This document shows, piece by piece, positions 1 through 64,000 of a stretch of 64,000 bases of DNA (positions are counted from its first letter, which is position 1; the number at the start of each line of letters is the position of its first letter). A program made the translations under genes and the position numbers. The DNA lies in NCBI GenBank assembly GCA_003167555.1, contig PMSN01000009.1, positions 62,001-126,000 of the forward strand, written 5' to 3'. The DNA comes from Spartobacteria bacterium (GTDB lineage: Bacteria; Verrucomicrobiota; Verrucomicrobiia; Chthoniobacterales; UBA10450). The notes under the pieces are model-generated. The model was not told the origin of the DNA, did no database searches, and saw only the letters and a list, made by a program, of their open reading frames with translations.

Positions 1-59
1 GGCGACCGCGCCAAATGCCGGCGCTCGGTCACCGATTCCTAAAGTGGCAGCATCATTTT

Positions 60-788
60 TCATCGCTCGAAAACGATAATCAGGATGCCGACGGCGCAGA
101 GCAAGATGCCCATCAGTGCGCTCTCGTATTTCTCCAGCGCGCCCAGCTTTATTTTGCTCAGACCGGCGAGCGTGAGCGACGTAAAGATCACCATTCCGGC
201 AACCGTCGCCACCGAGAGCACAGCCGTGAGCACCGCGAACCCTGCCCAACCGTAACGGATGCCCGAAACGTAAAACGGAACAAATCCCTCACAGGGAGAG
301 AACGTCAGGAATGCAAGCAAGCTAAGGATCGCGGCACGATCGGAAGTTCGGCGCGGCTGGTACTCATGCTCATGCTCATGCTCATGCTCATGCTCATGTT
401 CATGTTCATGTTCATGCTCGTGCTCGCTCTGATGCTCATGCAAATGCTCGTGAGGATAATGAAAATGCACATGACCTTTTCCCAAGACCTGACGCAAAAG
501 GTAATACAGCCCAAACAAGAGAAGCGCTCCACCAGCAATCCTGGGAAACCATTGGCCGATGCTGCCGCTCAACGCAGAACCAAACAAAGTGATCGCCAAA
601 CCCAAGGCGGCCGTCACCAGGACATGGCCAGTGCCGGCCAGCGCTGTGACAGCGATTGTTTTCGGGCGGCTCCATCGTTGCACTCTGGATGTCAGCACAA
701 ATGGCAACCAATGGGTCGGGATGGCGGCATGAAAAAATGCGACACCGAAACCCGTGACGGCAATTGTGGTGAGGACAGTTTGATTCAT
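60..788 (-). CDS. Histidine-rich nickel/cobalt-type membrane transporter
   Basis: A 242-residue integral membrane protein with about six hydrophobic segments, three on each side of a cytosolic-type loop. Residues 106-142 are almost only His and Glu, an alternating HE tract that would bind Ni, Co or Zn ions. The first helix carries His20 and His26 (HAAIPTHW) and a later helix carries SPCEGF, both plausible metal-path residues. The overall plan fits the NicO/RcnA/UreH-like metal transporter group; whether it imports or exports is not visible. It stands alone, ending 59 bases from the window edge, with a tRNA gene upstream. The DNA of the tract is a CAT-GAG hexamer repeat that is likely to vary in length between strains. 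Confidence 0.75.
   Translation of the reverse strand: MNQTVLTTIAVTGFGVAFFHAAIPTHWLPFVLTSRVQRWSRPKTIAVTALAGTGHVLVTAALGLAITLFGSALSGSIGQWFPRIAGGALLLFGLYYLLRQVLGKGHVHFHYPHEHLHEHQSEHEHEHEHEHEHEHEHEHEHEYQPRRTSDRAAILSLLAFLTFSPCEGFVPFYVSGIRYGWAGFAVLTAVLSVATVAGMVIFTSLTLAGLSKIKLGALEKYESALMGILLCAVGILIIVFER
363..440 (-). repeat. Hexanucleotide repeat encoding the His-Glu tract
   Basis: About ten near-perfect copies of the hexamer CATGAG (minus strand), with a few CATGAA and CACGAG variants, lie in frame inside the metal transporter gene and encode alternating His and Glu. Loss or gain of a unit keeps the frame, so copy number can change without killing the gene. Confidence 0.9.
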
Positions 789-878
789 GCAGGCAATCGA
801 AGATTACGCGGGCTCCGACAAAAAACTGAAGTGCTTCGAATAATTTGGAATGGCCCGCCGCGGGATGGCGAGGAATTA

Positions 879-952
879 TCGGGCTGACAGGATTCGAACC
901 TGCGACCTTTCGCACCCGAGGCGAACGCTCTACCAAGCTGAGCCACAGCCCG
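879..952 (-). tRNA. tRNA-Pro (anticodon CGG)
   Basis: A full cloverleaf reads on the minus strand. The acceptor stem CGGGCTG pairs with CAGCCCG, the D arm is GCTC/GAGC, the anticodon stem TTCGC/GCGAA encloses the loop CTCGGGT (anticodon CGG at 916-918), and the T loop is TTCGAAT. The C1-G72 pair and the discriminator A are typical of proline tRNAs. CCA is not encoded. Confidence 0.93.
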
Positions 953-1045
953 AACTGCTCGCCGCATCTGTTGAGCGGACGCGGCGCGCATCTATCTCGC
1001 GTATTTCGGTCGCAGTGGCAAGGTGAATACGGTTGTTGCCGAATG

Positions 1046-1306
1046 TCAGGGCGTTGGGTGACGCTGGTTCCGGACGACGGGCGGGCCACGTGAGAAAGTC
1101 GGATCGCTCCAATCCGATTGGCCGGTCGATCCACCGAGCGCGCGCACTTGCACGGTGCAGGTGGTTCCCGGCGTCAGCCTATCGAAATAGATGTGCTGCG
1201 AAGCAGCTGTGGACACGCTCGGCTGCCAGCCGTCTTTTGGTCGATTGAGGCCGTCTAAATTGACTTCAAGAACGCGACATCTAAGTTCAGCCCCTTGGAA
1301 ACCCAA
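1046..1306 (-). pseudogene. Relic of a fibronectin type III protein C-terminus
   Basis: The minus strand is open for 86 codons and reads like the last beta strands of a fibronectin type III domain: the peptide LTPGTTCTVQVRALGG followed by STGQSDWSDP is the usual closing pattern of FN3 domains in small structural proteins I associate with Verrucomicrobiota. No upstream part of such a protein is present, since the TPR gene starts at 1295, and the usual short tail after DWSDP is replaced by an unrelated sequence. I read it as a truncated remnant rather than a working gene. It lies beside tRNA-Pro, a common place for DNA to insert and decay. Confidence 0.55.
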
Positions 1307-2998
1307 TCTGAAAAAAACGAACGGCGATTCATCAAGCTGATCGTTGGAGGAACCCTCGGTTTAGTTTTTTTCATCACGCTGGCCGTCATCGGCGTGCACT
1401 TTTTTCGTCAATGGCAGGAGCGCCACCTGGTCCGCGTCTCTGCGGCCTATCTCAGCGGGGGCGACATGAAAGCCGCGATGCTGACCGCCCGGCGGGCCTT
1501 GCAAATGAACTCGGAGAACATAGATGCCGCCCGTCTTATTGCGCAGATCGCCGACCGTGCCGGAGACAAGGCAGCGTTGGATTGGTGGCGTAAAGTGGTT
1601 GGGCTCCAGCCACACAACATCGAGGACGCCTTGGGACTCGTCCGTTCAGCCTTGCGTGCCAATGATCTCGCTACCGCTGAAAAGACCCTCGCTTCTTTCG
1701 ATGACGCGGCGAAGCAAACCGCCGGCTACCACGCAGCCTCTGGACGTCTCGCCGAGATGAAGAAAAATCCCGCGGAGGCGGAAAGTCATTGGGCAAAAGC
1801 CAGTGAGATCGCCCCGGACAATCTCGGCTACCAATTCCAGCTGGCGCTTATTCGTTTGGGATTCAACGATCCCGCGAAGCGAGAAGCGGCTCAACAAACG
1901 CTTGAGCGATTGCGGGCCGATCCGAAGCAACGCACGGCCGCCACGCGCGCTTTGATCCTCGATGGGGTCGCCCATCACGCCGATGTCAAACGCATGCAGG
2001 CCCTGGCCGGCCAGCTCCAAAGTTATCCCGAAGCCACTTTGGGCGATCGGCTCCTTTATCTGGAAATTCTCCGCCAGCTCCACGATCCCGCTTTCGACGA
2101 ATATCTAAAGAGACTGGAGCGAGAGGCTATTTCGAATGCGGCGGATTTGGCGAATTTGCTCTCCTGGATGAGCGGCAACGAAACGGCCGCGGCGGGGATA
2201 GAATTCTCTAAGAGTTTACCTGAGGAATCTCGGGAAAAATGGCCGGTGCCACCATCGATCGCAGCCCTCTATTCCAGCGTGAAGGATTGGCCTGGACTGG
2301 AACGGATGATGAGAACGACCGAGTGGCAGTCGCACGATTTTCTTCGTCGCGCCTTTCTCTCGCGCGCGCTCCGTGGCCAGGACAAAAAATTTCCTTCGGA
2401 GCAGGAGTGGCTCGCGGCCCAAAAGGAGGCTTCCCTGCAGCCACAGTCTCTTCTGATGCTGGCGCGCACGGTGGCTCTGTGGGGCTGGGAAAACGAAACC
2501 GTCGATCTGCTTTGGATCCTGGCAAAGAATGACGAGACAAAGCTGGAGGCACTCCAGACGCTCTATCAACACTACGCAAAGAAGGGCGACACCTCCGGCC
2601 TTTACCGCACACTCATCCGGCTCGTCGAGGTCGTTCCGAATGATTTGGTTCTGCAAAACAATCTAGCCCAAGTCTCACTGCTCCTCGGAGCGGACCGGGA
2701 GCGCGCCCGCAAAATCGCCGCAGAACTCACGAGCAAGGAACCTTCAAACGGGTCGTTCCTATCGACCTACGCTTTTTCTCTTTACGCGAACGGCGACGTA
2801 AAAGGAGCGCTGCAAGCGATGGATAAATTAACCCCGGACCAACTTCGCGATCCATCGTTGGCGGCATATTATGGTATCGTTCTCGCCGCCGCTGGTCAGA
2901 AAGAGAAAGCGCGCGAGTATCTGCGGCGGGCGAGCGAAGCAAATCTGCTTCCCGAAGAAAGAGCTTTAATCGCCAAGTCTGAGAGCGGACTAAACTAA
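1295..2998 (+). CDS. Membrane-anchored TPR-repeat protein
   Basis: A 567-residue protein with one N-terminal membrane helix (about residues 14-37) followed by a long alpha-helical region with TPR-like pairs, for example around residues 45-75, 80-110, 125-165 and 440-560. TPR arrays bind other proteins, so it may act as a scaffold or assembly factor at the cell envelope; no partner is evident. The start is TTG at 1295: only this start includes the membrane helix, and the next Met is inside the first repeat. It is monocistronic and converges on the PEP-CTERM-like gene, with a strong hairpin between them. Confidence 0.72.
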   Translation: METQSEKNERRFIKLIVGGTLGLVFFITLAVIGVHFFRQWQERHLVRVSAAYLSGGDMKAAMLTARRALQMNSENIDAARLIAQIADRAGDKAALDWWRKVVGLQPHNIEDALGLVRSALRANDLATAEKTLASFDDAAKQTAGYHAASGRLAEMKKNPAEAESHWAKASEIAPDNLGYQFQLALIRLGFNDPAKREAAQQTLERLRADPKQRTAATRALILDGVAHHADVKRMQALAGQLQSYPEATLGDRLLYLEILRQLHDPAFDEYLKRLEREAISNAADLANLLSWMSGNETAAAGIEFSKSLPEESREKWPVPPSIAALYSSVKDWPGLERMMRTTEWQSHDFLRRAFLSRALRGQDKKFPSEQEWLAAQKEASLQPQSLLMLARTVALWGWENETVDLLWILAKNDETKLEALQTLYQHYAKKGDTSGLYRTLIRLVEVVPNDLVLQNNLAQVSLLLGADRERARKIAAELTSKEPSNGSFLSTYAFSLYANGDVKGALQAMDKLTPDQLRDPSLAAYYGIVLAAAGQKEKAREYLRRASEANLLPEERALIAKSESGLN

Positions 2999-3040
2999 GC
3001 GTGAGGATCACCGTTTTCGCCCGCGAAAACGAAAAGTGAA

Positions 3041-3068
3041 GCGGCCGTCTCCTTGCGAAGACGGCCGC
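3041..3068. terminator. Hairpin between convergent genes
   Basis: A perfect 10-bp stem (GCGGCCGTCT pairing with AGACGGCCGC) with an 8-base loop lies between the TPR gene and the gene at 3099-3806, which converge here. A second small palindrome, GTTTTCGCCCGCGAAAAC, is at 3013-3030. On the minus strand the hairpin is followed by T-rich sequence, so it suits leftward transcription best; the rightward side has only a short TTT. Confidence 0.65.
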
Positions 3069-3098
3069 CCCAATTTCAGACAAACAAGAAACCTAACC

Positions 3099-3806
3099 TT
3101 AAACGATCGACACAGTTTTCTGCGCGGCGCGCCGCCGGCGAAGAATGTGCGTGCAGGAAACAGCTGCAATCAGTCCAACGATGGGGAAGAGAGTGCTCAT
3201 TTCGGGCACAGGCGTGATTGTGCCCCGCAAAGCGACCGGGAGAATATCCAGCGCCCCTGCCGCAACCGAGATGAATTGGAAATTTCCGGTTATGTCCACG
3301 AATTGATCGTCGAAGGTGCTCCCGTAAGCCCCACCAATCTGGGTCCCGAGCGTACCTTGGGTGTTCGATCCAAAAAGCAGAAACGATTCGCCAGGCTGGA
3401 TGCTGCCAACAGAGATTTGCAGGCCGGTAAAGCCTTGGGAAAGGATCGAGCGCAAATCCAGCTGAATGTAATTTGAGGGAGTGCCGCCGCTTGTTTGCAG
3501 CTCGTTATCCAGTGTGCCAACCAAGCCGAGACCGCGTTCGGAGCCGCCTCCGCTGGCGGCCAAATTCTTGAAGTATAATTCGTGAGGCGTATCCGCCCCC
3601 GGGACATTGTCGTATCCGTCCGCGGTAATGGTGTATCCAGATTGGGTAAAGTTTAGAGAGGTTGCTCCAGCGTCGCCATTGGCTGCCGTGGGGTTCAACT
3701 GCCACGTAATGACTGTGGCCCAGGCTGAACAGGCGGTTAATGCGCCGATGCAGCAGAGTGTGCGAAGCGAATTCGCGAGGAAGCGGTTGGTCGTTGATCT
3801 TTTCAT
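3099..3806 (-). CDS. PEP-CTERM-like exported protein
   Basis: A 235-residue exported protein. A signal peptide with a KR-rich start and a hydrophobic core ends near SAWA, about residue 30. The mature part is beta-rich with many Gly, Ser, Thr and Asn. The last 40 residues show the tripartite sorting plan: a short PVPEMST motif, a hydrophobic helix, then an RRRR cluster. In PEP-CTERM systems this tail is cut and anchored by an exosortase; none is in the window. The motif is VPEM rather than the classical VPEP. The start at 3806 (MKRSTTNRF) gives a normal signal peptide; a longer frame to 3914 would add 36 polar residues. The function of the mature part is unknown. Confidence 0.72.
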   Translation of the reverse strand: MKRSTTNRFLANSLRTLCCIGALTACSAWATVITWQLNPTAANGDAGATSLNFTQSGYTITADGYDNVPGADTPHELYFKNLAASGGGSERGLGLVGTLDNELQTSGGTPSNYIQLDLRSILSQGFTGLQISVGSIQPGESFLLFGSNTQGTLGTQIGGAYGSTFDDQFVDITGNFQFISVAAGALDILPVALRGTITPVPEMSTLFPIVGLIAAVSCTHILRRRRAAQKTVSIV

Positions 3807-4521
3807 TTTTGTTTTGGCTAGTTTTTTTGCGATTAAGACCCGGCTTTTGTTCTGATTGGTTCTGCCGGTCTCGTAATGTTTTTCATAATTGTCATAAATG
3901 AGTCGCAACGTCAATAATTATTTTCGTACCCCCTGCTTAGAAAAGTTCTATCAGGGCTGTGTTTTGAGAGCAACAAAATCTTTTAGAAATCTTCGGCACT
4001 CTCGCCAAGGGGGCGGCACCCAGGCTCATTTCCCTCGAACCCGGCATTTTCGGGGCCTGGGCTGGCGACCGTCGCACTCTGCGGTTGTCGTCGCGGAAGA
4101 GACTAGCCGGGCGCCCTGTTCGAGACCCTTGCCAGGCCCGACGCGCCGCTTTGACTCGCGTCCGCAGGGAAACCGGCCGCCGGCGGTATCATCGGCGGCG
4201 CGGAACGGCTCTCGGGGCGACGTGCCGCCATCGACATAAGGCAAAATTCCATCGTTGTGAAACCCGTTTCAATCCCTGCGGCTCCGGTACATGGCGATGA
4301 CGATAATGTTATTGAACGTGCTATCCATGCTACCCACCGACGATGCGATGGATCGTAATTCGTCGAAAAGGATCGACAGAATCCCGCCAAGCCGCACGAC
4401 GGTTTGTGAATCAATCCGGCGCAGGCTCAACGGGACCCGTCTCGCGGATGAATCGGCTGTGAGTGGCCTGAGTTCTGTCAGCGCTTACTTGTTTGATGCG
4501 CGCCGCGAATACGTTGTTTTT
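3807..4521. other. Unexplained intergenic region of about 0.7 kb
   Basis: No convincing gene. Bases 3807-3960 are AT-rich and should hold the promoter of the PEP-CTERM-like gene. From about 4000 the DNA is GC-rich. One plus-strand frame, 4150-4345, reads smoothly without a start codon (it includes NSIVVKPVSIPAAPVHGDDD) and could be a decayed coding fragment. I found no tRNA, riboswitch, or 6S, SRP, RNase P or tmRNA signature by eye. Confidence 0.4.
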
Positions 4522-5094
4522 TCAGAGATTCCGCCAGGTAAAATGGCTTCCTTGAAAGGCTGCCTGTAGATCTTTGAAATCAACGGCACGACTAACGAAC
4601 TGGAAGCGCACTTGCTCATTGCCACGATTCAGAAACATCATTGAGCGCTGGTAGTTATCACCGTAGAGAGTGTAGGAAACTATCACGAGGAAAGTCTCTT
4701 TCCGCCCGATCAAGAGCGGGTTTTTCTCCTGCGACACGAGAGTGACGTTCGTGCTTCCTGCAGGAACAGAGGCGAGCGCCTCTGCCGCCAGCTTCTTCAT
4801 CGTTTCATCGTCGAAGACCCCTGGCTGGCTGAGGCTAATTCTCGAGATCGTGCCCTCGGCTTGTGCCTTCCCTGGCGGATGGAGGGTGAACCTGGATGTG
4901 CTGCCGGAATACTCCCAGCCCGTGGGCGGACCGTAAATAATGTCTTTGCCGCTCTCATCTGAGAAAACGAGAAACTTGACCTTCGCGCCATCCAACCTCG
5001 CCTCGCAAACCTTCGGTGCGAGCCGCAGATCAGCGCGCGCCGAGGCGATGGAAAGCGCGCCGAGCAGCGATAGGAGAGTTAGAGAGTGGACCAT
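4522..5094 (-). CDS. Exported protein of the prepilin-like operon
   Basis: A 190-residue protein with a clear signal peptide (cleavage near SARA-DLRL, about residue 21) and no other membrane segment. I do not recognise the mature domain; it is a mixed alpha/beta sequence with one Cys. Its start overlaps the end of the upstream PilX-like gene by 16 bases, so the two are probably translated together, and it is the last gene of a four-gene prepilin-like operon. A role in pilus or pseudopilus assembly, or as cargo, is inferred from position only. Confidence 0.7.
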   Translation of the reverse strand: MVHSLTLLSLLGALSIASARADLRLAPKVCEARLDGAKVKFLVFSDESGKDIIYGPPTGWEYSGSTSRFTLHPPGKAQAEGTISRISLSQPGVFDDETMKKLAAEALASVPAGSTNVTLVSQEKNPLLIGRKETFLVIVSYTLYGDNYQRSMMFLNRGNEQVRFQFVSRAVDFKDLQAAFQGSHFTWRNL

Positions 5095-6956
5095 TTGCCT
5101 TTGACGTAGCTATAAACCATGATCGAACCTGGGGGTGGTTTCGTCTTGAAGTTGCTGTCGAAGTACCATTGACGATCTGGAGGGACATACACACTCCCTT
5201 TTCCCCACTCGCCGATGGATTGCTTGCTCTGGTAAAGTTCAACCATCGAGCCGTAGTAGGTGAATTTCTTGCCCGTCCAGTCCTCCAGAAAACGCGGGAA
5301 GTTTTCCGCGCCACCACTGTAAGAGCCATCGCCTCCAACTGGAGCCGTCGGAACAATACCAGAAATAATTGCCGCGTTAACCGTGGTGTGCGAAGCGACC
5401 GGCACAGTGCCGGAAGCCGCATCGCTCCAGCTATTCGAAAGGATGTTAATGGCATCGGCTAGAATCGAAACGGGGGCGCGCGTGTAACCCGCTACCTGCG
5501 GCGTAACTGCATCAACCGGATTTCCAGAATCCGATGGAGGACTCCCGCCTGTATTGAAATCCCCCTGGATATAAACAGGATTGTTGCTGGCGATGGTCAA
5601 TCCGGCCGGTGGAATTTTGCTCCCGTTCTTGAGGCGAATCCCTCTCCTCGCCCCGGAACTGTTGCTTGCATCGTAAATATAAATGATGGGGTTGGGGAAG
5701 GCGGTTTTATAACTTGGCGGCGAGCTGGCGGCCGTAAGAATCTGGCTGATGTCGAGCGTCGCGAGTTTGATACTGGCGCCTTCACGGTTGTCCTGGATCG
5801 TTTGATTCGTGGTAATCGCGCCGTTGAACATGTTGTAGAGCGAACCGCTGTTGAGAACATTTATCGTTCCGTCGAAGACACCGGCGCTGGAGTGAGGCGT
5901 ACCGATGGTGTAGGAATTGTCTGCGTTGATCCTGATAACCACGGCGGCCTGGTTCCAATAGCGGCCGGTTGCCAATGGATCCGCATAACCGGCGGCAGGT
6001 ATGTCAATCAGTTCGTGATAGCTGTCGTTGTTCGGATTTGTGTCTGCGGTGTTGAAGATTTGCGTCGAATCCAATCCGAATGGCTGCTTGGCGTCGTCGT
6101 GAGCCGGTGGCAGGTTGGAAGGGTAATTGGGCGCGGTCGGGGTTTCGGGATGTTGCCCGTCGCCGGGCTTGAACCCCGCGGTGGGATTCGCGGTTGTCGG
6201 CGCGAACCAATCTGAACCGTACGTCACTTTGTCGGCAAAGGTCAGAGTGTTGTGACCAGTGTAGAGATCGGAATTGGTATGGACCCAGCCCGTGACGATA
6301 AATTGCGGTCCCGGGTGAATTTCCAAAGGATCGACATAAAAGATGGCAAAATTCCAGGGAGAGATCTGCTGCTTCTGAAACACGCGGCGGACTTTCGCGA
6401 CGACCGTGCCGGTTGGTCCCAGCGCCGGCAGCGTCACATCGGCCGAAGCCATGTAGTTAAAGTTTGCGGCGGTCGTGTTGAGGGTTCCGGTTTGGGCCAG
6501 CCCTAGTTCGGGTTCTGGAGTTGCGCTCGCCCCGGCGAGTGTGTTCCATTCGGCGTTGACTCCTACTACTTTGTAATTGGAAATGGTGTAGGTGGCATCA
6601 TAATCTCCCGGCTCATCAGTCGTCGGGTTGATGTTCACCCCTCTTTTTACGAAATTGGAAACAGCCGGCAGGTTCAATTGCGCCGCCGTCGGCAGGGCGA
6701 TAGATGTAAATGCGCTCGTTGGCTGGGCCGTGGTAGGGGCTGTGCGGGAGATCGTTCTCCAATTGGCAAATAGGATGTCAATGCAACCGTCCCCGGCGGC
6801 GACTGCGGTCTCAAGGGTATTGCTGCGCTGCACGTGCCGGCTAACCGTGTAGGTGTATTCGCCCGCTACGGCGACGACAACCATCAGGGTCGCCAGGACC
6901 GACATGACGACCACGAGCGAACTGCCAGATTGTTTCCGAAGATGGATCGTTTTCAT
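5079..6956 (-). CDS. Large PilX-like pilus assembly protein
   Basis: A 625-residue protein with an N-terminal hydrophobic helix (about residues 11-33) that begins with SGSSLVVVMSVLATLMVVV, the form seen in PilX/GspK-like minor pilins, though it lacks the canonical GFTLxE. The long remainder is Pro, Thr, Asn and Gly rich and resembles a beta-rich extracellular domain. It overlaps the upstream prepilin gene by four bases (ATGA) and the downstream exported protein gene by 16. By position it would be the large tip or minor subunit of a type IV pilus or type II pseudopilus. The domain beyond the helix is unfamiliar to me. Confidence 0.68.
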   Translation of the reverse strand: MKTIHLRKQSGSSLVVVMSVLATLMVVVAVAGEYTYTVSRHVQRSNTLETAVAAGDGCIDILFANWRTISRTAPTTAQPTSAFTSIALPTAAQLNLPAVSNFVKRGVNINPTTDEPGDYDATYTISNYKVVGVNAEWNTLAGASATPEPELGLAQTGTLNTTAANFNYMASADVTLPALGPTGTVVAKVRRVFQKQQISPWNFAIFYVDPLEIHPGPQFIVTGWVHTNSDLYTGHNTLTFADKVTYGSDWFAPTTANPTAGFKPGDGQHPETPTAPNYPSNLPPAHDDAKQPFGLDSTQIFNTADTNPNNDSYHELIDIPAAGYADPLATGRYWNQAAVVIRINADNSYTIGTPHSSAGVFDGTINVLNSGSLYNMFNGAITTNQTIQDNREGASIKLATLDISQILTAASSPPSYKTAFPNPIIYIYDASNSSGARRGIRLKNGSKIPPAGLTIASNNPVYIQGDFNTGGSPPSDSGNPVDAVTPQVAGYTRAPVSILADAINILSNSWSDAASGTVPVASHTTVNAAIISGIVPTAPVGGDGSYSGGAENFPRFLEDWTGKKFTYYGSMVELYQSKQSIGEWGKGSVYVPPDRQWYFDSNFKTKPPPGSIMVYSYVKGKWSTL

Positions 6957-7855
6957 TGGTAGGTAGTAAGACGTGCTCTCATGGGGACTTGTCCGTTGAG
7001 CAGGATATTGGCTGATTTGAAGCCGCGATTGCTGTAAGTGAGATCGGACGTCGAAAGATCGATCGCGGCTACGAACCGAAAGTAGAGGGCGCCGGCTGGC
7101 GTGTTTGGGGTGCTGAATGGCTTGGGGTTGGTAATGTCAGTGACCATGTTGCGATTGCCCAGCCGGTGCCATACCAGCGCATTATTTGCGACGGAATACC
7201 AGCAGCGGTCGGCAATGAAGCAAACCACATCTCCGATGCCACTGCCCGTGCCTTGTATCTGCACCGGCAACAGCGTCCCAGCAGGGGAAGGAGCCGGCGA
7301 AGGAGCGGGAGACGGCGCCGGGATGTTGGCGAGTGTGATCTTACAGTTATTCCAGGGTCCAGTTACCGAGGTGATATCGCCCTCAATCTGATGGGTCGGA
7401 ACAATCAGGCGCTGGTTTACCGCCGGCATGGGGGACGTAGCGCTGGGCAGAGTAACCCGGACAAAATTTTGACTCCCCGGCAGGGCCGGAGTGTCAGCAA
7501 TGATCTGGAGAGGCCCCATTGACCATTGCTGGAAGGCAATTCCGGCTGCCGGTCCCGCCGCGGCGCCCGCGGTGAGAGCAGGGGTTATTCCAGTTGCATC
7601 CATGACCACGTTTCCATTCGCGTCGACGTCGATCAGATACGGCAAGGATATCGCGGAGTGCAGGTCCTGGACCATCTGGAGCATGGCGACACGCGCCTGC
7701 TCGTGCGCGGTGTTCACGGCCGTGTTCTTGGCGCCCAGGATTGTGCCGATGTTTAAGAGCGAATAGATGATCAAGCCGAGAACGCCGACCATGCCAGCCG
7801 TGACCGATATTTCGACCAGGGTCAGGCCGCTCCGGGAATGCGTGGAAATCTTCAT
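6953..7855 (-). CDS. Prepilin-like protein (PilW/GspJ type)
   Basis: A 300-residue protein with a class III signal: a short basic leader, then SGLTLVEISVTAGMVGVLG, in which the G-L junction is the prepilin peptidase site and Glu at mature position 5 is present. A single hydrophobic helix follows, then a beta-rich domain with a Pro-Ala-Ser linker (APSPAPSPAPSP) near residue 185. The length suits a PilW or GspJ minor pilin. ATGA overlaps with the genes on both sides point to coupled translation and fixed stoichiometry. Confidence 0.75.
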   Translation of the reverse strand: MKISTHSRSGLTLVEISVTAGMVGVLGLIIYSLLNIGTILGAKNTAVNTAHEQARVAMLQMVQDLHSAISLPYLIDVDANGNVVMDATGITPALTAGAAAGPAAGIAFQQWSMGPLQIIADTPALPGSQNFVRVTLPSATSPMPAVNQRLIVPTHQIEGDITSVTGPWNNCKITLANIPAPSPAPSPAPSPAGTLLPVQIQGTGSGIGDVVCFIADRCWYSVANNALVWHRLGNRNMVTDITNPKPFSTPNTPAGALYFRFVAAIDLSTSDLTYSNRGFKSANILLNGQVPMRARLTTYQ

Positions 7856-8358
7856 ATGTCGGAAGTGCGGATGGTGCTCATCGAAAATGAGTAAGATCGA
7901 TTGAGATAGGTGTAGGTGACCGTGACCACCGCCTTGTACATGTAGGTAGTAGTGGTACCAGGGTTTATGTCGGTCACCGTGGTCGTCATTGTGCCTGGAA
8001 CAATGACGATGTTGTTGCTGTTGATATCTTTGTACTGATAGACGACTACGGCCTTTGTCTGAGTGCCGAGTGCTAATTCCGGCGGAATCTGCACCGTCCC
8101 GTCGTTATTTGTTTTCTGCGGATTGAATGGGCCGTCCGATTGAATCAAATCGATCTGATTCAACGCGGCCGCGCAAACGCCGGTCCCATTGCGGCTCATA
8201 TCCGCCATCGAATTGAACTTGGTCAGTGCGCCGAGAGTAGAAACGACGCCGATTCCGATCACGCCAATGGCGACCACGGTCTCCACCAGCGTGAAGCCAC
8301 CTGTCCTAAAAAGGGGCGATGCCTTATGAGGTTTATGGAAAATCATCATGAAACTCAT
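7852..8358 (-). CDS. Prepilin-like protein (PilV/GspI type)
   Basis: A 168-residue prepilin, first gene of the operon. The leader ends in Gly-Gly before FTLVETVVAIGVIGIGVVS, so the peptidase site, Glu5 and hydrophobic helix are all as expected. The remaining 130 residues are a small beta-rich domain, consistent with PilV or GspI. I chose ATG at 8358 because AGG lies eight bases upstream; ATG at 8376, 8349 or 8346 would change only the leader. The overlap with the next gene is four bases. Confidence 0.75.
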   Translation of the reverse strand: MSFMMIFHKPHKASPLFRTGGFTLVETVVAIGVIGIGVVSTLGALTKFNSMADMSRNGTGVCAAALNQIDLIQSDGPFNPQKTNNDGTVQIPPELALGTQTKAVVVYQYKDINSNNIVIVPGTMTTTVTDINPGTTTTYMYKAVVTVTYTYLNRSYSFSMSTIRTSDI

Positions 8359-8376
8359 GAGCAACACCTGTGCCAT

Positions 8377-8696
8377 TTGCGGCGGCTCGCTGGCTTCTTC
8401 CGATACCCTTTGAGGTTGGACTCAACGAGCACCAACAGATCGTCCAACCAAAAGCCCCAGCTCGGTGAGCTCTTACTTCCAAATTGGAACAGTCGATCCG
8501 CGTGCAGACCCAACGCCCACCTTAACAAACCACCACAAATCCATTGACAGCGACTTGCACTCCCCGCAAAGTCAGAATTCTCTTTTCCCTGCCGATGCTC
8601 GCTTCAAACCTCATTTCCAACGTCGTTTCTGGCGGCTCGCCGACCATTCTTCAGTTCTCGACGGACGCCACCCGCGCCGTCCGTTCCTTGCGAAAT
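8377..8696. promoter_or_regulatory. Divergent intergenic region, prepilin operon and rpoZ
   Basis: About 320 bases separate the leftward prepilin operon from the rightward rpoZ gene and must carry both promoters. A TTGACA at 8544-8549 is a possible -35 box for rpoZ, but no good -10 box follows at 16-18 bases. No hairpin or RNA gene was recognised. Confidence 0.35.
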
Positions 8697-8924
8697 ATGA
8701 CCACTCAACTCCTGCAGGAAGCAGCTCTAGTGATTCCGAATCAGCAACTCCTGATCAACGTCGTTTCCCGGCGCGTGCGCCAGTTGGGGTTGGGCCATCG
8801 TCCACTCGTCGAAGCCACGCCGCGTTCGTCGCTCACTGATATCGCCCTGCGGGAAATCATCGCCGGCAAGCTCACCTACGAATTGGCGCCGGAGAAGCCG
8901 GCCGGCGACGGCGCCACCAAATAG
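8697..8924 (+). CDS. rpoZ: RNA polymerase omega subunit
   Basis: A 75-residue protein whose core, INVVSRRVRQLGLGHRPLV followed by DIALREIIAGKL, matches the omega subunit helix that wraps the beta-prime C-terminus and helps core assembly. I chose ATG at 8697 (MTTQLLQEAA), which gives the usual small size; the frame stays open upstream to 8544 but the added sequence does not look like protein. No strong ribosome site precedes it. It sits 79 bases before smpB. Confidence 0.8.
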   Translation: MTTQLLQEAALVIPNQQLLINVVSRRVRQLGLGHRPLVEATPRSSLTDIALREIIAGKLTYELAPEKPAGDGATK

Positions 8925-9003
8925 TGGCACGGGCGTCGCGCCTGTGAATTTTTTCGCCTGATTATTTCCGCGCAGGCAAGCTGCCTGTGCCACAGTTCAA
9001 CTC

Positions 9004-9465
9004 ATGGCCGCCGAGACGATCCTCAATCGCAAGGCGCTGCGCGATTTTCACATCCTCGAGCGCTACGAAGCCGGCATCGAACTGAAAGGCAGCGAGGTCA
9101 AATCGATCCGCGCCGGCAAGGCGAACATCAGCGACGCGTTTGTGCGCATCGAGAAAGGTCAGGCCTTTCTTTATAACGCCGATATCCAACCCTACGCGCA
9201 AGCCAGCCAGGATATTCCGTCTCCGAAACGCGTGCGCCGCCTCCTTCTGCACAAACAGGAGATCGACAAACTCTACGGCCTCACCGCGATCGCCGGTCGC
9301 ACCCTGGTGGTCTTGAAGTTGTACTGGAAAAACGGCCGTCTGAAATCCGAGATCGGCGTAGCGCAGGGCAAAGTCGCGCACGACAAACGCGCCGACTTGA
9401 AGAAACGCGCAACCGACCGGGAGACGGAACGCGAAGTCGCCCGCTTCAATCGCCGGCACGGGTAG
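9004..9465 (+). CDS. smpB: SsrA-binding protein SmpB
   Basis: A 153-residue protein matching SmpB throughout: AGIELKGSEVKSIRAGKANI near the N-terminus, then NGRLKSEIGVAQGKVAHDKR and a basic tail ending RFNRRHG. SmpB binds tmRNA and brings it to ribosomes stalled on broken messages so that they are released and the nascent peptide is tagged. Length and motif order are normal. It probably shares transcription with rpoZ. Confidence 0.97.
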   Translation: MAAETILNRKALRDFHILERYEAGIELKGSEVKSIRAGKANISDAFVRIEKGQAFLYNADIQPYAQASQDIPSPKRVRRLLLHKQEIDKLYGLTAIAGRTLVVLKLYWKNGRLKSEIGVAQGKVAHDKRADLKKRATDRETEREVARFNRRHG

Positions 9466-9483
9466 AAGTGATGCGTTAATTCT

Positions 9484-9579
9484 CGTCATTCCGAAGCGGA
9501 GCGCAGCGGAGTCGAGGAACCCCGCGACGGAACGTGCAGACGGCTCCACGGGATCCCCTCGACTTCGCTCGGGATGACG
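9484..9579. repeat. Palindromic intergenic repeat, family A, copy 1
   Basis: Two inverted arms: CGTCATTCCGAAG... on the left and ...CTCGACTTCGCTCGGGATGACG on the right, separated by about 25 bases. The same arms recur at 46115-46199, 52718-52797 and 56626-56698, with half copies near 49795 and 50985. The left arm here has a small insertion (GCGGAGCGCAGCGGA). Confidence 0.85.
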
Positions 9580-9633
9580 GTGAAGCATTTTCCACTTGTC
9601 ACTCGTCACTTGTCACTCGTCACTCTCTCCGAA

Positions 9634-10851
9634 ATGTCTCGTCCGCGCTCACCACTCTTCGTCCTCTTCCTCACCGTCTTCATCGATCTGGTGGGCTTCG
9701 GCATCATCATTCCGATCCTGCCCCTCTACGCGGAGCAGTTCCACGCCACCCCGGTCGCGATCGGCTGGCTCACCGGAATTTATTCCGGCATGCAAATCAT
9801 CTTCACGCCGATCCTGGGAAAACTATCGGATCGCTTCGGCCGGCGACCCGTTTTGATGGTGAGCATTGCGGGCACGGCGATCGGCTTTGCGCTCATGGGA
9901 ATGGCGACGGCGCTGCCGCTCCTTTTTGTCGCGCGCATTCTGGCCGGCATCACTGGCGGCAACATCTCGATCCCCCAAGCTTACATCGCCGACGTGACCG
10001 CTCCCGAGAATCGATCCAAGGCGATGGGATTGATCGGCGCCGCCTTCGGTCTCGGTTTCACTTTCGGTCCGATGATCGGCGGAATCATGAGCCGCATTTC
10101 TTATAGCGCCCCGTTTTATTTTGCGGCGGGTTTGGCCGTCGCCAACGCGGTGCTCGTTTATCTGATTTTGCCGGAAAGCCTATCGCACGAGCACCGCGCC
10201 AGGCCACATGAAGATGCACCCAGCACCGAGGTTTTCCGGCATGGACACGGCTGGATGTTTTCCATCGTGGTGGCGACTTATTTTTTTCTCATCGCCGGGT
10301 TCGCGATCATGACGACGCTCTTCGCGCTCTTCACCGAAAAACGCTTCGGCTACGACGCACGGGCCAATGGCTATCTCTTTGGATTCATCGGCATCATCGC
10401 CGTCATCGTTCAGGGCGGTTTGATCGGGCGGTTGATCAAAATATTCGGCGAAGTGGCGCTGACGCGGACCGGCATGATCCTGACCACACTCTCCCTCGCA
10501 TTATTGCCGCTTAGCAATAATCTCACGATTCTCCTGGTCGTCTGCGCCGGACTCGCAGCCGGCAGCGGTTTCGCCAGTCCGCCCCTCAGTGGACTCGCCT
10601 CACAGCTGATCGATCGCACCTGGCAAGGTCGCGCACTCGGCGTGATGCAATCCGCAGGAAGCACGGGACGGCTGGTTGGCCCGCTCATCGGCGGTTGGCT
10701 GCTGATGTTCGATCTGCGAAAACCGATCAGCGAATATGGCCGCACTCCTTTTCTCGTCGGCGCGTTACTTTGTTTCATCGGCGCGGTGCTGGCGTTTTGC
10801 GTGAAGAAGCCGGCCGGCGATCGCTCGATCGAAAATGTGCCCGCCCTGTAG
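9634..10851 (+). CDS. MFS transporter, tetracycline-efflux (TCR/Tet) type
   Basis: A 405-residue carrier with twelve predicted membrane helices. The N-terminal half has the family pattern: VFIDLVGFGIIIPILPLYA in helix 1, then the loop 2-3 motif GKLSDRFGRRPVL and, in helix 4 to 5, a proline-poor AGITGGNIS segment. This is the plan of drug:H+ antiporters related to TetA, but the actual substrate is unknown. I chose ATG at 9634 (MSRPRS) because the upstream frame runs through simple repeats. It stands alone between two palindromic repeats. Confidence 0.85.
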   Translation: MSRPRSPLFVLFLTVFIDLVGFGIIIPILPLYAEQFHATPVAIGWLTGIYSGMQIIFTPILGKLSDRFGRRPVLMVSIAGTAIGFALMGMATALPLLFVARILAGITGGNISIPQAYIADVTAPENRSKAMGLIGAAFGLGFTFGPMIGGIMSRISYSAPFYFAAGLAVANAVLVYLILPESLSHEHRARPHEDAPSTEVFRHGHGWMFSIVVATYFFLIAGFAIMTTLFALFTEKRFGYDARANGYLFGFIGIIAVIVQGGLIGRLIKIFGEVALTRTGMILTTLSLALLPLSNNLTILLVVCAGLAAGSGFASPPLSGLASQLIDRTWQGRALGVMQSAGSTGRLVGPLIGGWLLMFDLRKPISEYGRTPFLVGALLCFIGAVLAFCVKKPAGDRSIENVPAL

Positions 10852-10887
10852 GCGGCGCACGAAACAACGAAAGCAGCCGCGGCAACT

Positions 10888-10963
10888 GGTAGGGCGAGAC
10901 TCTGTCGAGCCGAACTTAACATATGGCGCTAACCGTTCCGGCCCGACTGAGTCTCGCCCTACC
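10888..10963. repeat. Palindromic repeat, GGTAGGGCGAGACTC arms
   Basis: Inverted arms GGTAGGGCGAGACTC and GAGTCTCGCCCTACC enclose about 45 bases, directly before the thpR start. The outer GGTAGGG/CCCTACC ends are shared with the repeats at 42032-42116 and 45384-45437, so it may be a relative of that family with a different core. Confidence 0.8.
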
Positions 10964-10975
10964 AGAATTCAACAG

Positions 10976-11530
10976 ATGAGCACGAAACGGCTCTTCGTCA
11001 GCATCGAGCTTCCGCACGCGATCACGCAATTTCTCGCAGAATTCGATCCGCACCTGCGCGGTGTGCGCTGGCTCGCGCCGGAGCAGATGCATCTCACGCT
11101 CAGTTTTCTCGGGAACGTTTCCGCCGAGACGGAGGAAAAGCTTCGCGCAAATCTTTCCGCCATCTCCTGGAAGGCGTTTTTCCTTCCTCTTGTCGGCCTC
11201 GGCACATTTCCCGGCAAAGGCCGGCCGAATATTCTCTGGCTCGGCGTGGGCCGGGGGCATCCGCATCTTTTTCAATTGCACAAGCGCGTGCAGGAAGCCG
11301 CACTCGCCGCCGGCCTCGAGCCCGATCTGCGCGCGTTCCATCCGCACATAACGCTCGCGCGTTGCCGTGATGTTTCGGCGGAATCGCTGCGGCCATTTCT
11401 GCGGGCCCACGCCGGTCTCGATGCCGGCATGATTCACGTTGATTCCTTCTGTTTGAACTCGAGCGAGCTCACGCCGGCACGCTCGGTTTACACCCGCGAG
11501 CTCGTGATTCCCAGTTGCGACAGTCGATGA
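10976..11530 (+). CDS. thpR: RNA 2',3'-cyclic phosphodiesterase
   Basis: A 184-residue member of the 2H phosphoesterase family (LigT/ThpR). The two catalytic motifs are present: MHLTLSFLG near residue 44 and HPHITLARC near residue 125. The family opens 2',3'-cyclic phosphates on RNA ends. I chose ATG at 10976 (MSTKRLFVSIELP), which gives the usual N-terminus; the longer frame would translate the preceding repeat. Length is normal. Confidence 0.9.
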   Translation: MSTKRLFVSIELPHAITQFLAEFDPHLRGVRWLAPEQMHLTLSFLGNVSAETEEKLRANLSAISWKAFFLPLVGLGTFPGKGRPNILWLGVGRGHPHLFQLHKRVQEAALAAGLEPDLRAFHPHITLARCRDVSAESLRPFLRAHAGLDAGMIHVDSFCLNSSELTPARSVYTRELVIPSCDSR

Positions 11531-11584
11531 GCGCCGATTATGCGCGCGAGCAAACTGGGGCTTACGCAGACTTCAATCGTGCCG

Positions 11585-12898
11585 CTAAAGGAATCTAAAC
11601 GTCCGAAGGATAGCTGCGAGGTCATCGTTCGTCCCCACGTCGCCGGCGCTTTTCAGCCCCGGGTCGACCCAGGTTCCGTATTGGTCTATTCGCACGCCCT
11701 GCAATTTCCCGGGCGGATGAATGAGGATCGATTTCGCGCCCGAGACGAACAAGGGTTTCCGGTCGCGCGTAGTAAACTCCCACGTCATGCCAAAGCTATT
11801 CATTCCGTTCAAGGTAAAGGTCGAAATCTCCTGGCAGTTAAATTGCGGATGCTGCTGCGGCCACTGCTTGCCCAGGTCCTTTAGCATCTCGTAGTCTTCC
11901 TTGTTATTGTCTGGAGTCGAGGTTTCGTACCAGGAGACAGTAAAGGATTCAGCCAGGTCCTTTCCGTTGGCGCCCAACTTCTCGACCACGATAAAGATTC
12001 CTTCGACTTGGGGCCTCGCGACAAAGCTCGTAGGATAGCTGAAGCTGAACGCGACGAAATGGGGCTGTAAGTCGGGCCGAAGTTTGTCGCTCGTACTGAC
12101 ATAGGTCTTCCAACCGGCAGGCGCCTGGCTCGCCGTGGCCTCGGAGGCATTCGAGCTATTCGGAGTTACGCTCTTGTCCGAGGGTAACACTTCCTTCCGC
12201 ATGACCGTGATGTTATTTTTCGAACTTTGGTATCGATAAAGCGCCAATCCTCCAATTGCGAAAGCGATCATCAGAAGCGTTAGACAGCCAGCGCCGAGAA
12301 CCCAAGGCAGCTTGCTCGCTTTTGGTGGCGCCGGTCCTGCCGAAGCGAGAGACCCAGGAGGATTAATCATTGGCGCAACCGGCGGGGAGGCGTTGCTGAA
12401 GCCAACAGCTGGCGGTGATTGTGCGGGGAGAGGTGGAACCGCTGATGAAACCGATCGATTCTGTAGCTTCCGAATACTACTCCAGATCTTCGTGACGAGA
12501 AGAACCGCCAAAACGATCCAAAGTGAGTAGCCAAGAAGATAATCCCAAAAGGGAACCGAGTAACTCGGCAACGGCTTGGGCAATAAACCCTCCGCTTGGT
12601 AACTGGATATCTTGGCGGCGGTTAAGTCGTAATAGTGAGAGCTATCATCCCTGATCTGGAGAACATAACCATCGTCGTGCACGAACACGCCCGCGAAGAT
12701 GTAAAGGCTACTGACCTTGTGGGCCAGGTCGAGCGCCTGCCCCTTATCGTTCTTAATATTGGTGTCCTGAATCTTGTAGATCGATTCTTGACTGCCGAAG
12801 AGGGCCGCGTGCGTTTTCTGCGGGATAAACAGCAGAATACTGCCGATGATCAGGAGAGCGAGCAGGACGCTGGATGACTTCGGACTCTGGTTTTTCAT
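11585..12898 (-). CDS. Membrane protein with two helices and a PsbP-like C-terminal domain
   Basis: About 437 residues. An N-terminal hydrophobic signal (residues 10-30) is followed by a short globular part, a membrane helix around WDYLLGYSLWIVLAVLLV, a Pro/Ala/Ser-rich stretch, a second helix (LPWVLGAGCLTLLMIAFAIG), and a C-terminal domain of about 180 residues. That domain (PHFVAFSFSYPTSF, then FTLNGMNSFGMTWEFTTRD) resembles PsbP-like or lipoprotein folds used to score user-visible stress proteins, but this is weak. I do not recognise a specific function. ATG at 12898 is preferred to 12919. It has no clear operon partner. Confidence 0.6.
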   Translation of the reverse strand: MKNQSPKSSSVLLALLIIGSILLFIPQKTHAALFGSQESIYKIQDTNIKNDKGQALDLAHKVSSLYIFAGVFVHDDGYVLQIRDDSSHYYDLTAAKISSYQAEGLLPKPLPSYSVPFWDYLLGYSLWIVLAVLLVTKIWSSIRKLQNRSVSSAVPPLPAQSPPAVGFSNASPPVAPMINPPGSLASAGPAPPKASKLPWVLGAGCLTLLMIAFAIGGLALYRYQSSKNNITVMRKEVLPSDKSVTPNSSNASEATASQAPAGWKTYVSTSDKLRPDLQPHFVAFSFSYPTSFVARPQVEGIFIVVEKLGANGKDLAESFTVSWYETSTPDNNKEDYEMLKDLGKQWPQQHPQFNCQEISTFTLNGMNSFGMTWEFTTRDRKPLFVSGAKSILIHPPGKLQGVRIDQYGTWVDPGLKSAGDVGTNDDLAAILRTFRFL

Positions 12899-12979
12899 AT
12901 CTGCGCGGGAAGGTATCAACTCAAGGACTCCGCCTGCAAGCTTGACGGCTGGCCTTCTGCTCCACCGGCGCTAATGCTT

Positions 12980-14407
12980 CTACAAACGGCAGGATAAAGG
13001 CGGTGCTACATTCTCCAGCGAGCGACGTTCCGCGGAGACGCCAATCCACGCCTCGATCGCCGCGCCCAAAATCATCAGCGCCGCTCCCACGAGATAACCG
13101 ATGAACAATGCCGTCTTCGATCCCGTGCCGATGATCCATCCGAACAAGATCGGCGCGCCGACGCCGCCCGCGAGCGTTCCGAAGGCGTAGAAGATCGCAA
13201 TCGCGAGAGCGCGAATTTCCAGAGGGAAAATTTCGCTCACGGTCAGGTAGGCCGAACTCGCCGCGGCCGACGCGACGAAGAAAATCACGGTCCAGGCCAG
13301 CGTTTGAGTCTGCGCTGTCAGCATTCCGGCGTGGAAAAGCCAGCCGGTCAACGCGAGCAAAACGCCGGCGATTCCATACGTCGCCGCGATCATTGGTTTG
13401 CGGCCGATCGTATCGAAGAGGTGCCCAATCACAAATGGTCCGAGCACATTGCCCAGCGCGAACGGCAGCAGATAGGCGCCGACGCTTTCCGACGGCACGG
13501 CGTAGAACCGCATGAGCACGAGCCCGTAAGTGAAAAAGATCGCGTTGTAGAAAAATGCCTGTGTCAGCATGAGCACGAAGCCGAGGAGCGAACGGCGTCG
13601 ATGTTCGTGCACGATCGTATGCCAGATCTCGTGCCAGGGTGTGTGCGTTCGCGTGCGAATGCGGATGGCGGGCTCGTCGTGCGGAGGCAGCAGCGCCGGC
13701 GCGATCGTCCGCTCGACTTCGTCCACGATTTTCTCCGCCTCGGCGTTGCGTCCGTGGATCATGAGCCAGCGGGGACTTTCCGGAATCCAGCGGCGGAAGA
13801 AGATCACGATCAGGCCCAGCGTTGCGCCGATTCCGAATGCGAGTCGCCAACCGAGCCAGACCGGCAGCCGGCGCGGATCGAGGAGAACGATCGTGGCCGC
13901 GGAACCGAGCGCGGCGCCGATCCAGTAGGAACCGTTAATCATCAAATCCACCCGGCCGCGCACACGCGCGGGAATCAGTTCGTCGATCGCCGAATTGATC
14001 GCCGCGTACTCTCCGCCGATTCCAGCGCCGGTCAGCGCGCGGAAGAATGCGTAGCTCGCAAAACTCCAGGAGAACGCGGTCATCGCCGTCGCGATGAGAT
14101 AAACAGCGACGGTAATGAAAAATAATCTCTTCCGTCCGAGCCGGTCCGTTCCATATCCGAAAAGGAGCGCGCCGAGCACGGCGCCGGCGAGATAGAAGGT
14201 CGCACTGGCTCCGACCTGCGCGTCGCTGAGTCCCAGCGTCTCGCGATGCGTGAGAATTCCCGCGAGGGAACCCGCGAGCGTCACCTCGAGACCGTCGAGG
14301 ATCCAGGTCGCACCAAGCGAGATGACGATCAGCCAGTGCCAGCGGCTCCAGGGCAACCGGTCGAGCCGCGCCGGCACGTGCGATTCGATCCATTCGCCGT
14401 GTGGCAT
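12980..14407 (-). CDS. MFS transporter, metabolite:H+ symporter/SV2-like
   Basis: A 475-residue carrier with about twelve helices. Family marks are GYGTDRLGRKRLF in loop 2-3, RALTGAGIGGEYAAINSAI in helix 4 and ESPRWLMIHGR after helix 6, the plan of sugar-porter or aromatic-acid/H+ symporter proteins. A hydrophilic central loop (about residues 215-260) is His and Arg rich. ATG at 14407 (MPHGEWIESHVPARL) matches the normal N-terminus; the frame is open farther upstream but looks non-coding. It follows the gene at 14526 on the same strand with a repeat-rich gap. The substrate is unknown. Confidence 0.8.
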   Translation of the reverse strand: MPHGEWIESHVPARLDRLPWSRWHWLIVISLGATWILDGLEVTLAGSLAGILTHRETLGLSDAQVGASATFYLAGAVLGALLFGYGTDRLGRKRLFFITVAVYLIATAMTAFSWSFASYAFFRALTGAGIGGEYAAINSAIDELIPARVRGRVDLMINGSYWIGAALGSAATIVLLDPRRLPVWLGWRLAFGIGATLGLIVIFFRRWIPESPRWLMIHGRNAEAEKIVDEVERTIAPALLPPHDEPAIRIRTRTHTPWHEIWHTIVHEHRRRSLLGFVLMLTQAFFYNAIFFTYGLVLMRFYAVPSESVGAYLLPFALGNVLGPFVIGHLFDTIGRKPMIAATYGIAGVLLALTGWLFHAGMLTAQTQTLAWTVIFFVASAAASSAYLTVSEIFPLEIRALAIAIFYAFGTLAGGVGAPILFGWIIGTGSKTALFIGYLVGAALMILGAAIEAWIGVSAERRSLENVAPPLSCRL

Positions 14408-14525
14408 GGGTTTTCTTCGCGCGGAAATTCGCTGGACGCAAAGCCTCCGCGAGGCGCGTTGTCGCCGCCGCTCTGTAAGCGGCGCCGTGAACGGATCGGT
14501 GCAATCGTGCGCTGTCTCTCGCCGC

Positions 14526-15842
14526 TCATAGAGCGGCGGCCACAGAAGTCGGCGCGAGAATCGCATCGCGCATTCCGTGGAGGAGCTTCTTATCTGCGGG
14601 AACAATGGTGGCGAGCGCGCCGCGCAGCCCGACCTTTCCATTCTCGACGAAGTAATAAGGGCACAGTCGAACGCGTCCGCGCATCGTTTTGAGCTCGTCC
14701 GTCGCGTTGTCCCAATAGCGATGATCGAGCAAGCGCGCCTTATGAAAACGCTGCATGATGCGGGGCGTGGTGTGGAAGCTCGCGAGCGCCTCTTCGATCT
14801 CACGCTCCCATTCCACCTGCGGAACATCGGAGCCGACGACGATTCCGCGGCTCCCCCACCCCAGCGGCGAAAATCCACTCACCTTCACTAGCAAGTCGCG
14901 CTCTTTCTGACTGAGCTTGCCGGCTTCGCGCCAATCGTGGATCTCCAGACGAGGAATGACCGCGTGCTGCGGCAATGGCGTCGGGTCCAGCGGCCACGTG
15001 TACGGAATCGACTCCTGCAATTTCAGGAAATATTTTTCGCCCAGCTCGCGCCGCCAAAATTCCCGGAGCGGCTGCATCCAAAAAAGTGCGAACCACATTT
15101 TCTCCTCGAGATACGGCTTGAACGGCGGCGTGACCCGGACGGCGCCCTCTCTCGCCGCGCTCATCAATTCGGAAACGCGCGGGAGATTCGGCAGATCAAA
15201 CAGCTCGAAGAATCGATAAACGTTCCGGCCCGGAGCCGGCTCGTAGGTTTCCGCTTCCGCGACGCGCCACTCGAATTCGGGATGACTCTTGTTCAATTGC
15301 CCCGCGGCCCAATTCATTTCCGGACGGTAGGTCGAAGCCTCCTCCGAAATCAGAATGTCGCCGCCTTCTGGAAGCAAACTCCGGAAGCCGTCGAGCATTC
15401 CGTTTCCCCCACCAATCACCTCATCGCCAAGCGCTGCGTAAATTTGATTGAGCCATCCGGTCAAACCGATGCCGCCCGGGACCGAATCGATCTCGGCGAT
15501 GGTGTAGCCGGTTTCGGTCAAGATCAAATCGGGCCGGATGACGAGCGGCAGATCATCGCGAAATTGTTTCTGGCGGGAGAACTCGATCAGCTCCGCGGGT
15601 TTTCCCGCATCAAGATATTCCGCAATCCAGGCGGGTTGCTTCCCTTTGACGCTACGCTGGTAAAGCTCATTGCACGCGCGCTGGAAAACGAAAAGGCGAT
15701 GGCCGAGCTGCTCGAGTTCTTTCGCAAATTTTTCGTCGACCGGAAAAGGATCGGGCGAGAGGAGGAAATCCTTTTCGGCGAAGAGGCCTTCGCTCGGCAA
15801 AGCACTTCGGATCGACGCGAGTTTGTCGGTAGTGTGGAGCAT
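14526..15842 (-). CDS. Conserved hypothetical, possibly circularly permuted ATP-grasp
   Basis: A soluble protein of about 438 residues (ATG at 15842, MLHTTDKLAS). There is no signal peptide or membrane helix. Striking blocks are LTETGYTIAEIDSVPGGIGL near the middle, FSPLGWGSRGIVVGSD, and RVRLCPYYF with GLRGALATIVPADKK near the end. The order, a glycine-rich loop after a V-K-V strand followed by an acidic/Arg strand, reminds me of circularly permuted ATP-grasp ligases such as the glutathionylspermidine synthase group, but I cannot confirm it. It lies downstream of ruvA and upstream of an MFS gene on the same strand. Confidence 0.6.
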   Translation of the reverse strand: MLHTTDKLASIRSALPSEGLFAEKDFLLSPDPFPVDEKFAKELEQLGHRLFVFQRACNELYQRSVKGKQPAWIAEYLDAGKPAELIEFSRQKQFRDDLPLVIRPDLILTETGYTIAEIDSVPGGIGLTGWLNQIYAALGDEVIGGGNGMLDGFRSLLPEGGDILISEEASTYRPEMNWAAGQLNKSHPEFEWRVAEAETYEPAPGRNVYRFFELFDLPNLPRVSELMSAAREGAVRVTPPFKPYLEEKMWFALFWMQPLREFWRRELGEKYFLKLQESIPYTWPLDPTPLPQHAVIPRLEIHDWREAGKLSQKERDLLVKVSGFSPLGWGSRGIVVGSDVPQVEWEREIEEALASFHTTPRIMQRFHKARLLDHRYWDNATDELKTMRGRVRLCPYYFVENGKVGLRGALATIVPADKKLLHGMRDAILAPTSVAAAL

Positions 15843-15846
15843 TTCA

Positions 15847-16002
15847 GATGAAGAAAACGTCGAACGCCCAACGCCCAACGTCCAATGTCGAAGTCAGAGG
15901 TGCCGCCAATCTGAAACACGCGGGCAACGAATTGGCGTCGCACCATCTGCCTTCCATTCGAGATTCGGCGTTCGGCGTTCGGCGTTCGGCGTTTTCTTCA
16001 TC
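15847..16002. repeat. Long imperfect inverted repeat
   Basis: A left arm at 15847-15892 (GATGAAGAAAACGTCGAACG and onward) pairs with a right arm at 15957-16002 (ending GGCGTTTTCTTCATC) over about 45 bases with roughly eight mismatches. Both arms contain tandem 8-mers (CGAACGCC or CCAACGCC). The right arm contains the ruvA stop codon. Confidence 0.85.
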
Positions 16003-16615
16003 CCCGTCCCGCCGCCATTCTCTTCAACGCCAACTTCACCAGCTCCTCCGCCGTTTTGATCTCGCCCTCTCTCTCCTGCAACTCGCGCACCGTTTTGTGC
16101 GCATCCACTTGTTTGTATCCGAGCGCGATCAGCGCGAGGACCGCTTCGTTGGCCTGGCTCTGCTCCGCGGTCGGCGCGTGCGCCGCGCTGGCCGCTTCCC
16201 ATGCCGCCACCACGCCGAGTTTGTCTTTCAACTCCAGGACAATTCGCTCCGCGGTTTTTTTCCCGAGCCCGCTGATTTTTGAAAGCGACGCGATGTCGGC
16301 GTTCACCACCGCGTTCTTGAAATTGCTCACGCTCATTCCGCTCAGGACGGCCAGGGAAAGCTTCGGGCCAATCCCGCTCACGTGATTCACGAGCAGCCGA
16401 AAAAGATCGCGCTCGGGCGCGGTCATGAAGCCGTAGAGAATGTGCGCGTCTTCGCGGACATGCAGATGCGTCAGGATGTGCACCGGTTGACCGACGGCCG
16501 GCAGCTTGTCGTAACTCGACAGCGGAATGAGCACTTCGTAGCCGACACCGCCGACATTCACGATCGCCTGCGTGGGCAAGGCCGAGACCAGGCTGCCATC
16601 GAGGAAGGTGATCAT
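15998..16615 (-). CDS. ruvA: Holliday junction helicase subunit RuvA
   Basis: A 205-residue RuvA. Domain I is an OB fold (MITFLDGSLV to GYEVLIPLS), domain II has helix-hairpin-helix motifs (VSGIGPKLSLAVLSG and ISGLGKKTAERIVLELKDKL), and domain III (NEAVLALIALGYKQVDAHKT) contacts RuvB. RuvA tetramers grip four-way junctions for branch migration by RuvB. ruvB and ruvC are not in the window. It starts seven bases after the glycosyltransferase gene on the same strand. The stop codon lies inside a palindromic repeat. Confidence 0.97.
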   Translation of the reverse strand: MITFLDGSLVSALPTQAIVNVGGVGYEVLIPLSSYDKLPAVGQPVHILTHLHVREDAHILYGFMTAPERDLFRLLVNHVSGIGPKLSLAVLSGMSVSNFKNAVVNADIASLSKISGLGKKTAERIVLELKDKLGVVAAWEAASAAHAPTAEQSQANEAVLALIALGYKQVDAHKTVRELQEREGEIKTAEELVKLALKRMAAGRG

Positions 16616-16622
16616 TCGTTTC

Positions 16623-18134
16623 CTAAAAGAACGCTTCCATCCGCGGTTTCAAGATCATTGTCAGATCCGTCGGGCGCCCCTTGACCAAAGTGAACCCGCG
16701 CGCGTGGTAAGTTTTCCATCCCCGCGGGATCTCCGTGTAAGCCGCCCGGGCGACTTCCGTCGGCACGATGACGAAACGCGCGCCGGGATGATCCATGAAC
16801 TTCTGCACCTGATCGGGATTGAGGCCGCGGAAAAATCCGTGGACTCGGCCGCGAAAATACCAGATGACGCTCGGCTCGAAATAATCGACGGCGGCGAATT
16901 CCATCTCCGGGACGAGATCGCGCTGCGACAGTTTAAAGAGCTGCATGGTCGGAAACGTGCGGGAGAAAAATGGAAACGCGAAAAGGGCGACCGCAAGCGA
17001 GCACGCGGCGGCGGCCTGCGCGGTGCGCACGGCAAATCGAGGCGAGCTCACTTCAAAAAGATGCCGGGCCAGCAGGAGCGAAAGCAACGGGAACGCCGGC
17101 AGCGTGTAATGCGGAAGTTTCGTCTTCACCAGCGTCATGATGATGAAAACGACCGCCACGCCGGAAATCAGATAATTATCGATGGCGTCGCGGCCGCGCC
17201 AGAGACGCTTGACCAAGGCCGGGAGTTTGATCGACCACGGGAAGAAACTGATGAAGACCGTGATGAAATAAAACGGCAGACTGGCGAGATAGGTGTTCAT
17301 CGAGTTGGCGCCGTGGCCTTCCATGACGTTGAGCGAGCGCTCGACCACATGCCGTCCGATTCCGACGCGAAAAAATTCGCCGTTCGTTCGAACCAGCGCC
17401 GGAATGCCCCAGGTGCACACGATTGCCAGCATGAGCAGGATTCCGGGCACGAACCAGAACCGGCGATTAAGCGATTGGCCGCGCAGGAAAATCTTCGTGC
17501 TCGCCACGGTCAGGAGCGGCGTCCAGCCGAGCGGACCTTTCGCCAGGAAGGCAAAGGCGAGCGCGACATAAAACGCCAGCCGCCAGAACATTCGCCGGCG
17601 TTCATCGACCGATGCTTTCGCCGCGCCTAATGAGTCGCCGATCAACTCGCAGGCCGCCCAGTGCGCGGCGGTGACGAAGAAGACGAGCCACATATCGGCC
17701 ACGGCCGCCTTGGCGTGGATAAAGATTTGCAGACACAGAGTGAAAATGATCGCCGCCCACCAGCCGGTGCGTTCGCCGCTCAACCGGCGGCCCCACGCGA
17801 AAAGCAGAACGGCGGTCAGGGCCGCGGCGACGCCGGAAGGCAGGCGCGCCGCAAAATCGTTCTCACCCAGAAAGTGGTAGCTGGCGATTTGCGTCCAATA
17901 AATGAAGGGCGGTTTGTCGAAGCGGTACTTGTCGTTGAGGTAGGGAATGACAAAGTCGTGTCGCTCCCGCATCTCGCGCGAAGCCTCGGAAAAACGAGGC
18001 TCGTCCCGATCCACCAGAGGGATGAGCCAGGTGCCGGCGACGTGCAGAGACAACGCACCAAAGAAGACCAGAGCGAATTTGCGGATTGCGAGTGACAGAG
18101 CGGAGATTGAAAGATAGGGACGGGTGAAACACAA
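16623..18134 (-). CDS. ArnT/PMT-family membrane glycosyltransferase
   Basis: About 503 residues with ten or more membrane helices. The first periplasmic loop has DRDEPRFSEASREM, the acidic pair used by GT39/GT83 enzymes that take sugar from a polyprenyl phosphate donor, followed by DKPPFIYW, the classical second motif. Relatives add aminoarabinose to lipid A or mannose to proteins; the acceptor here is unknown. The start is uncertain: TTG at 18134 gives a normal short N-terminus, and no ATG is available nearby in frame. The gene diverges from the PAP2 gene with only 15 bases between starts, and a PAP2 enzyme could recycle the polyprenyl carrier. Confidence 0.82.
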   Translation of the reverse strand: MCFTRPYLSISALSLAIRKFALVFFGALSLHVAGTWLIPLVDRDEPRFSEASREMRERHDFVIPYLNDKYRFDKPPFIYWTQIASYHFLGENDFAARLPSGVAAALTAVLLFAWGRRLSGERTGWWAAIIFTLCLQIFIHAKAAVADMWLVFFVTAAHWAACELIGDSLGAAKASVDERRRMFWRLAFYVALAFAFLAKGPLGWTPLLTVASTKIFLRGQSLNRRFWFVPGILLMLAIVCTWGIPALVRTNGEFFRVGIGRHVVERSLNVMEGHGANSMNTYLASLPFYFITVFISFFPWSIKLPALVKRLWRGRDAIDNYLISGVAVVFIIMTLVKTKLPHYTLPAFPLLSLLLARHLFEVSSPRFAVRTAQAAAACSLAVALFAFPFFSRTFPTMQLFKLSQRDLVPEMEFAAVDYFEPSVIWYFRGRVHGFFRGLNPDQVQKFMDHPGARFVIVPTEVARAAYTEIPRGWKTYHARGFTLVKGRPTDLTMILKPRMEAFF

Positions 18135-18149
18135 ACGGGAAATTTGTTC

Positions 18150-18773
18150 ATGACCGCGGTCCGCGCGTTTCGCTGGTGGTATCTCTGGTTCGTCGCCGCC
18201 GCGCTTCTGCTCCTGGCGAGCTTTTACTTTGACGCCGCCACCCAGGCTTGGATGGCGCAACATCAGAGCGCGGGCGTGAGAAGTTTTATGCGCGCGGTGA
18301 GCCGGTTTGGCGACTGGCCCGAGCACGTCGGGCTCGGACTCATTCTCCTCGGGGTTGCCTATTTTCGCCGGAGTAAAAAATGGATGCGAATTTTTGCGGC
18401 GATGATTCTGGCCTGCGCTCTCGCGGGCGCCGCCGCGCGCGTGATCAAGATCTCGACGGGGCGCGCGCGCCCGGACGTCCAAACGGAAGCCGGATGGAAT
18501 GGCCCGCGCTTCAGCTATCGTTACAACGCTTTTCCGTCAGGGCACACCGTGGCATCGACTGCGTTCTTCGCCACGCTCGCGCTGGCTAGCTGGCGGATCG
18601 GTCTCGGGTTTCTGTTTATCCCGCTGCTGATCGCTTTCTCGCGAATGTATATCGCGGCGCATTATCTTTCCGATGTCGTTTGCGCGTCGTTGATTGGCGT
18701 GCTGTGCGCGTATTTCGCGGCGCGCTGGATTTTCCCGGCAATCCGCAATCCGAAATCCGAAATCCGAAATTGA
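18150..18773 (+). CDS. PAP2-family phosphatase
   Basis: A 207-residue membrane protein with about six helices and all three PAP2 motifs: KISTGRARPD at 100-109, PSGHT at 129-133 and SRMYIAAHYLSDV at 164-176. Members dephosphorylate lipid pyrophosphates such as undecaprenyl pyrophosphate or phosphatidic acid at the outer face of the inner membrane. It diverges from the glycosyltransferase gene. The last residues, AIRNPKSEIRN, are encoded by an AATCCGAAATCCGAAATCC-type repeat and are probably a recent extension; the stop codon is one base from the tRNA-Ser gene. Confidence 0.9.
   Translation: MTAVRAFRWWYLWFVAAALLLLASFYFDAATQAWMAQHQSAGVRSFMRAVSRFGDWPEHVGLGLILLGVAYFRRSKKWMRIFAAMILACALAGAAARVIKISTGRARPDVQTEAGWNGPRFSYRYNAFPSGHTVASTAFFATLALASWRIGLGFLFIPLLIAFSRMYIAAHYLSDVVCASLIGVLCAYFAARWIFPAIRNPKSEIRN
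18729..18771. repeat. Tandem AATCCGA-type repeat
   Basis: Four imperfect copies of an 8-mer (AATCCGCA, AATCCGAA, ATCCGAA) lie at the end of the PAP2 gene and encode its last ten residues. The same repeat type appears inside nuoE-nuoF at about 59809-59850. Confidence 0.75.
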
Positions 18774-18774
18774 C

Positions 18775-18862
18775 TGGCGGAGGGGGTGGGATTCGAACCC
18801 ACGAGGGCTTGCGCCCTGCCGGTTTTCAAGACCGGAGCCATCAACCGCTCGACCACCCCTCC
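18775..18862 (-). tRNA. tRNA-Ser (anticodon TGA)
   Basis: A class II tRNA on the minus strand. The acceptor stem GGAGGGG pairs with CCCCTCC, the anticodon loop holds TGA, and a long variable arm (CAGGGC GCAA GCCCTC) marks it as serine. The T loop is TTCGAAT, the discriminator is G and CCA is encoded at 18775-18777, unlike the tRNA-Pro and tRNA-Met genes of this window. Confidence 0.95.
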
Positions 18863-18976
18863 GAGGTTCACGGTTCGCCGGAATTGTGCCACCCGTCCGC
18901 GGTTGAGCAAGCGCCGGTAGGATCACTGGGCGTAGAAGCAGCTCGACAGCAATCTATGTTCATGTGAACTTACCCC

Positions 18977-20107
18977 ATGCCGGAGCGGCCTAAGAAGGCG
19001 AAAAAGAAGTTTGTCCCGATCGTCGAGGAGGCGCCGCCGCCGCCGCCAGCGATCCATGGCCGAAGCGCTTCCTGGAATCCGGCGAATCGATTCGAGAAAC
19101 TCCATGTCGATCTGGGCGATGCCGATGTGGTTCAGATCGATCCAACCGACGAAGAGGAGAAGCCGCGACGCGAGACCCAATTCTTTCGTGACGGAACCAG
19201 GACGATCATCGCGCGAAACAACAGTCCCGATGTCGGTTTTGAGACGAGTCTGAATCCGTATCGCGGTTGCGAGCACGGCTGCATCTATTGCTTTGCGCGA
19301 CCGACCCACGAATACCTCGGGCTCTCCGCGGGTCTGGATTTCGAGAGCAAAATCATGGTGAAAACGGACGCGCCGAAACTGCTCGAGGCGGAATTGTCTT
19401 CGCCGAAATGGGAGCCCCAAGTGCTCGTGATGAGCGGGGTGACCGATCCTTATCAGCCGATCGAGCGCAAGCTGCGCATCACCCGCGGTTGCCTCGAAGT
19501 GCTGGCGAAATTTCGCAACCCGGTGGCGATCATCACCAAGAATCGGCTCGTGACCCGCGATATCGATCTTCTGGGCGAACTGGCCAGTCATAACGCGGCG
19601 GCCGTGAATGTGTCGGTAACGTCGCTCGACCCGAAACTGCAACGCGTGTTGGAGCCACGAACCTCGTCGCCCTCGGCGCGATTGGAGACGGTCGCGACTT
19701 TGCGCGCCGCGGGAATTCCCGTCGGCGTAATGGTCGCTCCGATCATCCCGGGCCTGAGCGATCACGAGGTGCCGAAAATCGTGGAAGCCTGCGCCAGAGC
19801 GGGCGCGCAATTCGCCGGTTACACGATCGTGCGTTTGCCGTGGGCGATCGCGCCGCTTTTCGAGCATTGGCTCGAGGAACATTTCCCCGAAAAGAAACAA
19901 AAGGTCCTTGAACGCATTCGCCACATTCGCGGCGGAACGAAATTGAATGACTCTCGCTGGGGCACGCGCACAAAAGGCGAAGGAATTTTCGCCGAGCAAA
20001 TCCGATCGATGTTCGAAGTGGCGTGCCGCCGCTTCGGGATCGGGGCGAGCTCGCAGCTTTCGACAGCGGCGTTTCGGCGGGTAACGCCGCAGATGGAACT
20101 TTTTTAG
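18977..20107 (+). CDS. SPL-like radical SAM protein (PA0069 type)
   Basis: A 376-residue radical SAM protein. The cluster motif is CEHGCIYC (Cys98, Cys102, Cys105), set in NPYRGCEHGCIYCFARPTHE, the pattern of the spore photoproduct lyase-like PA0069/Rv2578c family. The start region is Lys and Pro rich. Further marks are SGVTDPYQPIERK and the VAPIIPGLSDHE strand. These proteins bind a 4Fe-4S cluster and S-adenosylmethionine; the reaction of this subgroup is not known. Its stop codon overlaps that of the convergent MFS gene (TTAG). Confidence 0.88.
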   Translation: MPERPKKAKKKFVPIVEEAPPPPPAIHGRSASWNPANRFEKLHVDLGDADVVQIDPTDEEEKPRRETQFFRDGTRTIIARNNSPDVGFETSLNPYRGCEHGCIYCFARPTHEYLGLSAGLDFESKIMVKTDAPKLLEAELSSPKWEPQVLVMSGVTDPYQPIERKLRITRGCLEVLAKFRNPVAIITKNRLVTRDIDLLGELASHNAAAVNVSVTSLDPKLQRVLEPRTSSPSARLETVATLRAAGIPVGVMVAPIIPGLSDHEVPKIVEACARAGAQFAGYTIVRLPWAIAPLFEHWLEEHFPEKKQKVLERIRHIRGGTKLNDSRWGTRTKGEGIFAEQIRSMFEVACRRFGIGASSQLSTAAFRRVTPQMELF

Positions 20108-21474
20108 CGTGCAATGGCCCGCGCGTCGCCGCTCGAGCTCATCCGTCGTTGTTTGCGCATCACCATCAACATGGAAACCCCACCGATCGCACCGAAGCTG
20201 GCCATCACCGGGTACCAAACGCCCCAGCCGTAACGATCGATCAGCCAGCCCGTCACCGGCAGCGCGACGGCCGTGCCGTAATATTGAAAGGAATCCACCA
20301 CGCCGGAAGCGAAGCCAGCCATTTTCCTGCCGCCAATGTCCATTGGCGCAGCGGTGCCGACGATCGCGTGGGTCGAGTTGGCCGTGAGCGCCACAAGGAC
20401 AAGGAAAAGGCAGCCAATAAATATTCCGAACGGTGTCGGCCCGACCACACCAGCGGCGATGACTATCGCGGCCGTGAGGATGACCGCGCACTCGACGAAG
20501 TAGAGAGTCATCGCCACTGGAGAGCGACGGCCCTTGAAAAACTTGTCGGAGACGATTCCAGCACTGAACGAGCCGAGCACCGCGACGAGCGGCATCAGAT
20601 TGACCGTCCACAGAACCGCCGCCGGTTTTTCCGCGAGGTTCAGTTTCAGCTGGTCATGGAAATAGAGGATCATGAGCTGGTCCGAACTGTTTCGCACCGC
20701 ACCCGTGCAGGCATAGGCCGCCGCGTAGAACCAGATGAGCGGATGCGTGAAGATAGTAGTAAAGGATTCGCGCAAGCTCGCCCGACTATTGGAGTCTCCG
20801 CTCTCGGCCTTCTCGATCAGACCGCGGTAACCAGCTTCCTCCGGCGTGTCTTTGACGAAAATCGCCAGTAACACAGCGGCCACAGCGACAACCAATGGCG
20901 GAATGCGAAAGAGCCAGTGCCAATCGTTCTTCGCCACGACCCAGATGCCAACGGCAAAGCCGGCGAGAATAAGCGGCGCGAGATTGTTGATCGCGAACTG
21001 ACCCAGTTGGATCATGAAACCAAAGATGCCCGCGAAAGTGCCGCGCTCCGTCCGCCGGAACCACGCGGCATTCATTTTGATCATGCCGGGCGCGCCAAAC
21101 GACTGGAGGTAGCCGTTCATGAGCCAGATCGCCGCGAAGGTAGTGAAGGTGCCGGCAAAGGAAGCGAACCCGAAGATGAGATTAATGATGATTGTCCCGG
21201 CGGCGCCGATGAGCATCGCGATTTTTCCCCCGATCCGATCCGTGAGGAGTCCGTTCACCAATTGCCCCGTCCCGTAAGCGATGGACCACGCGCTCAACAT
21301 GCCGGTGATCTGGAACGTGCTAAATCCGAACTCCGCGACCATGCCCGGGGTCGCGAACCGGAAGTTATACCGGCACATGTAAAACGAGGCGTAGAGCAAG
21401 CCGATAAGGAGCCAGTTCAAACCCCGCCGTGGGCGGAAGCCGGCTGGATACGCAGGCATTGCGAAATCAGACAT
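20104..21474 (-). CDS. MFS transporter, organophosphate:phosphate antiporter type
   Basis: A 456-residue carrier with about twelve helices. ASFYMCRYNFRFATPGM at helix 1 and GQLVNGLLTDRIGGKIAML at loop 2-3 fit the OPA group (GlpT/UhpT/UhpC), which exchange phosphate for glycerol- or hexose-phosphates. No substrate can be assigned. ATG at 21474 (MSDFAMPAYP) is the natural start; upstream codons do not look like protein. The end overlaps the radical SAM gene by four bases, tail to tail. Confidence 0.82.
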   Translation of the reverse strand: MSDFAMPAYPAGFRPRRGLNWLLIGLLYASFYMCRYNFRFATPGMVAEFGFSTFQITGMLSAWSIAYGTGQLVNGLLTDRIGGKIAMLIGAAGTIIINLIFGFASFAGTFTTFAAIWLMNGYLQSFGAPGMIKMNAAWFRRTERGTFAGIFGFMIQLGQFAINNLAPLILAGFAVGIWVVAKNDWHWLFRIPPLVVAVAAVLLAIFVKDTPEEAGYRGLIEKAESGDSNSRASLRESFTTIFTHPLIWFYAAAYACTGAVRNSSDQLMILYFHDQLKLNLAEKPAAVLWTVNLMPLVAVLGSFSAGIVSDKFFKGRRSPVAMTLYFVECAVILTAAIVIAAGVVGPTPFGIFIGCLFLVLVALTANSTHAIVGTAAPMDIGGRKMAGFASGVVDSFQYYGTAVALPVTGWLIDRYGWGVWYPVMASFGAIGGVSMLMVMRKQRRMSSSGDARAIAR

Positions 21475-21582
21475 AGGAACTGAGCGAGCATGCGCGGCGC
21501 AGCCCGGCTGAGACAACGAAAAAGCGGACGCGGCGATCATCGTGGTTGCGGTTTGGCGCGCGATCTCGCAGGTTTCCCGAAC

Positions 21583-22125
21583 GTGAATATCGAATCGCTC
21601 CACATCGGAATGAAGGTGCGCCATCCGCAATATGGCGTTGGTGTCGTTAGGTCGCTGACTGAGCATACGGCTGAGATTGCGTTCGACGATGCACCTCGGA
21701 CCGTCGCGCCGGGATCGAGCGATCTCGAACCGGCGGAAGCCACCGCCACTTTGAGCGAGTTGCAGATTCCGCTCGCAAATCTCATTCGCGATACAGCGCA
21801 CGCTGTTGTCGAGGCGCTGGGGCTGGAGCAGAAAGACGTCTTGGTCGAGGGCCTGGCGAATCGGTGGCAGCGCGGCACGCTCGTCATGCAATCGGCCGAC
21901 ACCTCACTGCAGCCGAAGGAAGTGCCGCTCGAAACGTTCTTTCACAAGATCGTGATGATCCGGAACAATCTGCGCGTGCTCGAGCAAAAGGTGAACGCGA
22001 GCGACAAACTGAGCGACGCCGACAAGTTCGACATGCAGCAGTACATCACGCGCTGCTACGGATCGCTCACGACGTTCAACATCCTGTTCAAGAACAAGGA
22101 CGATCAGTTCAGAACCGGCGCGTAA
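21583..22125 (+). CDS. Conserved hypothetical with an SH3-like N-terminal motif
   Basis: A 180-residue protein starting at GTG 21583, which follows the divergent MFS gene by 108 bases. The N-terminus, MKVRHPQYGVGVV then EIAFDD, resembles the small SH3-like tail of UvrD/PcrA and CarD proteins, a nucleic acid or polymerase contact fold. The rest is alpha-helical (PLETFFHKIVMIRNNLRVLE) and unknown to me. No signal peptide or membrane segment is present. A hairpin at 22128-22160 follows. Confidence 0.65.
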   Translation: MNIESLHIGMKVRHPQYGVGVVRSLTEHTAEIAFDDAPRTVAPGSSDLEPAEATATLSELQIPLANLIRDTAHAVVEALGLEQKDVLVEGLANRWQRGTLVMQSADTSLQPKEVPLETFFHKIVMIRNNLRVLEQKVNASDKLSDADKFDMQQYITRCYGSLTTFNILFKNKDDQFRTGA

Positions 22126-22127
22126 AA

Positions 22128-22160
22128 CAAGGATCGGCGTTTTCCAAAGCGCCGCTCTTG
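22128..22160. terminator. Hairpin between convergent genes
   Basis: CAAGGATCGGCG pairs with CGCCGCTCTTG around a 10-base loop, with one bulge, between the hypothetical gene ending at 22125 and the EamA gene ending at 22163. It may serve both strands; there is no long T tract. Confidence 0.5.
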
Positions 22161-22162
22161 GT

Positions 22163-23026
22163 TCATCCAGACGTGCCGACGATTATCAAGACCGCAACGA
22201 GAGCGCAGGCGATGCCAGTGATTTGCACGAAGCTTAGACGCTCGCCCAATAGCAGCCGAGCCAGCATCACGGTGCTCGCCGGATAAAGCGAAGCGAGCGT
22301 GGCGACAATGCTGAGCGGTCCGATCCGGGCCGCGATCATGTATAGCGCGTTCGCCAGCATATCGAGCGTGCCGCCGGCGACTGCCGTGCCGGTGGCGCGC
22401 GTGCTCATGCGCAGGGTTCGGCCAGTGGCCAAAGCCATGAGGCCAAACAGCGTCACCGATGTAAGCCGTGCGGCGATGAGCGGCCACATTCCCGCGGCGC
22501 TCTTCGTTCGCGCGAGCGAGAGAAAAAAGATTCCCACCGCGACGCCGGCAAGGAGCGCCAGCAAAACTCCCGGCGGTAGCGCGCGTTTGGTTCTTCGACC
22601 TTCAGCGGGATCAGGCGGCGTTGGTTGTTGGCTGACGAGGGCAATGGCAATCAACGCGAGTGCGATTCCCACCGTGGTGAGCAAGCGCAAACGTTCGCCC
22701 ATCGCGAAAGCGAAGAGCACGGGAATGATGGCGGCACAGACGGCAGTGATCGGTGCAACCACGGCCATCGTCCCGACGGCGAGCGCGCGGTAGAGCAACG
22801 CGACGCCCACGCCGCCGCTGAGGCCGGCGGCAATTCCCCAGAGCCAGTCTTGCGGAGAGACCACAGCGGCGGGCAGAAATGGAAGCGCCATCAAGAGCAG
22901 CACGAGCCCGACGAACTGCGTCACGACGACCGTGGCGATCGTGCTCACGCGGCGCGCGGTCAGGCCCCCAAAGAAATCCGCGGAGCCGTAACAAACGGCC
23001 GAGCCCAGCGCGAGCAGCTCAGTCAT
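22163..23026 (-). CDS. EamA/DMT-family transporter
   Basis: A 287-residue protein with ten predicted helices arranged as two five-helix repeats, the DMT plan. The first repeat begins LALGSAVCYGSADFFGG and the second begins near PPGVLLALLAGVAVGI; each ends in a helix with a GERL motif (MGERLRLL, LGERLSFV), the typical EamA signature. The substrate, perhaps an amino acid or drug, is unknown. It follows the LigD-type gene by 15 bases on the same strand. Confidence 0.88.
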   Translation of the reverse strand: MTELLALGSAVCYGSADFFGGLTARRVSTIATVVVTQFVGLVLLLMALPFLPAAVVSPQDWLWGIAAGLSGGVGVALLYRALAVGTMAVVAPITAVCAAIIPVLFAFAMGERLRLLTTVGIALALIAIALVSQQPTPPDPAEGRRTKRALPPGVLLALLAGVAVGIFFLSLARTKSAAGMWPLIAARLTSVTLFGLMALATGRTLRMSTRATGTAVAGGTLDMLANALYMIAARIGPLSIVATLASLYPASTVMLARLLLGERLSFVQITGIACALVAVLIIVGTSG

Positions 23027-23041
23027 GCGAGACGCCGGCGC

Positions 23042-23959
23042 TTATAGATTCCATTTCTTCGGCATCTTTTGCTTGAGAGATTGGATGGGCTCGAACAGAT
23101 CGCCCAGTTTCTCGACTCGTTGCAAAACGCGATCCGAAGGAAACACCAGGAGCTTGGCATTCTTTTTCTTCAACGCCGTTTCCACTTCTTCCCATTTCAC
23201 TGGCGTGGAAACCGTCGGCTGATCTTTCGCGCGCAGGGAGTAGACGTTCACGGTCGTTTTGTGTTCGTCGTTCTGGCTCCAATCGACGAACACTTTTCCA
23301 GCACGCAGCGCCCTGGCCATTTTCGAGATGACCAGCTTCGGATGCTCGCGCTGCAGATGTTCGCCGAGCGCACGCGAGAGCGCTTTCGTTTGATCGAAGG
23401 TGACCGCGGTGTTGAGCGGCACGTAAACCTGCAATCCTTTTGAGCCGGAGGTTTTGGCCCAGCTCTTCAGTTTCATTTTCGCCAGGAGATCGCGCAGCCA
23501 GAGCCCCACTTGACAACACTGCACGATGTCGGCGGGCGCGCCGGGGTCGAGGTCGAACACCATTATGGTCGGCCGCGCAACGTCGTTCTTGCGCGCGAGC
23601 GAGGTGTGCAATTCGATGTCGGCCAGATTGGCGGCCCAGACCAATGTCGGCAAATCCTGCGCGAGGCAGTAATGCATATTGCGCTGGTTGCCTTCGCTCC
23701 AGACTTTTGCCGTCTTGACCCAACTCGGCCGATGCGCGGGACAATTTTTTTCGTAGAAGAACGGCTGATCGACGCCATTCGGATAGCGCTTCATGGTGAG
23801 CGGCCGGTCTTTCAAATGCGGGAGCAGAAAGGGCGCGATCCGAATGTAGTAATCGATCACCTGGCCCTTGGTGAATCCGGCTTTCGGATAAAGGACCTTG
23901 TTCAAATTCGAAACCGCGAGCTTTTTGCCTTCGACGATCAGCTCGGCTTTATCGCTCAT
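23042..23959 (-). CDS. Stand-alone LigD-type polymerase/primase (PolDom)
   Basis: A 305-residue protein matching the polymerase domain of LigD in non-homologous end joining. Key parts are the N-terminal SNLNKVLYPKAGFTKGQVID, the metal-binding pair in VFDLDPG (Asp136 and Asp138), TSGSKGLQVYVPL and the third acidic site in VFVDWSQN. LigD-PolDom adds nucleotides, often ribonucleotides, at broken DNA ends. Here it is a separate gene without fused ligase or nuclease domains, and no Ku or ligase gene is nearby. It is followed closely by the EamA gene. Confidence 0.9.
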   Translation of the reverse strand: MSDKAELIVEGKKLAVSNLNKVLYPKAGFTKGQVIDYYIRIAPFLLPHLKDRPLTMKRYPNGVDQPFFYEKNCPAHRPSWVKTAKVWSEGNQRNMHYCLAQDLPTLVWAANLADIELHTSLARKNDVARPTIMVFDLDPGAPADIVQCCQVGLWLRDLLAKMKLKSWAKTSGSKGLQVYVPLNTAVTFDQTKALSRALGEHLQREHPKLVISKMARALRAGKVFVDWSQNDEHKTTVNVYSLRAKDQPTVSTPVKWEEVETALKKKNAKLLVFPSDRVLQRVEKLGDLFEPIQSLKQKMPKKWNL

Positions 23960-24018
23960 ACCTTTTCAATCTATCCTGCTGCGGCCATCACGCGCCTCTG
24001 CTTTTAGGCACGATTCTT

Positions 24019-24037
24019 CGGCGGTCAGAGACCGCCG
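24019..24037. terminator. Hairpin after lpxK, repeat family E
   Basis: A perfect 8-bp stem CGGCGGTC/GACCGCCG with an AGA loop lies directly after the lpxK stop. The same GGCGGT...CCGCCGCTACAG unit recurs near 26139-26162, so it is a repeat that may also serve as a terminator. Confidence 0.55.
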
Positions 24038-24044
24038 CTACAGC

Positions 24045-25238
24045 TTAGGCAAAGAAGCGCTCGGGCGAGAGCACGGGCTGCGGCTTGCAGATACGCGCGA
24101 CGCAATGTTCCCAGCTTTCATGACCGCTCAGGATCTCGATCTCAACGCGCAGAAAATAAATCGGCACATCCGTTTTCGTGAGCCGCGGAAAACGGACTGC
24201 ATCTTTCTCGGTCGTCACGATCATTTCGAGATCGCGGCGGACACAGCGATTAATGAAGCTGTTTAACTCCGCCTCGGTGTAACGGTGATGATCGGTGTAG
24301 CGCTTCGACAGCTCGAGGCGCGCACCGAGTTTCTGCAGTCCTCCTTCGAAACTCTCCGGCGCGGCGATTCCGCAAATCGATCCGATGTAGGTATCGTGCA
24401 ACCGTTCGAGCGGAATTTGTTCGCCCGTCAACACATCCTGGAGATGGAGCGGCTGATGGGCGCACTCGATGATTTCCGCCGTGCGGTTGTAGCGCCGGAT
24501 GCGCTTGATCAACTGGTCGTTAGGCTCGCCGGTGCTTTTGGTGATGAAGATGTAGCTCGCCCGTCGCAGATTGCGCGGCGGTTCGCGGAGCGTCCCGCGT
24601 GGCAGCAGATGCTCATTGCCGAAGGGTGCTTGTTTATCGATCAAGACGATGTCGAGCCGATGCTTCAAGTGCAGGTACTGCAAACCGTCGTCCAACAGAA
24701 GCGTATCGGCCTTGAGTTCTTTGATGGCGAAAAGTCCGCTCTTCACGCGGTCTTTATCCACGAGGACGATCACGTCCTTCAAATTATTCGCGAGCATGTA
24801 AGGCTCGTCGCCGGCGGTGAGTGAATCGAGCAGGAGGGTTTTGCCATCGGAAACAACGCGCGGCAGAACCGGATCTTTTTTCCGGCCGAGCCGCTGCCAC
24901 CATTTCTTCGGCGCGCGCCGCGGCACACTCTTGTAGCCGCGACTGAGAATGGCCACGCGCCGCCCGCCAGCCCGCATCGCCCGTGCAAATTTTTCCACGA
25001 TCGGAGTTTTGCCAGTCCCGCCGACGGTGAGGTTGCCGATACTGATGACGAGACATCCGAGAGTGTGTTCGCGGAAAACGCGCTTCCGATAAAGAAAGAG
25101 CCGGAGTTGCACGAGCCGCTCGTAGATGAACGAAAGCGCGTAGAGCAGCGCCCGGAGGAGCACGGCGCGCACCCCGCGACGCCGTTCGAGAATGACGTCG
25201 ATGGCGAACTGCTCGAGATTTTCAGTGCGCTGACCCAT
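24045..25238 (-). CDS. lpxK: Tetraacyldisaccharide 4'-kinase
   Basis: A 397-residue lipid A kinase. The Walker A site is GNLTVGGTGKTP at 68-79 and is followed by RRVAILSRGYKS and DDGLQYLHLKHRLDIVLID, both LpxK hallmarks. An N-terminal amphipathic and hydrophobic stretch holds it at the inner membrane, where it phosphorylates the 4' position of the lipid A disaccharide with ATP. It is somewhat longer than the E. coli enzyme. Its start overlaps thrB by 17 bases, so the two are likely translated together. It supports an LPS-bearing outer membrane. Confidence 0.95.
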   Translation of the reverse strand: MGQRTENLEQFAIDVILERRRGVRAVLLRALLYALSFIYERLVQLRLFLYRKRVFREHTLGCLVISIGNLTVGGTGKTPIVEKFARAMRAGGRRVAILSRGYKSVPRRAPKKWWQRLGRKKDPVLPRVVSDGKTLLLDSLTAGDEPYMLANNLKDVIVLVDKDRVKSGLFAIKELKADTLLLDDGLQYLHLKHRLDIVLIDKQAPFGNEHLLPRGTLREPPRNLRRASYIFITKSTGEPNDQLIKRIRRYNRTAEIIECAHQPLHLQDVLTGEQIPLERLHDTYIGSICGIAAPESFEGGLQKLGARLELSKRYTDHHRYTEAELNSFINRCVRRDLEMIVTTEKDAVRFPRLTKTDVPIYFLRVEIEILSGHESWEHCVARICKPQPVLSPERFFA

Positions 25239-26091
25239 GGGAGCGATTGCGGATTGTCAGAGTCCGGGCGCCGCGGTTGTCGGCGGCGGTGATGAGGGTG
25301 CGCGCGCCAGGGGAATCGGCAGCGGAGAGCATGGCACGCGAAATTTTCTCCGGCGAGCGAAGTGTAATGGCGCAGATCGTCGAACCAGATCCACTCAGAA
25401 ATGCGCCGAGCGCGCCGGCGGATTCGGCGGCGCTAATCACGTCGTCGAGGAATGGGATGAGTTTTTTGCGAAACGGCTGGTGCAAATGATCGGTGAAAGC
25501 GCCGCGGAGTTTTTCGTATTCGCGCGAGGCAAACGCGGCGGTGATGGCGCAGGCGTTCTGGCAATTTTCCACGGCCTCCAAGCGATCGACGCGGGAAGGC
25601 AGGAGCCGGCGCGCCTGCTCGGTGGGAATTTCGAAATTCGGGATCAACAGAACGAAGTGGAGTTGCGCGGAAATGGTAAAGCTTTGCCGTTGTCCGGCGC
25701 GGACAACATTAAAACCACCGTATGATGCCGGCGCGGCGTTGTCGGGGTGATCTTCGAGCCGTGCGCAAATTTCAAACATTTCCAGGCGCTGAAGCGGACG
25801 CTTCGAAAGCGCGTTCAAACCGTGAACCACGCCGAGCCGCACCGCCGCGCTGCTGCCGAGGCCGCGGGATTGCGGTATTTCCGCGGCGATCGAGCAGGAA
25901 AAAGGAAATCGTGCACCGCCCGCGCGATCGAAGAAGGCGTCGCCGGCCGAGCGGATCATTTTCGGAGGCGGCGCGGCGCGCCCGCGCGAAACAGTCACGT
26001 GATTGTAGAGGCGAAGCGCCACGCCCAGGCAGTCGAAGCCGGGTCCGAGATTGGATGTGCTCGCCGGAACGCGAATGGTGACCTTTTGCAT
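25222..26091 (-). CDS. thrB: Homoserine kinase
   Basis: A 289-residue GHMP kinase. VPASTSNLGPGFDCLGVAL at 8-26 is the homoserine kinase start, and IPQSRGLGSSAA at 72-83 is the phosphate loop. ThrB makes O-phosphohomoserine for threonine synthesis. Thr synthase and homoserine dehydrogenase are not in the window. The C-terminus carries two near copies of a GARTL peptide (PGARTLITAADNRGARTLTI), an unusual tail that overlaps the lpxK start. Confidence 0.95.
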   Translation of the reverse strand: MQKVTIRVPASTSNLGPGFDCLGVALRLYNHVTVSRGRAAPPPKMIRSAGDAFFDRAGGARFPFSCSIAAEIPQSRGLGSSAAVRLGVVHGLNALSKRPLQRLEMFEICARLEDHPDNAAPASYGGFNVVRAGQRQSFTISAQLHFVLLIPNFEIPTEQARRLLPSRVDRLEAVENCQNACAITAAFASREYEKLRGAFTDHLHQPFRKKLIPFLDDVISAAESAGALGAFLSGSGSTICAITLRSPEKISRAMLSAADSPGARTLITAADNRGARTLTIRNRSHGSAH

Positions 26092-26265
26092 GCTCTCTTC
26101 TCTAGGCTGGCGCTTGCGGGCGCGGAAACCAAACTATTCGGCGGCCATGGAACGCCGCTACAGAAAACTGTGCTCCGGATGCCGAGCCGAAACTACCCGC
26201 AGAAACCACGCGACAAACGATTCACGCTTTGAGAGCGGGTTCGCCCTCGTCTTGCGCATGTGAAA
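26092..26265. other. Divergent spacer, thrB and methyltransferase
   Basis: A 174-base spacer between divergent genes. It holds a palindrome of repeat family E (near 26139-26162, GGCGGCC...CGCCGCTACAG). No gene is convincing here. Confidence 0.45.
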
Positions 26266-27174
26266 ATGTCCGAATGGATCGACCCGGATCTGCACCGGCG
26301 CTTTATCGCCGAGCAGACGGACGCGCTTCGCCTCTGCACCTGCCCCGACGGATGGGTCGAGCGTTTCGGGGTCGACGTCCTCATTTCCCACAAGACCGAG
26401 GCGGCGCTGGAGAGACTCAAGACCGAGCTCTGCCTTTGGGCGCTCAACGTCGATTTCACTTTTCGCCGCGTCTTCGCCCGGTTTTTGCCGAAACAAAATG
26501 CCGACCGCGAAGCGCCCACGCTCGTCCTGGGTGATCCCGGCACCAACCTGCAAAGCACCGCGCTCGAGCGGATGCTGCGTTATGGGATCGATTTCGGCGC
26601 GGGATATTCCGTCGGGCTTTTCATCGATCAGAGAGAAAACCGGCGGTTCGTCCGGGACGTCGCGCCGAAGACGATGCTGAACTGCTTCGCCTACACCTGC
26701 TCGTTTTCCGTGGCGGCGGCAACCGTCGGCGCCACAACGGTAAGCGTCGATCTCTCGAAGAAATCGCTCGCGCGCGGCCGAGAAAACTTTGCGTTGAATT
26801 CGCTGCCGACAAACGATCATCGTTTTCTCGCGGACGATGTCATGAGCGTGCTGCCGCGGCTGGCGCGCAAGGGTGAGAAGTTTGATGTTATCATTCTCGA
26901 TCCGCCAACTTTCTCGCGTTCGCATCGCGGGAAGGCGTTTCAAGTCGAGCGGGATTTCGAAACGTTGCTCCTGGCGGCGCTGGAGGTCGCCGGGCGCGAC
27001 GCGAAAATTCTTCTCTCGACGAATTGTTCCAGCCTTGGGGAGCGCGCCTTGGAAGTGATGGCGCGTTTTTGCCTCAAAGCCACCCGGCGCGCGGGAATTT
27101 TCCACCGGGAATCTCCCCTGCCCGATTTTCCTCCGGGCGTGGGCGCGGCCACTGTCTGGTTGACGTTGCGGTAG
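26266..27174 (+). CDS. Class I SAM-dependent methyltransferase, RlmI/RlmK-like
   Basis: A 302-residue methyltransferase. NCFAYTCSFSVAAATVGATT is the glycine-motif region that binds S-adenosylmethionine, preceded by YSVGLFIDQRENRRFVRD, and the catalytic motif is ILDPPTFSRS. This is the order of the RlmI/RlmK 23S rRNA cytosine or guanine methyltransferases, but the N-terminal PUA domain of RlmI is missing, so the target is uncertain. GTG at 26260 is an alternative start. It stands alone, with divergent thrB upstream. Confidence 0.85.
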   Translation: MSEWIDPDLHRRFIAEQTDALRLCTCPDGWVERFGVDVLISHKTEAALERLKTELCLWALNVDFTFRRVFARFLPKQNADREAPTLVLGDPGTNLQSTALERMLRYGIDFGAGYSVGLFIDQRENRRFVRDVAPKTMLNCFAYTCSFSVAAATVGATTVSVDLSKKSLARGRENFALNSLPTNDHRFLADDVMSVLPRLARKGEKFDVIILDPPTFSRSHRGKAFQVERDFETLLLAALEVAGRDAKILLSTNCSSLGERALEVMARFCLKATRRAGIFHRESPLPDFPPGVGAATVWLTLR

Positions 27175-27275
27175 CGCGCGGCGAAAAGTGGTAATCGAAG
27201 AATCCAGACAGTCTTCGCGTGTGTCGGAAATTTCGAAACACGCAAAAGACCGTCGCGATTCGAAGCTTAAGTAAC

Positions 27276-27560
27276 ATGGACGAACAGTTTTCAGGAACCT
27301 CGGGCGACGTCGCGGAGCGCGGCCTTCGTTACACCAAAGATCAATTCGAGCAGGTCCTCGAACAGACGGAGGAATACGTGCGGGAAAATCCCGTGCGCTC
27401 GCTCGCTTACGCGCTCCTCGCGGGCTTCATCCTCAACCGGCTGCCGATCGGCCGCATTCTCGGCGGGATTGCGCGCCTGCTCATGATCGCGTTCAAGCCG
27501 GCGATCCTGGCTTACGGCGTCACGAAGCTTTACCAGGCTGCGCAAAACGACGAAGAGTAA
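27276..27560 (+). CDS. DUF883/ElaB-YqjD-like membrane-anchored protein
   Basis: A 94-residue protein with a polar N-terminus, an amphipathic helix (about residues 20-42) and a PVRSLAYALLAGFILNRLP segment. The pattern, a helical part followed by ENPVRS and a glycine-rich C-terminal helix, fits the ElaB/YqjD/DUF883 family, inner-membrane proteins that bind ribosomes in stationary phase in E. coli. I chose ATG at 27276 (MDEQFSGTSG). It is short and stands alone. Confidence 0.72.
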   Translation: MDEQFSGTSGDVAERGLRYTKDQFEQVLEQTEEYVRENPVRSLAYALLAGFILNRLPIGRILGGIARLLMIAFKPAILAYGVTKLYQAAQNDEE

Positions 27561-27577
27561 CGCGCGAGCGGGGCGTC

Positions 27578-27787
27578 TTATTTGTCGAGCGTAAAGCCGA
27601 CTTTGAGTGTGACCTGCCAGTGATCGACCTTGCCGTCCTCGATAAATCCGCGCGTTTCAGCCACCTCGAACCAACGCATGTTCCGGATGGTTTTTCTGGC
27701 GCGCTCCAGCGCGTTTTCCACCGCTTCTTCGATGCTCTTCGGTGAGGAACCGACCAGCTCGATCTTTTTGTAAACGTGATCGCTCAT
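27578..27787 (-). CDS. Dodecin family flavin-binding protein
   Basis: A 69-residue protein that reads as dodecin over its whole length: [19 protein letters not shown] at the start, then an [14 protein letters not shown] strand containing the tryptophan that stacks on flavin, and [12 protein letters not shown] at the end. Dodecins form twelve-subunit shells that store FMN or related flavins. It lies between the DUF883 gene and acs, on the opposite strand from both. Confidence 0.93.
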
Positions 27788-27961
27788 GAGCGATTCTCCG
27801 GCGCGCCGCGGGCGAAGACAAATGAATAAGAGATAAATCCCTGGAGCCGCCGCCCTGTGGGCGGCGCATCGTGAAGCAGATTTCCCTCCCGCTTCGCGGA
27901 GCGAAACGGCTACAGGTTTTCCATTGAGCGCAGCGGTGAGATTGCTAGCCTCTTGATTGCC
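27788..27961. other. Spacer, dodecin and acs
   Basis: A 174-base divergent spacer. It contains a palindrome GCCGCCGCCCTGTGGGCGGCGC near 27849-27870 of the GC-rich hairpin type found elsewhere in the window. Promoters for both genes must lie here; none was clear by eye. Confidence 0.4.
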
Positions 27962-29908
27962 ATGGCCGAAAACATCGAGTCGCACCTCATCGAGAAACGC
28001 GTTTTCAAGCCAGCCGGGAAATTCGCCAAACATTCCCGCATCGGCAGCCTGGAAAAATATCGCCGAATGTATCGCGAATCGATTGCGCGGCCGGAAAAAT
28101 TCTGGGCGCGCGAAGCGAGCGAGCTGGTCTGGCAGAAGCGCTGGAAGAAAGTCCTGAAATGGAAAGCGCCTTTCGCGAAATGGTTTGTCGGCGGGAAACT
28201 GAACGTCTCGGAGAATTGTCTCGATCGCCATCTGGCTGGGCCAAATCGAAACAAGGCCGCGATCCTCTGGGAAGGCGAGCCGGGCGACAAACGCGCGCTC
28301 ACCTACCAACAATTGCATCGCGATGTCTGCCGCTTCGCGAACGTCCTGAAGCGAAACAAAATCCGCAAAGGCGATCGCGTCATCATTTACATGCCGGCGA
28401 TCCCGGAGACCGCGATCGCCATGCTCGCCTGCACGCGGATCGGCGCCGTCCACTCCGTCGTTTTCGGCGGATTCAGCGCCGATAGCATTCGCGACCGGAT
28501 TGCCGACTGCGGCGCGGTCGCAGTGATTACCGCGGATGGCGGCTATCGTCGCGGCACGATCGTTCCGCTGAAGAAAAATGTGGACGACGCGTTACGCGGC
28601 GGCACTTCCATCAAACGGGTGATCGTCTTTCGCCGGGCCGGCAACGACGTCCACATCGAGGAGGGCCGCGATGTCTGGTGGCACCGTGAGCTGGAATACG
28701 TGGACGCGCATTGTCCGGCCGTGCCGTTGGACAGCGAGCATCCGCTTTACATTCTCTACACGAGCGGCTCGACCGGAAAACCGAAAGGCATTCTGCACAC
28801 GACCGCCGGTTATCTCGTCGGGATTCATTCGACGATGAAGTACGTCTTCGATGTCCGCGATGACGATGTCTACTGGTGCACGGCGGATGTCGGCTGGGTC
28901 ACCGGGCACAGCTACGTCGTCTATGGCCCGCTCGCTATTGGCGCGACGACTTTGATGTATGAAGGCGCGCCGAACTGGCCGGAGCCGGACCGTTTCTGGC
29001 GGATCATCGAAGAATATCAGGTGAACATTCTTTACACCGCGCCGACGGCGATCCGCGCGTTCATTCGCTGGGGCGACCAGTGGCTCAAGAAGCACGATCT
29101 TTCCTCGCTCCGCCTCCTCGGCTCGGTAGGCGAACCGATCAACCCCGAGGCCTGGATGTGGTACCGCGACAAAGTAGGCGGCGGCCGTTGCCCGATCGTC
29201 GACACCTGGTGGCAGACCGAAACGGGCGCCATCATGATCACGCCGTTGCCAGGGGCAATTCCGACGAAACCGGGCAGTGCGACGGTTCCGTTTTTTGGCG
29301 TCGATGCCGCGATCGTGGACGAGAAAGGAAAAGAAGTCGGCGCCAATGTGGGCGGAAAATTAATTATCCGCCGGCCCTGGCCCTCGATGCTGCGGACGAT
29401 TTACGGCGACAAGGCGCGCTATAAGAAACAGTACTGGAGCGAGTTCAAAGGAAACTATCTCACTGGCGACGGCGCGCGGCGGGACAAGGACGGATATTTC
29501 TGGATCGTCGGCCGAATCGATGACGTATTGAACGTGGCCGGGCACCGACTCGGGACATCGGAGATCGAGAGCGCGCTGGTGAGTCACCCGAGCGTGGCGG
29601 AAGCGGCGGTGGTCGGCCGGCCGGATGAACTGAAGGGTCAAGGCGTCGTGGCGTTCGTGACGTTGAAAGGCGGCGTCGCACCGACGGATTCGCTCAAGCA
29701 CGAATTGCGGGATCACGTCGCCGTGCACATCGGCGCGATCGCCAAGCCCGACGAAGTTCGTTTCGCCGAAGCGCTGCCGAAAACCCGCAGCGGAAAAATC
29801 ATGCGGCGTTTGCTCAAAGAGGTCGCCAGCGGCAAAACCGTGACCGGCGACACGACGACGCTGGAGGACCTGAGCGTGCTGGCGAAGTTGAGCGAAACGG
29901 AAGAGTAG
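27962..29908 (+). CDS. acs: Acetyl-coenzyme A synthetase
   Basis: A 648-residue AMP-forming synthetase. The N-terminal extension is typical of Acs, and the core has [19 protein letters not shown], the phosphate loop [18 protein letters not shown] and the hinge [20 protein letters not shown]. The C-terminus ends with [11 protein letters not shown], whose lysine is the usual site of regulatory acetylation. It makes acetyl-CoA from acetate, ATP and CoA. Length is normal. It is followed on the same strand by a coiled-coil gene after 50 bases. Confidence 0.96.
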
Positions 29909-29958
29909 CTGCCGTGAAAATACGTTGGTCCATCCCGCAACCAGCGTAGCCTTACCCC

Positions 29959-31833
29959 GTGAGTTTCATTCGAACAGGGCTGCGCGAGATCGGGCTGAAG
30001 ATCCGCCGGCAGAAAACGCGGATCGCGTTGCGCCACGAAAAACGCGTTCTGCAAAAGAGCGAGATCAACCTCGGCCGCGAAGGCTGCTCGCAGGCGGTCA
30101 ATTTTCCCGAGGTCCGGAACGAGATCGTCGCGCTGAAGAAACTCGAGCAGGAACAAAAGGAAGTCGCCTTGCAGATCGCGCAGATCGAAGAGGCCATCAG
30201 AAAAATCGAATTGCAGCGGGACCAGAACGCGAAAGAGCAGAACGCCGCGTTGGCGAAACTCGAGGAAGAAAAGAAACCGGTCCTCGAAAAGCGAAATGAC
30301 GCGCGCGCCGCCGCGGATATCTGCGATCGGGAATTGGCCGGGGTGGAGCGCCGGCTCCAGGAGAACGACGCGGTGGACCGCGAGCTTCTGAAGAAGCTGT
30401 CCGAATTGCAGGCGCAGGTCCCGCCGCCTGAAGATCTCGAGACGCAGGTGGCCGGGATCAGCGCCCGGCGCGCCCGCCTTCCCGAAGAGCGCGCCGAGGT
30501 AACCCGCGCTCGGCTTGGGAGCGCTGAAGCCTGCCGCGCCGCGCGCGAAAAATTGAACCAAATCGAGGCCGAACTGGCGGCCGTGGATAAAAATATTGCG
30601 CGCGTCCGGGAAGAATTCGAAGCGCGCGATCGCGTCTTGAACGAGACCAGCCGCGCGCAGCAGGACGCGCTGAAGGAAGCGCGGGGCCAGCACGAAACGG
30701 TCGAGGAGAAAAAGAACCCTGCCTACCTCAACATCGGCCGGCATCTCGCCTCGCAGGGAATCGCTCCGCCGAATGCGCCGCATTTGCTGAAGGAGGTCCA
30801 GAAGCATCGCGCCGCTGTGGACCGGCATTTACAGCACACCGCCGAGCTGGCCGTGCTCTCGAGCCAGATCGACAAACAAGAGCTGCGAAGATTTTATTTC
30901 GCGGGCGTGTCCGTGCTATTTCTGCTCGCGATCATTCTCCCGCTCGTCTTTCAATCGCCGCAGAAACGGGAATGGCTGCCGCAGGAAACCGAAACGATTC
31001 TTTCACTCAACGTCGAGCAGTTCGAGCGCGACGATCTGCCAAAACGCTGGCGGAAAGATCAGGCGGCCGATTGGCAGAAGGTCTGGGCCGGACTCAGCGG
31101 CAGCGCGCAACGCACTCCTGTCCTGAACTTGCCACGGGACGCCGTTCGGATCACGCGCGCCCTCACATCCACCGACGCAGGCGCGACGCGCGAGTTTGTT
31201 TTGGTCGAAGCGCGGCCCGATGTGTCGCAAGTCATTCGCTCGGTTGAAAACGACAAGACGTTTGAGAAACGCACGATCAGCGGCCTGCCCTTGTGGGCGG
31301 CGCCGGACTTTGCGCTCGCGCGGGTCGGGCCGAAGACTTTGGCGGTTGGATCCGAACCGGAGGTGGAAGAACTCGCGCGGGTGCGGCTCGGGATCAAACC
31401 CGACTTGAAAACCACGGGTCCGCTCTTCGATCGCCTTCAGTCGCTTAATCAAGCGAGCTCTATTCGTCTTGTCTCGCTCGCCCCCGCTAAACTCGCGCAA
31501 ATGTTCGATCCGGTTTTCGCGCCGGAGCTGATCGACACGTCCGAGTTGCTCGGTCTCTCGCTCACCCTCCAGAATCCGGTAAAAGCGCGCCTCAATTTGA
31601 AAATGAAATCGGCCCCGGAAGCGGCTGACCTCGCCGGCCGGATAAAGAACGATCCGCGGCGCTGGTTGCGCATGCCAGGCGCCGATCTTCTGCTCTACGC
31701 GCAAACGCCAGAGGTGGATGCGCAGGGAACGAATCTCCAGGTGCGCTTCGACATTCCGGAGAACAGCGCCCGGCTTCTCTTGCAGCGTCTCGCCAAGACG
31801 AACCCGCCGCCACCTCCCGTGGCTGGAAATTAA
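29959..31833 (+). CDS. Coiled-coil protein with one membrane helix and a globular C-terminus
   Basis: A 624-residue protein starting at GTG 29959. The first 300 residues are a long charged coiled coil, rich in Glu, Lys, Arg and Ala (VEKLEQEQKEVALQIAQIEE-like heptads). A single membrane helix at about 310-334 (FAGVSVLFLLAIILPLVF) separates it from a C-terminal domain of about 280 residues that would face the periplasm. I do not recognise this domain. The plan suggests a filament or spacer linking cytoplasm and envelope. It shares its strand with acs and the VanX-like gene, but its partners are unknown. Confidence 0.6.
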   Translation: MSFIRTGLREIGLKIRRQKTRIALRHEKRVLQKSEINLGREGCSQAVNFPEVRNEIVALKKLEQEQKEVALQIAQIEEAIRKIELQRDQNAKEQNAALAKLEEEKKPVLEKRNDARAAADICDRELAGVERRLQENDAVDRELLKKLSELQAQVPPPEDLETQVAGISARRARLPEERAEVTRARLGSAEACRAAREKLNQIEAELAAVDKNIARVREEFEARDRVLNETSRAQQDALKEARGQHETVEEKKNPAYLNIGRHLASQGIAPPNAPHLLKEVQKHRAAVDRHLQHTAELAVLSSQIDKQELRRFYFAGVSVLFLLAIILPLVFQSPQKREWLPQETETILSLNVEQFERDDLPKRWRKDQAADWQKVWAGLSGSAQRTPVLNLPRDAVRITRALTSTDAGATREFVLVEARPDVSQVIRSVENDKTFEKRTISGLPLWAAPDFALARVGPKTLAVGSEPEVEELARVRLGIKPDLKTTGPLFDRLQSLNQASSIRLVSLAPAKLAQMFDPVFAPELIDTSELLGLSLTLQNPVKARLNLKMKSAPEAADLAGRIKNDPRRWLRMPGADLLLYAQTPEVDAQGTNLQVRFDIPENSARLLLQRLAKTNPPPPPVAGN

Positions 31834-31840
31834 TTCTCGC

Positions 31841-32500
31841 GTGATCGCCCGGTTTTTAAAACGAAGCATCGCACTGAGTCTGCTTGTTCCCGTCGCTGCA
31901 TTTGCCATCGAGGCAGTGCCGCTCGGCGATGAATTTGTCGAGATCAAGAACGTCGATCCATCGATCCTGATCGACCTCCGTTATTCGACGCCGAACAACG
32001 TCACCCATCGCCCCCTTTATCCGCCCGGGACACCGGCGCTCGTGCGCGCCAGCGTGGCGGAACGTCTGGTTCGGGTGCAAAAGTATCTCCAGAAAAAGAA
32101 ATGTGGGCTCAAGATTTGGGACGCTTACCGCCCGGCTTCCGCGCAACACCAATTGTGGCAGGCGACCCAGAATGGCTCGTATGTCGCGGACCCGAAAGGT
32201 GCCCGGGGCTCGATGCATCTCCGTGGCGTCGCCGTCGACGTCACGCTCGTGGACGAGGCCGGCCGCGATCTGCCGATGCCGACCGAGTTCGACAACTTCA
32301 CGCCGGCCGCGTTGATCAATTATCACGGGAATGATCCGATGGTGCGATCGAATTTGAACCTGCTCCAAAAAGCGATGGCGCACGGCGGCTTCTACGGGCT
32401 GCGCACGGAGTGGTGGCATTTTTGCGCTCCGGACTGGAAGCGATATCCTCAAGTTCCCGAATTGAAAACCGTGACAGAAAGAAACATCCCGGCTCTATGA
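31841..32500 (+). CDS. D-alanyl-D-alanine dipeptidase (VanX/DdpX family)
   Basis: A 219-residue exported peptidase. Residues 1-23 are a signal peptide ending near AFA, so it acts in the periplasm. Zinc and catalytic residues are all present: SMHLRGVAVD gives His126 and Asp133, and EWWHF gives Glu190 and His193. WDAYRP carries the conserved Arg. Members cut D-Ala-D-Ala; in Gram-negative bacteria they usually recycle peptidoglycan rather than confer vancomycin resistance. The start is GTG at 31841, eight bases after the previous gene. Its stop overlaps the next gene (ATGA). Confidence 0.9.
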   Translation: MIARFLKRSIALSLLVPVAAFAIEAVPLGDEFVEIKNVDPSILIDLRYSTPNNVTHRPLYPPGTPALVRASVAERLVRVQKYLQKKKCGLKIWDAYRPASAQHQLWQATQNGSYVADPKGARGSMHLRGVAVDVTLVDEAGRDLPMPTEFDNFTPAALINYHGNDPMVRSNLNLLQKAMAHGGFYGLRTEWWHFCAPDWKRYPQVPELKTVTERNIPAL

Positions 32501-32994
32501 TCGACGGCCTTCTGCGGGATTTGCAGCAGCCAGAATATTTGCACGTGCTGCTGAATCCGTTGCCGGTTTACGGACTGGCGGTCGCGTTGTTCGGCTTGAT
32601 CGCAGCAATGTATCTCGGCAGCCGCGGCGGACAAATCACCGCGCTCGTCCTTATTTTTGCCACCGCCATTTCGGCGTGGCCCGTCGCGCATTATGGCGAA
32701 GCGGCGGAAGATCGCGTCCTGGCAGTGGCCGATGAGGCCGGACAGGCCTGGCTCAAGGCGCACGCCCATCGCGTCGACGAACTGATTTTCGTTTTCTATG
32801 TGCTCGCCCTTGTTTCGGCCGCGGCGATTTTCGCGCCGAAGAAATGGCCGAAGAGTGCGCGACCCTTGGCGATCGCGACGTTGCTCCTGGCTTTGGTCTC
32901 GTTAGGCGCGGGCGGATACATCGCTTACGCCGGCGGGAAAATCCGACACCGGGAATTCCGCAACTCTCCGCCGCCCAAGACAGCGCCGGAATAA
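32497..32994 (+). CDS. Small membrane protein coupled to the VanX-like gene
   Basis: A 165-residue protein with four predicted membrane helices (near residues 20-38, 43-65, 95-115 and 125-145). The first loop has a histidine-rich stretch, WPVAHYGEAAEDRV and KAHAHRVDE. I do not recognise the family with confidence. It starts inside the stop codon of the VanX-like gene (ATGA), which means coupled translation, so it may work in the envelope with that peptidase. Confidence 0.7.
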   Translation: MIDGLLRDLQQPEYLHVLLNPLPVYGLAVALFGLIAAMYLGSRGGQITALVLIFATAISAWPVAHYGEAAEDRVLAVADEAGQAWLKAHAHRVDELIFVFYVLALVSAAAIFAPKKWPKSARPLAIATLLLALVSLGAGGYIAYAGGKIRHREFRNSPPPKTAPE

Positions 32995-33012
32995 TGGCGC
33001 CGATATCTGCTT

Positions 33013-34437
33013 GTGACGACTGACCTGAGCGCCGAAGAAAGCAGCGTCAAAGGCCACGCCGGCGCGCTGAAAAAGGAACTCGGCCTGCGTGATCTCGTCC
33101 TCACCCAAATCCTCTTTGTCGTCGGCTCAACCTGGGTCGGCACTGCCGCCAAGCTCGGGCAGGCGCACCTGTTCTTTTGGTTGCTTGCCATTTTGCTCTT
33201 CTACATTCCGCAAGCCGCTGTCGTGATTTACTTGAATCGCCTCATGCCGCTCGAGGGCGGGCTTTATCAATGGGCCAAACTCGGCCTGAACGAGTTCGCG
33301 GGTTTCATCGTGGCGTGGAACCTGTGGTTGCTCTCCGTCACCGTCATCGCGTTGGGCGGAATGTTCGTCACGACCAATATTTCCTACGCCATCGGTGAAA
33401 CCGCGAGCTGGATGCCGAACAGCAAATGGTGCGTGTCGTTGATCAGTTGCGCACTGGTTGGCGGTCTCGCTTTGATCAGCGTTCGCGGGCTGTCGTTAGG
33501 CAAATGGGTCCACAACATCGGCGCTTTCGCCATGCTCCTGGTCTACGGCGCTCTGATTGCTTTGCCGTTCATTGGTCTCGCGCGCGGCGATCTCAAGCAC
33601 TATCACCCGCTCCAAATCGCGGCGCCCACGATGTCGATCTTTTACTGCTTCAATATCTTCAGCAAACTCGCCGTCGGTGGGCTGAGCGGATTTGAATACG
33701 TCGCCATTCTGGCGGGGGAAACCCGCGCTCCAGCGCGCGACATCGGGCGCTCTGTTCTCATCGCATCTCCCATCATCGCGCTGATGTTCATCCTCGGCAC
33801 GAGTTCCGTTTTGGCCTTCGTCGGGAACGACCAAATCGATCTCATCGGCCCGGTGCCGCAAACATTGCGCCTGGGCCTGCGTTCGTTCCCGATCGCCGGC
33901 GTCATCGCTTCCCTGGGGATTCTGCTGATGACAATACGATCGATTTCATCGACGAGCATTCATCTCACCGGCAGCTCGCGCCTGCCGATGGTCGCCGGAT
34001 GGGATCGTCTTCTGCCCGATTGGTTCTCGCGGTTACACTCGCGATATAAAACGCCGATTAACTCGATCATCTTCGTGAGCGCCATCACGCTGGTGATTGC
34101 GGTTGCCAGCCAGATCGGCGCCGGAATTCAGGAAGCATTTCAACTGGTGGACAACGCCGCCAATGTTTTCTACGGGATTGTCTATATCGTTCTTTTCGCC
34201 ATTCCGATCGCAGGCGCGGGCGCCATCCGTTCCGGCGCACCGTTTTGGCTGCGAGTTGCGGCCGGATTCGGACTGGGCGTATGCCTGCTCGCAATTTTCT
34301 TCACCGTCTATCCAATCATCGATGTGCCGAGTCGGCTGATTTTCGCGGCAAAGATTATTGGCGTGACGCTGATCGCCAATGCTATCGGCGTAACGATCTT
34401 TGCGCTCGCCAAGAGACGGCGTGCTGCTGCTATTTAG
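33013..34437 (+). CDS. APC-family amino acid permease
   Basis: A 474-residue carrier with about twelve to fourteen helices. The first, LVLTQILFVVGSTWVGTAAK, carries the broken helix 1 typical of APC transporters, and the motif GGLSGFEYVAILAGETRAPA matches amino acid/polyamine permeases. The start is GTG at 33013, after an 18-base gap from the upstream membrane gene. Which amino acid it moves is unknown. It converges on cutA, overlapping its end by eight bases. Confidence 0.85.
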   Translation: MTTDLSAEESSVKGHAGALKKELGLRDLVLTQILFVVGSTWVGTAAKLGQAHLFFWLLAILLFYIPQAAVVIYLNRLMPLEGGLYQWAKLGLNEFAGFIVAWNLWLLSVTVIALGGMFVTTNISYAIGETASWMPNSKWCVSLISCALVGGLALISVRGLSLGKWVHNIGAFAMLLVYGALIALPFIGLARGDLKHYHPLQIAAPTMSIFYCFNIFSKLAVGGLSGFEYVAILAGETRAPARDIGRSVLIASPIIALMFILGTSSVLAFVGNDQIDLIGPVPQTLRLGLRSFPIAGVIASLGILLMTIRSISSTSIHLTGSSRLPMVAGWDRLLPDWFSRLHSRYKTPINSIIFVSAITLVIAVASQIGAGIQEAFQLVDNAANVFYGIVYIVLFAIPIAGAGAIRSGAPFWLRVAAGFGLGVCLLAIFFTVYPIIDVPSRLIFAAKIIGVTLIANAIGVTIFALAKRRRAAAI

Positions 34438-34747
34438 CGCAACTCTCGCCCACCCAACTTAAGTATTCCGGGAGTCCGTTGTCGATCTTGCAGGAGATAA
34501 TCTCCGGCACCTCATAGGGATGAAGCGCGCGCAATTTCGTTTCGAATTCGGAGTAACGACTCGCATCGAGTTTGAAAATGGCGAGCACTTCGTCGCCTGA
34601 CTCGACTTTCCCCTGCCAGCGGTAGATCGAATGCACCTGCGACAGAATGTTTCCGCAGGCAGCGACGCGAAGATCGACCAACTCCCTTACGATTTTGCGC
34701 GCAGTTTCCGCGTCCGGAAATGTGCAGAACGCAACGAGAGCTTCCAT
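34430..34747 (-). CDS. cutA: Divalent cation tolerance protein CutA
   Basis: A 105-residue CutA1: VAFCTFPDAETARKIVRELV at the start, then RVAACGNILSQVHSIYRWQG and LHPYEVPEI, the three family blocks. CutA1 forms very stable trimers linked to copper tolerance and possibly to signalling; its exact function is debated. It is the last gene of a leftward string, following mnmA by three bases. Confidence 0.95.
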   Translation of the reverse strand: MEALVAFCTFPDAETARKIVRELVDLRVAACGNILSQVHSIYRWQGKVESGDEVLAIFKLDASRYSEFETKLRALHPYEVPEIISCKIDNGLPEYLSWVGESCAK

Positions 34748-34750
34748 TCG

Positions 34751-35869
34751 TTAGGCCGGAACGAGCGCGTCACGCCGCCGGGCCGGCTCGGTCCGGCAAA
34801 TCCAACCGCCGCCGATCACGACATCGCCGTCGTAAATCACAGCCGCCTGCCCGGGCGTAACCGCACGCTGCGGTTCAGGCAGGCGAATGTGTGCACGATG
34901 ATCTTCGAGCGGCGTCACCGTCGCACTGGTCCCCGGGTGGCTGTACCGAATCTTCACGGTAAGATCGACACCTTCAGTCGGCAGATCGCGCGCGATCCAG
35001 TTCGCACGATCGATTTCGAATTCATCACAAATCAAATCGTCCGCGTCGCCCACAATGACGCGATTCGTCTCCGCATCAAGATCGACAACGTAACGAGGTC
35101 GCGGCGAACCGCCCGGCAATCCCTTGCGCTGGCCGATCGTGAACAGCTCGATGCCGCCATGATTCCCGAGAAAATTTCCCTCGAGGTCGTAGATGCCGCC
35201 CGCGTGAAATTCTTCCGCACCAAGATGCGAGCGGAGGAACGCCTTGTAGTCGTTCCCGGGAACGAAACAAATTTCCTGGCTGTCGGCCTTGTCCGCGACT
35301 TTCAGGCCTAACGACCGGGCGATCTCGCGGATGGCCGGCTTGGACATTCCGCCCAGCGGCGTGAGCGCGCGTTGCAATTGCGGCTGGCGCAGGCTGAACA
35401 TGAAATACGATTGGTCCTTCCGCGGATCGACGCCTTTCCGCAGGACGGCGCGATCGCGATGATGTTCGATGATGGCGTAGTGGCCCGTCGCGATGTAATC
35501 GCAGCCGAGCGCTTCCGCTTTTTTCCAGAGGTTCCCGAACTTGAGTTTCTCGTTGCACATCACGCACGGGTTCGGCGTTCGCCCGGCCTGATATTCGCTG
35601 GAAAAATAATCGATCACGAGCCGTTCGAACTGGTCGGCTTCATCCACGACGTAATGCGGGAAACCTAACGAGTGCGCGACGCCGCGGGCATCGGCGACGG
35701 CCTGCGGGCCGCAGCATTTGTCTTCCGCGCGCGAGATACAATCCTGCGGCCAGACTTTCATCGTCACACCCACGACGTCGTAACCCTGCTCGCGGAGGAG
35801 ATAACCCGCCACGCTGGAATCGACGCCGCCGCTCATGCCGAGAAGGACGCGCTGTTTTCTGCCGTTCAT
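34751..35869 (-). CDS. mnmA: tRNA-specific 2-thiouridylase MnmA
   Basis: A 372-residue enzyme. The PP-loop GMSGGVDSSVAG (11-22) binds ATP, and the two catalytic cysteines lie in NPCVMCNEKLKFG and EICFVPGNDY. MnmA adds sulphur at C2 of the wobble uridine of tRNA-Lys, Glu and Gln using a sulphur relay. The start is ATG at 35869; the frame is open farther upstream but reads antisense-like. It starts inside the stop of the DNA glycosylase gene (four-base overlap). Confidence 0.97.
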   Translation of the reverse strand: MNGRKQRVLLGMSGGVDSSVAGYLLREQGYDVVGVTMKVWPQDCISRAEDKCCGPQAVADARGVAHSLGFPHYVVDEADQFERLVIDYFSSEYQAGRTPNPCVMCNEKLKFGNLWKKAEALGCDYIATGHYAIIEHHRDRAVLRKGVDPRKDQSYFMFSLRQPQLQRALTPLGGMSKPAIREIARSLGLKVADKADSQEICFVPGNDYKAFLRSHLGAEEFHAGGIYDLEGNFLGNHGGIELFTIGQRKGLPGGSPRPRYVVDLDAETNRVIVGDADDLICDEFEIDRANWIARDLPTEGVDLTVKIRYSHPGTSATVTPLEDHRAHIRLPEPQRAVTPGQAAVIYDGDVVIGGGWICRTEPARRRDALVPA

Positions 35870-36510
35870 CGCGCGGAGAAAGTCACTGCGCTTCTGGCGG
35901 CGGTCAATCGCTTCCGCGCCGGCGAATGAACGGCAACGCTGACAAACGCGCTGCCCGCGAGGGTAAATCGCCAGGGAAATTCTTTCGCGCGACTGATTCC
36001 GATTCTCGGGTCGGCTAGGACGCGCGCGCCCGCGTTGTCGTCGCGCACGAAGGCATGGCGCGGATTGCGACAAAGACTCATTTCGTGGTGGCGCATCGAG
36101 ATGTCGAGAGCCTGCGTGAGTTTTCCCGGCCCCGAACAGAGGCGATGGACATCCGCGACGCCGCGACGCGCTTTCATGACGGCAAGGCCGCGGCGCGGTT
36201 CGAGACCGCGAACCAAAATGAGTCCGCTCCGCGGCCCGCCCTTCACGAGCACGTTCAGCATCCAGTGCACGCCGTAATTCATGTAGATGTAGACCGCGCC
36301 CGCGTCATTGCGCTCGACAAAGGCGCGCGCACTCGGCCGCGTGAACGTGTGGCAAGCTTCGTCGTTCAACGTCAGGTAGGCCTCGGTCTCAACAACAATC
36401 CCCGAGCAGTTTCCCCAAACCAGCTCGGTGCCGACAAGCTCGCGCGCGCAAACGAGCGGGTCGCGCTCGAAGAAAGACGACGACAGGACCGGCCTTTTTA
36501 TTTTTCCCAC
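35866..36510 (-). CDS. 3-methyladenine DNA glycosylase (AAG/MPG family)
   Basis: A 214-residue alkyladenine glycosylase that flips out and removes alkylated purines. Family blocks are ARELVGTELV, VVETEAYLTLNDEACHTF with the catalytic Glu, AGAVYIYMNYGVHWMLNVLV, and CSGPGKLTQALDI. The start is GTG at 36510. It overlaps mnmA by four bases and follows the TonB-C gene by 28, so the cluster tonB-like, AAG, mnmA, cutA is probably co-transcribed. Confidence 0.93.
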   Translation of the reverse strand: MGKIKRPVLSSSFFERDPLVCARELVGTELVWGNCSGIVVETEAYLTLNDEACHTFTRPSARAFVERNDAGAVYIYMNYGVHWMLNVLVKGGPRSGLILVRGLEPRRGLAVMKARRGVADVHRLCSGPGKLTQALDISMRHHEMSLCRNPRHAFVRDDNAGARVLADPRIGISRAKEFPWRFTLAGSAFVSVAVHSPARKRLTAARSAVTFSAR

Positions 36511-36538
36511 GACAACGCGAACGCGAGCAGCCGCTCGG

Positions 36539-37378
36539 TCAAGGTTCGTAATAAACCGGGAGGGTAATGCTGCATTCGACCGGTTTCCCGTCGCGAAAAG
36601 CCGGAATGAACCGGGCCACGCGGAAATCCTCCGCCGCGGCGCGCCGAAAGCCGAGAAGCGGCGGCTCTTCCGAAACCACTCGGATCTCCTTCAGGTTTCC
36701 GTCCGCGTCCACTTTGATGGCCAGCTCGACAAGGCCGGAGACTGGAGCGCTGACTATGTCGCCAGGATAATGCAAGCCTTCGAACTTCGAGTCCTTGCCG
36801 ACGAATGGTTGCGGCCCGACGAAGTTGCTTTCCTTCTTTAACTCTTCCGCCTCCTGATTGGCAAAAATCCGCAGGCGCGGCTTTCCGTTTATGACCTTGA
36901 AAGTCACCGTGCCGTAAAAGAGCGCGTGGACCAGTTGCCGATTGTAGATCGCGGGCACGAAGGCCGTGGAGTCGAGGCAGCGAACCAGCTCTTGCTCGAG
37001 CAATTTCGATTCGGGCGTTTGGCGGTACGTCCAGGTGTTGGCGATCTCACCGGTTCTTGTGACCGAACAGCAAAACATGATCGAGGCATCCTTCTGTCCG
37101 TTCTTGATCAGGCTCTGGGTATTAATGCGGTTGATGACCGAGTTCTGGCCCAGCCCGAGAAGGACCGGCCGATATTGCGGCAATTCCAAACCAGGCGTGG
37201 GTGACACAGGCGCGGGCGATTGCGGAGCCGAGGCTTGAGGCGCGGGCGACTGCAGCCGCTGTGGGGACTGGCCAGGTGACGGTTTCGGGGAGGGTTTCGT
37301 CTGCACCTCGACTTCGGTCGCGAGAAGACCCGAGACAGAGACTACCAGGGCCGCGCACGACAAAAAGAATCCTCGCAT
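36539..37378 (-). CDS. Exported TonB-C domain protein
   Basis: A 279-residue protein with an N-terminal signal or anchor helix (to about residue 20), a Pro/Ser/Gln-rich linker (residues 28-65) and a globular C-terminal part. The end, GLVELAIKVDADGNLKEIRV and FRVARFIPAFRDGKPVECSI, is a TonB C-terminal fold. Such proteins pass energy to outer membrane receptors or act as stand-alone envelope proteins; here no ExbB or ExbD is nearby. Confidence 0.75.
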   Translation of the reverse strand: MRGFFLSCAALVVSVSGLLATEVEVQTKPSPKPSPGQSPQRLQSPAPQASAPQSPAPVSPTPGLELPQYRPVLLGLGQNSVINRINTQSLIKNGQKDASIMFCCSVTRTGEIANTWTYRQTPESKLLEQELVRCLDSTAFVPAIYNRQLVHALFYGTVTFKVINGKPRLRIFANQEAEELKKESNFVGPQPFVGKDSKFEGLHYPGDIVSAPVSGLVELAIKVDADGNLKEIRVVSEEPPLLGFRRAAAEDFRVARFIPAFRDGKPVECSITLPVYYEP

Positions 37379-37487
37379 GACTGCCTACGCAACGCAGTGC
37401 GTGCCGTTTCGCAAGGTCAATCTCGCGCTGTTGCGGTGATCGCCGCATTTTGCTTTCTCGAAGGCTTCTGCAATTTATCTGATCGCA

Positions 37488-37874
37488 ATGTTTACGCTGG
37501 AAGGACTCGATCACGCCGCGCTCGCCGTCCGGGATGTGGAGCGCTCGGCGAACTGGTATATCGAGGTGCTTGGATTCGAACGCCGCTTTGAAGGAATGTG
37601 GAAGGGCGTTCCGGTTTTCATCGGGCTGGGGCAGACGGCGCTGGCTTTGTTTCCCGCGAAGAGTGAAGAAGCGAATCCATCGCCGGACGGCGCGGCCACT
37701 CGGATCCTCCATCTCGCGCTGCGGGCGGATCGCGAGAATTTTCTGGCGGCCCGGCACGACCTAACGAGTCGAGGGATCGCGTTTCATTTCGCGGACCACG
37801 AAATTTCGCATTCGATCTACTTCCGCGACCCTGACGGCCACGAGTTGGAGATCACCACTTACGATCTCGGGTAA
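37488..37874 (+). CDS. VOC-family protein (glyoxalase-like)
   Basis: A 128-residue protein with the paired beta-alpha-beta plan of the vicinal oxygen chelate family. GLDHAALAVRDVERSANWYI opens the first half and HEISHSIYFRDPDGHELEIT closes the second; metal-ligand candidates are His9 and Glu in HELEIT. The family includes glyoxalases, dioxygenases and resistance proteins; no reaction can be named. It diverges from the TonB-C gene by 109 bases. Confidence 0.85.
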   Translation: MFTLEGLDHAALAVRDVERSANWYIEVLGFERRFEGMWKGVPVFIGLGQTALALFPAKSEEANPSPDGAATRILHLALRADRENFLAARHDLTSRGIAFHFADHEISHSIYFRDPDGHELEITTYDLG

Positions 37875-37971
37875 AGCGATTCAAAGCTACTCGTCCAACG
37901 GTGTCGGGACTAAAGAACAATTGGCAGTCTCCTGAATAACGAACGAGTAATTCCGTCACTCTTACAACTCT

Positions 37972-38442
37972 ATGAAAAAAATCATCTTCCTGGGAGCCAC
38001 TCTGGCCATCGTCGGTTTCGTCGTCGCGCCAACCGTGGCTCAGGCCCAAACCACCGCTAGCACTCCGACTACTGCGACCGCGGCCCCCACCGTCTCCGCA
38101 TCACCGAGTGCAACCGTCGCGGCGACCCCCCCCGCCAGCTCAACCGCGACTGCGTCCGCCACGCCTGTCGCCAGCGCGTCAGTCAACCCGACGGTCACGC
38201 CACCGCCGACCGAGAAAGCAGCGGCGCCGCTTCCGATATATGAGCCTCCTACACCGAAGGCGTCTCCGAGCGCTTCGGCTAACCAGACACCATACGAAAT
38301 GTCGGGCACGGAATCGGCCAGACGATTGGAGCGTGAGAGCAACAAGACAGAATCTCCCAGCCCCAATTCAAGCAAGTCGACCAAGAAGAGCAGCGGCGAA
38401 TCCAATTCACCCAAAGCTTCAGCAACACCGAAGGGACCTTAA
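37972..38442 (+). CDS. Low-complexity exported Ser/Thr/Pro/Ala protein
   Basis: A 156-residue protein. A clear signal peptide (KKIIFLGATLAIVGFVVAP, cut near AQA) is followed by about 55 residues of Thr, Ala, Ser and Pro, then a more polar tail with Lys and Asn. It looks like an intrinsically disordered periplasmic or surface linker. No fold or function is visible. It is monocistronic and ends at a good terminator. Confidence 0.65.
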   Translation: MKKIIFLGATLAIVGFVVAPTVAQAQTTASTPTTATAAPTVSASPSATVAATPPASSTATASATPVASASVNPTVTPPPTEKAAAPLPIYEPPTPKASPSASANQTPYEMSGTESARRLERESNKTESPSPNSSKSTKKSSGESNSPKASATPKGP

Positions 38443-38477
38443 CAACCGGCGCGAACAACAGTTCGCATCGCAATTCA

Positions 38478-38515
38478 AACAGCAGGAGCGCCGCGATGTG
38501 CTGCTGCTGTTTTTG
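38478..38515 (+). terminator. Rho-independent terminator
   Basis: AACAGCAG pairs with CTGCTGTT across an 18-base loop, and the stem is followed by TTTGTTT. It ends the low-complexity gene; the MFS gene of the opposite strand stops two bases farther on, at 38517. Confidence 0.75.
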
Positions 38516-38516
38516 T

Positions 38517-39776
38517 TTATATGGCCGGTTGATTCTCAACCGCCGCCGTCTCCGCGGCGAGAGCCTTCATTCCAAACAGCCAGATGATTCCAGAGACGAG
38601 CATCGCCCCTGAGATGACGAGGAAGGCCATGTTCATGTTTGAACGGCCCGCGATGAGTCCGAGAAGCGGCGGGGAAAAAGCGTCGCCGAAAAAATGAATG
38701 ATCAAAATGTTGAGCGCGAAGGCAGTCGCGCGAACTCTCGATCCGGTGACATTGGCCAGGGCGGCGTTTGACGGACCGGTGTTGAGAAAAACAAAAAAGA
38801 CCGAACCAAACAGAAACACCCAGGCCATCGGAAACGGCGTGTAAAGCATCGCGACAAGTAACGGGAAGGCGAGAATCATGCCGAGGCCGGACACCAGGAA
38901 ATAGGAACCGCTGAAACGTTTCTGGAGCCGATCGGCGACAAATCCTCCCAGCAGCGTCGAGAGAAGACCGGCCACCACGGTGATGCCGCCAAAGATCGGA
39001 GTCGCGCGAGCGGGCGATTGATTGCGAAAAATCAGGTACGCCGACATCCAAAACGCGAGGCCGCCCAGCGCAAAGGTCATCGCGGTTTGGGCCAGGCAAT
39101 TGAAGACGAACGAACGCGTGCGCAGCAGCGCCATATAGTCTTTCTTGCTTGCACGTTTCCGTTCCTCCCGGACGCCTGCGCGCACGCGCGGATCTGTTTG
39201 GAAGAAACAGACCAGGCCCAGAATGAGCCCGGGAATCGCGACCAGATAAAACGCCCAGCGCCAACCGAATTGGGCGTTGACCAGTCCTCCGAGCACGTAG
39301 CCCAGGGCGCTCCCGACCGGAATCGCGCCGCAAAAAATCGCCATCACGCGCCCGCGCGTTTGCACTGCGAAGTAGTCGATCAGGATCGTCGGCGCAGCGG
39401 GTCCATAGCCGCCCTCGCCGATTCCAACGAAAATGCGCGTGACAAACAGCGCCGCGAACGTCATCGCGAAACCCGATGCCGCCGTCGCGAAGCTCCAGAG
39501 GATCACGCAAATGCCCACGATAATCCATCGCGAAAAGCGATCGGCCAGGAATCCCAGGACTGGCGCCGACAGCATGTAAGTGATGAGGAACGCCGGAGCG
39601 AGCAAACCAGTTGTCGCCATCGCGTTCGGATCACCCGGCGCAAAAAAGGCAGCGCGGATATTGGGCTCGACCGCCGCGAGGACAAAGCGGTCGATGTAGT
39701 TGAACAAATTGATCCCGAGGAGCAAGGCGAGCGCCGTGAACGCGCCGGGGTTGGCCTTTGATTCCCTCGCTATCAT
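38517..39776 (-). CDS. MFS transporter, spinster-like
   Basis: A 419-residue carrier with about twelve helices. LLGINLFNYIDRFVLAAVEP at helix 1, GFLADRFSRWIIVGI in loop 2-3, and GIGEGGYGPAAPTILIDYF in helix 4-5 match the spinster/bacterial glucarate-type subgroup (COG0477). ATG at 39776 (MIARESK) is used; 39800 is possible. The substrate is unknown, and the neighbouring acyltransferase gene is divergent. Confidence 0.82.
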   Translation of the reverse strand: MIARESKANPGAFTALALLLGINLFNYIDRFVLAAVEPNIRAAFFAPGDPNAMATTGLLAPAFLITYMLSAPVLGFLADRFSRWIIVGICVILWSFATAASGFAMTFAALFVTRIFVGIGEGGYGPAAPTILIDYFAVQTRGRVMAIFCGAIPVGSALGYVLGGLVNAQFGWRWAFYLVAIPGLILGLVCFFQTDPRVRAGVREERKRASKKDYMALLRTRSFVFNCLAQTAMTFALGGLAFWMSAYLIFRNQSPARATPIFGGITVVAGLLSTLLGGFVADRLQKRFSGSYFLVSGLGMILAFPLLVAMLYTPFPMAWVFLFGSVFFVFLNTGPSNAALANVTGSRVRATAFALNILIIHFFGDAFSPPLLGLIAGRSNMNMAFLVISGAMLVSGIIWLFGMKALAAETAAVENQPAI

Positions 39777-39824
39777 GGAATTGCCGATTGCACGGAACAT
39801 CCGTCACCTTGTAAACCATAATCA

Positions 39825-42029
39825 ATGGCGAAAATCTCCGCAGCTGAACGCGCGCTCCGCTTTTTCGGATTGGGCCTCGCGCGGCTCGTTTATCGCGTCG
39901 CCGCGAGTGGAGTTGAAAATCTTCCGCCCGGCGGATTTCTCCTTCTGCCAAATCACATCACGTGGGTCGACGCGATCGTGCTCCTGCTCGCCTCCCCGCG
40001 ACCGATCCGCTTCATCATCGATGAAGGCGTTTACCGGAATCGCTTCCTGCATCCGTTCTTGCAGGCGGGCGGTTGCATCCCGATCACGTCGCGCAAAGCC
40101 AAGGACGCCATGCGCGAGGCGGCCGCAAAAATTCGCGCGGGGGAAATCGTCTGCCTGTTCCCGGAAGGCGAACTTTCCCGGAGCGGCTCATTGCTGCGGT
40201 TGCGGCGCGGTTATGAAATCATCGCGCGGCAAGCGGAGGCGCCGGTTGTTCCGGTTTGGCTCGATCGGCTCTGGGGTTCGATCTTCTCGTTCAAGGGCGG
40301 ACGCTTCTTCACGAAATGGCCGAAGGCGGCGCCGTACCGCGTCATGGTGGCGTTTGGGAAGCCGCTGCCCGCGGCCGACGCGGACATCGCCACCGTGCGC
40401 GAAGAGCTGCTCAAGATCGGCGAATTTTGTTACAGCCAGCGGCCCATCCTGCGCGGCCATCTCGCGCGCGCCTGCCTCCGGGGGTTGAAACGAAATCGCT
40501 TTCGCGTCGCGATCACGGATGGGCTCGACAACTCGAGTTTGTCGCGCGGAAAACTTCTCGGCGTGGCGCTCGCACTCAGCCGGCACCTGAAAAAGAATTG
40601 TCCCGAGCGGCGAATCGGAATCGTTCTGCCGCCGGGAAAAGGCGGCGTCGTGGCGAACCTCGCCGTAATTCTCGCCGGCAAAATTCCGGTGAATGTGAAT
40701 TTCACCAGCGCGCGCGACTCAATCGAATCCGCGAAGGAGCAAGGTGGTTTGCGCACGATCATCACGGCACGCCAGATGGCGAAGCGGTTCGAGGATTTTC
40801 CCTGGACGCCGCAGGTTCTCCATCTCGACGAAATCCTGCCGCCGATGAAACCGACGATCCTCGGCTGGTGGCTTCTCGGACTCGCGACGCCCTCCGCGAT
40901 TCTGGCGGGCCTGCTAAAACTTCCGCGCGTGGGAGACCGAGCCGAAGCGCTCCTGCTTTTCACGAGCGGAAGTTCCGGCGAACCAAAAGGCGTCGTGCTC
41001 AGTCATCGCAACATCCTCGGAAACGTGTCGCAATTCGCGATGATGCTCGACGCCAGAAAAGATGACGTGCTGCTCGCCTCCCTTCCTTTTTTTCACAGCT
41101 TTGGTTGCACGGTCACGCTTTGGTATCCGCTCATCGAAGGCGTTCGCACAGCCAGCTATCCGAATCCTCTCGAGGCGGGAAAAATCTCCGACCTCGTCGA
41201 GCGCCACGCGGTCACCATCATGTTGGCGACGCCGACATTCTTGCGCGCCTACCTGCGAAAAGCGGAGCCAGCCCAACTGCGCAGCTTACGGCTCCTCGTC
41301 ACCGGAGCGGAAAAACTGCCGGACGAATTGGCGAAAGCATTTGAGGCGCGCTTCGGCAAAGAAGTCCTGCAAGGCTACGGCCTCACCGAAACTTCGCCGG
41401 TCGCGAGCGTGAATCTGCCGGAGCCGAAGCCGAAAAAGTTGGGAGAAACCGTCCAACCATCGAATCGGCTCGGCTCGGCCGGAAAACTTCTGCCCGGAAT
41501 GGCGGCGGAGATTCGGGATCCCGATACGGACCGCAAGGTCTCACTCCACGACACCGGAATGCTTTGGGTGCGCGGCCCAAATATTTTCGAAGGCTATCTC
41601 GATGCGCCGGAGAGAACCCCGGAAGTCCTGCGCGATGGCTGGCTGAAGACCGGCGACATCGGCCGCTTCGATGAGGACGGTTTTCTCTACATCGAGGGCC
41701 GGCTTTCGCGTTTCTCGAAAATCGGCGGCGAAATGGTCCCGCACGAAACGATCGAACAAAAAATTCTTTCGGTTTTGGAAATGGCCGAGCACTCGGAGCG
41801 CGTCATCGCCATTGTGGGCGTGGTTGATGAAACCAAAGGCGAAGCGCTCGTCCTCTTGAGCAGCATCGATCTGGATCTGGCGCGTCTCCGAGCCGATCTC
41901 GCAAAAATCGGTATGCCGAATTTGTGGATTCCAAAAATGCTGCGGCGGATCGACGCGATTCCTGTTCTCGCCTCTGGCAAACTCGATCTCGCGGGCTGCA
42001 AAGCGCTGGCGACGGAAATAGTTCGCTGA
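39825..42029 (+). CDS. aas: Fused PlsC acyltransferase and acyl-ACP synthetase
   Basis: A 734-residue two-domain protein. The first 200 residues are a PlsC-type 1-acyl-glycerol-phosphate acyltransferase with NHITWVD (His44, Asp49) and FPEGELSR (112-119). From about 230 to the end is an AMP-forming ligase with FTSGSSGEPKG (379-389), YGLTETSPVAS and a KTGDIGRFDEDGF hinge. This is the plan of E. coli Aas, which reacylates lysophosphatidylethanolamine with fatty acid taken up or recycled. There is no LplT-like fused transporter part. It is divergent from the MFS gene by 48 bases. Confidence 0.9.
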   Translation: MAKISAAERALRFFGLGLARLVYRVAASGVENLPPGGFLLLPNHITWVDAIVLLLASPRPIRFIIDEGVYRNRFLHPFLQAGGCIPITSRKAKDAMREAAAKIRAGEIVCLFPEGELSRSGSLLRLRRGYEIIARQAEAPVVPVWLDRLWGSIFSFKGGRFFTKWPKAAPYRVMVAFGKPLPAADADIATVREELLKIGEFCYSQRPILRGHLARACLRGLKRNRFRVAITDGLDNSSLSRGKLLGVALALSRHLKKNCPERRIGIVLPPGKGGVVANLAVILAGKIPVNVNFTSARDSIESAKEQGGLRTIITARQMAKRFEDFPWTPQVLHLDEILPPMKPTILGWWLLGLATPSAILAGLLKLPRVGDRAEALLLFTSGSSGEPKGVVLSHRNILGNVSQFAMMLDARKDDVLLASLPFFHSFGCTVTLWYPLIEGVRTASYPNPLEAGKISDLVERHAVTIMLATPTFLRAYLRKAEPAQLRSLRLLVTGAEKLPDELAKAFEARFGKEVLQGYGLTETSPVASVNLPEPKPKKLGETVQPSNRLGSAGKLLPGMAAEIRDPDTDRKVSLHDTGMLWVRGPNIFEGYLDAPERTPEVLRDGWLKTGDIGRFDEDGFLYIEGRLSRFSKIGGEMVPHETIEQKILSVLEMAEHSERVIAIVGVVDETKGEALVLLSSIDLDLARLRADLAKIGMPNLWIPKMLRRIDAIPVLASGKLDLAGCKALATEIVR

Positions 42030-42031
42030 TT

Positions 42032-42116
42032 GGTAGGGACGGCGCGCTGCGCCTTCCGGATGGTTTTAGAGAGCGTTTATGATTGTTCGCGGACGCCGCA
42101 GCGCGGCGTCCCTACC
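42032..42116. repeat. Palindromic repeat, family B, copy 1
   Basis: Inverted arms GGTAGGGACGGCGCGCTGCG and CGCAGCGCGGCGTCCCTACC enclose about 45 bases between aas and the MaoC-like gene. A close copy lies at 45384-45437 and a related end pair at 10888-10963. Confidence 0.85.
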
Positions 42117-42118
42117 TC

Positions 42119-42574
42119 TCAGACATCGCCGGGCCGGCGACGCACGAGAACTGAGGCGAAGAATGTTTGGACCACCTGGCCATTCTGATTCGTCGTGATG
42201 TTGCGGATGCGGATAATTCCGCGGTCCGCCTTCGAACGCGACGGGCGGATTTCCATGATCTCGGTTTGCAGCCGAAGCGTATCGCCTGGCCGGACCGGCC
42301 GCGGCCAACGCAATTCATCCACGCCCAAACCGACCGAACCGCCTGCGAGCTGGAGACCGCCCGTAACAAATAATCTCATCGACATCGCCGCGGTGTGCCA
42401 GCCGCTCGCGACAAGACCTCGGAAGACGCTTTGCTCCGCCGCCTCCACGTCGAGATGAAAGGGTTGTGGATCAAAGGCCCGCGCGAAAGCGATGATGTCG
42501 TCTTCGGTCACAAGCAACGTGTCCGATTCAAAGCGATCGCCCACATGCAAATCTTCGAGGTAGAACGCGCTCAT
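42119..42574 (-). CDS. MaoC-like (R)-hydratase family protein
   Basis: A 151-residue hot-dog fold protein. FDPQPFHLDVEAAEQSVFRG carries the hydratase motif with Asp and His, and GVDELRWPRPVRPGDTLRL is the second family block. Enzymes of this type hydrate enoyl-CoA, and relatives serve in PHA, fatty acid or propionate metabolism. ATG at 42574 (MSAFYLEDL) fits; the longer frame to 42631 runs over the flank of the tRNA gene. The exact substrate is unknown. Confidence 0.88.
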   Translation of the reverse strand: MSAFYLEDLHVGDRFESDTLLVTEDDIIAFARAFDPQPFHLDVEAAEQSVFRGLVASGWHTAAMSMRLFVTGGLQLAGGSVGLGVDELRWPRPVRPGDTLRLQTEIMEIRPSRSKADRGIIRIRNITTNQNGQVVQTFFASVLVRRRPGDV

Positions 42575-42600
42575 TTTTTGGTGGGCCCTGAAAGTGAAAG

Positions 42601-42672
42601 TGCCAGAGGGGAGAATCGAACTCCCGACCAAGGGCTTATGAGTCCCCTGCTCTACCGCTGAGCTACCCTGGC
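42601..42672 (-). tRNA. tRNA with anticodon CAT (Met elongator, or Ile2)
   Basis: A complete cloverleaf on the minus strand: GCCAGGG pairs with CTCTGGC, the D arm is GCTC/GAGC, the loop CTCATAA holds CAT and the T loop is TTCGATT. A and G face each other at 31-39, an odd pair at the end of the anticodon stem. The GGG/CCC pattern expected of an initiator with unpaired position 1 is absent, so elongator Met or Ile2 (CAT, lysidine-modified) remain; I cannot separate them. CCA is not encoded. Confidence 0.85.
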
Positions 42673-42736
42673 GCGCGCGACAAATTGAACGCTGTCGCTC
42701 CGGCGTGTCAACGCCGAGTCGGCTTTGCGCGCCGCC

Positions 42737-43504
42737 TCATTGCTTTTTCTTTTCCAAATAGGGCGCGAGATCTTTTTCGCGGCCGCGGATCACAGCCATG
42801 AAACAAACCCCGTTCCGCTGCTGGACTGCGCCTGTCCAACCTTCCAGCTCCACGAAACGCCAGTCGGAAAAATCTTTCAGGCTGCCGTCTTTCGGGTCTT
42901 GCTCCGCCGGAAAGAGAAACAATTGCATTCGTTTCTCGACCAACCAAATCTGCGCTACACGGCGCACCTCCTCGTCTTCAAAGACCCGCGTGCCCAGCGT
43001 GCGGAAATCGGCGAACTCCGGCGGGACATCGTAGTGTTCGAGCCGGTGCTTCATGAAAAAAAGATCGGTCAACGTGCCGGCGTCGGTCTGGAGCGGATCG
43101 AGTATTACGGACCGGCTCGAGGCCGCCACGCTCAAAAGCCGGCGCGCCTTGTCCGCGCCGGGAAAATCCTTCAAGTGCTCGTGCACGCGATAGGCGAAGA
43201 CAGCGCCGATCACCGTCACGGCGACGATCACCGCAATCACCGCCGGGTTGAGCAGGATCTTGCGCCAGCGCGGTTTCGCGAGCGGAATCAGATTTTCGTT
43301 CGCGAACCATTCCGCCACCTGCGCATCGACGGGAATGGCGACGACCAGCTTCGCCACGGCGGCGTCGAACGCCTGCTGCTGCGAGAACGACGGCGCTTTC
43401 TTCCCGTGGCGCGCCCGCTGGATCGCGACGCGCATCGCGCGATCGATGCCCGGCTTCTCGGTGATCGGCGCGCAAGCCAGAAGCGTATCAGGCTTGGTTG
43501 CCAT
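42737..43504 (-). CDS. Likely membrane anti-sigma partner
   Basis: A 255-residue protein with one membrane helix (PAVIAVIVAVTVIGAVFAY, near residues 88-106). The N-terminal 80 residues are cytosolic, the C-terminal 150 would be periplasmic. No zinc-binding HxxxCxxC motif is visible. Its start overlaps the ECF-like gene by 17 bases, the usual arrangement of a sigma factor and its membrane anti-sigma. The role is inferred from this position; the sequence alone is not diagnostic. Confidence 0.62.
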   Translation of the reverse strand: MATKPDTLLACAPITEKPGIDRAMRVAIQRARHGKKAPSFSQQQAFDAAVAKLVVAIPVDAQVAEWFANENLIPLAKPRWRKILLNPAVIAVIVAVTVIGAVFAYRVHEHLKDFPGADKARRLLSVAASSRSVILDPLQTDAGTLTDLFFMKHRLEHYDVPPEFADFRTLGTRVFEDEEVRRVAQIWLVEKRMQLFLFPAEQDPKDGSLKDFSDWRFVELEGWTGAVQQRNGVCFMAVIRGREKDLAPYLEKKKQ

Positions 43505-43991
43505 CGAAAAAAGGCTCCTCGTCGTAGGGCGTGGTGGCATCGAGCCACGCTTGAAATTGCCGGCGCGCGCTCGAAAGCAGGTCCGCGAACGCGGCGGCTT
43601 TCATTTCCAGAAGCGAGAGCAGCTCGCGGAGAGTGAACTCATCGAGATAGAAAAGCGCGAGCGCGCTTCGCTGCGGCTCGGGTGCCGCGGAAATCCAGAC
43701 GGCGAGTTGATCGGGCTCGAGTTGCCCGATTTGCATCGGCGCGACCGGGGAAATGTCGGCTTCCTCCAACATGCCGGCCTCGGCCTGGATGCCCTGTTCG
43801 CACACGGCCACACAACGCCAGCGCGCATCGCGAAAAAACCAAAGCCGGTCCGGGAGCGGTTCGTCGCGGGCAGAACGCAGGGCCGCCTCTCGAACCGTAT
43901 CTTGAAAAGCCGCCTGCGCTTTACTCGCATCGCCCGTCATCAAGAAACAAAAGCGATAGAGCTGCGGGAGATTTTTGGTGGTAACGGACAC
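43488..43991 (-). CDS. ECF-like sigma-70 family protein
   Basis: A 167-residue protein with two helical parts like ECF sigma factors: a region 2-like segment (LYRFCFLMTGDASKAQAAFQ) and a region 4-like segment (APEPQRSALALFYLDEFTLR then LEMKAAAFADLLSSARRQF). The helix-turn-helix of region 4 is weak, with few Arg and Lys in the recognition helix, and the spacer is short, so it may bind DNA poorly or act as an adaptor. It is followed by a membrane protein with 17-base overlap, the likely anti-sigma factor. Confidence 0.6.
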   Translation of the reverse strand: MSVTTKNLPQLYRFCFLMTGDASKAQAAFQDTVREAALRSARDEPLPDRLWFFRDARWRCVAVCEQGIQAEAGMLEEADISPVAPMQIGQLEPDQLAVWISAAPEPQRSALALFYLDEFTLRELLSLLEMKAAAFADLLSSARRQFQAWLDATTPYDEEPFFDGNQA

Positions 43992-44053
43992 GAAATTATT
44001 TTCTAAGGGCGAAATTTACCCGCGCCGCCTGTCCGCGACAAGCCGCCTTCTGC

Positions 44054-44143
44054 GGTGGATCGAGCGCTCCGTCGCTCGATGCCAGGATTTGTGCCGGCAA
44101 AGCCGGGAATATTCTTATCGCGCGGCGGAGCGCGCGATCCACC
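44054..44143. repeat. Inverted repeat after dapL
   Basis: GGTGGATCGAGCGCTCCG at 44054-44071 pairs with CGGAGCGCGCGATCCACC at 44126-44143 with one mismatch. A shorter palindrome (GAGCGCTCCGTCGCTC) is inside the first arm. It touches the last base of the dapL stop codon and may help end transcription. Confidence 0.7.
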
Positions 44144-45378
44144 TAAGCGAGACTCTCTAGCCGGCGCGCGGCTTCTTCGACGTTTTCGCGGCTGTTGAAG
44201 GCGGAGATGCGGAAGAACCCTTCCCCGCACGATCCGAAACCGCTCCCGGGCGTGATGACGACGTTTAGCTCCTGCAACATTTTGTCGAACATTTGCCAGC
44301 TCGTCAGGCCGAGTTTTGTCTCGACCCAGATGTAGGGAGCGTTCACGCCGCCGTAGACTGTCAGGCCCGCCCGTTCCGCCGCTTCGCGCAGAATGCGCGC
44401 ATTGCCCATGTAATGATCGATGAGGCGGCGCACTTGCTCGCGGCCTTCAGCGCTGTAGATGGCTTCCGCTCCGCGTTGCACCGGATAGCTCACGCTGTTC
44501 GCCTTCGTGCTCCAACGGCGATGCCACAATTTGTGCAACGGCAACTTCTCGGCGTCGCCAGCACGCGCGTGCAAATTTTTCGGCATAACAGTGAATCCAC
44601 AACGCACCCCGGTGAACCCGCCATTCTTCGAGAAGCTGCGGAACTCGACTGCACATTCGAGCGCGCCCGGAATCTGGTAGATCGAGCGCGGAATCGCCGC
44701 ATCGCTGATGTAGGCTTCATACGCGGCATCGAAGAGAAGAATCGCTTCGTGCTCGCGCGCATAATCCACCCAGCGCGTGAGCTGCGCGAGCGTGGCCACC
44801 GCTCCGGTCGGATTGTTCGGAAAGCAGAGGTAGATGATGTCGACGGGCTTCGCGGGCGGCTCCGGCACAAAGCCGTTTTCGGCGCGGCACGGCAGATACG
44901 TGATCCCTTCGTAGCGACCCGCTTCATCCGCGCGGCCCGTGTGTCCGGCCATGACGTTTGTATCCACGTAGACGGGATAAACGGGATCGGGGATTGCGAT
45001 TTTATTCTGCGCGCCCAAAACATCGAGGATGTAACCGCAATCCGATTTTGATCCCTCCGAGATGAAGATTTCTTCCGCACCGATGTCGACGCCGCGATCA
45101 CGGTAATCCTGTTGCGCGATTTTCTCGCGGAGCGATTCGAGTCCCTGCTCGTGGCCGTAGCCGCGAAAAGTTTCGCGCACGCTCAGCTCATCAACCGCGC
45201 GATGCATCGCGGCGATGACCGCCGGCGGCAACGGCTCCGTCACGTCGCCGATGCCGCAACGGATCAGACGCTGGGCCGCGTCCGGATTCGCTTCGCAAAA
45301 CTCGCGCACCCGCCGCGCGATCTCGGGAAAGAGATAGCCGGCCTGGAGCTTGAGATAGTTGTCGTTGAGAAACGCCAT
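44143..45378 (-). CDS. dapL: LL-diaminopimelate aminotransferase
   Basis: A 411-residue class I/II aminotransferase. The start [20 protein letters not shown] and the block [13 protein letters not shown] are DapL-specific, the PLP lysine is K251 in [14 protein letters not shown], and CFPNNPTGA matches the family. DapL converts tetrahydrodipicolinate to LL-diaminopimelate in one step, skipping succinylation; it is used by Verrucomicrobiota, Chlamydiae, plants and some others. It therefore supplies lysine and cell wall synthesis. Length is normal. It has its own repeat-bounded locus. Confidence 0.97.
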
Positions 45379-45383
45379 ACCTG

Positions 45384-45437
45384 GGTAGGGACAGCGCGCT
45401 GCGCTGTCCGCGGACGCCGCAGCGCGGCGTCCCTACC
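45384..45437. repeat. Palindromic repeat, family B, copy 2
   Basis: GGTAGGGACAGCGCGCTGCG pairs with CGCAGCGCGGCGTCCCTACC with a short loop, a compact copy of the repeat at 42032-42116. It lies between superoxide dismutase and dapL. Confidence 0.88.
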
Positions 45438-45451
45438 ATCGAGCACTCGAA

Positions 45452-46051
45452 TCAGTAATTCTTCGCGACCTCGTCCCAATTCACGACGTTCCACCACGCC
45501 TTGATGTAGTCCGGCCGGCGATTCTGATAGTTGAGGTAATACGCGTGCTCCCAGACGTCGACGCCGAGCAGCGGCGTGTTCCCGTCCATGAGCGGGCTGT
45601 CCTGGTTCGGAGTCGAGATCACTTCCAGTTTTCCGCTCTTGTTCTTGATCAGCCACGCCCAACCGCTTCCGAAACGACCGGCGCCGGCCGCCGCGAATTT
45701 TTCCTTAAACGCATCGAAGCTGCCAAAGGTGGATTTGATGTCGTCGCCGAGTTTGCCGGACGGTTCGCCGCCGGCCTTCGGGCCCATGATTTTCCAGAAG
45801 AAGGAATGGTTCGCGTGTCCGCCGCCGTTATTGCGCACGACGGTGCGAATGTCTTCCGGCACCGCGTTGAGATCGCGAATCAAATCCTCGACCGATTTCG
45901 CGGCCAGCTCGGGCTTGTCCTTGAGCGCGTTGTTGACGTTGGTGATGTAAGTCTGGTGGTGCTTCGTGTGATGGATCTCCATCGTGCGCGCGTCGATGTG
46001 CGGCTCGAGGGCGTCGTAGGCGTAAGGGAGTTTAGGTAATTCGTAAGCCAT
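45452..46051 (-). CDS. Fe/Mn superoxide dismutase
   Basis: A 199-residue enzyme. All four metal ligands fit: His27 in [11 protein letters not shown], then the histidine of [11 protein letters not shown], and Asp and His in [12 protein letters not shown]. It dismutates superoxide in the cytoplasm. The GGGH...MGP blocks do not decide between Fe and Mn, so I leave the symbol blank. ATG at 46051 ([12 protein letters not shown]) is the classical start. It is followed by dapL after a repeat. Confidence 0.95.
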
Positions 46052-46114
46052 AATCGGCACTGTCTCGCCGGGAACGCAGCGCGTCAATCATCGCGATGGC
46101 CGAGGCGATTGCTC

Positions 46115-46199
46115 CGGTCATCCCGAGCGAAGTCGAGGGACCCCGCGCCAGCACGCTCGATTCGGCCACGGGGTCCCTCGACTACGCTCGGGATGACGG
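46115..46199. repeat. Palindromic intergenic repeat, family A, copy 2
   Basis: Arms GTCATCCCGAGCGAAGTCGA and TCGACTACGCTCGGGATGAC (each continuing a few bases) face each other across about 35 bases, upstream of the superoxide dismutase gene. Same family as 9484-9579, 52718-52797 and 56626-56698. Confidence 0.88.
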
Positions 46200-46213
46200 C
46201 TACAAGGGCGCCT

Positions 46214-46438
46214 CTACACTTTCGTGAGATGACGTTGTTCACCGACTCGATACGCCTCGGCCAGCCACGCCGCCACTTCATCATCCACTTCCTCGACGCT
46301 CGTGAATCGAAAAGCGTGGAGATGATTTCGGGGCGAGAAAGTTTCGATGCGGCGAAAACGCGGGTGCTCGAAACGCCGCGCGAGGACGACGTGGCCGTCG
46401 ATCCGCGAGATGCGCGAATCCTTACGGCCTCGAATCAC
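46214..46438 (-). CDS. Short DUF5655-like protein, coupled to shc
   Basis: A 74-residue protein starting at GTG 46438 inside the shc stop codon (GTGA overlap). FEHPRFRRIETFSPRNHLHA followed by EVDDEVAAWLAEAYRVGEQ matches the C-terminal half of DUF5655 proteins; the family is usually longer, so this may be a truncated or shortened member. Function is unknown. The overlap and the same strand as hpnH and shc suggest it is translated with them. A remnant is possible, since the frame stays open through antisense-like sequence upstream. Confidence 0.5.
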   Translation of the reverse strand: MIRGRKDSRISRIDGHVVLARRFEHPRFRRIETFSPRNHLHAFRFTSVEEVDDEVAAWLAEAYRVGEQRHLTKV

Positions 46439-48432
46439 GTGCAGCGATAAAAACTCGGGTAATGCCCGAGCCCGCTTCGATAATTGATATATGTCGCAAG
46501 CGCGAGCAGCGGGAAGTTTTGCCGGTACATGTCGTACTTCAAATAGAACACTCGCGGGAAACCTGTGCCGGTGATTTGCGGCTCGTCCCACGCGCCATCG
46601 CGCCTTTGCGTGGATAACAGGTACCGAAGGCCGCGCTGCACACTCGGCCGATCCAGATCGCCGCAGGCGCAAATTCCCATGATGGCCCAGGACGTCTGCG
46701 ACGCCGTGCTTTCGCCTTTGCCTTTGAAGACCGGGTTCTCGTACGACGCGCAAGTCTCACCCCAGCCGCCGTCGTCGTTCTGACAGCTCTCGAGCCAATC
46801 GCGTCCGCGCAGAATCCAATCCTGCGTCATGTTCTCGTCGATGGCGCGCAGGCCTCGCAGCACCTGCCACGTTCCGTAAATGTAATTCACGCCCCAGCGG
46901 CCGTACCACGAACCGTCGTCGTCCTGGGTATCGATGAGATATTGCACCGCCTCGCGCACGGAGAGTTTCTTGCCGTCGAAATCGATGTAGCCAAAAAGCT
47001 CCAGCGTGCGCGCCGTCAAATCGCTGCAGGTCGGATCGAGAATCGCGTTGTGATCCGCGAAGGGCATGTCCTCGAGCCAGTGCCGCGTGACTTCCTTGTC
47101 GAACGCGGCCCAGCCACCATCGGCGCATTGGAAACTCAATTGCCATGCGAGCGCACGCCGGAATAATTCGCTCAGCCCATCCGGCTGGTCGGGTTTCACG
47201 AGGCGCAATGCCATCAGCACCATCGCGGTGTCGTCCGTGTCGGGATAATAATCGTTGTTGTATTCGAAGGCCCAGCCGCTCGGCGCGGGATGCGGATTGT
47301 TCACGGCCCAATCCCCGCGCAGCCGCACTTCCTTGCTGACCAGCCACTCCGCCGCTTTCTTCAGCGCCGGAGATTCGGCAGGGACGCCCGATTCCGCGAG
47401 CGCGATGACGTTGATGGCCGTGTCCCAAACCGGCGACATGCACGGCTGGATGCGAAAATCTTCCGGGTCGTCGACAAAGAGGCCGGCGAAATCCTTGGCC
47501 GCCTTTTCGTAAGTCGGATTGCGCGGCGAATAGCCGAGCGCCCGCAACGCGATCAACGAATTCAGCATCGCCGGGAAAACCGCGGCGAGACCATCGCTCC
47601 CCTCGCCGATCCGTTCGATCATCCAGCGCTCGGCTTCCTCGAGGGCGCGGCGCCGCATCGGCCGGAATTCCAGCTTCGAGATCAACTTGAGCGCGTGATC
47701 GGCCCGCAGGAAAAAATTCCTCCAGGCAAAAAACCGCGGATCGCGCGGGAGCGTGAAATCCTTGTGCTCGGTGCCGAGTGGATAAAGCTCGTGGAGTTGC
47801 TTCATGCCGGGCAACTCCCGCGTCGGCTTGAAATGATTGATGATCGCGAGCGGGATCAACATCGCCCGGCTCCAGGACGACATTTTGTAAATGTTAAAGA
47901 ACGACCACTTCGGCAGCAGGATCATCTCCACCGGAATGGACGGCAGGTATTGCCAGGGGAATTGTCCGAGCAACGCGAGGTAGAGCTTGCTGAAAGTGTT
48001 CATCTTCGGGATGCCCCCGAGACGAAGAATGTTCGCGCGCGCTTCCTGCATGAAGGGCAGATCGGCCGAATGGCCCGCCAGCTTCAGCGCGAAGTAGGCT
48101 TTGACCGACGCATTCACTTCGCTCGGGCCACCGTAATAAATATTCCAGCCGCCATCCGGCAGTTGGCGTTTCAGGATGTGGCGCACGCAGCGCTGCTGGA
48201 GCGGATCATCCACTTCGCCCAGCCAATGCATGAAGAGCACGTAGTCGGAGCAGAGCGTACTATCGACGAGAAGCTCCCCGCACCAATGCCCATCGGGCCG
48301 CTGTTGCCGCAGCAAATTTTCCTGCGCGTGCGCGATCGCGCTGGCGATCTCGGCATCCTCCGCGCTGTAGGACGCACTCGAATCAGGAGGCGCGCTCGGC
48401 AACGCGATCAAGTTCGCGGGTGACAGAGGCAT
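46435..48432 (-). CDS. shc: Squalene-hopene cyclase
   Basis: A 665-residue enzyme. The catalytic DTDDTAM is at 398-404 (Asp400 region protonates squalene), and several QW repeats are seen: QRPDGHWCGEL, KRQLPDGGWNIYY, FQCADGGWAAF, QDDDGSWYGRW, QNDDGGWGE and QRRDGAWDE. Shc folds squalene into the five-ring hopene skeleton at the membrane. It starts five bases after hpnH. Hopanoids stiffen the outer and inner membranes like sterols. Length is as expected. Confidence 0.97.
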   Translation of the reverse strand: MPLSPANLIALPSAPPDSSASYSAEDAEIASAIAHAQENLLRQQRPDGHWCGELLVDSTLCSDYVLFMHWLGEVDDPLQQRCVRHILKRQLPDGGWNIYYGGPSEVNASVKAYFALKLAGHSADLPFMQEARANILRLGGIPKMNTFSKLYLALLGQFPWQYLPSIPVEMILLPKWSFFNIYKMSSWSRAMLIPLAIINHFKPTRELPGMKQLHELYPLGTEHKDFTLPRDPRFFAWRNFFLRADHALKLISKLEFRPMRRRALEEAERWMIERIGEGSDGLAAVFPAMLNSLIALRALGYSPRNPTYEKAAKDFAGLFVDDPEDFRIQPCMSPVWDTAINVIALAESGVPAESPALKKAAEWLVSKEVRLRGDWAVNNPHPAPSGWAFEYNNDYYPDTDDTAMVLMALRLVKPDQPDGLSELFRRALAWQLSFQCADGGWAAFDKEVTRHWLEDMPFADHNAILDPTCSDLTARTLELFGYIDFDGKKLSVREAVQYLIDTQDDDGSWYGRWGVNYIYGTWQVLRGLRAIDENMTQDWILRGRDWLESCQNDDGGWGETCASYENPVFKGKGESTASQTSWAIMGICACGDLDRPSVQRGLRYLLSTQRRDGAWDEPQITGTGFPRVFYLKYDMYRQNFPLLALATYINYRSGLGHYPSFYRCT

Positions 48433-48437
48433 GGCCC

Positions 48438-49727
48438 TTACGAAGCTTGGGCGGCGACTTCGGCGCGCTTGCCCGTCAAATGTCCATTGCCGGAAGTGAC
48501 GCCGTTGAATGCCGTGATCTCGTTGCCGCGCCGCGTCGGTTTCGGTTTCGCGCCGAAATTAAAGCGAATGTTTTTCCACGTGTCGCCGCGTTGCCCGTTG
48601 CGGCCCAGGCTCGCCGTCGGTTCGTACCCGCAGTGCACCATGCAATTCTCGCACCTGCTGTCCCGCGCCACGCCGTTCACCACGCCGTATTTGTCCCACT
48701 CCACTTTCTCGAGCAACTCCGCGTAGCTCGAATAGTGCGCGTCGGTCATCAGGTAGCAGGGGCCTTTCCAACCACGGATATTCCGCGTCGGAATCGCCCA
48801 CGCCGAGCAACTCAAGTCGCGTTTTCCGGCGAGAAATTCGAAATAAATCGGCGTCCCGAAGAGCGTGTATTTGCCCATCCATTCCTCGATCTTCTTGAAC
48901 TTCTCGATCGTCATTTTGCGCGTGAGAAAGAAGTTTTCCGGCTGCAAATTCAGGCGCTTGATCATGTCCTTCTTGGCGGCGTCGTACTCGTAGCCGGGCG
49001 AAATCGTGTGGCCGTCGACACCGAGATCGGAAAGGAAATCGAACATTTGCTCGATCTCGGCCATGTCGGTTTCCTTGTAGATGGTCGTGTTGGTCGCAAC
49101 CTGGTAACCGAGCAGCTTCGCCATCTTCATGGCGAGAACGCATTCCTTGAACACGCCTTCGCGCTCGACAATCAGATCGTGCGTCCGCTCGAGCCCATCG
49201 AGATGGACGTTCCAATACATCCAGCGGCTCGGACCGATCGTGGGCTTCGCCGAATCCTTCGGGCCCTGGCGAACAACGTCCGCGTCCTTTTCGGTGATCA
49301 ACCCTTTCGCGAGCAGCGCCGAAAGTTTTTCCTCAACGAACACAGGACGGCTCACGACCTGCGTTGCCAGCCATTCGCGCATTTTTTTGCGCATGAACAT
49401 CGCGTTGGTGCAGATGTAAACGATTCGCTTCTGTTCGAGCAGGCCTTTCACGAGCGCTTCGATCTGCGGATAGATGAGCGGCTCCCCGCCGCAGATGGAG
49501 ATCATCGGGGCATTGCATTCGTTAGCCGCGGCGAGGCAATCCTCCAACGGCAACAGGTCCTTGATCGAGGTGGAATACTCGCGGATGCGGCCGCAGCCGG
49601 TGCAGGTCAGGTTGCACGTGTGCAGCGGCTCGAGCTGCAGGACGGTGGCAAACTTGTCCGTCCGGCGCAGCTTTTGGGTAATAATGTAAGCGGCGATCTT
49701 TGTGGTGAGCGCCAGCGGGAATCTCAT
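48438..49727 (-). CDS. hpnH: Hopanoid biosynthesis radical SAM protein HpnH
   Basis: A 429-residue radical SAM enzyme with CNLTCTGC (Cys38, Cys42, Cys45), preceded by VLQLEPLHTCN. A second cluster site is suggested by CENCMVHCGYEPTAS near the end. HpnH links hopene to 5'-deoxyadenosine, the first step to C35 hopanoids. Placement directly before shc supports this assignment. The length is slightly above the common 330-390 because of a C-terminal extension (RFNFGAKPKPTRRGNEITAF onward). Confidence 0.93.
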   Translation of the reverse strand: MRFPLALTTKIAAYIITQKLRRTDKFATVLQLEPLHTCNLTCTGCGRIREYSTSIKDLLPLEDCLAAANECNAPMISICGGEPLIYPQIEALVKGLLEQKRIVYICTNAMFMRKKMREWLATQVVSRPVFVEEKLSALLAKGLITEKDADVVRQGPKDSAKPTIGPSRWMYWNVHLDGLERTHDLIVEREGVFKECVLAMKMAKLLGYQVATNTTIYKETDMAEIEQMFDFLSDLGVDGHTISPGYEYDAAKKDMIKRLNLQPENFFLTRKMTIEKFKKIEEWMGKYTLFGTPIYFEFLAGKRDLSCSAWAIPTRNIRGWKGPCYLMTDAHYSSYAELLEKVEWDKYGVVNGVARDSRCENCMVHCGYEPTASLGRNGQRGDTWKNIRFNFGAKPKPTRRGNEITAFNGVTSGNGHLTGKRAEVAAQAS

Positions 49728-49872
49728 AAGAGCGAGGATAGTAACAAGGGGTCACCGGGTGTCAATGGTGCGCCCCCACCACCAACGTATTACGCGAGGC
49801 TCGGGATGACACGCTTTCTGCGTCGTGCGACCATTCCACGGCTCCATCGGGCACCATCCGATACAGAAAGCA

Positions 49873-50253
49873 ATGAAGGAACCTCGCTCAGCCGAAAACG
49901 TCGCCATCCTCGGAGCTTCCCCCAAGCCGGAGCGCTACGCCTACAAAGCGTTCGAGCTGTTGCAGGAATACGGGCACCGGCCAATTCCGGTCAATCCCGC
50001 CTTCGACGAGGTCCTCGGCGAGAAATGTTATCCGAAGATCTCCGACGTTCCCAAGCCGATCGACACGATCACGATTTACCTCGGCGAAGCGCGTTCGAAT
50101 CCGCTCATCGGCGAAATCGTCAACGCCAGACCGCGCCGGATCATCATGAATCCAGGCGCCGAGAACAGCGCGCTCGCCGCCAAAGCGGAAGAGGCGGGTA
50201 TTGAGGTCGTGGAAGGCTGCACGCTCGTGATGCTACGCACTGGACAATTTTAG
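49873..50253 (+). CDS. CoA-binding domain protein (YccU type)
   Basis: A 126-residue protein with a Rossmann-like fold: VAILGASPKPERYAYKAFEL, then GHRPIPVNPAFDEVLGEKCY and the closing ARPRRIIMNPGAEN. It matches the small CoA-binding proteins of the YccU type. The ligand is presumed to be CoA or a related nucleotide; the reaction is unknown. ATG at 49873 is used; upstream lies the divergent hpnH gene. Confidence 0.9.
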   Translation: MKEPRSAENVAILGASPKPERYAYKAFELLQEYGHRPIPVNPAFDEVLGEKCYPKISDVPKPIDTITIYLGEARSNPLIGEIVNARPRRIIMNPGAENSALAAKAEEAGIEVVEGCTLVMLRTGQF

Positions 50254-50279
50254 GCGCTCGCCGCGGCGCGCCAGCGAAG

Positions 50280-50861
50280 TCACGTCGCGAGCCAGCCGCG
50301 CCGGATCAAACTCACGGCGATCGCCGCCAGCAGCAGCGAAATCAATTTCGACACGCCCCTCATCCCTTGCTGTCCCATCCAGCGGGTGAAATGACTCGCG
50401 TAGCGAAATGCAAATCCGACCAGCAGCAAATTCACGAGCAGGGCGAGGACGGTGAACAAGATCCCCACGGTGTCGACCAAAAGGAGCAGCGCGGTCAGCA
50501 AGGCCGGACCCGCGATCAAAGGCATTCCGAGCGGGACAACGCCAAATGATTCGCCGGCGTAGCGGTTGCGTTCGCCCAGATCGAGGAGCTCGCGCACGGC
50601 GATGCCGAGTAGAATGAGGCCGCCTGCTACTTGGAAATCCGAGACCGTGATCCCGAGCGCGCGAAAGATTACTTTGCCGAGAAAAATGAACCCGATCGAC
50701 ACAGCCAAACTCGTGATTAATCCCAGCGTGCCTTCCTGCTGCCGGCGCTTCGCGTCCGCGTGGCCGCCCAGTCCGAGGAAAATTGCGACGAGCCCGATCG
50801 GATCGATCGCCACGAAAAGCGGGATGAAGGCGAGCAGAAATTTTTCGAGGTAGGGCTGCAT
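50280..50861 (-). CDS. MarC-family integral membrane protein
   Basis: A 193-residue membrane protein with six helices, a MarC-family plan: FLLAFIPLFVAIDPIGLVAI at the start with the conserved DP, then PLGMPLIAGPALLTALLLL, the repeated half. MarC proteins were once thought to be drug exporters but have no proven function. It is convergent with the CoA-binding gene, 26 bases apart. Confidence 0.92.
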   Translation of the reverse strand: MQPYLEKFLLAFIPLFVAIDPIGLVAIFLGLGGHADAKRRQQEGTLGLITSLAVSIGFIFLGKVIFRALGITVSDFQVAGGLILLGIAVRELLDLGERNRYAGESFGVVPLGMPLIAGPALLTALLLLVDTVGILFTVLALLVNLLLVGFAFRYASHFTRWMGQQGMRGVSKLISLLLAAIAVSLIRRGWLAT

Positions 50862-51023
50862 TTTGCTCCAGTTTCATCGCATGACGCGCCCTTTTCCGCA
50901 AAGCGGCACGGGCGACGGTTCGCACCGCGAAACGCACTCGAAGAATTTCTCGCTCTAAACGATACCGGTGGGAATGTGAGAGATCGTTCGACTTCGCTCA
51001 GGATGACACTTAGGAAAATAACT
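50862..51023. other. Spacer upstream of the M28 peptidase
   Basis: A 162-base divergent spacer. It contains half of a family A repeat at 50985-51007 (TTCGACTTCGCTCAGGATGAC) but no partner arm. It should hold promoters for marC and the peptidase; none was clear. Confidence 0.45.
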
Positions 51024-52703
51024 ATGAAACTTCGATCCCGCTTCTTTGGCTTTTGTTTGTTATTGCCGGCGCTCTCCTTCGCGGCCGATCAACCTTCGCT
51101 TCCGCCAAAATCCGCGGTCGACGCAATCACCGCCGCAGATCTGCTCAAGCACATCAAAGTTCTCGCGTCCGACGAATTCGAGGGCCGCGCGCCGGGGTCG
51201 AAAGGCGAGGAGCTTTCCGTCAAGTACATCTCCGAACAATTCAAGGCTCTGGGACTGAAGCCGGGAAATCCGAACGGCAGCTACACGCAGGAGGTACCGC
51301 TTGCCGGAATTTCCAGCGCGCCGACGGCTTCGTTCACCGTGGGCGGAAAGACGATGGAGCTGAAATTTCCGGATGATTACGTCGCGACCTCCGCGCGGCT
51401 GCAAGAGGAAGTGAAGGCGGAGAATACCGACGTCGTTTTTGTCGGCTACGGGGTGGTGGCGCCGGAATATGGCTGGGACGATTACAAGGACGTCGATGTC
51501 CGCGGCAAGACAATCCTGATGCTGATCAACGATCCGGCGATCCCCGATCCAGCCGATCCGACGAAGCTCGATGAGAAAATGTTCAAGGGCCGCGCCATGA
51601 CTTACTACGGGCGGTGGACCTACAAATACGAAATCGCCGCGCAAAAAGGCGCCGCCGCCGCGGTGATCATCCATGAAACGGAACCGGCCGCGTATCCGTA
51701 TTCCGTCGTCAAGACGAGCTGGGCCAAGGAGAATTTCGAGATCGACGCGCCGAACAAGAACATGGACGCGGTGCAAATTCGCTCATGGATCACGCTCGAT
51801 GTCGCGAAGAAGTTGCTCGCGGACAGTGGTCAGGATTTCGACGCGTTGAAGAAGGCAGCCATCACGAAGGAATTCCGTCCGGTCACGCTCTCGGCCAAAG
51901 CGAACTTCGATGTGAAGCAGACCATCCGCTCCTTCAAGTCGCGCAACGTCGTGGGGAAAATCGAAGGCAGCGACGCGAAGCTGAAAGATGAATGGATCAT
52001 GTATACCGCGCACTGGGACCACCTCGGCCGGCATTCGGAATTGAAAGGCGACCAAATCTTCAACGGCGCGGTGGATAATGCCTCGGGCGTGGCCGGGTTG
52101 ATCGAGCTGGCGACGGCGCATGCGAAATTAAAGCCGGCCACGAAACGTTCCGTCCTCTTCATCGCGACGACCGCGGAGGAAGCTGGATTGCTCGGCGCAA
52201 AATATTACGCGCAACATCCGCTTTATCCGCTCGAGAAAACGCTTGCCGATATCAACATGGATGGTCTCAACGTCTGGGGAAAAACGCGCGACATCGAGGA
52301 CATCAGCTTCGGCAATTCCGATCTCGACGACATGCTCGCGGCCGCGACCACGCGCCATGGCCGCGTCATGAATCCAAACAGCCAGCCGGAAAAAGGCAGC
52401 TTCTATCGCGCCGATCAATTTGAGTTTTCGAAGGTCGGGCTGCCGTCTCTCTACACCGGCGCGGGCCGAGATGTCATCGGCAAGCCGCCGGGATTCGGTC
52501 AGCAGAAGAAGGACGAATTTGTGGCGAAACATTATCACCAACCAAGTGACGAGGTGAATCCGGAGTGGAACGTTTCCGGCGGCGCGGAGGATGTGCAGCT
52601 TCTCTTCGAGGTCGGCTATCAAATTGCGAACGGCGAGAAATTTCCCGAGTGGAAACCGGGAACCGAATTCAAAGCGAAGCGCGACGAGATGATAAAGAAA
52701 TGA
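51024..52703 (+). CDS. Exported M28-family zinc metallopeptidase
   Basis: A 559-residue exported enzyme. The signal peptide ends near SFAA, about residue 20. A PA-domain-like insert (VFVGYGVVAPEYGWDDYKD to IIHETEPAAYPYS) is followed by the catalytic M28 part with two-zinc ligands: TAHWDHLG, VDNASGVAGLIELA, TTAEEAGLLGAKYYA, INMDG and the final histidine in HYHQPSDE. Members are aminopeptidases that may feed on peptides in the periplasm or medium. ATG at 51024 directs export; an open frame upstream does not look coding. Confidence 0.93.
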   Translation: MKLRSRFFGFCLLLPALSFAADQPSLPPKSAVDAITAADLLKHIKVLASDEFEGRAPGSKGEELSVKYISEQFKALGLKPGNPNGSYTQEVPLAGISSAPTASFTVGGKTMELKFPDDYVATSARLQEEVKAENTDVVFVGYGVVAPEYGWDDYKDVDVRGKTILMLINDPAIPDPADPTKLDEKMFKGRAMTYYGRWTYKYEIAAQKGAAAAVIIHETEPAAYPYSVVKTSWAKENFEIDAPNKNMDAVQIRSWITLDVAKKLLADSGQDFDALKKAAITKEFRPVTLSAKANFDVKQTIRSFKSRNVVGKIEGSDAKLKDEWIMYTAHWDHLGRHSELKGDQIFNGAVDNASGVAGLIELATAHAKLKPATKRSVLFIATTAEEAGLLGAKYYAQHPLYPLEKTLADINMDGLNVWGKTRDIEDISFGNSDLDDMLAAATTRHGRVMNPNSQPEKGSFYRADQFEFSKVGLPSLYTGAGRDVIGKPPGFGQQKKDEFVAKHYHQPSDEVNPEWNVSGGAEDVQLLFEVGYQIANGEKFPEWKPGTEFKAKRDEMIKK

Positions 52704-52717
52704 GGCAAAGAACGCGG

Positions 52718-52797
52718 GTCATCCCGAGCGTAGTCGAGGGACCCCGTAGAGCGTCGCTCGACGTGCCACGGGGTCCCTCGACTACGCTCGGGGTGAC
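52718..52797. repeat. Palindromic intergenic repeat, family A, copy 3
   Basis: Arms GGTCATCCCGAGCGTAGTCG and CGACTACGCTCGGGGTGAC, with ACCCCG/CGGGGT extensions, lie between the peptidase and the DUF4203 gene. Same family as the copies near 9.5, 46.1 and 56.6 kb. Confidence 0.9.
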
Positions 52798-52823
52798 ATG
52801 CGATCGCGCCTGATAACTTTATT

Positions 52824-53351
52824 GTGAACGCTTCCGTCCCCATCATCGGCGTCGTCATCGGCGCGGCGATTTTGCTCTTCGGGCGAAAACTTTTCTGGCT
52901 CTTCGTCGCGGCGCTCGGTTTCGCGGTGGGCATTGAGATCGCTGCCTACTTCATGCGCGAGCCGCCAATCTGGATGACACTGCTGGTCGCGCTCGTTCTC
53001 GGTGTGCTCGGCGCTTTGCTCGCGATCCTATTGCAAAAGCTCGCCATCGCCGTGGCCGGATTCATCGCCGGCGGCCGCATCGCGTGGGCGTTGGCGGCCG
53101 CATTTTGGGTCGAGCACGCGCATTATCGCGGCATCACTTTTGTCATCGGCGGAATTCTGGGCGCGCTTCTCCTGCTGGCGTTGTTCGATTGGGTGCTGAT
53201 TCTCTTATCGTCGATCGAAGGGGCGCACCTGGTCGCCAACGGAATTGTCCTTCCCGAAAAGGGCGCCGTGATTCTTTTCATCGCCCTCGCCGTGATCGGC
53301 GTGGTCGTGCAAGGATCGATGCTGCGCGGATCGCGGCGAACTGCGGATTAA
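52824..53351 (+). CDS. TMEM198/DUF4203-like membrane protein
   Basis: A 175-residue protein with about six or seven hydrophobic segments rich in Ala, Gly, Val and Leu. The repeated [18 protein letters not shown] and [17 protein letters not shown] type segments and the closing [16 protein letters not shown] resemble the DUF4203/TMEM198 family. The start is GTG at 52824. Function is unknown. It converges on purH with a four-base overlap. Confidence 0.7.
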
Positions 53352-54877
53352 TGCCGGAAATGCCGGACGCCGGTGAAAATCATCGCCATCTCCCGGCCAT
53401 CCGCCGCCGCGATCACTTCCTGATCGCGAACTGATCCGCCCGGTTGAATCGCACAGGTCGCGCCTGCTTCCGCCGCGGCGAGAAGTCCGTCGGAAAATGG
53501 AAAGAACGCGTCGCTCGCCACGGCGCTGCCTTTGAGCGACAAGCCCGCTTCCAGCGCTTTCCAAACCGCGATGCGCGACGAATCCACCCGCGACATCTGC
53601 CCGGCGCCGATGCCGAGCGTGCGGTCCGCGGCCGCATACACGATCGCATTCGATTTCACGTGCTTCACCACGCGCCAGCCGAAGATCATCGCCGCCAGTT
53701 CTGCTTCGGTCGGCTGCCGAATCGTGACCACTTTCGTCGCCAGATCGGCCAGCCCGCCTGAATCTTTGTCCTGCACCAGCAGACCGCCGGCGACCGAACG
53801 AATATCGTGCGCGGTCTTGCGCGCATCAGGCGGATCGAGGGACCGGATCAGCCGGAGATTCTTCTTTTTCTGAAACAGCGTCCGCGCCTCCGCTTCAAAC
53901 TCCGGCGCGATAATCACTTCGCTGAAAATTTCGCTGATGGCTTTGGCGAGAGATTCGTTGATCGGCCGATTGCAAACGATGATGCCGCCGAAGGGCGCCT
54001 GCTTGTCGGTGGCGAAAGCTTTTTCCCACGCCTCGCGCAGATCGGGATCGCTCCCGACGCCGCACGGGTTCGTGTGTTTCAAGATCGCGACGGTCGGTTC
54101 CGCGAACTCGGCGATCAGGTTCGTCGCGGCGCTGATGTCGAGAATGTTGTTAAAGGAAAGGTCCTTGCCGTGCAGTTTCTCGAAATGCTGGTCGAAGTCG
54201 CCGTAGAGCGCGGCGGTCTGGTGCGGGTTCTCGCCGTAACGCAGCCGCGCCACGAGAGGAAGTGAGAGCGAGAACGACGCGTCGGTCGTTTGCTCCTGAT
54301 TCAGAAACGTCCCGATCGCGCGGTCGTAATCGGATGTCTTGATGAACGCTTTGATCGCGAGGCGCTCCCGCAATTTCAAAGTAGTTTCGCCCTCGTGGTC
54401 GCGCATCGTTTCCAAAACCGAGTCGTAATCCGCCGGATCGACCACGACGGTGACCGACTCGTAATTCTTCGCCGCGCTCCGAATCATCGACGGGCCGCCG
54501 ATGTCGATTTGTTCGATTGCTTCCGCGAGAGTCACGCCCGGCTTTTCGATCGTCGCTTCGAACGGATAGAGGTTCACGACGACCAGATCGATCGGTTGGA
54601 AGCCGCATTCCTTGGCCTGCGCTTCGTGGAGCGGATTTCCACGTTTGTAAAGGAGCCCGCCGTGCACGCGCGGATGCAGCGTCTTCACCCGGCCTTCGAG
54701 CACTTCGGGAAAATCGGTGAAGCTCGAAATCTCGCGCACCGGTACTCCTTCCTTGCGCAACAGTTCCGCGGTGCCGCCCGTGGAGATAATATCGACGCCT
54801 TGCTTCTCCAGCGCGCGCGCAAAGGAAGCGATACCCTTCTTATTGGAAACCGAAATGAGGGCGCGCGTGATTTTCAT
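53348..54877 (-). CDS. purH: Bifunctional AICAR transformylase/IMP cyclohydrolase
   Basis: A 509-residue PurH that does the last two steps of IMP synthesis. The N-terminal methylglyoxal synthase-like part ([20 protein letters not shown] and [13 protein letters not shown]) is the cyclohydrolase. The C-terminal part carries [10 protein letters not shown] and the final FFPFSDGL, marks of the transformylase, which uses 10-formyl-tetrahydrofolate. It follows nuoI by 46 bases on the same strand, so purine synthesis and complex I genes share a transcription unit or at least an orientation. Confidence 0.97.
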
Positions 54878-54923
54878 TGGATGGCGTTTGGAGCCGGCCT
54901 GCCCTTAGGCCGCAACCCGCGCG

Positions 54924-55454
54924 TCATTTCTTTTCGTTCCATTTCAGAACGACACCGTGCATGACGCCGCCGATTTCCAGGAGCTTCTCTTTGTTATGCA
55001 CCATGTCGGCGCGCGTGAATCCGGTGATGGCGTAATCTTTTCGCAGGTAAATCGCCTGTTCCGGACAAACCTCCTCGCACAGGCCGCAGTAGATGCAGCG
55101 GATCATGTCGATATCGAATTCGTTCGGAAATTTTTCGACCTTAGCGAACCGATCGGCCGCCGGAATTTCTCCCGGAACAATCTTGATCGCGCGCGGCGGA
55201 CAGATGAATTCGCAGAGCTGACATGCCACGCAGCGGACTCGTCCCGTTTCGTCACGAACCAAAGCCGGCGCGCCGCGATAATGCTCGGGCAGGTGGCTGT
55301 CCCATTTCTCTTCCGGGTATTGCATCGTCACTTTCGTCCGGCCGAGCAGCATATTTTTGAAATGCTTCATGGTGATCGCGAGTCCGCTCAGGATCGCGGG
55401 CAGATAGAGCCGCTCGCGGAAGGTCAGGTTTGGGCGTGCAACGGTGATGGCCAT
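54924..55454 (-). CDS. nuoI: NADH-quinone oxidoreductase subunit I
   Basis: A 176-residue subunit with two 4Fe-4S clusters, CVACQLCEFICP and CIYCGLCEEVCP, bound in the peripheral arm of complex I (clusters N6a and N6b). The N-terminal part contains an amphipathic membrane-facing helix. It follows nuoH after a 99-base spacer with a palindromic repeat. Confidence 0.96.
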   Translation of the reverse strand: MAITVARPNLTFRERLYLPAILSGLAITMKHFKNMLLGRTKVTMQYPEEKWDSHLPEHYRGAPALVRDETGRVRCVACQLCEFICPPRAIKIVPGEIPAADRFAKVEKFPNEFDIDMIRCIYCGLCEEVCPEQAIYLRKDYAITGFTRADMVHNKEKLLEIGGVMHGVVLKWNEKK

Positions 55455-55458
55455 CGGA

Positions 55459-55550
55459 GGATTAGACAGGATTTTCAGGATTAATGAGGAGAGTTTTGTG
55501 GGCGCGAATTTCCATCCGCCCGAATCCCGTTAATCCCGTTAATCCTGTCC
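55459..55550. repeat. Palindromic repeat between nuoH and nuoI
   Basis: GGATTAGACAGGATTTTCAG then GATTAA pairs with TTAATCCCGTTAATCCTGTC. This type of GATTAACAGGATT-like palindrome is common between genes. It interrupts the nuo operon. Confidence 0.75.
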
Positions 55551-55553
55551 ATT

Positions 55554-56618
55554 TCATTGAGGGAAGTACGCCAGAATAATCGCCGCGAGGAAAATATTCA
55601 CGAGCGCGATTTCGAAAAAGAAAACCCAACCGAGCCGCATGAGTTGATCGTAGCGGAAGCGCGGCAGCGTCCAGCGGACCCACATGAAGATGAAGATCAG
55701 CGCGGCCACCTTGGAGAAAAAGACGAAAATATTCACCAGGCCCCAACCCCATCCATGCGAGCCGTCCGGTATCCCCGGGAAATGCCAGCCGCCCAGGAAA
55801 AGTGTCACGATGATGGCGGAGCCGGTGATCATCGCGATGTATTCGCCGAGGAAAAAAAGTCCGAACTTCATCGAGCCATACTCGGTGTGATAGCCGCCCA
55901 CCAATTCCGTCTCGGCCTCCGGCAAATCGAAAGGCAGCCGGTTCGTTTCGGCAAAGATCGCAATCATAAAAACCACGAACGAGATCAGCATCGGAATCGC
56001 GAGAAGCCATTTGTGCAGGTTCGCCCAATCGCCAATGAACGGAGCGATCATCCAGCCGTGCTCAATCTGGTAGCGGACGACTTCGGTCAGCCTGAGCTGG
56101 CCGACGAGGAGAAAAACCGGGATGACCGCGAGGCCTAACGAGAGCTCGTAGGAAATCATCTGCGAACTCGAGCGCACGCCGCCGAGGAACGGGTATTTCG
56201 AATTCGACGACCAGCCGGCAATGACGATCCCGTAAACGCCTAACGAGGCGATCGCGAAGACGAACAGCACCCCGACGTTGATGTCGGCGATGACCATCGG
56301 CACACCGAAGAGCGTGCTGCCGAACGGGACGACGGCGAGCGTCGTGATCGCGGGGATCATCGCGAGGCAGGGAGCGAGCCAGTAGTAGAACGTGTTCACG
56401 TGCCGCGGAGTGAAATCCTCTTTGAGAAGGAATTTCGCGGCGTCGGCGATCGGCTGGAAGAGACCCGCCGGACCGACGCGGTTTGGTCCGAGCCGGTCCT
56501 GGATGAGTGCGCTGATCCGGCGCTCGGCATAGACCGCGTAGTTCATGATGCCGAGAACCACGGCCAGCAGCGCGACGATCTTCGCGAGTGATGTGAAGAG
56601 GAAATAGTAGTCCATCAA
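55554..56618 (-). CDS. nuoH: NADH-quinone oxidoreductase subunit H
   Basis: A 354-residue subunit with about eight membrane helices. AERRISALIQDRLGPNRVGPAG near the start forms part of the quinone chamber, and FAETNRLPFDLPEAETELV is the highly conserved loop that passes charge to the membrane arm. Length is normal. It follows nuoG after an 87-base spacer that holds a family A repeat. Confidence 0.97.
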   Translation of the reverse strand: MMDYYFLFTSLAKIVALLAVVLGIMNYAVYAERRISALIQDRLGPNRVGPAGLFQPIADAAKFLLKEDFTPRHVNTFYYWLAPCLAMIPAITTLAVVPFGSTLFGVPMVIADINVGVLFVFAIASLGVYGIVIAGWSSNSKYPFLGGVRSSSQMISYELSLGLAVIPVFLLVGQLRLTEVVRYQIEHGWMIAPFIGDWANLHKWLLAIPMLISFVVFMIAIFAETNRLPFDLPEAETELVGGYHTEYGSMKFGLFFLGEYIAMITGSAIIVTLFLGGWHFPGIPDGSHGWGWGLVNIFVFFSKVAALIFIFMWVRWTLPRFRYDQLMRLGWVFFFEIALVNIFLAAIILAYFPQ

Positions 56619-56625
56619 GATTCAA

Positions 56626-56698
56626 GTCATCCCGAGCGAAGTCGAGGGACCCCGTCAATCGACGATCCGCGGGATGGTTCGACTTCGCTCACCATGAC
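56626..56698. repeat. Palindromic intergenic repeat, family A, copy 4
   Basis: AGTCATCCCGAGCGAAGTCG faces a mirrored arm ending in CGACTTCGCTCACCATGAC between nuoG and nuoH, a divergent copy of the family A repeat. Confidence 0.8.
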
Positions 56699-56705
56699 AA
56701 AGCTT

Positions 56706-58361
56706 TCATTTCGCGCTTTCCATAACTTGCACGCCCAGATCGCCGATCTTGCTCAGGCTCAATCCAGCCAAGGCTGGCACCGCTTCGCTCATTTGCCGGA
56801 ATACATCCTCGATCGAGTAAATCCCGTTCCGGCCCGAATACGCCTGGATCAAGTCGCGCAAAATCTCCCAATCATCGCGCGCCTGGCCAGGACCGCGCAC
56901 CGCGCGGTTGAGCCGCTGCAAGCGTCCTTTGCCGTTGATCATGGATCCGCGCTTCTCCGCGAAACCGAAGGACGGCAACAGAGCCGTCGCCGCTTCGGTC
57001 GCATCGTTCGACAGGATGTTCATGACGACGAAGGCGGGCAACGCTTTGAGCTGTTCGACCGTGAGTCCGATCTCGATCGGATTTTCACCGAGTGCGATCA
57101 GCGCTTTCACGCGACCCCCGACGACATCGTCCTTGATCTCGCGCAATTTCGCGCCCGGCACGGAAGTCACGCCGAGAAGACGAGCGCCGTTGGTGTTTGG
57201 ATTCCGGTCCGCGCTCAAAAGAATGTCGTCGCCGGGACCAGTGCGCGGAACGATGTCGATCAAATCGACGCCGAGAATTTTCGCGAGCTGCGAAGTGAGC
57301 CAAAGCTCTTCGTTCGTCATGCGGCCGGAAGCGATGATCGCGATTTCCCAGGCTGAAAAATGTTTCAACTGGGCCACGGCATGCGTGATGGCGACGTTCC
57401 ACTCGGCCGGGATGAGTTTGTCGCCCGCGAGAATTTCCGGCTGGAGCAGGCGCGTGTCCGATTGGAGATATCCAAAGTTCAGCCGCCCGTAGTCGCACAT
57501 CCAACTGGAATTGACGGCGTCGTTTTCCCGCGGTGTCTGGCGGTAGATCACATCTTCGCGCGTGCCGATGATCGTATTGCAGCCGGTCGCGCAGCTCGTG
57601 CAGAAACTTTTCGTTTCCTTCAAAAACCAAACGCGCATTTGAAAGCGAAAATCCGACGAAGTCAGCGCGCCGACTGGACAGATGTCGACCGTGTTGAGCG
57701 AATAATTATTCTCCAGCCGCTTGCCCGGATGCGCGGTCAGCACGCTGTGGCTGCCACGATCGACAAAGCCCAAGACATCATCGTGCGCGACCTCCTGGCA
57801 AAACCGGATGCAGCGCGAACAAAGAATGCAGCGCTCATCATCGAGCGTGACGCGCGGGCCCAGCTCGATATTTTTCGGCTTCTTCACTTTATTTTCGAGG
57901 AAGCGCGACGCGGCGTTGCCGTACTCGACGCTGAATTCCTGGAGCCGGCATTCGCCCGCCTGATCGCAGATCGGGCAATCGAGCGGATGATTGATGAGAA
58001 GAAATTCCATCACGCCCTTGCGGCATTCCTGCGCCAGCGGGGAATCGGTGCGGACGCCCATCCCTTCGCTCACATCCTGCGCACAGGAAATTTGCGGGCG
58101 CGGCATCCAATTGATGAGCGGCATGCCGTCGGCGCCCACCTCCGGTTTTCGATCGGGCCCCATTTTCGGCATACCCATTTCGATCAGGCACATGCGGCAG
58201 TTACCGGGTGAGCTGAGCTTCTTGTGATAACAATAGCGCGGCACGTAACTGCCCGCCTGTTCGCACGCCTCGATCACGCGCGTGCCCTTGGGGAACTGAT
58301 GCCAGACGCCGTTGATCTGGACGTTGAGCAACTGCGGCGGAGCCAAAACTTGATCGCCCAT
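56706..58361 (-). CDS. nuoG: NADH-quinone oxidoreductase subunit G
   Basis: A 551-residue subunit, at the short end for NuoG. An N-terminal ferredoxin part binds 2Fe-2S (Cys44, Cys55, Cys58 and a later Cys in QISCAQD), then 4Fe-4S ligands in CPICDQAGECRLQ and a ferredoxin-like CILCSRCIRFCQ, and a molybdopterin-type fold that starts at CDYGRLNFGY. ATG at 58361 (MGDQVLAPPQ) follows the nuoEF stop by one base. A longer frame to 58427 would overlap nuoEF. Confidence 0.95.
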   Translation of the reverse strand: MGDQVLAPPQLLNVQINGVWHQFPKGTRVIEACEQAGSYVPRYCYHKKLSSPGNCRMCLIEMGMPKMGPDRKPEVGADGMPLINWMPRPQISCAQDVSEGMGVRTDSPLAQECRKGVMEFLLINHPLDCPICDQAGECRLQEFSVEYGNAASRFLENKVKKPKNIELGPRVTLDDERCILCSRCIRFCQEVAHDDVLGFVDRGSHSVLTAHPGKRLENNYSLNTVDICPVGALTSSDFRFQMRVWFLKETKSFCTSCATGCNTIIGTREDVIYRQTPRENDAVNSSWMCDYGRLNFGYLQSDTRLLQPEILAGDKLIPAEWNVAITHAVAQLKHFSAWEIAIIASGRMTNEELWLTSQLAKILGVDLIDIVPRTGPGDDILLSADRNPNTNGARLLGVTSVPGAKLREIKDDVVGGRVKALIALGENPIEIGLTVEQLKALPAFVVMNILSNDATEAATALLPSFGFAEKRGSMINGKGRLQRLNRAVRGPGQARDDWEILRDLIQAYSGRNGIYSIEDVFRQMSEAVPALAGLSLSKIGDLGVQVMESAK

Positions 58362-58362
58362 T

Positions 58363-60351
58363 TTAGATCGTTCCAGCGGTGGCGGTTTCTTCCCAGCCAG
58401 GATTGCGCGGCAATGCCGTGGTCGCAATTCTTTCGTGATCGATTAGTTCGCCGGGCGTGTATTCCGGCGGCATCGCGGGCGGGACCGGTTTCTGGCTGCG
58501 GCTGGCAAATTCGTCTTTGAATTTTTCCACGAAACTTTGCGTCGGCCACGCGCAGGCTTCGCCGAACGCACAGATCGTGCGGCCGGCGATGTTGTCGGCC
58601 ACCGTCTTCAACGTCTCGGGATCCTGCACGACACCTCCACCGAGCAACATGCGGTCGGTGATCTTTTTCATCCAGAGCGAGCCTTCGCGACAAGGGGTGC
58701 ACTGGCCGCAACTCTCGTGCGCGTAAAATTCGTTGATGTTGTTGAGCGTCCAGACCATGTCGCGCGAATCGTCGAGCACGATGACGCCACCGGAGCCGGC
58801 CATCGAACCGGCCGCGGCGAGCGAATCGAAATCCATCGGAATTTCGAAAAGCGAAACTTCCTGCTCCGCGATGGAGCCGTCAGGTTGTTTCATTTTCAAT
58901 TTGAAGCGCTCATCGGCGCGCAACACTTTCGCCGAGCTTCCACCGGGGATGACCGCTTTGACCGTTCGTCCGGAGCGCGGGCCGCCCGCCATGTCGTAGA
59001 TCAACTGGCCCATGGTGACCGCGCCGACTTCGATCTCGAAATAGCCGGGGCGCTGCACATCGCCGCTCACGCACACAATGCGCGTGCCTGTATTATTCGG
59101 CCGACCGAGTCGCGCGTACGGCCCGCCGCCCATCGCGATGATATGCTTCACGTGGCAGAGCGTCTCGACGTTGTTCACGATCGTCGGGCACATGTAGAGG
59201 CCGAGGACCGCGGGAAAATACGGCGGTTTGATTCGCGGGTAAGCGCGTTTGCCTTCGAGCGATTCGATCAGGCCGGTTTCTTCGCCGCAGATGTAAGCGC
59301 CTGCGCCGCGATGGATGTAGACTTCGACATCGAAACCGGTGCCGAGCATGTTTTGCCCGAGGAAATTATGCGCGCGCGCTTCTTCGATCGCGTGCTCGAG
59401 AATCTTCGCGCCTTCGGGAAACTCGCCGCGGATGTAGATGTAGGCTGTCTTCACGTTCAGCGCGAAACAGGAGATCAGGATTCCCTCGAGGAGCTGATGC
59501 GGATCCTCGTGAATGATGTAGCGATCCTTGAACGTGCCGGGCTCGGATTCGTCGGCGTTGCAAATCAGGTAGACCGGTTTTTTTTCATCGGCCTTGATGA
59601 AACTCCATTTCACGCCGCAAGGAAAACCGGCGCCGCCGCGCCCGCGCAATCCGGAGGTCTTCACTTCATTGACGATCTCCGCGCGCGACATTTTGATCGC
59701 GGCTTTCAGTTGCTCGTAACCGCCGTCGCGCAAGTAGCAATCGATGTCGGTCGTCCAATCGGAGCGGCCGATGTTTTTGAAAATGAGGCGGTGCTCGAGC
59801 GGGTGCGGCGAGGACAATTGTGGATTTTGGATTGAGGGATCTGGATTGAGAAGCGCAGCGGCCGCTGAAGGCTGCACGTTTTCGATCAACTCATCCTCGA
59901 CCATGCAGACCGGCGCGGTGCCGCAGCTCGCCAGGCACTCCACAAACTCGATGCTGCATTTCCCGTCCGCACTCACCGAGATCGGATTGCGCATTCCATT
60001 CTCGTCGCGATGCCGCACGATACCGGCCGCGGTGCACGCGTTCTCCATCACCCGGTAACTCCCCGCCATCGCGCAGCTCAGAGTGCGGCAAACGCGGATG
60101 TGCTTCTTCCCCGCAGGCGCTTGCCGGAACATCGGATAAAACGTCACCAGCTCCAGGATGTTGATCGGTTGCAGCTCTAGCTTCGCCGCGATCCACCGGA
60201 CGCCTTCGTCGCTGATGAAGCCAAATTTTTCCTGCCAAAGATAAAGGAGCGGCATCGCCGCGCTTCGCTTCCGGTCCGGCGGATAACGCCGGATCGCTTC
60301 GTCCATTTTTCGCTCCAGCTCCGCGGAGATGCGCGTGTTCGTCGGGTCCAC
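58363..60351 (-). CDS. nuoEF: Fused NADH-quinone oxidoreductase subunits E and F
   Basis: A single 662-residue chain. Residues 1-165 are NuoE, with the 2Fe-2S cysteines Cys88, Cys93 ([10 protein letters not shown]), Cys139 and Cys143 (CLASCG). Residues 185-662 are NuoF, with [12 protein letters not shown] that binds [18 protein letters not shown] and the later CAFGEACAW that give the 4Fe-4S ligands N3. The two are usually separate genes; NuoE and NuoF form the NADH input module. The linker (169-181, [13 protein letters not shown]) is encoded by repeat-like DNA. The start is GTG at 60351. Confidence 0.88.
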
Positions 60352-60364
60352 AGTGACGAAAGCG

Positions 60365-60676
60365 TTATTCGGACAAGGTGCTGGCTTTCGACTGCACCTT
60401 GTCGTCCTTGAAAGTGATCGTGACCGACTCTTTCCCCTGCGCGTAAACGTAAGTCGTCTTGTCGACCGTGGTCGGCGGTCCGAGAATCGATTCCACCTGC
60501 TTCTTCGACATTCCCTCCGTCACTTCGTCGACGTTGGCCTTCCTCAGCCGCTTCGAGGAATTGCACGCCGCAACGGCGCCGAGAAGCGTCACGATCGACA
60601 GGATTCGAAGGATTCGCGCCGCAGTTTTGAAGGGTCTAAATCTCGGGCGCGTTTGTTTCATAGGCCGGCCTTTCAT
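60365..60676 (-). CDS. BamE/SmpA-like lipoprotein
   Basis: A 103-residue lipoprotein starting at ATG 60676, inside the nuoD stop codon (ATGA). The signal ends in LLGAVAAC, a lipobox, so the Cys would be lipidated. The mature part, VTEGMSKKQVESILGPP and a short beta hairpin, is the SmpA/OmlA (BamE) fold. Such proteins support outer membrane protein assembly. Its place between nuoD and nuoEF is unusual. It is small but looks real. Confidence 0.78.
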   Translation of the reverse strand: MKGRPMKQTRPRFRPFKTAARILRILSIVTLLGAVAACNSSKRLRKANVDEVTEGMSKKQVESILGPPTTVDKTTYVYAQGKESVTITFKDDKVQSKASTLSE

Positions 60677-61929
60677 CTGTCGCATTCGCCCATGACGAAG
60701 TCCAGACTGCCGAGCACTGCGACCACATCGCTGAGCGAACAACCCGGCAAAAGTTCCGGCAGGATGCTCAAGTTCACAAATGAGGGGGCGCGAATCTTGA
60801 GCCGATGCGGCACGCCCCCGCCTTTGCTGTGAATGTAAAATCCCAATTCCCCCTTGGGGTTTTCGGCCGCGAAATAAATTTCTCCTGGCGGCGCGTCGAG
60901 CCCTTCGGTCACCACGATGAAGTGGTGGATCAATTCCTCCATTTTCGTCATGACGTGGGATTTCGGCGGCGGCATGTTTTTCCAGTCGACGACGTTGATC
61001 GGCCCGTCCGGCAGCTTCTCGATCACCTGCCGCAAAATGCGCACGCTTTGCCGCATTTCCTCCACGCGCACAAGGTAGCGATCGTAACAATCGCCGGCAC
61101 TTCCGACGACGACCTCGAAGTCGTACTTGTCGTAGTCGAGGTAGGGATGCTTGCGGCGAAGATCGTGCTCGACGCCACTGCCGCGCAGATTGGGCCCGGA
61201 GAGCGCGTAAGCGATGGCGCGCTCGCGCGGGATCACGCCGATGTCGCGCGTGCGATCGACGAAGATGCGGTTTCGCGTGAGGAGCTTGTCGACTTCATCC
61301 AGCTGCGGGATGAAGTCATCGAGGAATTTTTCGAGCTGCGGAATGAACGTGGCCGGAAGATCGCGGATCTGGCCGCCGACCCGCGTATAGGAAGTGGTGA
61401 AGCGGGCGCCGGTGAGAAGTTCGAAAAGGTTGTAGAGTTTTTCGCGCTCCGTGAACGTGTAAAGAAAGACAGTCATCGCGCCGAGATCGAGCGCCATGGC
61501 GCCGAGCCCCATCAGGTGCGCCGAAATGCGCGCCGTCTCGCAGCAAATGACGCGGATGGCTTTGCCGCGCGGTGGGAGCTCCCAGCCCATCAGTTTCTCA
61601 ACGGCGAGCGCGTAGGCCACGTTGTTCGAAAGGGGTGCGAGATAATCGAGCCGGTCGGTGTACGGCACGAACTGGTTGTACTGCATGTTCTCGGCGATTT
61701 TTTCGTCGCCGCGATGCAGAAAACCAACGTCCGGCGTTGCCTTGGTGATGGTTTCGCCATCGAGTTCCAAGACGAGCCGCAGGACTCCGTGCGTCGCGGG
61801 GTGCGAGGGCCCCATGTTGAGGACCATTTTCTCGCCGATGTCGCCGAGGTTTTCGCGCATTCGCGCGTCCGCCGCCGCCACGCGCGTGACGGGATCCGGA
61901 GATTCGATTTCGCGAGTCGTAAAAGCCAT
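60673..61929 (-). CDS. nuoD: NADH-quinone oxidoreductase subunit D
   Basis: A 418-residue subunit of complex I, homologous to hydrogenase large chains. GPSHPATHGVLRLVLELDGE near the start, FLHRGDEKIAE and the C-terminal VVAVLGSLDFVMGECDR are family marks; the quinone cavity is formed with NuoH. NuoC is not fused. ATG at 61929 (MAFTTREIESPD) is chosen; the longer frame to 62088 shows no similarity to NuoC. nuoA, B and C are not visible upstream. Confidence 0.95.
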   Translation of the reverse strand: MAFTTREIESPDPVTRVAAADARMRENLGDIGEKMVLNMGPSHPATHGVLRLVLELDGETITKATPDVGFLHRGDEKIAENMQYNQFVPYTDRLDYLAPLSNNVAYALAVEKLMGWELPPRGKAIRVICCETARISAHLMGLGAMALDLGAMTVFLYTFTEREKLYNLFELLTGARFTTSYTRVGGQIRDLPATFIPQLEKFLDDFIPQLDEVDKLLTRNRIFVDRTRDIGVIPRERAIAYALSGPNLRGSGVEHDLRRKHPYLDYDKYDFEVVVGSAGDCYDRYLVRVEEMRQSVRILRQVIEKLPDGPINVVDWKNMPPPKSHVMTKMEELIHHFIVVTEGLDAPPGEIYFAAENPKGELGFYIHSKGGGVPHRLKIRAPSFVNLSILPELLPGCSLSDVVAVLGSLDFVMGECDR

Positions 61930-62112
61930 GAGGCGATCTTCGACTATGCTCGCGAGAGGTGACTGCGGCGCAAGTGCAAACTCGCCGCGAGAGCAAACAC
62001 GATCGGCGGGGGGCTGAACGCTCGTCAGCTCGAAACGATACCAACCCCGTCCGGCGGAACGAATATTCCGCCGGAAATTCTCCAGCATGTCGCAATCAAG
62101 CGACGCTGGTCT
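61930..62112. other. Spacer upstream of nuoD
   Basis: About 180 bases between the TonB-C gene and nuoD, both leftward. It may hold the nuo promoter, but I could not pick one out. The frame is open but reads as non-coding. Confidence 0.4.
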
Positions 62113-62520
62113 CTACCTCAACTGCGCCCAGTAGGGCCGTGCGTCGGGAAGAATCTGCTTCGGCGGCGTCGGATTCTTGAACGTAATCAACTCGACCCGG
62201 CCTTTGCTTATGTCCGAAGGCAGGACCGAATCTGGGCTCAGGCGCCAGTTCAAGGCGGCGTCGCGCGCGAGTTCATCCAACGCGGGATGCCCGCTGCTCC
62301 GCAGCACTGAAGTGCCAGTGACGTGACCGCTCTTGTCGAGTGTCAGCGACAAAACGACTGAACCCTGTAACCCTTGGAAATAGACGCCGAATGGTAACAT
62401 CGGCGTTTCTTTCGCAAGCCATTTTGCATTTGCCGTTGCCAGCGGCAATGCGACTAACACCACTACAACCATTCCGCAAAGTGCGGAACGAAGCGCTGAT
62501 AAGCGCGTCTTTGTTTGCAT
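62113..62520 (-). CDS. Exported TonB-C domain protein
   Basis: A 135-residue protein. A signal peptide (MQTKTRLSALRS, core VVVVLVALPLATA) is followed by a TonB C-terminal fold, GSVVLSLTLDKSGHVTG, VLRSSGHPALDELARDAALN. It would sit in the periplasm. Partners are unknown, and it is a second, shorter TonB-C protein after that at 36539-37378. ATG at 62520 (MQTKTRL) is preferred to 62544. It diverges from fabD. Confidence 0.72.
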   Translation of the reverse strand: MQTKTRLSALRSALCGMVVVVLVALPLATANAKWLAKETPMLPFGVYFQGLQGSVVLSLTLDKSGHVTGTSVLRSSGHPALDELARDAALNWRLSPDSVLPSDISKGRVELITFKNPTPPKQILPDARPYWAQLR

Positions 62521-62611
62521 ATGCAAATTATTTGATTCCGCCAAGAAATTGCAAGCTTATTTTATTACATTCTCGTGACCTAACGACACTCACGCGTTAC
62601 CTTAAACTCTA

Positions 62612-63547
62612 ATGGAAAAGAAAATTGCGTTGCTGTTCGCTGGTCAGGGAGCGCAATCGGTCGGGATGGGGCGCGATCTGGCGGCGCACCATCCGGCGGC
62701 TGGGGATTTGTTCCAGCAGGCGGACCAGATTCTCGGACGTTCCCTCAGCGGCATCGCCTGGAACGGACCGCTCGAGGAATTGACCAAGACTTCGAATTGC
62801 CAGCCGGCGCTTTACGTTCACGGGCTCGCCTGTCTGGCCGCCTTGCGCAATGTCGCGGGCGATTTCCGGGTCGAGGCGGCGGCCGGGCTGTCGTTAGGCG
62901 AATGGACCGCGCACGCCGCTGCCGGCACTTTTAGTTTCGCGACGGGACTGAAACTTGTCGAAACGCGCGGGCGTTTGATGGATGCGGCCTGCGCGGCCAC
63001 AGCCGGCGCGATGGCCGCGATGATTGGCGCGGATGAAAGCACCGTGCGGAGTTTGGCCGCCGACACCGACGTGGATGTCGCAAATATCAACGCGCCGGGC
63101 CAGATCGTCATTTCCGGTGAAAGCGCGAAGGTGGAGCTGGCCGTGAGCCTGGCGAAAGAACATGGCATTCGCCGCGCGACCCTGCTGAACGTCGCGGGCG
63201 CCTACCATTCTCGTCTGATGAATTCGGCCTACGACGCACTGGACGAGCCGTTGCTCGAAGCGGAATTGCAGGTGCCGCGTTTTCCCGTGATCAGCAACGT
63301 CACCGGCGAACAGGTGGTGGCGTTGCCGGATATCCGGAGCACACTTCGAGAGCAGGTCACGAGCACGGTGCGCTGGAGCGAGTGCATGGAGAATTTGCTC
63401 TCGCGCGGCTGCGATCTCTTCATCGAACTCGGCCCGGGCGAAGTGCTGGCCGGATTGCTGCGCAGAGTCCGCAAGGATGTCGACGTGATCAGCGTGAGCG
63501 ATCCCGCGTCGGTGCACGCGTGCGTTGAAAAGTTGCGCGCGCTCTAG
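62612..63547 (+). CDS. fabD: Malonyl-CoA:ACP transacylase
   Basis: A 311-residue FabD. The nucleophile is Ser94 in AGLSLGEWTA, His199 in AGAYHSRLM is its partner, and FAGQGAQSVGMGRDL is the N-terminal block. It loads malonyl groups on acyl carrier protein to start fatty acid elongation. It begins a rightward transcription unit that continues with a YqeY-like gene 38 bases on. Confidence 0.96.
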   Translation: MEKKIALLFAGQGAQSVGMGRDLAAHHPAAGDLFQQADQILGRSLSGIAWNGPLEELTKTSNCQPALYVHGLACLAALRNVAGDFRVEAAAGLSLGEWTAHAAAGTFSFATGLKLVETRGRLMDAACAATAGAMAAMIGADESTVRSLAADTDVDVANINAPGQIVISGESAKVELAVSLAKEHGIRRATLLNVAGAYHSRLMNSAYDALDEPLLEAELQVPRFPVISNVTGEQVVALPDIRSTLREQVTSTVRWSECMENLLSRGCDLFIELGPGEVLAGLLRRVRKDVDVISVSDPASVHACVEKLRAL

Positions 63548-63585
63548 GGGCTTGCCCTCGCTGGCCCCTGCTCTAGCTTGCTCGC

Positions 63586-64000
63586 ATGACTTTGCCGGAG
63601 CGCATCGATTCCGATTTGAAAGACGCCATGCGCGCCAAAGATGCCGCGCGGCTCGGCGTTCTCCGCCTGCTCAAATCCGCGCTGAAATATTCCGCGATCG
63701 AAAAAGCGGGCGCGGACGGACAACTCGATGACGTGGAAGCGGCGCAGGTAATCCGGAAGCAAGTGAAGCAGCGGCAGGACTCGATTGAGAGTTTCGAAAA
63801 AGGCGGGCGCCCTGAGCTCGCTGCGAAAGAAAAAGACGAGCTGGCGATTTTGAACGCGTATTTGCCGAAGGGTCTCGAAGCGGACGAACTGACGAAAATT
63901 GTGCGTGAAACAATCAGCGAGATCGGCGCGACTTCGAGAGCGCAGATGGGCGCGGTGATGAAGGCGCTTCAGGGGAAAGTGGCGGGGCGGGCGGATGGGA
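63586..64000 (+). CDS. GatB/YqeY-domain protein, cut by window end
   Basis: The first 138 residues of a YqeY-type protein, running off the right edge. DLKDAMRAKDAARLGVLRLL, VIRKQVKQRQDSIESFEKGG and AYLPKGLEADELTKIV are family blocks, and the frame stops at the edge without a stop codon. Members are RNA-binding helical proteins related to the tail of GatB. Only a few residues should be missing, since the family is about 150 long. Confidence 0.9.
   Translation, partial: MTLPERIDSDLKDAMRAKDAARLGVLRLLKSALKYSAIEKAGADGQLDDVEAAQVIRKQVKQRQDSIESFEKGGRPELAAKEKDELAILNAYLPKGLEADELTKIVRETISEIGATSRAQMGAVMKALQGKVAGRADG

Follow-up and report, generated by a model that had tools for sequence, protein, structure and literature searches.

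A four-gene prepilin cassette predicted to encode a ComZ-like large pilin and an exported MOG1/PsbP-fold partner: a candidate accessory tip complex of a type IV pilus

ComZ is a protein of Thermus, and it offers the closest described parallel to the predicted architecture of the large pilin reported here. The comZ gene is encoded together with pilA1-4, and ComZ, which carries Gly at position +5, has been argued to sit at the pilus tip (PMC6561018); two minor pilins of Thermus are described as resembling GspI and GspJ (PMC5131608). ComZ and PilA1-A3 of Thermus thermophilus (6qvi) have several features in common with our locus, namely a large pilin encoded with small minor pilins, the lack of Glu5 and a β-solenoid placed before the last pilin strand (predicted in our case), but ComZ shows no profile-detectable sequence similarity to the 625-aa family. 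We take the GspI- and GspJ-like Thermus pilins to be the comZ neighbours, and to our knowledge the comZ operon contains no MOG1/PsbP-fold gene. In the GspI-GspJ-GspK tip of type II secretion systems, three minor pilins likewise follow one another and the third is the large one; the domain inserted in GspK is helical, however, according to PMC6561018, as opposed to the β-solenoid predicted here. HpsA-D of Nostoc punctiforme likewise combine a large protein with adjacent pseudopilin genes, and parts of our large protein match the HpsA model, although this model has 1503 positions and the window protein matches it over a short length, with a score well under the cut-off. TcpB-TcpF also pairs a large tip pilin with an exported soluble protein, but belongs to a type IVb system, and TcpF is said to lack known structural homologs. 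Finally, the Verru_Chthon cassette (TIGR02596, 02598, 02599 and 02600) is a four-gene prepilin cassette, one of which lies elsewhere in the genome studied; it differs in its large protein and has no recognised 190-aa gene.

The window—the whole 64,000-nucleotide stretch analysed, equivalent to contig C24:62001-126000 of its own genome—contains the following features:

7852 to 8358, minus strand: 168-aa minor prepilin, PilV/GspI-like, read from an inner ATG start
6953 to 7855, minus strand: 300-aa minor prepilin, classed as PilW/GspJ-like chiefly from its position
5079 to 6956, minus strand: 625-aa ComZ/GspK-type tip pilin (predicted)
4522 to 5094, minus strand: 190-aa Sec-type exported protein with a MOG1/PsbP/DcrB/Eag fold (predicted)
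3099 to 3914, minus strand: PEP-CTERM-like exported protein, a linked neighbour outside the overlapping operon, with its start perhaps near 3839

An alternative ATG at 8376 would extend the first prepilin to 174 aa (ORF 7852-8376). The original observation of four linked reading frames was confirmed from the sequence, with overlaps of 4 (7852-7855), 4 (6953-6956) and 16 bases (5079-5094). The longest overlap recurs in five relatives (L010, L012, L013, L015 and L034), counting the 190-aa gene from an assumed, conserved MV start. The search of other genomes that had been suggested recovered the same gene order in relatives, which argues that the cassette is not a product of chance; a literature search covering few subscription papers found no description of it.

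The 168- and 300-aa proteins proved to be the two clear prepilins they had been taken for: each has a type III prepilin signal with Glu at +5, and both qualify as type IV pilins or pseudopilins by sequence, with weak model matches. The 168-aa protein matched N_methyl at E 7.8e-4, scoring 19.4 bits in one search (cut-off 21.2) and 21.9 bits, just over the cut-off, in a second; it also gave weak matches to ComGE, PilV and GspI models, and its gene is the one inside the window among 15 genome-wide N_methyl matches. Within the 300-aa family, IV_pilin_GFxxxE matched eight of 19 aligned members, Verru_Chthon C four and GspJ one, and the window protein itself matched none of the three at E 0.01.

The 625-aa protein combines a prepilin-like leader and a hydrophobic helix with Val at +5, and Glu is absent from this position in all 24 aligned large pilins (the window protein and 23 relatives). 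Pfam has no family for these proteins, and neither the window protein nor any of its aligned members had an accepted match there, the one hint being PilX_N (0.026, 1 of 24). The AlphaFold2 model (pLDDT 82.5) consists of a helix (residues 13-71), pilin strands, a β-solenoid spanning about 198-606 and a last pilin strand (614-624). Its best structural match was Thermus ComZ (VIA Z 13.8), a result that rests on VIA-align across 166 chains with an rmsd of 11.5 over 349 residues; ice-binding β-solenoids followed (VIA Z 9.4-10.2), the same kind of second match as is reported in the ComZ study (PMC6561018). Foldseek alone returned no usable match (best E 2.4), profile hmmsearch of the PDB (A1, A3, E 10) did not find ComZ and gave chance-level matches only, and phmmer searches of the PDB behaved in the same way. 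The defining ComZ feature, a pilin domain with an inserted β-solenoid, appears in the predicted model only, and sequence homology to ComZ was not seen by hmmsearch of the PDB. The model is that of a tip pilin of the GspK/ComZ type, so that a domain first described as unfamiliar takes on the ComZ arrangement—an architecture now predicted for a family member outside Thermus, in the window.

The same holds for the second domain previously considered unfamiliar, since structure prediction assigns the 190-aa protein to the MOG1/PsbP fold group. Its AlphaFold2 model (pLDDT 88.9) matched CyanoP (2xb3; Foldseek E 4.2e-6, VIA Z 12.9) and, in fold only, an Eag chaperone (6xrf_A, Z 11.5). PsbP/CyanoP, MOG1, DcrB, LpqN and Eag chaperones all share the predicted fold (Z 9.7-12.9) but have 5-16% identity and other partners and compartments. 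Because photosystem subunits and type VI immunity proteins are likewise among the structural matches, the fold does not in itself indicate a chaperone. Pfam gave no accepted match for this protein or its aligned members (hint DcrB, 0.041, 1 of 20), and the profile produced one odd PDB match, BH0842 (0.0072 over 50 residues). A restriction of the partner to Chthoniobacterales was considered and rejected: with four remote downstream genes added, the profile found others, and remote versions lie downstream of genes for ComZ-like pilins in one Nitrospirota and in further Verrucomicrobia. Chthoniobacter flavus Ellin428 carries two loci with 190-like and ComZ-like genes (L068 and L088). As controls for such remote matches, the profile gave 0.2% against the PA14-domain protein of locus L106 and 5.2% against the 168-aa profile.

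The large-pilin family comprised 414 confirmed stretches (pattern scan, one genome per species), of which 79 loci were kept. The sources of these loci and of six plasmid matches include Verrucomicrobia, anammox and other Planctomycetes, Nitrospirota, Omnitrophota, Zixibacteria, Methylomirabilota, Acidobacteria, Thermus, Deinococcus and a cyanobacterium. At least one prepilin lies upstream of the large pilin in 57 of the 79 loci and at least two in 49, as called by a regular expression that yields a few spurious hits and with some contigs ending at the spot. Across 58 genomes, the large pilin and the 190-aa family occur together in 24, each alone in one, and neither in 32 (Fisher 4.7e-14, which is not a true probability as the genomes are related). 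By our reading, most matches to the 190-aa family (27 of 31) are neighbours of a large-pilin gene, in one case convergently, and 30 of the 79 loci have no recognised adjacent partner; in many partnerless loci, different genes, frequently on the opposite strand, occupy the position that follows the large pilin. The conserved MOG1/PsbP-fold partner is the notable part of an otherwise known kind of system, and its tight pairing with the large pilin offers a handle on tip-pilin loading.

Genome-wide model searches placed no secretin, pilus ATPase or prepilin peptidase in the window, in agreement with the initial reading: the genome has 11 T2SSE ATPase matches (10 over cut-off), three secretins and one A24_N peptidase, all located elsewhere. 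The nearest of these matches are two PilT-type ATPases (C24:155796-157653), and the ATPases over cut-off divide into four PilB-type and six PilT-type, labels that are our own naming. In anammox bacteria and Nitrospirota, pilus machine genes adjoin the same kind of cassette, which, with the distant position of the genome's own machinery, supports the idea of a tip cassette that relies on a machine from another locus. The anammox cassette comes after PilB-PilB-PilC, and the adjacent ATPases of three such loci (L097, L106 and L116) all best match one of two ATPases on contig C7 of our genome, C7a or C7b (6/6, in order, with modest margins). We therefore weakly favour the C7 PilB-PilB-PilC operon as the machine, with the C23 ATPase next. 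The assignment is weak because ATPases near a Nitrospirota locus with a 190-like gene (L120) best match C23 and not C7, and because the C7 ATPase is widespread, being found in 23 of the 25 genomes that carry the large pilin and also in 25 of the 33 that do not.

Gene order, predicted folds, co-occurrence and neighbouring genes are the observations from which we infer that the proteins form a complex at the tip, which machine they use, how the partner acts and what is bound. We consider it reasonably probable that these genes specify an accessory complex at the tip of a type IV pilus, assembled by a machine encoded elsewhere and binding an outside ligand, because the order of small, small and large minor pilins resembles that of Thermus and because the 625-aa model matches ComZ ahead of the ice-binding β-solenoids. 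In the inner membrane, the 168-, 300- and 625-aa pilins would come together as an initiating complex and be cleaved by the genome's prepilin peptidase, a PilB/PilC machine from another locus would push the complex out, and the β-solenoid would cap the filament and bind something extracellular. The 190-aa protein would be exported to the periplasm as a dedicated partner that most likely holds, checks or senses the large pilin before or during assembly. The periplasmic site is suggested by locus L095, a single case in which one protein joins a 190-like domain with a second membrane segment and a pair of receiver domains; this fusion argues for a partner role rather than a cargo role. The pairing of partner and large pilin may also help to show what these uncultured bacteria attach to with their pili.

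As to the ligand, extracellular polysaccharide or matrix rather than DNA is a tentative choice. It is suggested by the partial HpsA match, present in all 24 aligned large pilins, together with the net negative charge of the solenoid region (-6 to -20, again in 24 of 24). The match to the HpsA equivalog NF038301 is made up of short pieces, scoring 67.8 bits for the 625-aa protein (cut-off 400) and 32.4 and 20.8 bits in a second search, and no protein of the genome exceeded the cut-off. The linked PEP-CTERM-like gene, along with unrelated PA14-domain exported proteins in the 190-aa slot of two Scalindua loci, points the same way. Homologs of this gene (E 1e-20 or better) occur in 12 of the 58 genomes, in nine of these 12 within 10 kb of a large-pilin gene; its label was given by eye from the C-terminus (VPE, helix, RRRR), with no Pfam or NCBIfam match. 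The link to polysaccharide is thin, since the literature found assigns no role to HpsA, and for the HpsA-linked polysaccharide PMC12188702 tends to favour a Wzx/Wzy route.

Alternatively, the 190-aa protein could be the real effector, carried out on the tip pilin as a passenger. The linkage of genes for a soluble exported protein and a large tip pilin recalls TcpF on TcpB (PMC9565799), and a PA14-domain exported protein in the same slot would suit cargo; the L095 fusion to a membrane protein speaks against it, and we regard this option as improbable, if still a serious one. On the side of a tip complex with a periplasmic partner, a broader version is slightly more doubtful: the 190-aa family might be a general partner of ComZ-like tip pilins that shields or inspects them before pilus entry in the manner of Eag (DUF1795) chaperones, which bind the transmembrane helices of their partners (PMC7773334), with the L095 membrane receiver protein reporting tip loading to the cytoplasm. 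If true, the pairing would constitute a tip-assembly checkpoint for type IV pili, nothing of which kind was found in our literature search (few subscription papers covered).

We judge it unlikely that the 625-aa protein is a functional ComZ—a competence receptor catching DNA at the tip, which a retracting pilus and ComEC would then take up. The predicted fold is the same, the operon order is similar, and ComZ binds DNA alone and with PilA2; ComEC occurs in 53 of the 58 genomes (23 of 25 with the large pilin) and PilT over cut-off in 52. However, ComEC is also found in 30 of the 33 genomes that lack the large pilin, and such near-universal genes are uninformative about the cassette. Two genomes (G005 and G046) carry the large pilin with no ComEC match. 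The net negative charge of the solenoid region counts against binding of double-stranded DNA, although not decisively, given that the ComZ solenoid, too, has no positive patches and yet ComZ binds DNA (PMC6561018). Moreover, eight of the 79 loci have more than one large-pilin ORF, which may suit varied ligands better.

A role in the pseudopilus of the type II secretion (Gsp-like) system on contig C16 is rather less plausible still: the GspI/GspJ/GspK-like order fits, and C16 has a GspG over cut-off with a GspJ-like protein under it, but that system seems to have minor pseudopilins of its own, and the cassette neighbours in anammox bacteria and Nitrospirota are of the PilB/PilC/PilM type. A copy of the Verru_Chthon cassette named in NCBIfam was rejected as highly improbable despite weak matches to B (E 0.34) and C (the four aligned members above), because no window protein exceeds any cut-off, B matches (most under cut-off) show no clear link with the large pilin (19 of 25 genomes with it versus 20 of 33 without, Fisher 0.27), and the same genome has a better four-gene candidate on contig C23. 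No NCBIfam model matched the 770-aa large protein of that C23 cassette at 1e-3, and its alignment with the 625-aa family is confined to the N-terminal helix (hhalign 8%); the cassette itself has a B protein over cut-off and C and D proteins under it.

The four ORFs of the cassette lie on the minus strand, spanning 8358 (or 8376) to 4522 with overlaps of 4, 4 and 16 bases, as the original prediction had claimed, and form a real, conserved and probably functional tip-pilin cassette. The window corresponds to contig C24:62001-126000. Machine genes had also been reported missing nearby, and this held up: in a genome-wide family search of the Spartobacteria genome (4.2 Mb, 98% complete), all 3 secretin, 11 T2SSE ATPase (10 over cut-off) and 1 A24_N peptidase matches fell outside the window. 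A second, different four-gene prepilin cassette in this genome, Verru_Chthon-like, was found on contig C23 (L131 2740-7519, i.e., G000:C23 about 376739-381518), with its protein B over cut-off and C and D under.

To characterize the 625-aa large pilin, an AlphaFold2 model was built on a 24-sequence alignment (pLDDT 82.5, pTM 0.80), with these features:

13-71: single long N-terminal helix
124-198: strands, followed by a long stretch of mostly short strands
614-624: final strand

The top VIA-align match was the Thermus large pilin ComZ (6qvi; Z 13.8 over 349 residues), covering model residues 42-625 at an rmsd of 11.5 that could come from a differing inter-domain angle, followed by ice-binding β-solenoids (Z 9.4-10.2, rmsd 3.4-3.6) inside 198-606. 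Since neither Foldseek alone nor sequence profiles reached ComZ from the 625-aa protein, the link is one of predicted fold, not of sequence. None of the 24 aligned sequences, this protein included, had an accepted Pfam match. The NCBIfam model HpsA matched 24/24 (best E 1.1e-24), though its cut-off is 400 bits and the window protein reaches 67.8. Residue +5 is Val in 17 members, Ala in 4, Ile in 3 and Glu in none. The large domain, previously called unfamiliar, has in its predicted model a known architecture, that of ComZ, in a family broader than the single studied example.

The 190-aa protein had likewise been described as unfamiliar, and its model (pLDDT 88.9) instead adopts the MOG1/PsbP fold, with structural matches to CyanoP 2xb3 (Z 12.9), LpqN (12.1), EagT6 (11.5), human MOG1 (11.3), DcrB (10.8) and type VI immunity proteins (9-11); this fold alone does not give its function. 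By eye, in a set of 20 N-termini, the 190-aa protein shows a Sec-type signal that ends near ARA-D, with no cysteine at the signal end.

The new point is that this MOG1/PsbP-fold protein is a conserved partner of the large pilin. Across 58 genomes (the Spartobacteria genome plus genus, family and order), each family occurred in 25 and both in 24, and the single 190-type match without a large pilin (G009) is a short fragment. The cassette is therefore accessory: its distribution is patchy, whereas 52/58 genomes have a PilT-family protein over cut-off. A one-genome-per-species scan gave 431 pattern stretches, 414 of them confirmed, the best 80 of which were kept as 79 loci; among the scan matches, the named sequences most similar to the 625-aa protein come from records labelled Spartobacteria or Chthoniobacterales. 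With the first profile and a distance filter, the 190 family lay directly downstream in 41/79 of these loci. In L091, L102, L114 and L117, the exported protein encoded downstream (189-218 aa) turned out to be related (hhalign 94% over 169 columns), and a profile enlarged with these four picked up the untrained loci L113 (E 1.5e-10), L095 (1.4e-19) and Nitrospirota L120 (2.4e-6), where the gene begins 7-9 bases past the large-pilin ORF, together with a second copy in L117. By hhalign, the L120 protein matched both profiles, at 77.5% and 92.7%. In total, the pair was present in 49/79 loci (from the best 80 of 414 stretches); 30 had no recognised 190 partner, the sequence stopping within 600 bases in 3 of them. 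All but one of the 54 matches in these loci follow the large-pilin ORF on the same strand, and the remaining one (L059) adjoins it convergently. As the 79 loci were selected by the large pilin, genome-wide context was taken from the 58-genome matches, where 27/31 adjoin a large-pilin gene by our own count.

A fusion in L095 favours a periplasmic, membrane-near role for the 190 family, as far as one case from a metagenome-derived genome can suggest. This 941-residue protein (9300-12125), whose gene starts 7 bases past the ComZ-like ORF, carries a MOG1/PsbP-like domain at 21-200, then a membrane-like stretch near residue 286 and a pair of receiver domains; everything but the MOG1/PsbP-like domain aligns with a relative in L119, which lacks that domain.

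Regarding the pilus machine, two PilB-type ATPases and PilC precede the cassette in Scalindua L097 and L106 and Brocadia L116, the first ATPase being nearest C7a and the second C7b of the Spartobacteria genome in 3/3 loci, by modest margins. The C7 operon there comprises PilB, PilB, PilC and one prepilin. Since C7-type ATPases are widespread (48/58 genomes; 23/25 with the large pilin and 25/33 without), this operon is only a candidate machine. In L120, prepilins, large pilin and 190-like gene sit amid PilM, secretin, PilB and PilC genes, and the ATPases best match that of C23. A PilA-like gene lies upstream of the cassette in two relatives (L051, L070); its homologs in the Spartobacteria genome (71-83% identity) lie outside the window, and none was found within it.

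Downstream of the cassette lies a PEP-CTERM-like exported protein (3099-3914, minus strand), whose relatives reach E 1e-20 or better in 12/58 genomes. The large pilin is present in 11 of these 12, and the two genes are <10 kb apart in 9 (on one strand in 7/9). The TPR protein at 1295-2998 (plus strand) shows a partial match to the PEP-CTERM-system protein PrsT, which at E 2.8e-19 stays far below cut-off. Passages of PMC1569441 link PEP-CTERM proteins to exopolysaccharide, and in Nostoc, parts of PMC12188702 describe an exosortase for such proteins as required for surface retention of the pilus-motility polysaccharide, for which a Wzx/Wzy route is also indicated. Sections of PMC6495340 and PMC4284469 present Nostoc hpsA-D as encoding a protein of unknown role plus pseudopilins, which may act with the pilus in polysaccharide export. 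Given these parallels, the PEP-CTERM link and the negative net charge of the solenoid region in 24/24 members (-6 to -20), we lean weakly towards polysaccharide as the putative tip ligand. At the window edge, a membrane-like protein possibly involved in metal transport is encoded at 60-788 (minus strand), beside tRNA-Pro (878-953); it contains a long His-Glu repeat.

A contig labelled Methylomirabilota (L115 54-5528) carries three tandem ComZ-like ORFs, and in Scalindua (L097 9537-10244, L106 9366-10073) the slot after the ComZ-like gene holds a PA14-domain exported protein. Plasmid relatives occur in Thermus oshimai and Picosynechococcus (L146 3901-7476 and L147 1311-6678), where the large pilin comes after three genes annotated as prepilin-type or type II secretion proteins in each case.
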